In this document: in pieces, positions 1 through 25,533 of the stretch
How the letters are laid out: each line of letters opens with the position of its first letter
Numbering within the stretch: position 1 is the stretch's first letter
DNA from: a virus
Strand: one strand, 5' to 3'
DNA length: 25,533 nt
IMG/VR virus record: IMGVR_UViG_3300008448_000567
Coordinates: 1-25,533 of that record
Position numbers and translations under genes: made by a program
Notes under the pieces: generated by a model
The model's input: the letters and a program-made list of their open reading frames with translations, nothing else
The model's database searches: none
Told to the model about the DNA's origin: nothing

Positions 1-1
1 G

Positions 2-154
2 AAAGATTCCAATTGGATAACAACTGATTTTCCACTGAATTTGAAAGACATAAAAGTTGATAATTCATTACCTTCAGTTGAAACAAGTTCAGATAGATGG
101 ATTTCTGAGGATGGAGATAGTTATTATTATGATATTAAAGAAAACAAAATTTAA
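2..154 (+). CDS. C-terminal fragment of an unidentified gene (5' end outside window)
   Basis: An open frame enters at the left edge and runs 50 residues to a TAA at 152-154. The visible tail is acidic and polar, ending in ...SYYYDIKENKI. Only the last part is present, so the family cannot be recognised. It lies 18 bp before a gp25-like baseplate gene on the same strand, so a tail or baseplate role is likely from context alone. The gap carries an ATATTTATA motif that recurs before other genes here. Confidence 0.6.
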   Translation, partial: KDSNWITTDFPLNLKDIKVDNSLPSVETSSDRWISEDGDSYYYDIKENKI

Positions 155-160
155 CACCTT

Positions 161-169
161 ATATTTATA
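161..169 (+). promoter_or_regulatory. TATTTATA motif before the gp25-like gene
   Basis: ATATTTATA lies on the coding strand in the 18-bp gap before the gp25-like gene and ends 3 nt before its ATG. The octamer TATTTATA, or a one-base variant, recurs in every gap longer than about 15 bp in this window. It may be a phage late promoter element, but 3 nt is too close for a normal -10 box serving this start codon. A different role, such as RNA processing or translation, is possible. Confidence 0.35.
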
Positions 170-172
170 GGT

Positions 173-631
173 ATGGCTAATGGAGTTACATATGGAATAA
201 ATTTCCCATTCAGGAATTCTACTGAGGGTAAATATTTGGATTTATCTAATACACCGGCAGAGGAGTTGAAAACTGATTTAATTCATTTGTTGTTGACTAG
301 AAAAGGTACTAGATATTTCCTACCTGATTTTGGAACTAGATTATTGGAATATATTTTCGAACCCTTGGACGGTCCAACTTTTAGTCAAATAGAGGCTGAA
401 ATAAGAGATTCGGTACAAAAATATATACCTAATCTTAGAATAACAAATTTACAAGTTTACGATGCGTCTACTGAGGAGGAAACGGGAAACAGAACCGTAA
501 TTGAAGGGGACAGTAGAGTTTTTAGAGTTCCAGGGATTGCAACAAAAGAACATACTGCTAAGGTTAGAATAGATTATGTAGTCACTTCTAATGCTTTCGA
601 AAGTAGTGATTTTATAATAATTAATATATAA
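173..631 (+). CDS. gp25-like baseplate wedge protein (GPW_gp25 family)
   Basis: A 152-residue protein of the T4 gp25 / GPW family, a wedge component of contractile-tail baseplates with distant lysozyme-like ancestry. The N-terminus (YGINFPFR, residues 7-14) and the core at residues 39-66 (LLLTRKGTRYFLPDFGTRLL, then EYIFEPLD) match the family signature of a Thr/Arg-Lys-Gly-x-Arg stretch followed by P-D-F-G. The length is normal to slightly long for the family. The ATG at 173 is chosen because family proteins begin just before the YGINFPF block. The gp6-like gene follows after 5 bp, the usual pairing of wedge genes, and supports a contractile tail. No Shine-Dalgarno sequence is visible. Confidence 0.9.
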   Translation: MANGVTYGINFPFRNSTEGKYLDLSNTPAEELKTDLIHLLLTRKGTRYFLPDFGTRLLEYIFEPLDGPTFSQIEAEIRDSVQKYIPNLRITNLQVYDASTEEETGNRTVIEGDSRVFRVPGIATKEHTAKVRIDYVVTSNAFESSDFIIINI

Positions 632-636
632 AAAAT

Positions 637-2475
637 ATGGCAAATAAAAAAATATCGTATACGGTAAGAGATTTCCAATCAATAAGGACAGAACTCATTA
701 ATTTTGTGAGGACTTATTATCCTGACCTTTTATCAAATGTTAACGACGCATCTGTATTTTCAGTCCTATTAGACTTGAACGCGGCGGTTTCAGATAACCT
801 ACAATTTCAAATTGATAGAAGTATACAAGAAACAGTTTTACAATATGCACAACAAAGGTCATCTATATATAACATTGCAAGAACTTATGGACTCAAAGTA
901 CCTGGTCAGAGACCTTCGGTCGCATTGGTTGATTTTTCGATTATAGTACCGGCTTTCGGAGATAAAGAAGACATAAGATATTGCGGGATTTTGAGAACAG
1001 GTTCACAGGTACAAGGTGCAGGACAAATATTTGAAACAGTATATGATATAGATTTTTCATCACCATTCAATCCTGAGGGATTTCCTAACAGAAAAAAAGT
1101 ACCCAATTTAGATGCAAATGGTAACATACTTAATTATACTATCACTAAAAGAGACACGGTTGTGAATGGTGTGACTAAGGTTTTCAAAAAGACTATATTA
1201 CCCAATGACGTTGTACCTTTTTTAGAACTTTTTTTACCTGAAAAAAATGTTTTGGGTGTAACAAGTGTTCTATTAAAGGATGGTACACAATATGCTAATG
1301 TACCAACAAACCAAGAATTTTTGGGAACTAATAACAAATGGTATGAAGTTGATGCATTGATACAAGATAAAGTATTTGTCGAAGACCCATCTAAGGCTTC
1401 CGACCAACCAGGAGTTAAGGTAGGTAAATACATCACAACAAGTAACAAGTTTATCACAGAGTTTACCCCTGAGGGATTCTTCAAGATGATATTCGGAGGC
1501 GGCAGTCAATCTGCTGACGAACAACTAAGAGAATTTGCTGCAACAGGTAACCCATTAAATTTACAAAAATATTCTAATAATTTAGCATTGGGTAGTACAT
1601 TGAAGGCTAATTCTACTCTATTTGTTCAGTATAGAGTTGGAGGAGGGATAAGCAGTAATGTAGGTGTTAGTGTTATAAATCAATTGGGTGTTGTAAATTT
1701 TTCAGTAAATGGGCCTTCTCAAACACAAAATACATCGACTATAAATTCTCTTAATTGTACTAATACAACTGCCGCAATTGGTGGTGCGAATGTACCTTCA
1801 GTAGAAGAGGTGAGAAATTATGTAACTTATAATTTTGCCGCACAAAAAAGAGCTGTGACAGTAAACGATTACGAGTCAATTATTAGAGGTATGCCATCTC
1901 AGTTTGGGGCACCCGCAAAAGTAGCCATAACAGAACAAGACAATAAGATTAGGGTTCAGTGTTTATCATACGATTCAACAGGTAAATTGACTAATGTGAT
2001 ATCAAATACCTTGAAATCAAATATTGCGAATTATTTATCGAATTATAGAATGATTAATGACTATGTTACAATAGAAAGTGCTCAAGTCATTGACTTGAAA
2101 TTTGATGTTTATGTTGTCTTGGACGGGAGTCAAAACCAAGGAACCACTATAACACAAATAGTTGATATAATATCAAATTATTTTTCACCATCTGTCAGAG
2201 AAATGGGTCAAAATGTATATGTTTCCGAAATCAAAAAGGATATACAATCATTGAATGGAGTTATAACGGTGGCACAAATTGACGTATTTAACTTGGTAGG
2301 AGGTCAATACTCTTCATCACAAACATCACAAAGATATTCAGATACCCAAACAAGACAAATACAGTTGATTGATGAAACAATATTTGCAGAACCAACCCAA
2401 ACCTACCAAGTAAGATTTCCTGGTAAAGATATTACAGTCAGAGTAAAAAACTTAAAAACCGTCAACTTCAGTTAA
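637..2475 (+). CDS. Baseplate wedge protein, gp6 / baseplate J-like
   Basis: A 612-residue protein resembling T4 gp6 and the baseplate J family, the wedge protein that forms the ring around the baseplate hub. The N-terminal region (about 1-100) has the typical pattern: YTVRDFQSIRTELINFV, a YYPDL segment, DASVFSVLLDLNAAVSDNL, an IDRSIQET helix and an IARTYGLKVP block. The C-terminal half carries the J-like core: VEEVRNYVTYNFAAQKRAVT at about 389-408, VNDYESII just after, then a long segment that includes LKFDVYVVL and a YVSEIKKDIQSLNGV motif. The middle (about 110-380) looks like an inserted beta-rich region. It starts 5 bp after the gp25-like stop and ends in TAA. Codon use and A+T richness match its neighbours. 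Confidence 0.85.
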   Translation: MANKKISYTVRDFQSIRTELINFVRTYYPDLLSNVNDASVFSVLLDLNAAVSDNLQFQIDRSIQETVLQYAQQRSSIYNIARTYGLKVPGQRPSVALVDFSIIVPAFGDKEDIRYCGILRTGSQVQGAGQIFETVYDIDFSSPFNPEGFPNRKKVPNLDANGNILNYTITKRDTVVNGVTKVFKKTILPNDVVPFLELFLPEKNVLGVTSVLLKDGTQYANVPTNQEFLGTNNKWYEVDALIQDKVFVEDPSKASDQPGVKVGKYITTSNKFITEFTPEGFFKMIFGGGSQSADEQLREFAATGNPLNLQKYSNNLALGSTLKANSTLFVQYRVGGGISSNVGVSVINQLGVVNFSVNGPSQTQNTSTINSLNCTNTTAAIGGANVPSVEEVRNYVTYNFAAQKRAVTVNDYESIIRGMPSQFGAPAKVAITEQDNKIRVQCLSYDSTGKLTNVISNTLKSNIANYLSNYRMINDYVTIESAQVIDLKFDVYVVLDGSQNQGTTITQIVDIISNYFSPSVREMGQNVYVSEIKKDIQSLNGVITVAQIDVFNLVGGQYSSSQTSQRYSDTQTRQIQLIDETIFAEPTQTYQVRFPGKDITVRVKNLKTVNFS

Positions 2476-2525
2476 TGGATTTATTTTTTTATTAATCGAA
2501 TTATTTTTTGAAAATAGATAATAAA

Positions 2526-2534
2526 CTATTTATC
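2526..2534 (+). promoter_or_regulatory. CTATTTATC motif before the giant structural gene
   Basis: CTATTTATC sits in the 72-bp A+T-rich gap between the gp6-like gene and the 1776-residue gene, with 14 nt between TATTTAT and the ATG at 2548. It is a near match to the TATTTATA element at other gene junctions. This is one of the longer gaps in the cluster, which fits a new transcription start. I see no convincing hairpin terminator in the gap. Confidence 0.4.
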
Positions 2535-2547
2535 CAAAAAGTATTTG

Positions 2548-5500
2548 ATGTCAAAATCAGTAAGATTAAGAACTCAACTTGGGAAAGACCAATCATTAAC
2601 ATTCGACTTGAATCAGGATTTCGAATTCATAGAAATTCTTTCATTGAAACTTTCCCAAACTGAAATATATACAAGAACGTGTGCTGATTATGGAGTTGTA
2701 GTCGGAAGAATATCTATCAACAATGGATTCGGAGTTCCTAATGCCAAATTATCTATTTTTGTGCCAATTACCCCTGAGGACGAATTTAATCCGGTTATTA
2801 GTGCTATTTATCCATATAAAAGTCCTGAGGAAATCAATGAAGATGGCTTCAAATACAATCTTTTACCTTATAAACCATCTTATCCTGGTCATTCTGCAAC
2901 GGGTTCATTTCCTGATTTAGAGGATGTTTTGACTAATTCTACTGCGGTAGAAATATTCGATAAATATTACAAATTTACCGTAACCACAAATGATAGTGGG
3001 GATTTCATGTTATTCGGGGTACCAACAGGGTCACAAAATCTTGTTATGAATGTTGACCTTTCTGATATAGGTCCTTTTTCACAATCCCCTCAAGATTTAA
3101 TAAGATTAGGATTAGCGACCGATAGTCAAGTAGATGGTGTAACGTTCAAAACATCCGAAAACTTATTTACTCTACCACAAATAGTAAGTGTCACACAACA
3201 AGTGACTGTGAATCCTCTTTGGGGTGATGAAGATTTGTGTCAAATTTCAATTACAAGAGCGGACTTAGACCTAACTCAAACTAAAAATATAGAGATTAAG
3301 CCAACCGCAATTTTCATGGGTTCCATATTTTCAGATTCCGATAGGGGTGCAATCAAGAAAAATTGTAAACCACCTATAAGGTCAGGAAATATGTGTGGAT
3401 TAGGTGCTGGACCAGGTCAGATACTTGCAATTAGACAAACTATCAAACAAGATTCCGAAGGTAGACCAGTATTAGAACAATTCAAGTTAGAAAATAATGG
3501 TAATGTAATAGATGAAAATGGAACTTGGTTATTAGATGTGCCTATGAATTTGGATTACATCATAACTAATGAGTTCGGAGAACAAGTATTTTCTAACGAC
3601 GAAAAAAAAGGAATACCTACAAGAGGTAAATACCGATTCAAAGTTAAATGGAACCAATCACCTGATTTGTCGTTACCGATTAGAAGAGCAAATTTTTTAG
3701 TACCAAATATTAAAGAATATGGGTGGTTACAGGATAACAATGACCCTATTGAGTATTCAGTCAATGCCTCCAATTACAAATTATTGAAAGCGTCTTATGC
3801 TTTCAGTTTAGATTGGAACGACTACGGTCTTACTGGAAATACCATCGGAGAAAGTATGATACAAGAAGCTATCGATTGTAAGGATAGATTTTTTGATATG
3901 TCTTATAACAAAGTTTATACGATATCTCAATTGATTACAAGATTTACAAAAGGTTTTTTGAACAGAAGATATTCAGGGATAAAAAATATAACAGACGATG
4001 AGTGTGAAAGTACAAGTAATAGGTTTCCAACTAATGACGCGCAATACAAACCTGATTTATTATTCGTCTTTTTTTCATTCACGATAATTTTTATCAGTAT
4101 AATTTTTAGACGTATTGTACTTTATCTACACGTTTTTTGTAGATTTTTTGAAATTATTCTAAATTTATTAGAAAAAATAGATAGGGCTCCTAGACCTGTA
4201 CCATCTATGTCAGGTCCTATAAATGCTGTGAAGGGAATCCTGAAAACATTATCAGGATTCAATTTACCTCTTTATACTTTTCCTGACTGTGAATTATGCA
4301 GTTGTAAACCTGAGGGTGAATCCGCTGATGCTGTTTCTTTAGGGATACCACCAACTCAACAACAATCTCCTTTTAGGAATAATAGTGTATTGGCGGATTT
4401 AATTAGTGCTGAGCAATATGCTCCTGATGCTACCAACGGTTCTACTGATTTTACAGAAGTTTTACAACCAATGTTTGCAGGATTTCAGTCATCAAACATC
4501 AGTAGGGGTTTCACTTTTAGAACTCCAGGGATTTTACAATTTACAAAAGAAGAGGCATTTGACCCAGAAGCAACAAGAACGGATTTCTATTTTTCCATGA
4601 CAACCCCTTTGCACGAAAGAATTAATTTACAAAACGCTAAATCAAAATTTTTCGGTTCAGGTCTAAATAGAAATAAAATAGAACCAATATATGAAGGTGT
4701 TTTAAATTCGTCAACAAACATATCAAACGCAAACAATCTGTATTATTTAGGTGGTGGTACCACACAAATCAAAGTCGCTTTCAACACACAACTTAACCCA
4801 CCTAATCAGAATTGGGACTTTGTTTATAACGGGTCGACACAAAAGTATGAACCAACACCGTTACTAAATACTACAGTATATAATAACAATAACCCTAATA
4901 CATTAGGTTATCACTATGATAACATATTCGTTTTATTAACAGAAAATCAATATGAAAAGGGTTCACTTTTAACTTTCGATAATCCATTTAGTTATAATGA
5001 TGTTAATTTATCTGGTACCGTTTCTAATCAGTTTGGTACAAGTTCAGTAACGGGTACTTCATTAAATAATGGCAACACGTTCATTAATGTAAGTCACACA
5101 CATCCCATCACAGGTAAAAGACTTGTCACAAGGTATCAAATTTCAGGGGACTCGACACAAAATCAATTTTTACGATTCCCAACAGGTATAGAATATTTCC
5201 AAGTTGTAGAGTCTATAAGTGTTGGTGAGTATATGTTAAGATATAACAATGCTTGGGATGTTGATATGCAACAACTCTCATTCAAAAATAGAGTTTTTTC
5301 CCCTTGGTCTCAAATTGGTTACTTAGGTGTTACACCACCCGCAAATATTAGCCAAATTTGTTGGAATTGGGGTTATTGGAATGGTTGGGATGCTTATCAA
5401 GACCAAAGTAATGTTTATATTACAATTATGATGAGGGGTGTTGACCCACACTCAACTTCTCAACCTATGAAAATAGGTTTAGGTAGATTTTTTGGTAAGT

Positions 5501-7878
5501 TGAATCACTGGGATGAAACTATTGAGGGTAATTTCAAGTTGAACATACCATTACAACCAAATGATGGTAAAGACTTCGGAGAATTACCTAATAATAGTTC
5601 CCAACAACAAGCGGCAGACCTTGCAAATAGATGTACAAGACATGGTTCAATATCAAATAGTAATTCTGGTGTTGATAGTAGTTATACAGGAGGAAGGTTA
5701 TTTTACAAGTCATATCATTTTAGACCTAGTCAACAACAATGGACCCCATTTAATTCTGCTAATGTTTACAACTATATAAATACAAATGAATTAAGTGATG
5801 AAGTTAATATATTTGATGGTTTTACCTCGAGTTTAAGTTCAACAGAAACTTCATCATACGGTTTACATCAAGCAGCATCTTCATATGTTGCTAGAGCCGG
5901 AGGAAACGGTAGAGGTTTAAGAATAACGAGTGGTAATTATTATACTTTTGCATCTAACCCAACCCCCTATCCATGCGGAGGAATATTTCAAGGTTCAATA
6001 AATGGAAATGAACTAGGTGAGAATAGCCAACCAAGATATCAGTATTCTTATCAAAAAGCAGAGTGTGTTGAGGGTGTACCATTTATGGGGTTAGTTGGTT
6101 CACCTGGTTTAGACGATGGTCTACCAACCTTCCCAAGAAATCTTTTCAGGGCTATAAGATTACAATCCGTATATTATTCTAAAAAATATAATAACACTTC
6201 TTTCACCATGAGTAATTCTGAAAGAATTGTGATGAGAAGTGACAGATTACCTACTTCAGATGTGTATCAAAATTTTGGTACTAATAGCATGGGTGGAATG
6301 GCAAATGGTAATTTTGCTTTATATGAAGTTCCGATTGATGGTGTAGTAACCTCAGGAGAAACTCAACCACCACAACCAACCTTTCAAGTACAAGAACCTG
6401 AGCCGATTGAAGAAGGTGATGTACCAAATAAAATTGGTGAATTATTGGCAACGTTCTCATGTGGTTCATTAGTACCGATAGAGTGTTATCAGCCTGACCC
6501 TCCTGACAGCGTTCAATTGGCTTCTTCCGCAACATGTTTATTTACGACATACGAAAGAAACGGAGAAATTAAGAGAACACAATTTTTTGTGGAAGGTTCT
6601 TGTTATTCACTAGTTAGACCACCTTATTTACAAGCACAAAACTTATTGAATGATTATGGATTGATTACTGAATGGGTAACTAGAATGAACATCAATTTTG
6701 GTGCATGTAGGGAGGTTTTCTCACATCTATTTGTCAATAACTGGATAAATGGTTCTTTATATATGTTACCATTCAAGACAAGTAGATTCTTTACAGGTCC
6801 AAATGACAATCCTCCAAATCAACCATATAACAAACAGTGTGACCAAACTGTTTATCTTCACCCCGAAACATTCAATTTCTATTATAGGTCCGCACCATAC
6901 AAAGGTAATAATAATGGGACAGGTCAATTTTTAGGAAGGGAAGGTAATTTTGTATTAGGTAATCCACAAGGTAATACTAAAAATCATATGTATCCGACAA
7001 CCATGATGGACTTAGGACCTAGAGATGAATTACAAAAATTTCTATCTCAGAGCGGAAATTGGGATGGATATATAATGAACAGATTAGACTCGACAACTTT
7101 TGGTGATACATCTGATTTACTAAACATTTTTATACTATCAAGATTGGTTAATACATCGTTTACAAACGTGTTTAAATTAAGGGGTGCTAGTGTATTAAGT
7201 TTCTTTAATGAAAGGAAAAAAAGATTTGTTGATGCTGATTTTGCTCAAATGTTGGCCACTAACTCACAATTTGGAATCGCGGCTTACGACCCTGAGAATT
7301 ATCCTGAACCTCCACCTGAAGATAATTTATACAGTTCATCTTTGTTTTTGAGAACAGACTATGCAAACAAGGACGATGTTGTTTTTGGAATTTTTTATGA
7401 TGGTGATTCACAGGCTAGAGATTACATATCACCAAATAGAACGGTTTTTAATGAAGATGCGGACATAGGAGACCCATGTGCCATTCAAACAATACCTGTA
7501 TCAACTCAAACTGTTCCGTTTTATTTATGGGAAATAAGACAAAATGCTATTAGTAATATTTTCGGCAAACAATCAAATGATTGGAAATGGGATGATTTTT
7601 CTTATGGATACCAATTACTTGACAGACTTACCCCTTATACAGATAGTAAAATATTTCAACCAGGTCCAAGTATTAATCAAATTAAATACCACAAAGGATG
7701 GATATATAATGTAGAATTGGGACTCAATAACCCGTATACTAACCAACTTGATTTTGATGCTGAACCAGGTTTTCCTAATTCATATCTAATGGGTGCACCA
7801 TACTATTTCTATTTCGGGCTAGTTAAAGGTGCAAGTGCTTTTGATAGATTCTCTGCTAAATGGATAGAAGGTGAATAA
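2548..7878 (+). CDS. Giant virion structural protein, unknown family, with hydrophobic segment
   Basis: A 1776-residue protein I cannot assign to a named family. Its position directly after gp25- and gp6-like genes, where T4 has its large wedge gene, suggests a baseplate or tail protein; this is synteny, not homology. The N-terminal region (about 45-190) includes GRISINNGFGVPNAKLSIFV and later DSGDFMLFGVPTGS, reminiscent of carboxypeptidase-regulatory-like beta domains. Residues 504-541 are strongly hydrophobic (LLFVFFSFTIIFISIIF, then RRIVLYLHVFCRFFEIIL), unusual for a soluble virion protein, and are followed by a CELCSC cluster. The rest is Asn/Gly/Tyr/Trp-rich and beta-like. The start is ATG 2548 (MSKSVRLR) rather than an upstream TTG at 2545. 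The TAA lies 8 bp before the next gene. Confidence 0.7.
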   Translation: MSKSVRLRTQLGKDQSLTFDLNQDFEFIEILSLKLSQTEIYTRTCADYGVVVGRISINNGFGVPNAKLSIFVPITPEDEFNPVISAIYPYKSPEEINEDGFKYNLLPYKPSYPGHSATGSFPDLEDVLTNSTAVEIFDKYYKFTVTTNDSGDFMLFGVPTGSQNLVMNVDLSDIGPFSQSPQDLIRLGLATDSQVDGVTFKTSENLFTLPQIVSVTQQVTVNPLWGDEDLCQISITRADLDLTQTKNIEIKPTAIFMGSIFSDSDRGAIKKNCKPPIRSGNMCGLGAGPGQILAIRQTIKQDSEGRPVLEQFKLENNGNVIDENGTWLLDVPMNLDYIITNEFGEQVFSNDEKKGIPTRGKYRFKVKWNQSPDLSLPIRRANFLVPNIKEYGWLQDNNDPIEYSVNASNYKLLKASYAFSLDWNDYGLTGNTIGESMIQEAIDCKDRFFDMSYNKVYTISQLITRFTKGFLNRRYSGIKNITDDECESTSNRFPTNDAQYKPDLLFVFFSFTIIFISIIFRRIVLYLHVFCRFFEIILNLLEKIDRAPRPVPSMSGPINAVKGILKTLSGFNLPLYTFPDCELCSCKPEGESADAVSLGIPPTQQQSPFRNNSVLADLISAEQYAPDATNGSTDFTEVLQPMFAGFQSSNISRGFTFRTPGILQFTKEEAFDPEATRTDFYFSMTTPLHERINLQNAKSKFFGSGLNRNKIEPIYEGVLNSSTNISNANNLYYLGGGTTQIKVAFNTQLNPPNQNWDFVYNGSTQKYEPTPLLNTTVYNNNNPNTLGYHYDNIFVLLTENQYEKGSLLTFDNPFSYNDVNLSGTVSNQFGTSSVTGTSLNNGNTFINVSHTHPITGKRLVTRYQISGDSTQNQFLRFPTGIEYFQVVESISVGEYMLRYNNAWDVDMQQLSFKNRVFSPWSQIGYLGVTPPANISQICWNWGYWNGWDAYQDQSNVYITIMMRGVDPHSTSQPMKIGLGRFFGKLNHWDETIEGNFKLNIPLQPNDGKDFGELPNNSSQQQAADLANRCTRHGSISNSNSGVDSSYTGGRLFYKSYHFRPSQQQWTPFNSANVYNYINTNELSDEVNIFDGFTSSLSSTETSSYGLHQAASSYVARAGGNGRGLRITSGNYYTFASNPTPYPCGGIFQGSINGNELGENSQPRYQYSYQKAECVEGVPFMGLVGSPGLDDGLPTFPRNLFRAIRLQSVYYSKKYNNTSFTMSNSERIVMRSDRLPTSDVYQNFGTNSMGGMANGNFALYEVPIDGVVTSGETQPPQPTFQVQEPEPIEEGDVPNKIGELLATFSCGSLVPIECYQPDPPDSVQLASSATCLFTTYERNGEIKRTQFFVEGSCYSLVRPPYLQAQNLLNDYGLITEWVTRMNINFGACREVFSHLFVNNWINGSLYMLPFKTSRFFTGPNDNPPNQPYNKQCDQTVYLHPETFNFYYRSAPYKGNNNGTGQFLGREGNFVLGNPQGNTKNHMYPTTMMDLGPRDELQKFLSQSGNWDGYIMNRLDSTTFGDTSDLLNIFILSRLVNTSFTNVFKLRGASVLSFFNERKKRFVDADFAQMLATNSQFGIAAYDPENYPEPPPEDNLYSSSLFLRTDYANKDDVVFGIFYDGDSQARDYISPNRTVFNEDADIGDPCAIQTIPVSTQTVPFYLWEIRQNAISNIFGKQSNDWKWDDFSYGYQLLDRLTPYTDSKIFQPGPSINQIKYHKGWIYNVELGLNNPYTNQLDFDAEPGFPNSYLMGAPYYFYFGLVKGASAFDRFSAKWIEGE

Positions 7879-7886
7879 TTATTAAT

Positions 7887-9665
7887 ATGACAAGGGAAAA
7901 CAACATAAAAATTTTATCACCGGGTTTGAGATATAAATCAGCTCCTGAGGTCGACACTTATGTAAATGTTCCTCTATCTCAGACCTCAAAAAATCTAACT
8001 GAATACGATAGAAGTCAAATAATTGATTTGGTAGATGTTTTTGACAAAGAAAGAGAAAAATCAGTTCTTTTTAGGCCTCTTGCTAAGATAACGTTCTTAT
8101 TTAAAAATACTTACGTAGGCGAATCTAATTACAGACCTTTCTACGAAAATTTATACTATGTGAATGCTTTAGCTGCGAGTAGACAAGCTTGTGATGGTAT
8201 TTCTAATGTATATTGGTCAGGTTATCCTCTTTATAATGAATTCGATTTAACAAGAACTGATAATGACACAGCGGGTTATACAGAACCAAATACAAACGGA
8301 CACATCAACTTTATAAGTACAAGTGCATCTTCATATAATTGGAATTTTTTTATTAGTTATCCTTATGATAATGTGCAAAGAGCGATGTCCGCAGTTGAAC
8401 CTGTGACCGAACAAACTTTGAATTGGAACTCGGCGAACGGAATACCCTTCATAATTTATGACTCAACGTATAATGGACAGAGTTTAATATCATTTAGGTC
8501 TGTGTGTAGACATGGTTTAAGTGCAGGAGAGTTTGTCGAATTATCTATTTCATATGATGGTAGAAATGTATTTCAAATTTCAAATTTAGGTGATGGTACT
8601 TATGGTTCTAATGATTTTATATTTAGTATACCTAATTTCGGATATACAGGTACAACCTTTTTATCGGGTACTAAAGGGACTGCAAAAAGAGTTTTAGATG
8701 ACAACAACGTAGAATCTACAAAATCAGAGTATTATGTAAGAAGAAACAAAATATTAACAAAGAACTCTGACGCGGTTTTAACCAATGCAGGTTTTGAGTT
8801 GAACCCATTTAAAGTGATAAAACAATACGAACCATCCGCCACCACACCAAATTATATCGCAAGAGTTTCAGTGAAAGAAGGGAGTCAAAGTTATAATTTA
8901 TCGTTTTCAGACAATGTTTCAACTGAAAATCTAGTTGACAATCAAAAAAGACCTTTGAGTGAACTATTCTTTTCTTTTCAATGGGTTGGATATTTGGGTT
9001 GGACTTCAAAACCAACTTATGGTTCGAAAGCCTTGAAACAAGGTTGGGAATTTAACTTACCAACTTATCAAGGACAACCAACTAATTGGTGGACAAATAA
9101 TCCACAGTCATTAAATACAAATTCATATACAAGTATTCAAACATCTTCTTATACAAAACCAGGTAATCCACAAAGAAATTTTTATTATAATAATCCGTTG
9201 AATGTTGGTGATGTTATTGATGGTGATTTTTGTGAATGGAATAATTCTGAATACACTGAAAGGGTTATTTCACCGATTTATCACAAAATAACCTATAATG
9301 AAAACGTTTTCAATATCAACATAACAGGTGAATCGGAAGAACAAAATCCTTTGGGATACTACTATCAAGTTCACCATCCAATAACAATTAGAGCGTTTTC
9401 CTCATACATAGAGGAGGGGACACCAGATAAAGTCAGTGAAATTCCTGATTGGGCGACTTATGACAATTCCATACAATCCTTTATTTGGAGAGATATTTAT
9501 CCATACGGATTTATTGATTCTGAAAATATAGGAGTAGATTATCCTTTTTTGAACGGAACCCATTACCCATTCAGAAATTTAATTTTCAGATTAATACCTG
9601 AAGGCTCAACGTCAATATCATTGACATCAATAGTTGCATTACCTGACACTGATGAATGTGAGTAA
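7887..9665 (+). CDS. Probable tail/baseplate structural protein, unknown family
   Basis: A 592-residue protein with no family I recognise. It begins MTRENNIKILSPGLRYKSAP. The N-terminal 80 residues are mixed and somewhat charged. From about residue 90 it becomes Tyr/Asn/Ser/Trp-rich with short beta-like stretches, the composition usual for phage tail-tip and fibre proteins. A Trp-rich region (FQWVGYLGW, GWEF, NWWTNN) lies at about 350-410. There are no membrane segments and no signal peptide. It starts 8 bp after the giant gene and overlaps the start of the next gene by 14 bp, so it is probably translated as part of the same transcript. A virion structural role is inferred from position and composition only. 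Confidence 0.65.
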   Translation: MTRENNIKILSPGLRYKSAPEVDTYVNVPLSQTSKNLTEYDRSQIIDLVDVFDKEREKSVLFRPLAKITFLFKNTYVGESNYRPFYENLYYVNALAASRQACDGISNVYWSGYPLYNEFDLTRTDNDTAGYTEPNTNGHINFISTSASSYNWNFFISYPYDNVQRAMSAVEPVTEQTLNWNSANGIPFIIYDSTYNGQSLISFRSVCRHGLSAGEFVELSISYDGRNVFQISNLGDGTYGSNDFIFSIPNFGYTGTTFLSGTKGTAKRVLDDNNVESTKSEYYVRRNKILTKNSDAVLTNAGFELNPFKVIKQYEPSATTPNYIARVSVKEGSQSYNLSFSDNVSTENLVDNQKRPLSELFFSFQWVGYLGWTSKPTYGSKALKQGWEFNLPTYQGQPTNWWTNNPQSLNTNSYTSIQTSSYTKPGNPQRNFYYNNPLNVGDVIDGDFCEWNNSEYTERVISPIYHKITYNENVFNINITGESEEQNPLGYYYQVHHPITIRAFSSYIEEGTPDKVSEIPDWATYDNSIQSFIWRDIYPYGFIDSENIGVDYPFLNGTHYPFRNLIFRLIPEGSTSISLTSIVALPDTDECE

Positions 9666-10476
9666 GTATAAGATTCTAAGGTCTAGTTTAGACAAACAAA
9701 TTGATATTCCAATTGAAATCAAATGGGACATTTATGGTCAAGAAGATGAGTTGGAAAAATTCCAAGAGGATGTGGTAGAACAAGCCATTGGAAAACCTAA
9801 GGACTTCGAATTAGCAAGATTCCAAAATAAAATATACAATAATTCTTTCGATACTTCTGTAAATTATCAATTTTATTTTTATACAGGACTGACAAATGAA
9901 ATAAATAATTCAGTGCAATCTGATTGGGGGATAACTTATTTGTCGCAAGGTTTCACTAACGAAGAAATTTATTATACAACAAAACCTTTTTTAAAATCTT
10001 TTTTCAAATTAGATTTTTACGATACAACGAGTACTAATACTCAAAGAATATTTTTCTCAATAATTTTACCAGCTAATCAAAGTAAAGATGCTCAGTTTTC
10101 TATATCTCCTTATTTACCATTAGTTAATGTTAGTATCCCGATATATAATTTGGATTATGTAAATCAAAAAGAAGGTTATTTCCTGTATTGGTTGAAATCC
10201 AGAGAGTTTTTCAACATCGACACATTCTATATGAGGGCTAAATTCTTTAACGGTTCTACAGGACAATTTATAACCTTAATGAATAGAAGTCAGGCTTCAC
10301 CACAACTAGTTTCAACAAAGTACAGTTTTGATTCAAGTAAATATTTGTATTATAAAGTTGTAATGGATTATAACGATTACACATATCAAATATTCGACAC
10401 TGTGGGTCCAACACAAGTAAGGGTAGGAAGTCTAACAAACCCAATAAAATTTTATGAGTATATAAATCCCGCATAA
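9652..10476 (+). CDS. Probable structural protein, unknown family
   Basis: A 274-residue protein without recognisable family. The start is placed at ATG 9652 (MNVSKYKILRSSLDKQ), inside the end of the preceding gene; the frame is also open from a TTG at 9634, and a GTG at 9658 is another option. Residues 10-60 are charged and possibly helical (EIKWDIYGQEDELEKF, FELARFQNKIYNNS); the rest is rich in Tyr, Phe and Asn with beta-like pattern. Its TAA shares a base with the next ATG (TAATG at 10474-10478), indicating coupled translation. It lies mid-way in the baseplate block, so a small wedge or accessory tail protein is plausible, but nothing shows its function. Confidence 0.65.
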   Translation: MNVSKYKILRSSLDKQIDIPIEIKWDIYGQEDELEKFQEDVVEQAIGKPKDFELARFQNKIYNNSFDTSVNYQFYFYTGLTNEINNSVQSDWGITYLSQGFTNEEIYYTTKPFLKSFFKLDFYDTTSTNTQRIFFSIILPANQSKDAQFSISPYLPLVNVSIPIYNLDYVNQKEGYFLYWLKSREFFNIDTFYMRAKFFNGSTGQFITLMNRSQASPQLVSTKYSFDSSKYLYYKVVMDYNDYTYQIFDTVGPTQVRVGSLTNPIKFYEYINPA

Positions 10477-11672
10477 TGGAAGAACAGAAGTACTACATAA
10501 AAATATCTCCTGAAGTAATCTTAAGTGATTTACAAACTGTAATATATACGGCAAGTACTGGTGTTACTTATACTTTAGATGAGGCTTGTTGTGATTTCAC
10601 ATCTTTTACAGAAAATTATTTTTACACAACAGGTCAAACTAAGGTTTATTTAAGAATGTCTGAAGTTGTTACAGGTGCAACAAGTGGTACTTCTTTGATG
10701 ACAGGTTTAACCATCCCAGTTTTGTTCACCCAAAATACAGTTGATGTTGGATATTATTCAGTCTTTGATGGTGCTATAGTACAAAAAGACGTTGTAACAA
10801 ACTTCGTATTTTCTGCAGTTACGGGTGCAAATTCGTCCACTATTTATTTATATAACACATCAGATACACAATTTAAAAAATTCCTCAAAGGGTCCACATT
10901 CAAAATAGATTGGGGGGACAATACACCCGTGCAATTTATTACAAGTTTAGCACCAAACTATTTATCCCATACTTATCCTGCAACCCCACAAACATATAAG
11001 ATATCTATGACAGGTTCATCCAATTTTGGAATATCTGTTGTAGAGAAGTATGTATATGTACCTTTTACAGGAACAACCATACCCAACCCCAACGGCACTG
11101 CGTACTTCATACCACAAGGAGGTAGTTGGTCAGGTATACCAATATCCTACGATTACATATTTTCTGGAGACTCCAATCCCAACTTAGAAGATTATTTAAT
11201 TAATGAATTTACAACAATACCTTTCTATATTTCAGGTTATACAAAATCGAGTATCAATGACTTAGCTCAGTACAAAGGTAATGAAATAAGGAACGGAAAA
11301 TCCTTCAAGTTAAACCAAAGCATAACAGGTGCTAGTAATAGTGTCGGTATATATAGAGGGGAAACACCTGATGGATTAGCGGTGGCATACACATTGAATG
11401 GGATAGACTATTTTGATTACACCGATGGAACTACAGTATATGTAGTAGAATCATCTGGACTTACACAAAACAACTTGATACTCACTGCGATTACGAAAGA
11501 AGAATATCTACTTAATGTAGTCGACCAACCTGAAATATTTTCGAACGTTTATATAGAAAGGGGAAAAGTTTCTCCTTTCGAAAAAGTCAGAAGACTAAAC
11601 GAAGTATCAACTTTAGGGGGATTAGTATCATATGGATATGGTTTTTTTAAAGTCGAAAAAAATCAATCATAA
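10476..11672 (+). CDS. PKD-domain structural protein
   Basis: A 398-residue protein of a tail/baseplate block. Its clearest feature is a PKD-like beta-sandwich at about residues 140-180: FKIDWGDNTPVQF, then SHTYP and TYKISMTG, which follows the family pattern D-W-G-D-x-T ... H-x-Y ... T-Y-x-I/V-x-x. PKD domains are Ig-like modules used in surface binding and as spacers. The N-terminus (MEEQKYYIKISPEVILSD) and the C-terminal part are not recognised; the C-terminal 100 residues hold a more charged, mixed section (IYIERG-like and FEKVRRLNEVS). ATG overlaps the upstream TAA by one base. It is probably part of the tail appendage; whether it binds a receptor cannot be told from sequence. Confidence 0.7.
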   Translation: MEEQKYYIKISPEVILSDLQTVIYTASTGVTYTLDEACCDFTSFTENYFYTTGQTKVYLRMSEVVTGATSGTSLMTGLTIPVLFTQNTVDVGYYSVFDGAIVQKDVVTNFVFSAVTGANSSTIYLYNTSDTQFKKFLKGSTFKIDWGDNTPVQFITSLAPNYLSHTYPATPQTYKISMTGSSNFGISVVEKYVYVPFTGTTIPNPNGTAYFIPQGGSWSGIPISYDYIFSGDSNPNLEDYLINEFTTIPFYISGYTKSSINDLAQYKGNEIRNGKSFKLNQSITGASNSVGIYRGETPDGLAVAYTLNGIDYFDYTDGTTVYVVESSGLTQNNLILTAITKEEYLLNVVDQPEIFSNVYIERGKVSPFEKVRRLNEVSTLGGLVSYGYGFFKVEKNQS

Positions 11673-11673
11673 C

Positions 11674-11681
11674 TATTTATA
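11674..11681 (+). promoter_or_regulatory. TATTTATA motif before the 302-residue gene
   Basis: TATTTATA in the 21-bp gap after a TAA at 11670-11672, followed by TAAAAAATTAAT and the ATG at 11694, 12 nt after the octamer. It is the same element as at other junctions, in the same orientation as the gene it precedes. A near copy also occurs inside the upstream coding region around 10843, so the motif is not exclusive to gaps. Confidence 0.4.
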
Positions 11682-11693
11682 TAAAAAATTAAT

Positions 11694-12602
11694 ATGGCAA
11701 CAGGAAGTTACGGAACCATAAGACCAGCCGATGTCTCACCCGAGGACGTGGAAATAATTCTTAACTATACGGAAAGTAGAGATTCTACAGACAATTTTGT
11801 ATTAACAACCCTAAACCCATTGGATGTATTAACACCTTATTTCAATAATTCCAATACAGGAGGAAATGCTGATGTAGAAATTCTTGGTGGTTTGTACAAC
11901 CTTAAGTTACCTGCGGACCAATTCAATGCACTGGGTATTTATAACATATACATAAGACCAGCACAAATAAGAACATCCATAACTGACTGCGGGGTGTTGT
12001 CAGCATTACCAAATGTTAAAGGTTTAATTTTTAACATTGAAGGTGTACCAACACAATTCAAAAATAAATTTGTCGCTCAAGGATTGGTAGGTTTTAGAAT
12101 CGAATATCTCAATGCGGATGGTTCCAAAATACCTAATTTTTTTAGAATTATCACATCCTCTTTTTTTTGTGAACCTGTTTTAGAAAACCAAACAAACAGT
12201 TCTCAAAAAGCGATAAGATATAGATATGTGGACGGTGCGACAAACCTTTTGTTTTGTACATTATCTCCGTCATCAGCGCCTAGCAATAAACCAAATGCCA
12301 CACCTTTTATAGGTCAACCCGCACAGAATGTAATTATCACTAATACTTATTTCAATCCGATAAGTATTGAGGTAGAAATAGTAGAAAATGATACATCCAC
12401 ATTAGCGATTGCTCTTTTAGGAAACCAAACCAAATCAATCGAGGATGGTATCTATACTATGTATGATGGTGATAATAACATATTTAGACAATACAACTTA
12501 TATGAAATCAGAGATGAATTCAATAGTTTATTGTATGAGGTAAGACAAGACAGAGGTGATAACATAGATTATAGTAAAAACTTTACAAATATTACTGAGT
12601 AA
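11694..12602 (+). CDS. Probable baseplate/tail protein, unknown family
   Basis: A 302-residue protein I do not recognise. It begins MATGSYGTIRPADVSPEDVE, has a central segment with IYIRPAQIRTSITDCGVL and VAQGLVGFRIEYLNADG, and ends with an acidic, mixed stretch (YNLYEIRDEFNSLLYEVRQ). The well-behaved mix of strands and charged residues, without low complexity, looks like an assembled baseplate component rather than a fibre. Its TAA shares one base with the next gene's ATG (TAATG at 12600-12604), so the two are translationally coupled. A structural role is inferred from context between baseplate and tail-protein-I-like genes. Confidence 0.65.
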   Translation: MATGSYGTIRPADVSPEDVEIILNYTESRDSTDNFVLTTLNPLDVLTPYFNNSNTGGNADVEILGGLYNLKLPADQFNALGIYNIYIRPAQIRTSITDCGVLSALPNVKGLIFNIEGVPTQFKNKFVAQGLVGFRIEYLNADGSKIPNFFRIITSSFFCEPVLENQTNSSQKAIRYRYVDGATNLLFCTLSPSSAPSNKPNATPFIGQPAQNVIITNTYFNPISIEVEIVENDTSTLAIALLGNQTKSIEDGIYTMYDGDNNIFRQYNLYEIRDEFNSLLYEVRQDRGDNIDYSKNFTNITE

Positions 12603-15580
12603 TGGCTAAAAAATATACTTGCCCCCCACAACAAGCAACTGCAGACAACACTTTTTCTGACAATTTGGTAGGTTTTCAAATTGTTGACGGGGGCGGTTTA
12701 ACTCAAGGTAATTTTAATTTTACAGTATCTATCACAGAAAAATCGAACAGAGATTTTGTTATAGGTACTTTTTCAGAACCAATTACATTAGATTCTATAG
12801 GGATTACTTCAGTTGAGGAGTCAAAAGCAATCATTGAAAAAAACTTTCAGGTCTACCCAAATTTTGATTTGAGTAAGGTTACTTCTTTTTCACAATATGG
12901 TTCATTAGTAAAAAGAATGGCCGTTTCCCTTACAAAAATAATTAATTTCTTTCCCGCATCCATCGATATTTTCTTCCAACAGAAAAATTATTTGACTGGT
13001 TCGACAGCAACAAATATAGTTTTTGATGAGGTAAATAATCAAACAACATTCTCTATAAATGTAGATAACATCGTTAATCCTTTCGGAATCGATTTTTCAA
13101 TAAACGCGGCAAGGAACCTAACACTGAGTGAATATCCAATCTCTAAGTATAGAGATATGGTTACAAATGCTAATTCATATAGTTTATATCTGAATGGTAA
13201 TAATTATAGTGTTTCCTTTTTAACCCCCACTCAAAGTATTTCTGCTGGAACTTTAACACTTTCAGTTGTTGGTGACCCATTTTCAGGTCAAACCATCTCA
13301 TACTCGGATTTGACTATAAGACTTAATCCCATGACCACTGAGATGGTTTTTAACCAAGATTTTGATGAGGTCGAAAAATTTATATTGAATAGAAAAAATT
13401 TCCCAATTTACACCGCTTATTTTACAGTTGTCAAAGAAACAGAGGCGGGAATTCCATTTATCACAACTGACAGTGTGACTTGGCCTTTATATGGTCCTTG
13501 GAATATTGATATATTTACATCTAACTTTACAATTTACGCTGAAAAATTAAATGACATTTGTGAAAACTTCGACCGATTCAGGACGGATTTAATTGTAAGA
13601 TTTCTAACTACAGGAGCATTTAAAGACTTCGATACGGACGACCAAAAAATTACAAAAATTTTACAAATTTATGGTAGGAGTTTTGACCAAGTAAAAAAAT
13701 TCATAGACGCTCTTGCTTACATGAATTCTGTAAATTATAATATTCAAAATGATATACCATCCCAATTATTAAAAAATTTATCTCAAACCCTCGGTTGGTC
13801 GTCACCAATATCTCCAATCACTAACGAAAATTTTTTGGATTCGGTCTTCAATAACAATACTCCGAGTCAATTTGCCGGTAAACCAACATCTCAAACGCCT
13901 GATGAAATTAATTATCAGTTTTACAGAAATTTAATTTTAAATTCAGCATATCTTTTCAAATCCAAAGGAACTAGAAGTTCAATACAAAATTTATTGAGAT
14001 TAGTAGGAGCCCCCGAGGCTTTAGTTGATTTTAATGAATACATCTATGTTGCGGACCAAAAAATTAATATGTCTCAATTCAATGAGCAATTTGCTCAAAT
14101 CGAAGGCGGTACATATGCCGTTGATTTACCTGTTTTGGAACCAAGTAATACATTTAGGATTTTGGGTCGAGAATTTACAGGTTTTACAATTCAAACAACA
14201 ATTGAAGATGTTAACCTGGGAAGGGACGATTTTCCTGTCGATGATGAAGGATACCCCAAAGCACCTGAGGACACAGAAAATTTCTACTTCCAACAAGGTG
14301 CTGGTTGGTTCGAAAGAACCCCACAACATAGGTCAAACGAAGTTTTCGATTCAACCTCGAGTACCTTTACAGGTGCTAATCCAAATATACAGACACGATT
14401 AGAAAATTTCTCTTATGGTCAAAAATACTTTGATAGATTCAGAGACTTTCCTTATACTGATTTAGGGTTTTCGATATCAAGAGTTAAGGATAATAAAAAA
14501 AGTTGGGTAGATAGTGAAACAGGATTAAGAAGAAATACTGACGGTAACAATTCATTTTATTTTGTTGATGAAGAAAAATTAGTTCTTAATGCAAAAAATG
14601 TTGACGTTTTTTTAAACCCTGGACAGGCCTTAAATTATGATGTTTGGTATTTATCCCTTAATTATAACTATCCAATCACATTTAGTGGTTATTCAATAAG
14701 TGGTAACTGTTATTGTCCTACATATCTTAACCCCACAATTTTGGATAAAACTCTAATTGACCCAAATCCAATTGACAAAACGTTTTTTGAGTTTGCTCAG
14801 ACATTTTGGCAAAACATGATAAATGTTAGAGATAGACAATATATTACAAATGGTAAAACTGGTGGATATCCCACATTAGAATCAGTTTATTGGAAATACC
14901 TTAAATCTATAGACTTTGCTAATATACCCGATAGTTTATTTACCTATCAAAAAATGATTGATTATGTAAGAGGTTTGGGTGATTATTGGATAAGACTTGT
15001 GGAACAAATGGTACCAGCAACCACTTTGTGGAATACAGGAACAAGATTTGAAAACTCAGCATTTCACAGACAAAAATTTGTGTGGAGAAGACAAAGAGGT
15101 TGTCAAATTATACCTGTACCATGTAATCCATGTACTTTAATTGGACCTATTTTGACAATAGATTGTCCACAAGCATCAACAATATGTGATATATATCCTT
15201 GGACATCAAATCTAACAATTCAGAGCAATTTCGGTGAGGTATTAAATCAGGTGGTTAATTCATATACAAATAATCCTTTATGTGATGTTAACTCACTACA
15301 ATCCAACTGGTATGTTAATATTAGTTTAGGTGGTTCTACAATCATTAATCACAATTTCTTTACAGGTTTAGGTCTTAACTTTCCAAATATAAGTTATCCA
15401 AGTGCATCTTTATGGTTGTCATCTTTAGAAACTCAATTAGATAATTTATTTTCTTACGGATTAGACTATATTATTTCAGGTAATCAAGTAACAGTGTATA
15501 CTATTACTTGTGATGGGTTGAATCTGAATTCAGAATTCAAAATAAATGTGGGAATAGATTTCTCAATAACTTGCGTATAA
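12602..15580 (+). CDS. Tail protein I-like baseplate protein with C-terminal adhesin-type domain
   Basis: A 992-residue protein. Residues about 446-480 (LILNSAYLFKSKGTRSSIQN, then LLRLVGAPEALVDFNEY) match the KGT-containing motif of phage tail protein I and related baseplate-periphery proteins, which connect the baseplate to tail fibres. The preceding helical region (DFDTDDQKITKILQIYGRSF, DQVKKFIDALAYM) fits the same family. A Cys cluster follows at about 837-862 (GCQIIPVPCNPC, then DC and IC). The last 90 residues resemble the C-terminus of the next gene (shared pattern F-F/Y-T ... LN ... PS-x-SLW-x-S, N-x-x-TV-x-T-x-x-C, final I-x-C). The protein is much longer than tail protein I, so this is probably a fusion. 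The stop lies 3 bp before the next gene. Confidence 0.7.
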   Translation: MAKKYTCPPQQATADNTFSDNLVGFQIVDGGGLTQGNFNFTVSITEKSNRDFVIGTFSEPITLDSIGITSVEESKAIIEKNFQVYPNFDLSKVTSFSQYGSLVKRMAVSLTKIINFFPASIDIFFQQKNYLTGSTATNIVFDEVNNQTTFSINVDNIVNPFGIDFSINAARNLTLSEYPISKYRDMVTNANSYSLYLNGNNYSVSFLTPTQSISAGTLTLSVVGDPFSGQTISYSDLTIRLNPMTTEMVFNQDFDEVEKFILNRKNFPIYTAYFTVVKETEAGIPFITTDSVTWPLYGPWNIDIFTSNFTIYAEKLNDICENFDRFRTDLIVRFLTTGAFKDFDTDDQKITKILQIYGRSFDQVKKFIDALAYMNSVNYNIQNDIPSQLLKNLSQTLGWSSPISPITNENFLDSVFNNNTPSQFAGKPTSQTPDEINYQFYRNLILNSAYLFKSKGTRSSIQNLLRLVGAPEALVDFNEYIYVADQKINMSQFNEQFAQIEGGTYAVDLPVLEPSNTFRILGREFTGFTIQTTIEDVNLGRDDFPVDDEGYPKAPEDTENFYFQQGAGWFERTPQHRSNEVFDSTSSTFTGANPNIQTRLENFSYGQKYFDRFRDFPYTDLGFSISRVKDNKKSWVDSETGLRRNTDGNNSFYFVDEEKLVLNAKNVDVFLNPGQALNYDVWYLSLNYNYPITFSGYSISGNCYCPTYLNPTILDKTLIDPNPIDKTFFEFAQTFWQNMINVRDRQYITNGKTGGYPTLESVYWKYLKSIDFANIPDSLFTYQKMIDYVRGLGDYWIRLVEQMVPATTLWNTGTRFENSAFHRQKFVWRRQRGCQIIPVPCNPCTLIGPILTIDCPQASTICDIYPWTSNLTIQSNFGEVLNQVVNSYTNNPLCDVNSLQSNWYVNISLGGSTIINHNFFTGLGLNFPNISYPSASLWLSSLETQLDNLFSYGLDYIISGNQVTVYTITCDGLNLNSEFKINVGIDFSITCV

Positions 15581-15583
15581 TAG

Positions 15584-17881
15584 ATGCCTTGTTCATATAG
15601 TTTTAATCAATTTTCAGTAACAGGGGACTGTGAAAATAACGGTTCAGGAGGTTTTACACTTTATTTATCCTCGACCTCTGAACCTATGAGTATAACTTGG
15701 TTGTTACCAAACCCATACCCACCAGGTATCGGTGGACCACAAGTTGAGACTCCGATTTATAATGGTTCATATACATATGTTGGGGTTCCGGCTGGAACTT
15801 ATGTATTTACTGTCAACGATAGTTGTGGAAGTCCCACCGTAACGACTGAAAATAACAGACAAACTATAAGTATAACGGTTTCATCAGGTACATCTTGTGT
15901 AAACATAGGTAATGTTGTGAATACGAGTTGTGGTCAAGATAATGGTTCATTAGAGGCTACGGTTGCAAATACTAATGGTACTGTAACATATAGACTATAT
16001 TTAGAAAATAATAATAACAGAGTCACTCCTGTAGAAACACCACCTAACGAACCATCAGACCCTGACCTCATCAGATTAGAAGTTTTAGATTCCGATGTAT
16101 TTGTGTTTGAAAATCTACCTTATGGTATATATTACGTAATTGCTGACGACGGAGGTGGTTGTACAGGAAGAAGTGAAAACGTAATAATACAATCATCAGT
16201 CGGAATTAACTATGGTACTTACGTAGTAAATGATGCTGATTGTGGAAATGTGGCAACAGGTGTTGGTAAGATATTGGTGACAGGTTTGACAGGTACTCCA
16301 CCTTATACATATTTGTGGCAAGGAGTTACAAGTCCACAGTATTTGATAGATACGGGACAAAGTTTGACGGGAAGTTCTATTACTGGACTTACGGCGGGAT
16401 TTTATTCAGTTCTTATTACCGATTCCAAAGGATGTGAATTATCCACAACCGTAGAAGTAATAGAAAAACAACCAGTATCCATTGCGACAGTAAGTTCTAG
16501 TCCTCCGACTTGTTTTGACACTAATGGTTCAATAACAGTAACGGTAATTAATGGTACAGGTCCTTACAGATATAGTATACCATCTTTACCATTTACAGAT
16601 ATAAGTTACTCTCAAACATATACGTTCAATAATTTACCTGGTGGTTTTTACCAAGTATTTGTTACGGATGCCGCCTTATGTTCTGATAATGAAACGACTC
16701 AAGTAAATCAATCTAATAGTTTTGCGATTAGGAGTATAAATACAACACCTCCGACCTGTGGAAATTCAAATGGTTCCTTGACCGCAACTATTGTAGGTAA
16801 TGCTAGTGCCACTTATACGTATATACTCAGTGGAGCAAACGGCTCTGTACAAACTTATTCAGGTTCATTAGAGAGAACATTTAATAATTTAAGTCCACAA
16901 AATTATTTACTTACGATAACTGACGGAGTTTGTACATACACAAATGTTTATGACTTATCAAGTCAGTCTTTATTCACGATTACAACATCAATTACTGGAA
17001 CAACCTGTGGCAACAATAATGGTGCAATTACAATTACTAAGTCAACAGGCGGAACAGCCCCATTTATATTCTCAATTCAAGATAATTTAGGTAACAACAA
17101 TCAATCCTCATCCAACACATCTTTAAGTTCCTTTACATTTAATAATTTGGCAAGCGGGTCTTATATAGGATTAGTTGAGGATAGTAAAGGTTGTGAAGAA
17201 TACGTATACTTCGATATAGATGATAGTGAAAACGTATACTTTATTTTGATACCAACAGACTCAACAACAGGTTCAAATGGTCAAATACTTGCTAATATAT
17301 TCCAAGGTACACCTCCCTTTACACTTACATGGTCATCAAATGTAAATAATCAAACAGGAACTACAGTTACAAACCTCTCGGCGGGTACTTATACCCTCAC
17401 AGTTCAAGATTCGGCAGGTTGTGTTTTATCTAATTCTGTAACCTTACAAGGCAATTATGTTGCATCGAATTTTTCAGTCTTCAACATATGCGATAGTACA
17501 ATAGCATCAACAGATGAATTGACTGAAAGAACACTTGGAAAAATGTTGGTTGAAGGATATATAGATTTAACATCAGGTTGTACTAATTGTTTGATGAATT
17601 CGGCAATTTTCTCTGCAGTAACTACTGTTGCTGGAAGTGCGTTTACTCAATCATTCTATACTGCAACAACATTAAATACAGTACCGAGTGAATCTTTATG
17701 GGCGTCTACAGTACAAACTTTACTAAGTGGTGTTACAGGTGTCGGAACTGTGACTATTAACACAAATGATAATACAATAACGGTTGATACGGATTGTGAA
17801 GAATCAACTAACGGTCTTGCAAACCAAAATATAGTGGTACAATTAAAAATTGTTTACGACATAGATTGTGAAAGTTGTTAG
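15584..17881 (+). CDS. SprB-repeat adhesin-like tail protein
   Basis: A 765-residue protein made of about seven tandem Ig-like units of 75-100 residues, starting near residues 1, 106, 208, 299, 380, 464 and 551. Typical units have C-x(2-4)-NGS/A near the start, a TPPYTYLW / GPYRYSI / TPPFTLTW strand, then a NLPGGFYQVFVTD or LSAGTYTLTVQDSAGC end. This is the pattern of SprB repeats, known from Bacteroidetes gliding adhesins and secreted surface proteins. The C-terminal 140 residues form a different domain that resembles the C-terminus of the upstream 992-residue protein. There is no signal peptide, T9SS sorting domain or membrane segment, so virion association is more likely than secretion. 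It is probably a tail fibre or adhesin that contacts the host surface. It ends in TAG, 3 bp before the next ATG. Confidence 0.75.
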   Translation: MPCSYSFNQFSVTGDCENNGSGGFTLYLSSTSEPMSITWLLPNPYPPGIGGPQVETPIYNGSYTYVGVPAGTYVFTVNDSCGSPTVTTENNRQTISITVSSGTSCVNIGNVVNTSCGQDNGSLEATVANTNGTVTYRLYLENNNNRVTPVETPPNEPSDPDLIRLEVLDSDVFVFENLPYGIYYVIADDGGGCTGRSENVIIQSSVGINYGTYVVNDADCGNVATGVGKILVTGLTGTPPYTYLWQGVTSPQYLIDTGQSLTGSSITGLTAGFYSVLITDSKGCELSTTVEVIEKQPVSIATVSSSPPTCFDTNGSITVTVINGTGPYRYSIPSLPFTDISYSQTYTFNNLPGGFYQVFVTDAALCSDNETTQVNQSNSFAIRSINTTPPTCGNSNGSLTATIVGNASATYTYILSGANGSVQTYSGSLERTFNNLSPQNYLLTITDGVCTYTNVYDLSSQSLFTITTSITGTTCGNNNGAITITKSTGGTAPFIFSIQDNLGNNNQSSSNTSLSSFTFNNLASGSYIGLVEDSKGCEEYVYFDIDDSENVYFILIPTDSTTGSNGQILANIFQGTPPFTLTWSSNVNNQTGTTVTNLSAGTYTLTVQDSAGCVLSNSVTLQGNYVASNFSVFNICDSTIASTDELTERTLGKMLVEGYIDLTSGCTNCLMNSAIFSAVTTVAGSAFTQSFYTATTLNTVPSESLWASTVQTLLSGVTGVGTVTINTNDNTITVDTDCEESTNGLANQNIVVQLKIVYDIDCESC

Positions 17882-17884
17882 AAA

Positions 17885-18625
17885 ATGCAAAATATAGTTA
17901 TATCATCAATAACAGGTCTAACACCCCCATATTTAATTTACATATGTGATGCTTTAGGTAATAATTGTCAATTGGTAGAGACGATAACTTCTAATGTACC
18001 ACCGATTGATGTAATACAATTACCTGATTTTTTTAGCGGCGCTCCCTCAGTTTCTTTAAAGATTATAGAAACAAATGTTCCTTGTGAAAAAAATGTTGAA
18101 GTTGTCTGTTCCTACTTTGGAAATGTGTTATTTACATTTTGTAAATGTAGTGACTTAAGTATATGTAAATATACCGAAACAAATCCATTTTTGACTTTCG
18201 GAAGTGTGGTTTCATTATTGGAATATCCTGAATGTTGGTATTTTTCAGGATATCAATTTACAAATGAGGTGGGTGAAGTTTTAACAGTTAATGGTTTACC
18301 ATATTCCACTTGTCAAGAATGTTATGATACCGTTGCACCCTCATATTTTAGTGCATGTTGTAGTAATTATACATTCACATTTGATGAAACATTTCAGTCT
18401 ACCTTTGACCCCAACATATCTTGGTATGTTCAAATACCTCCATCAGGAACAGGGACAGGAACCGGATATACTGGTTGTACGGTTGTGATTAGTAATTATG
18501 AAACCCCAGACCAAACATACACACAATCCGATTGGAGTAATATAACTAATACAAGTTCTTCACCTGTTTTTCCATTTCCTACTATGAACAGTTGTGATGA
18601 CTGTACCGAGGTCAATCCTTGTTAG
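17885..18625 (+). CDS. Multi-module Cys-rich tail adhesin protein
   Basis: A 246-residue protein of at least three short modules. Module 1 (about 1-75: NIVISSITGLTPPYLIYICD, later NNC, LP and LKIIETN) is clearly homologous to the complete 78-residue protein encoded on the minus strand at 24946-24710. Module 2 (about 80-150) has CWYFSGYQ and ends in a CQECYDT motif. Module 3 (about 155-246) has CC, WYVQIP, TGCTVV and a final CDDCTEVNPC, and resembles the N-terminus of the next gene. The paired cysteines may bind metal or form disulfides. The family is unnamed to me. Position between the SprB-repeat gene and another adhesin-like gene suggests a fibre-associated role. It ends in TAG. Confidence 0.65.
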   Translation: MQNIVISSITGLTPPYLIYICDALGNNCQLVETITSNVPPIDVIQLPDFFSGAPSVSLKIIETNVPCEKNVEVVCSYFGNVLFTFCKCSDLSICKYTETNPFLTFGSVVSLLEYPECWYFSGYQFTNEVGEVLTVNGLPYSTCQECYDTVAPSYFSACCSNYTFTFDETFQSTFDPNISWYVQIPPSGTGTGTGYTGCTVVISNYETPDQTYTQSDWSNITNTSSSPVFPFPTMNSCDDCTEVNPC

Positions 18626-18664
18626 GTTTTTAATAAACCATATTAGATAAAATAGGTATTCAAA

Positions 18665-18672
18665 TATTTATA
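18665..18672 (+). promoter_or_regulatory. TATTTATA motif before the 538-residue gene
   Basis: TATTTATA lies in the 90-bp gap 18626-18715, 43 nt before the ATG at 18716, which is a normal promoter-to-start distance. The rest of the gap is A/T-rich with a TTTTTTTG stretch and no convincing terminator hairpin. Of all copies of this element, this one has the most promoter-like spacing. Confidence 0.4.
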
Positions 18673-18715
18673 ACTGACAAAACAGAATTATTTTTTTGTT
18701 TAAAAGTTATTTTTA

Positions 18716-20332
18716 ATGGCAACATCTTATTTAAAATCCTGTTGTGATAGTAGTGTCACATTTATTCTAACCGGTTTAGGTGCCTCGCTTCCTTTAGGAA
18801 ACGTTTACTACACACAAATACCTAACTACTTCACGGGTTGTTCAGAAGTAGTATCAACTGTTTTACCCGGTGCTCCTACTTACTCGTCTGTTGGTTCTAC
18901 CCTGACTAATTTCGCGAGTTGTGCAAGTTGTATAAATACTAATCCATGTATTAGGATTACTGCAACAAGTGAGTGTGATGTTGTTACTAAATTTCCTATG
19001 GGAATAGAATGTTTACCGAACATTACCGCATCTACAATAACAATAAATGTCACAGGTGGAACTCCTCCCTACAAGATAGTTTGGGCGAACGGATTCCAAG
19101 GACCTGTTTTATCAAATGCCGTACCTGGTCTTTCATATAGTGTTACAGTAACAGACTATAGTTGGCCAGGAGGTGGTCCTGATTATACCGCAACAACAGT
19201 GTGTACTTTAGCACCACCAACACCCACACCATCTGTTACACCAACAATGACCCCATCTGCTCCCGCCTCTAACACAACATTTTTGTGTTTACAAGTGACT
19301 AAGGGTGGACAAACCACAACATATAATTTCACACCATCAAATACTAAAATTAACGGGAAATTTACATGGACTTTTGGGGCCTATCAACTAAGCTGGCAAT
19401 TAACTCCAACTCCTTCGTGGCAAGTGACCATACCAATAAGTGGAATTTCGGTCTTATTTTTAAACCAAAATCCTTCTTCACCGCCATTAGGGACATTCCA
19501 ACTGATAGGAGCCGCGGGAACCGCAGTTATGACAAATGGTGTGTGTGGAAATATTACAATGACATTGGGTTCACCAAACATACAAGCACCTGTTTGTGAA
19601 AATCAACCAAATACGGGTTCTATATATATTAATACCTTAAATGCTCAATCACCTGTATTATATTCTATCAACGGTGGAATTACAACACAATCTAATCCTT
19701 TCTTTAACAATTTATCTAGCGGGAATTATAATATTTGGGTACAGGACGGAGGCCCAACAACCCTTACTCAAGTCGCTACGATTCCAGTTGCAGGACAATC
19801 AACAAACTATACATTGGATATGAACTCCAATATTATCAATCAGGGGTCGAATTCCAAAATATTAAACTTCACTGTTATAGTTCGTGATGAAAACGGTAAC
19901 CAAGTTACGTCACTACCAACTGGAACACAAATTTCATTTGTGATTAATCAAACTAATATTTTCAATATAACTACACCAGGTGGAGGTTCAGTTGTTAAAG
20001 TGATTAATATCAAGAAAAATGGAGTAACTCAAAGTTTGACTTTTAATGATAACATAACGACATCAACAACGTCCGCAGTTCCTCAGTGTGGTTCTGGTTT
20101 GATTTATACAACGGCAACAACAAGGACATTCCAACCGATTACAATAACAGGTACTGATGTTGTGACTGGGTCAGTACAAATACAACTTAATAAAACAATC
20201 ACACCGATAATTTGTGTGTTCACATCTCAAGATAGTTTTTCATTAAGTAATCCACAGATTACTGGTTGTAGTTGTTGTAATATAAATGGTTCTTTACCAA
20301 CTGTTAATACAACTTCCACTTACGGTAGATAA
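18716..20332 (+). CDS. Modular adhesin-like tail protein with SprB-like repeats and Pro/Thr linker
   Basis: A 538-residue protein. Residues 1-85 form a Cys module (SCC, GNVYYTQIP, TGCSEVV, then CASCINTNPC) homologous to the C-terminal module of the preceding gene. An SprB-like Ig unit follows at about 107-167 (GGTPPYKIVWANG, then SYSVTVTDYSW). A Pro/Thr/Ser linker at about 166-185 (PPTPTPSVTPTMTPSAPAS) matches the linkers of the minus-strand adhesin. A second SprB-like unit lies at about 288-355 (NTGSIYIN, SPVLYSINGG, FFNNLSSGNYNIWVQDG). The C-terminus ends with GCSCCNINGS. There is no signal peptide or membrane segment. It is probably part of the receptor-binding apparatus; this is inferred from domain type and neighbours. 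Confidence 0.65.
   Translation: MATSYLKSCCDSSVTFILTGLGASLPLGNVYYTQIPNYFTGCSEVVSTVLPGAPTYSSVGSTLTNFASCASCINTNPCIRITATSECDVVTKFPMGIECLPNITASTITINVTGGTPPYKIVWANGFQGPVLSNAVPGLSYSVTVTDYSWPGGGPDYTATTVCTLAPPTPTPSVTPTMTPSAPASNTTFLCLQVTKGGQTTTYNFTPSNTKINGKFTWTFGAYQLSWQLTPTPSWQVTIPISGISVLFLNQNPSSPPLGTFQLIGAAGTAVMTNGVCGNITMTLGSPNIQAPVCENQPNTGSIYINTLNAQSPVLYSINGGITTQSNPFFNNLSSGNYNIWVQDGGPTTLTQVATIPVAGQSTNYTLDMNSNIINQGSNSKILNFTVIVRDENGNQVTSLPTGTQISFVINQTNIFNITTPGGGSVVKVINIKKNGVTQSLTFNDNITTSTTSAVPQCGSGLIYTTATTRTFQPITITGTDVVTGSVQIQLNKTITPIICVFTSQDSFSLSNPQITGCSCCNINGSLPTVNTTSTYGR
19211..19269 (+). repeat. Pro/Thr/Ser linker-coding low-complexity stretch
   Basis: This codes for APPTPTPSVTPTMTPSAPAS inside the 538-residue protein and separates an SprB-like unit from the downstream domain. 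The 11-mer CCAACAATGAC at 19241-19251 is repeated in inverted orientation at 23462-23472 and 23513-23523 within the linker-coding part of the minus-strand adhesin gene. Confidence 0.7.
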
Positions 20333-20349
20333 TAAAAACTAAAATGACA

Positions 20350-20357
20350 TATTTATA
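20350..20357 (+). promoter_or_regulatory. TATTTATA motif before the 749-residue gene
   Basis: TATTTATA sits in the 29-bp gap after the TAA at 20330-20332, with only 4 nt between it and the ATG at 20362. Like the copy at 162-169, it is too close to serve as a conventional -10 element for this start codon. Confidence 0.35.
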
Positions 20358-20361
20358 TTAA

Positions 20362-22611
20362 ATGGCTTATATATTAAAAAATACTTCGGGGTTAATTAAC
20401 ACAAGAATTACCGATACAGGGAGAGAAAAGATGTCTCAAGGAAATTTCAAAATAAGTTATTTCCAAGTCGGGGACAGCGAAGTTTCATATAACGCAATCA
20501 CTAATTTTAATCAAACCAATACAGTAATTTTAGAGCCATCTTTCAATTCGGCAAATAGCGCTCCAGTACCATCCGCTAACGTTCAAAATATAAAATATCC
20601 ATATTATGTGGATGGTTCATCAGGCTCAACCTATGGTATTCCTTTTATGGATTCAGTTGTGTCAGACGTATTCAATGTGGCACCCATGAGAGGTTTTTTT
20701 AGTGCTGATACAACAACACTACCCACAAATTGGTACGCAAGGACAGGTAGTGAATATGTCAAAACACCAAATTATGAAGTTGACATTAGTACTTTAAGTT
20801 TCAATCAAAACACTATTACTGTAACAGAAAACGTTTGTAATACCGCTTCGACTTATACTTTTTCGGCTGGAGATTTCATAACGATTTATTATCAAACAGA
20901 TACTTCCTGTAGTTGTATATACACACCGAGTTCAGGTACCTGTTCCCCACCATATTCACCATATAATCCTTGCCCACCGGTCCCACCAACCGACAGAAAT
21001 TGTTTGTTGGGATTCCAAAGTTGCAATCCTATTTTGACTTATCGAGTAGTTAGTGTTGCCGGCTCAACATTAACTTTAGATAGAGATGTAGTTGACTACC
21101 TCCATATAGGTTCAATAGGAAATGCGAGAATATTGGTATATCCATCAGGGATGACTAATTTTTATGATAGTGCAACACCTGAACCACATTGGAATCAAGA
21201 CGTATTGAATTTTCAATCAGTATGTGACATAGATATGTTTAATGTAAATGTTTGGAATATGAACATACCTTGGAGCGAAAACCCTGCAGGTCTGAATGGT
21301 TCTACACATCAAGATTATAGTCTTTTTGGTTCAGTAAATTATTTGGGTAGTAAAGAATACTTTGGATATAGTAATAGTCAAGGACAAACAGATAGTAGTT
21401 CAGTATATTATTATAATTCATTAGGTGACCAAATTATAGTACCAGGAAAAGACCAAAAAGCGGTAGCGATAATTCATTACACGAATAATACGATAGATTT
21501 TGTTTATGGTGAAAAGTTCGCGTTACAACCGTATGATGCGGAAAATATAACAAATACGGTTGGTATGGCTAGAAACTTCAGACTTCATATACCAACATTA
21601 CAATGGCATAAGTCTAGTGGTGTTTGTTGTTCAGGTCAAACCTTCTATGTCGACCCTGAGGGGTTTGATGAGCAAGACTTGTTTCAAGAACATTATCTAA
21701 CATCCAATTTGAACATCGATATGAACATACCTGGTCACAGGTATTATCATCTATGGGATACTTATCCTAATCCTGACGGTAATCCAAGTAGAATAGGAAA
21801 GGTTTTCCCTGACATTCATACAATAGTAATCGATGACGAGGAAATAATCGCGGCAATGTCTTATAAATCAAACAGGAATTGGACATTACCGGCTCCGAGA
21901 ATCTCCTCAATAACCCCTGATGGTTCAGAACCTGGTGTACTGACCAACAATAATCAATATATGTATGTTACTTACCGGTTCAGTACCAATTTAGAATTTA
22001 CAAATTCACTACATTGTAATTATTATCAAAAAGTTCAAGGACCTAATACCGGATGTACAACTGTATCACAAAATGTTTCATTAAGTTTTGGAAACGAATT
22101 CGGTTGTTTACCAAGTACTTCACTTTATGACTCTTTCCAAATAATCTGTCAAAAAGTTAGTGGTGATACAAGACCTAATTCGAGTGATTGGAGAATAATA
22201 GATGTAACATCACAAATGTCCGCATTTACTTTGAATCAACTGACTGCCACTACATTTGTTATCACCGACGCTCTATATAATGCCGCAGGTACTTATGATT
22301 TAAGTTCATATATAGATTTAACAAGTGTAGGTCAAACTGGTAATACACTAAATTTTGGAGACGAATATTTCTTTTATGGAAATGTAGAGACAGAAATTCA
22401 GGCAACAATATATGAGATGAGATACCTATGTAATTTAAGTCAAAATGAATTCACATTTACTTCTAATCCTACATGGTCTGCAGGAACTACTTCATACGTG
22501 ACCGAGATTGGATTGTTTGATGATAATAGGAATCTAATGGCGATTTCAAAATTACAATCACCAATACAAAGGCAAAGTATTCAACAATTCCTTGTCAAAC
22601 TCGATTTCTAA
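20362..22611 (+). CDS. Fibre or baseplate-attached structural protein with split attachment domain
   Basis: A 749-residue protein. The N-terminus (LKNTSGLINTRITDTGREKM, then SQGNFKISYFQVGDSEVSY) resembles the attachment domains found at the start of phage fibre proteins, which follow T-x-x-G-x-x-x-(M/L)-(A/S)-x-G ... I-x-Y-x-x-V/F-G-D. The C-terminus (TSYVTEIGLFDDNRNLMAIS, then a LVKLDF end) has the E-I/V-GLFD signature that usually closes the same fold. The two ends may therefore form one domain with a large insertion of about 550 residues. The insertion includes a Cys/Pro-rich loop at about 178-220 (CSC, CSPPYSPYNPCPPVPP, NC, SCNP) and a section with IVIDDEEIIAAMSYKSNR. It follows the adhesin cluster, consistent with host-recognition structure. 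No homologue is named here. Confidence 0.65.
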   Translation: MAYILKNTSGLINTRITDTGREKMSQGNFKISYFQVGDSEVSYNAITNFNQTNTVILEPSFNSANSAPVPSANVQNIKYPYYVDGSSGSTYGIPFMDSVVSDVFNVAPMRGFFSADTTTLPTNWYARTGSEYVKTPNYEVDISTLSFNQNTITVTENVCNTASTYTFSAGDFITIYYQTDTSCSCIYTPSSGTCSPPYSPYNPCPPVPPTDRNCLLGFQSCNPILTYRVVSVAGSTLTLDRDVVDYLHIGSIGNARILVYPSGMTNFYDSATPEPHWNQDVLNFQSVCDIDMFNVNVWNMNIPWSENPAGLNGSTHQDYSLFGSVNYLGSKEYFGYSNSQGQTDSSSVYYYNSLGDQIIVPGKDQKAVAIIHYTNNTIDFVYGEKFALQPYDAENITNTVGMARNFRLHIPTLQWHKSSGVCCSGQTFYVDPEGFDEQDLFQEHYLTSNLNIDMNIPGHRYYHLWDTYPNPDGNPSRIGKVFPDIHTIVIDDEEIIAAMSYKSNRNWTLPAPRISSITPDGSEPGVLTNNNQYMYVTYRFSTNLEFTNSLHCNYYQKVQGPNTGCTTVSQNVSLSFGNEFGCLPSTSLYDSFQIICQKVSGDTRPNSSDWRIIDVTSQMSAFTLNQLTATTFVITDALYNAAGTYDLSSYIDLTSVGQTGNTLNFGDEYFFYGNVETEIQATIYEMRYLCNLSQNEFTFTSNPTWSAGTTSYVTEIGLFDDNRNLMAISKLQSPIQRQSIQQFLVKLDF

Positions 22612-22622
22612 CCCAATTATTT

Positions 22623-22635
22623 ACAATTCAATTGT
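22623..22635 (+). promoter_or_regulatory. Short perfect palindrome, possible operator, before the resolvase gene
   Basis: ACAATTCAATTGT is a perfect inverted repeat with 6-nt arms around a central C in the 45-bp gap before the RuvC-like gene. It overlaps the next element, TGTTTATA. Such a site could bind a dimeric regulator, but short A/T palindromes also arise by chance in DNA this A+T rich. It is too short and weak to be a terminator. Confidence 0.2.
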
Positions 22636-22640
22636 TTATA
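22633..22640 (+). promoter_or_regulatory. Variant TGTTTATA motif before the resolvase gene
   Basis: TGTTTATA, one base different from TATTTATA, lies 16 nt before the ATG at 22657, in the same orientation as the gene. Spacing is close to that of the copies before the 1776-residue gene and the minus-strand 78-residue gene. Confidence 0.3.
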
Positions 22641-22656
22641 TTACCATAGTTATTAT

Positions 22657-23262
22657 ATGGCAAAACAACAAATCAAAAACAACCCGAAAGTATTAGGTTT
22701 AGATGTTAGTACAAAAACAATTGGATGGGCTCTGTTCGATATGATGACTGAAGAATTATTAGAACTAACTCACATTTCCCCTATAGCAAAACTTAAGGAA
22801 GAAAATAAAATGAAGGAGTTGTTTTTAAAGGCAGAAACATTCAAACAAAAACTAATTCAATATAAAAATTTAGGTATAACAAAAGTTATAATCGAAGAAC
22901 CTCTTTTGAATTCAAATAATGTTTATACTATCCAAACTCTTATGAGATTTAACACCCTTATATCTAAAGAGATTTATGACATACTTGGTATCGTGCCCGA
23001 GTACATCTCAACCTACAATTCAAGAAAATTTGCTTTTCCGGAGTTAGTTAAAGAAAATGATAAAGGTAAATTTGTATTGTTTGGTGGATTGCCAAAAGAC
23101 ATAGATAAAAAAATGATTATTTGGGATTTGGTGGCGAAAAAAGAACCACAAATCAAATGGCAGTATACAAAAAATCAAACACTTAAGAAAGAAAATTTCG
23201 ACATGTCAGACGCATATACCTGTTGTTTGGGTTATATGAAACAAGAAGAACTTTGGAAATAA
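22657..23262 (+). CDS. RuvC-like Holliday junction resolvase
   Basis: A 201-residue protein of the RuvC / RNase H-fold resolvase superfamily, which cuts branched DNA; in phages this trims replicative concatemers before packaging and supports recombination. Residues 12-25 (VLGLDVSTKTIGWA) hold the first catalytic Asp (D16) on strand 1. VIIEEPL (77-83) supplies the acidic Glu (E80/E81) of strand 4, and FDMSDAYTCC (181-190) supplies the last acidic residues (D182/D185) of the C-terminal helix. Length is close to that of bacterial RuvC. It is transcribed with the structural block and meets the minus-strand adhesin gene tail to tail with no spacer (TAA then CTA). Its position is the junction between virion and replication genes. 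Confidence 0.8.
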   Translation: MAKQQIKNNPKVLGLDVSTKTIGWALFDMMTEELLELTHISPIAKLKEENKMKELFLKAETFKQKLIQYKNLGITKVIIEEPLLNSNNVYTIQTLMRFNTLISKEIYDILGIVPEYISTYNSRKFAFPELVKENDKGKFVLFGGLPKDIDKKMIIWDLVAKKEPQIKWQYTKNQTLKKENFDMSDAYTCCLGYMKQEELWK

Positions 23263-24705
23263 CTACCCTATTTGAGCGGGTGGACAAACTACCTCACCAT
23301 TTATTGTTGTGAATGTTACAACACCTGATGCGTCAGTATTCAAACCCGGTGCGTTACTTGGTGTTATAGTTGGTGTTGGTGATGGTGTGGGACTGACATT
23401 CTGAACTCCAAAACAAAAGTTGACAACCTGACAAACATTTCCTGAAGGAGTTGGGCTAGGTGTCATTGTTGGGGTTGATGTTGGTGCGGTATAACCCGAT
23501 GTTGGTGTTACCGTCATTGTTGGAGTAATAGATGGTGTTGGTGGAGCAATGTCACAATCAAAATATGCTTGAATGTCTAAAATACTACAATCACTTGTTG
23601 GTGATGGAGTTGGGGTAGGACAAATGTTATTAACAAAAAACTCATTTGCTAAGTTTGGAGTTGAACTAGAACATCTATTACCACCAAACAAAATACATGT
23701 ACCACCAATTGATGTGGATAAACACCATCTTGTTTGACCCGTGTTATAGTAAATCACACCACCGTTATCTCCAACGTACACAGTGTAACCATCGTATGTA
23801 CCACCTGATGTGTAATTTCCGTCATATTGTGATGTTGAAAAATATCCTGTAGATAAACAATAACTGGCAGCCGAATAGTTAAAGAATGATGTGATAGAAC
23901 CTGGTGATTGACTGAATCCGGTGTAACTCGAGTTTCCGAAATCAAAACCATTTGTGAAACCAGTATTAAATATGTCAACCTCGACCTCTATAGTATTCGG
24001 ACCAATATTATCCAAACCCATAAAATAGGTTTTACCCGAATATTCAACAGTACTTAATATTTCTGTATAAGTCGTGTTATCAAAAGAAAAATCATTAACT
24101 AATGTTCCACCGGTTGTGAATTCAGATATATAATTTAAAGTTTTATCGGCTTTCATACAAGCCACAACAAATGTGTTTTTAAGTGAATTGTATGATATAT
24201 CATTTATTGTTCTTGATTCAGGTAATGTAAATAATAATTCACTTGTAAAACCTGAACCTGTGATAGTATGTAAGTAAATTGTTGAACCCGAACCACCGAC
24301 CAACGTAGTATTATCCAAGGCACCTAAACCTTCAAATGCTGTAACACCACTTGATGTTAAAAGTCTATTAAAAGTTGTAGCGGGAAAATCTGAAAAAAGT
24401 CCAGTAAATAAAATAGGAGACAGTTCTAAATCAAATTCAACTAAGTCAGTACCACCTGTGTAGACCCAAATTTTGTTCAGGGTATTTGCAACCTCGCTGA
24501 CATCACCACCTAATATAGAACTAATATCAATTTGATAATCGGTATTAGGATTGAAGTATCCTATTTTTGCACCATTTACATAAAATACTGACGCAGAATT
24601 GAAACATATAAATGTTGTTGATGCTGAGGTCCCTGTATAATCACCGGAACCATCATTTGCTAAGGACCAATTTGTTATTGAACTACTACAATGACTACTA
24701 CTCAT
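23263..24705 (-). CDS. Minus-strand adhesin-like protein with Pro/Thr linkers
   Basis: A 480-residue protein. The start is ATG at 24705 (MSSSHCSSSITNWSLANDG), 4 nt after the upstream gene's TAA; the frame is also open to a GTG at 24735. Residues about 1-270 show repeated beta-strand patterns (NKIWVYTGGTDLVEFDL, STIYLHTITGSGF, NTFVVACMKADKTLNYIS, KTYFMGLDNIG) that could be a beta-propeller-like binding domain; this is tentative. Residues about 275-365 form a Cys/Tyr/Gly module (SYCLSTGYFS, SGGTYDGYTVYVGDNGGVIY, RWCLSTSIGGTCILFGGNRC). The C-terminal 110 residues hold three Pro/Thr/Ser linkers around short Cys segments (DCSILDIQAYFDCD, CQVVNFCFG). There is no signal peptide or anchor. It is probably a fibre or decoration protein. 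It is read against the rest of the late block and ends in TAG abutting the resolvase stop. Confidence 0.65.
   Translation of the reverse strand: MSSSHCSSSITNWSLANDGSGDYTGTSASTTFICFNSASVFYVNGAKIGYFNPNTDYQIDISSILGGDVSEVANTLNKIWVYTGGTDLVEFDLELSPILFTGLFSDFPATTFNRLLTSSGVTAFEGLGALDNTTLVGGSGSTIYLHTITGSGFTSELLFTLPESRTINDISYNSLKNTFVVACMKADKTLNYISEFTTGGTLVNDFSFDNTTYTEILSTVEYSGKTYFMGLDNIGPNTIEVEVDIFNTGFTNGFDFGNSSYTGFSQSPGSITSFFNYSAASYCLSTGYFSTSQYDGNYTSGGTYDGYTVYVGDNGGVIYYNTGQTRWCLSTSIGGTCILFGGNRCSSSTPNLANEFFVNNICPTPTPSPTSDCSILDIQAYFDCDIAPPTPSITPTMTVTPTSGYTAPTSTPTMTPSPTPSGNVCQVVNFCFGVQNVSPTPSPTPTITPSNAPGLNTDASGVVTFTTINGEVVCPPAQIG
23346..23622 (-). repeat. Pro/Thr/Ser linker-coding low-complexity tracts
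   Basis: Three tracts (roughly 23346-23395, 23435-23550 and 23588-23622) read as GTTGGTGTTGGTGATGG-type sequence on the plus strand and code on the minus strand for linkers such as SPTPSPTPTITPS, TPTMTPSPTPSG and CPTPTPSPTSDC. The 11-mer GTCATTGTTGG occurs at 23462-23472 and 23513-23523, and in inverted orientation at 19241-19251. Confidence 0.7.
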
Positions 24706-24709
24706 ATTT

Positions 24710-24946
24710 TTAACATTCAGGATAAGTTGAACCACTTAGTTTAGTTACTGAACACCCGTTGGAGTCAATAATTTTGACCGCAAAATCCGATAAACTAAGG
24801 TATATGTAGGGTAATTCAAAACTGTAAGGAATTTGCCCACTTGTAAATTGAGAAACCCAAGTACAATTTGTAACATTATCATCACATACATACACATTAT
24901 AGGGAGATTGTCCGGTAACACCACTAATAACAATATTTGTTGGCAT
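24710..24946 (-). CDS. Stand-alone 78-residue Cys-containing module protein
   Basis: A 78-residue protein beginning MPTNIVISGVTGQSPYNVYV. It corresponds end to end to the first module of the plus-strand 246-residue protein at 17885: both have NIVIS, a TG-x-x-P segment, Y-V/I-C-D, an NC pair, LP and KII-D/E-x-N followed by Cys. So one gene is a single module and the other is a fusion. It is the first gene of a two-gene minus-strand unit, followed after 4 nt by the adhesin gene. Function is unknown; a small fibre-associated or chaperone-like role is possible. A TATTTATA copy lies upstream on its own strand. Confidence 0.65.
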   Translation of the reverse strand: MPTNIVISGVTGQSPYNVYVCDDNVTNCTWVSQFTSGQIPYSFELPYIYLSLSDFAVKIIDSNGCSVTKLSGSTYPEC

Positions 24947-24962
24947 ATTTTAAACTTATGAT

Positions 24963-24970
24963 TATAAATA
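24963..24970 (-). promoter_or_regulatory. TATTTATA motif on the minus strand before the 78-residue gene
   Basis: The plus strand reads TATAAATA, so the minus strand reads TATTTATA, 16 nt before the ATG at 24946. The motif keeps the same orientation relative to its gene as on the plus strand, which argues for function. It lies in the 86-bp divergent gap shared with the primase promoter. Confidence 0.4.
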
Positions 24971-24996
24971 TAACAGGTACCAAAAACTTGTGAATA

Positions 24997-25027
24997 TTGA
25001 TTGGGTTTAATTTTTATTGTATATTTG
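24997..25027 (+). promoter_or_regulatory. Bacteroidetes-type promoter for the primase gene
   Basis: TTG at 24997-24999, a 20-nt spacer and TATATTTG at 25020-25027 match the Bacteroidetes housekeeping promoter (TTG near -33, TAnnTTTG near -7). The predicted transcription start falls about 4-7 nt after the TTTG, at or next to the GTG at 25033, so the mRNA would be leaderless or nearly so. This promoter type contrasts with the TATTTATA element of the structural genes and fits early expression by host RNA polymerase. Confidence 0.5.
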
Positions 25028-25032
25028 TATTT

Positions 25033-25533
25033 GTGCAAGACGAACAAGAAATAGTTGTAGATATCGTTAGAGGGTTCTTGGGTAAAGAAAAACTCCACTA
25101 CGAAAGTAAGGGACAATATTCCTTTAACTGCCCCTACTGTGACCAAGCCCAAAACAAAGGTAACTTGGAGGTCAACGTATTCAAACATGTTTATAAGTGT
25201 TGGGCCTGTGGAGACTCTAACGGAACTCACGGAGCACTTGGAAAACTCATTGATGAGTTTGGAACCAAAAAACAAAAGAAAATTTACTCTTTATTCAAAC
25301 CCGAAGAAGAGAAAAAACAAGAACCAAAAAAACCGAAGTTCAGATTACCCGAAGGTTATACACAATTCAAGGACTCAAACCCGGTTTATCCTGTTTACAA
25401 ACAAGCAATCAATTACCTTAAAGAACGAAACATCAGTCAAGAAATTATAGAAAAATATAAAATAGGATTCTGTGACCAAGGTGATTTTATGGGAAGAATT
25501 ATTATACCCTCCTTTGATAAAGACGGAAATCCA
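25033..25533 (+). CDS. DNA primase, N-terminal part (runs off the window)
   Basis: The first 167 residues of a DnaG/T7-type primase, which makes RNA primers for lagging-strand replication. A four-Cys zinc ribbon is visible: CPYC at 33-36 and CWACG at 56-60, within a typical YSFNCPYC ... VYKCWACGDSNGTHGALGKL context; this C4 form resembles phage primases more than the bacterial CHC2 form. A Lys-rich linker follows (about 85-110), then the start of the catalytic region: YLKERNISQEIIEKYKIGFC and GRIIIPSFDKDGN. The start is taken as GTG 25033, because no in-frame ATG occurs before the zinc motif; a TTG at 24997 is less likely as it overlaps the promoter. The catalytic TOPRIM residues lie outside the window. 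Confidence 0.8.
   Translation, partial: MQDEQEIVVDIVRGFLGKEKLHYESKGQYSFNCPYCDQAQNKGNLEVNVFKHVYKCWACGDSNGTHGALGKLIDEFGTKKQKKIYSLFKPEEEKKQEPKKPKFRLPEGYTQFKDSNPVYPVYKQAINYLKERNISQEIIEKYKIGFCDQGDFMGRIIIPSFDKDGNP

Follow-up and report, generated by a model that had tools for sequence, protein, structure and literature searches.

A small protein domain, previously unnamed and recognisable from its sequence, marks the start of proteins of the adhesin region in large uncultured phages. In the stretch of DNA analysed here (hereafter the window), a 25.5-kb piece of an uncultured virus contig, this module occurs twice, as a stand-alone protein of 78 amino acids (aa) on the minus strand and as the N-terminal part of a 246-aa protein on the plus strand. 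The stand-alone protein may be a structural adaptor of the virion, made together with the adjoining adhesin, a reading to which we assign a probability of about one half. What is new here is the family itself, together with its restriction to N-termini and its association with a locus of adhesin exchange. Ig-like domains on phage proteins are already well known (PMC8718954, PMC13370021), and domain shuffling in phage proteins is known as well (PMC10684548).

The 78-aa gene (24710–24946, minus strand; conserved domain at residues 4–65, 24752–24937) is the first of a two-gene cassette between the genes for a primase and RuvC. Its partner is an adhesin-like gene of 480 aa (23263–24705, minus strand), which starts 4 nt past the module gene. 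Residues 1–279 of this partner (about 23869–24705, minus strand) form a segment without counterpart in two relatives, and residues about 280–477 (23275–23868, minus strand), with PT-rich linkers, are kept in the adhesin-like genes of many relatives. The cassette is convergent with a gene for a RuvC-like Holliday junction resolvase (22657–23262, plus strand) and divergent from a DNA primase gene (24997–25533, plus strand). The latter carries the DnaG zinc ribbon/N-terminal domain, continues past the end of the window and probably has its true start at about 25033. In the 246-aa protein (17885–18625, plus strand), the module takes up residues 3–67 (17891–18085) and is followed by Cys-rich segments. 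Directly upstream lies the gene of a 765-aa SprB-repeat protein (15584–17881, plus strand), the repeats of which are distant relatives of the module; downstream is a 538-aa adhesin-like protein (18716–20332, plus strand) with a SprB-like segment and a PT-rich linker. Both reading frames were found where the original prediction had placed them, and the setting of both is indeed an adhesin-gene neighbourhood. The T4-like baseplate genes gp25 (173–631) and baseplate J (637–2475) were assigned by Pfam, and baseplate J shares about 27% identity with the baseplate wedge protein of Flavobacterium phage immuto, a distant kinship.

The likeness of the two copies is real and goes beyond chance. By BLASTP, the stand-alone protein aligns with residues 3–64 of the 246-aa protein at 39% identity over 62 residues, with an E-value of 4e-9 for this single pairwise comparison; phmmer gives an E-value of about 1e-9. 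Aligning the profiles of the two sets of orthologues with hhalign yields a probability of 97.8 and E 9.6e-13 over 61 columns. AlphaFold2 predicts one and the same strand pattern in the same register for both copies, with strands at residues 4–7, 16–22, 28–34, 41–44, 55–60 and 66–70 of the 78-aa protein (pLDDT 86) and at 3–6, 16–22, 28–34, 42–45, 56–62 and 68–73 of the fused module (pLDDT about 60–78); the model of residues 151–246 of the longer protein is unusable. The homology had been proposed to run end to end, up to residue 75, which is slightly overstated. The shared domain covers about residues 4–65 of the 78-aa protein and 3–67 of the 246-aa protein, and the last ~12 residues of the former have no convincing alignment to the latter. 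Between the two copies as DNA, blastn finds just chance words of 7–10 nt, and the duplication is therefore old.

A search for further copies in viral contigs, by a DNA pattern scan followed by hmmsearch, recovered at least 180, of which at least 136 are distinct. The pattern replaced the whole-family alignment for the collection scan, as that alignment is too diverse, and the census is a lower bound. Going upstream from the module, an in-frame stop or a contig end is reached within 39 residues in all 136 distinct copies, and the module starts 2–7 residues after the start codon in 133 of them. Another 20 copies, held out from other parts of large contigs, are N-terminal without exception (20/20), one of them opening a frame of 3795 aa. 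Thus, 156 of 156 copies examined are N-terminal, the in-frame stop lying at most 63 residues ahead of the module. Two cysteines of the module are invariant and a third is nearly so. Each of 19 contigs of 115–295 kb holds two to four copies, and among the modules classed, 81 are stand-alone and 45 fused. A tail like 'ILTEDGFGLETEDGFTLVF' closes the stand-alone copies of about 95–105 aa (L045, L046, L059, L118 and L148), and direct pairs of module genes also occur (at these same five loci).

Sequence searches of Pfam, PHROG and the PDB returned no match for the family, tblastn with four members as queries returned none among isolated phages, and 0 of 58 pattern stretches in bacterial genome contigs were confirmed as the module. 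Three proteins of uncultured Caudovirales phages in UniProt/BFVD, A0A6J5L5Q5 (73 aa), A0A6J5L892 (334 aa) and A0A6J5L8W1 (92 aa), have the same fold at 28–36% identity (E 7e-8 to 1.5e-5). They repeat the stand-alone, long and ~92-aa forms of the family, and their annotation is only 'uncharacterised'. In a maximum-likelihood tree of 132 modules, which rests on 62 columns so that its inner detail is unsure, the deepest supported split (support 100/96) separates the two copies of the window. The side of the 78-aa protein is referred to as clade I and the other as clade II; 20 loci hold members of both.

The predicted structure of the 78-aa protein is a small all-beta domain, and several of its best fold matches in the PDB are Ig-like or FN3, the best with E 0.06 and none reaching E 0.001. 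Ig folds are small and common. The fold matches hint that the module may be a small Ig-like domain, with a predicted beta-sandwich. With the modules masked, since an unmasked iteration absorbs them, a profile of the phages' own SprB-type repeats matches the module profile in hhalign with a probability of 91.6 and E 8e-7 over 59 columns; column-shuffled controls reach at most 2.5 and reversed ones 0.1, and unrelated families also fail. The similarity spans the whole module and includes the pattern G..PY...V.D..GC. Unlike the module, which is single in each protein and N-terminal only, with its two invariant cysteines and a nearly invariant third, SprB repeats are tandem and internal. The Pfam SprB family (PF13573) has no match in the 78-aa protein, the 246-aa protein or any of 16 members scanned. 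By these profile comparisons, the module is most readily understood as an N-terminal specialisation derived from SprB-like repeats, with a remote kinship to them.

Other known domains resemble the module in part. Ig-like families on phage virion proteins include FN3, Big_1, Big_2 and PKD/Hoc (Fraser et al. 2006, cited in PMC8718954). They are small beta-sandwiches, the fold tentatively predicted for the module, and like it they are reused on several proteins of the structural region in fused or separate form. However, the known tail-tube examples are mostly C-terminal, some being added via a programmed frameshift, whereas the module is strictly N-terminal, is often a separate gene and has no sequence match to FN3, Big_1, Big_2, PKD or Hoc. 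The BACON domain of Bacteroidota phages (PMC13370021) is Ig-like, as the module may be, and is often N-terminal and part of modular phage adhesins. The module differs from it in its conserved residues and in having a stand-alone gene coupled to an adhesin, and no match to Pfam BACON was seen among the family members scanned.

The cassette layout is repeated in distant phages, where a small module gene is followed by an adhesin-like gene and then by RuvC on the opposite strand, with the primase assigned by Pfam. The gene downstream of stand-alone copies lies on the same strand in 75 of 76 readable cases; it is usually no more than 30 nt away, and stop and start often overlap. The proteins encoded downstream in the cassettes reach 1455 aa. 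Only 9 of the 210 pairs from 21 such proteins, some of them cut by contig ends, align over 60% of the longer one; the adhesin thus varies strongly between phages, while the small gene stays. The part that recurs is the ~200-aa region of the partner (residues about 280–477 of the 480-aa protein), Cys-rich and with PT linkers, which begins anywhere from position 1 to 1080 in the adhesin-like proteins of relatives. It adjoins 43 of 48 clade-I modules vs 3 of 68 in clade II (Fisher 1.7e-22), and 24 of 27 vs 3 of 35 after removal of redundancy at 70% (p 7e-11). In the two relatives scanned (L046 and L087), Pfam has no match for this region.

A promoter-like element, TTCACAAGTTTTT-N9-TATATTTAT (24964–24994, minus strand), precedes the 78-aa gene. 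It is unique within the window, with none expected by chance, and the TTCACAAG...TATATTTAT element is recognisable before the small gene at 24 of 24 orthologous loci. In 1.0 Mb, TATATTTATA occurs 34 times in sense orientation upstream of genes and 0 times in antisense. The shorter TATATTTAT is also found upstream of gp25, of a gene of the 749-aa family and of adhesin-like genes. The form TATATTTAT(A), present in the window at 160–168 and 24964–24972, is strongly sense-oriented upstream of virion genes and behaves like a late-promoter-like element of these phages. As a motif observation, this fits expression of the cassette together with the virion genes; the module genes also lie among those for baseplate and adhesin proteins.

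How might such a module be used? An attachment module would be expected to stand, as this one does, strictly at the N-terminus of proteins that are otherwise unrelated, and a gene of its own next to an exchanged adhesin is in keeping with an adaptor that can be separated. Also in favour of an adaptor are the homology of the copies, the synteny, the coupling of clade I to one adhesin region, the interchange of fused and stand-alone states, the shared promoter-like element and the kinship with SprB repeats. In the adaptor reading, the module would be used only at the N-terminus of proteins of the tail/adhesin region in large uncultured phages, and the cassette of module and adhesin would be read from a virion-type promoter-like element. 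The 78-aa protein would be incorporated into the virion, where it would occupy an attachment position, hold the adhesin encoded next, or both. A covalent form of this attachment would be seen in the 246-aa protein and in many others, where the module and the protein that it presents are one chain. Such docking and adhesin binding by the 78-aa protein are what we infer from gene order and domain placement.

Some of the arrangements speak against the adaptor. The order is reversed in 13 clade-I stand-alone cases, with the linked adhesin upstream of the module. Many stand-alone copies of clade II adjoin a glycosyltransferase or a fibre-like gene, so that an adhesin partner is not universal. The clear fusions mostly bring the module together with partners other than that of the cassette, so that support for one and the same partner being split from it in one case and fused to it in another is weak. 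In favour of the adaptor, on the other hand, are two clade-I modules, one fused to a PT-linker protein in L151 and one in L127 whose fused segment shows a weak relation to the 480-aa partner (E 1e-4 against the G004 orthologue of that partner).

It is conceivable, though unlikely, that the 78-aa protein is instead an assembly chaperone, comparable to tail-fibre assembly proteins, which folds or trimerises the adjoining adhesin and stays outside the virion. The close pairing of a small gene with an adhesin gene that varies, in either order, would suit this role; but the module is a permanent N-terminal domain of proteins of up to 3795 aa, its kinship with SprB-type structural repeats suits a structural part better, and it has no match to known chaperone families in Pfam or PHROGs. 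Equally, there is some small chance that the copies act on their own, each as a surface decoration or adhesin of a minimal Hoc-like or BACON-like Ig type that binds glycans, with other late-region adhesins as its neighbours. Binding to carbohydrates or mucus is frequent among the Ig-like domains of phages (PMC13370021, PMC8718954), several module copies are present per genome, and some of them adjoin a GlcNAc-type glycosyltransferase. Neither the strict N-terminal position nor the clade-specific coupling to one adhesin region, however, would be expected of an independent binder. As regards the glycosyltransferases, many clade-II module genes (L097:4627-5871, L094, L154, L077, L141, L112 and others) are directly followed by one of the GlcNAc type (PF11397, E 2e-70 for L097); this adjacency might raise the idea that the module or its neighbours are glycosylated.

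The adaptor reading can be extended, tentatively and with less confidence, to a plug-in system. An N-terminal Ig-like adaptor, separate or fused, would fit a fixed attachment site on the particle, and the whole adhesin gene could be exchanged at the primase/RuvC locus with the attachment part unaltered. This makes the swapping of adhesins with a kept attachment part a testable idea. The data indicate a conserved locus at which adhesin-like genes are exchanged, and the module offers a handle for candidate receptor-binding genes in otherwise unannotated phages.

The pair in the window had been taken as direct evidence for domain mobility across an inversion, and this did not hold. Both positions are ancestral and kept in five related contigs; in 5 of 5 of these close relatives (IMG/VR contigs), the two genes have the same order and relative orientation, and an origin of the pair by inversion is not supported. 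The layout of the minus-strand locus, with the primase divergent and RuvC convergent, is kept in far more distant phages, and the position of the fused copy directly behind a SprB-repeat protein also recurs in other phages. Across the relatives of the window phage that carry both genes, identity in the module region is 63–97% among orthologues of the small gene and 67–90% among those of the fused one, vs 28–46% between the two copies. Their placement on opposite sides of the deepest split means that they diverged before these phage lineages did. Judged by orthologues and tree, the two copies are ancient paralogues at two ancestral positions, and no recent event is recorded in them. That the module was recently duplicated or transposed between the two genes, across an inversion, was rejected as extremely improbable, for although the copies are oppositely oriented and 39% identical, the conserved positions in near and distant phages, the tree split and the absence of DNA similarity all stand against it. 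What survives of the mobility claim is the switching between stand-alone and fused states across the family. Well-supported branches force at least 8 changes of state, and the best tree has 16; by this count, modular reuse is real at the family level.

A whole-domain change is also seen in the cassette itself. Two relatives, G002 (30845–31477) and G003 (4535–5140), lack the first ~280 residues of the adhesin, although G004, the sister of G003, has them. By this comparison, the gain or loss of these residues is a genuinely recent whole-domain change of the neighbourhood. A programmed frameshift that would join the 78-aa and 480-aa frames was considered and rejected; relative to the module, the partner gene is read in a frame that varies among relatives, with an offset of 1 in G000 and G004 vs 2 in G002 and G003, and it has its own start. 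Near the fused copy, a weak resemblance (E 0.016) links the C-terminal ~95 residues of the 246-aa protein (18335–18622, plus strand) to the N-terminal ~78 of the 538-aa protein (18716–18950, plus strand). The likeness lies in a CC...C..C pattern and suggests a possible second small repeated module, at the end of the one protein and the start of the other.
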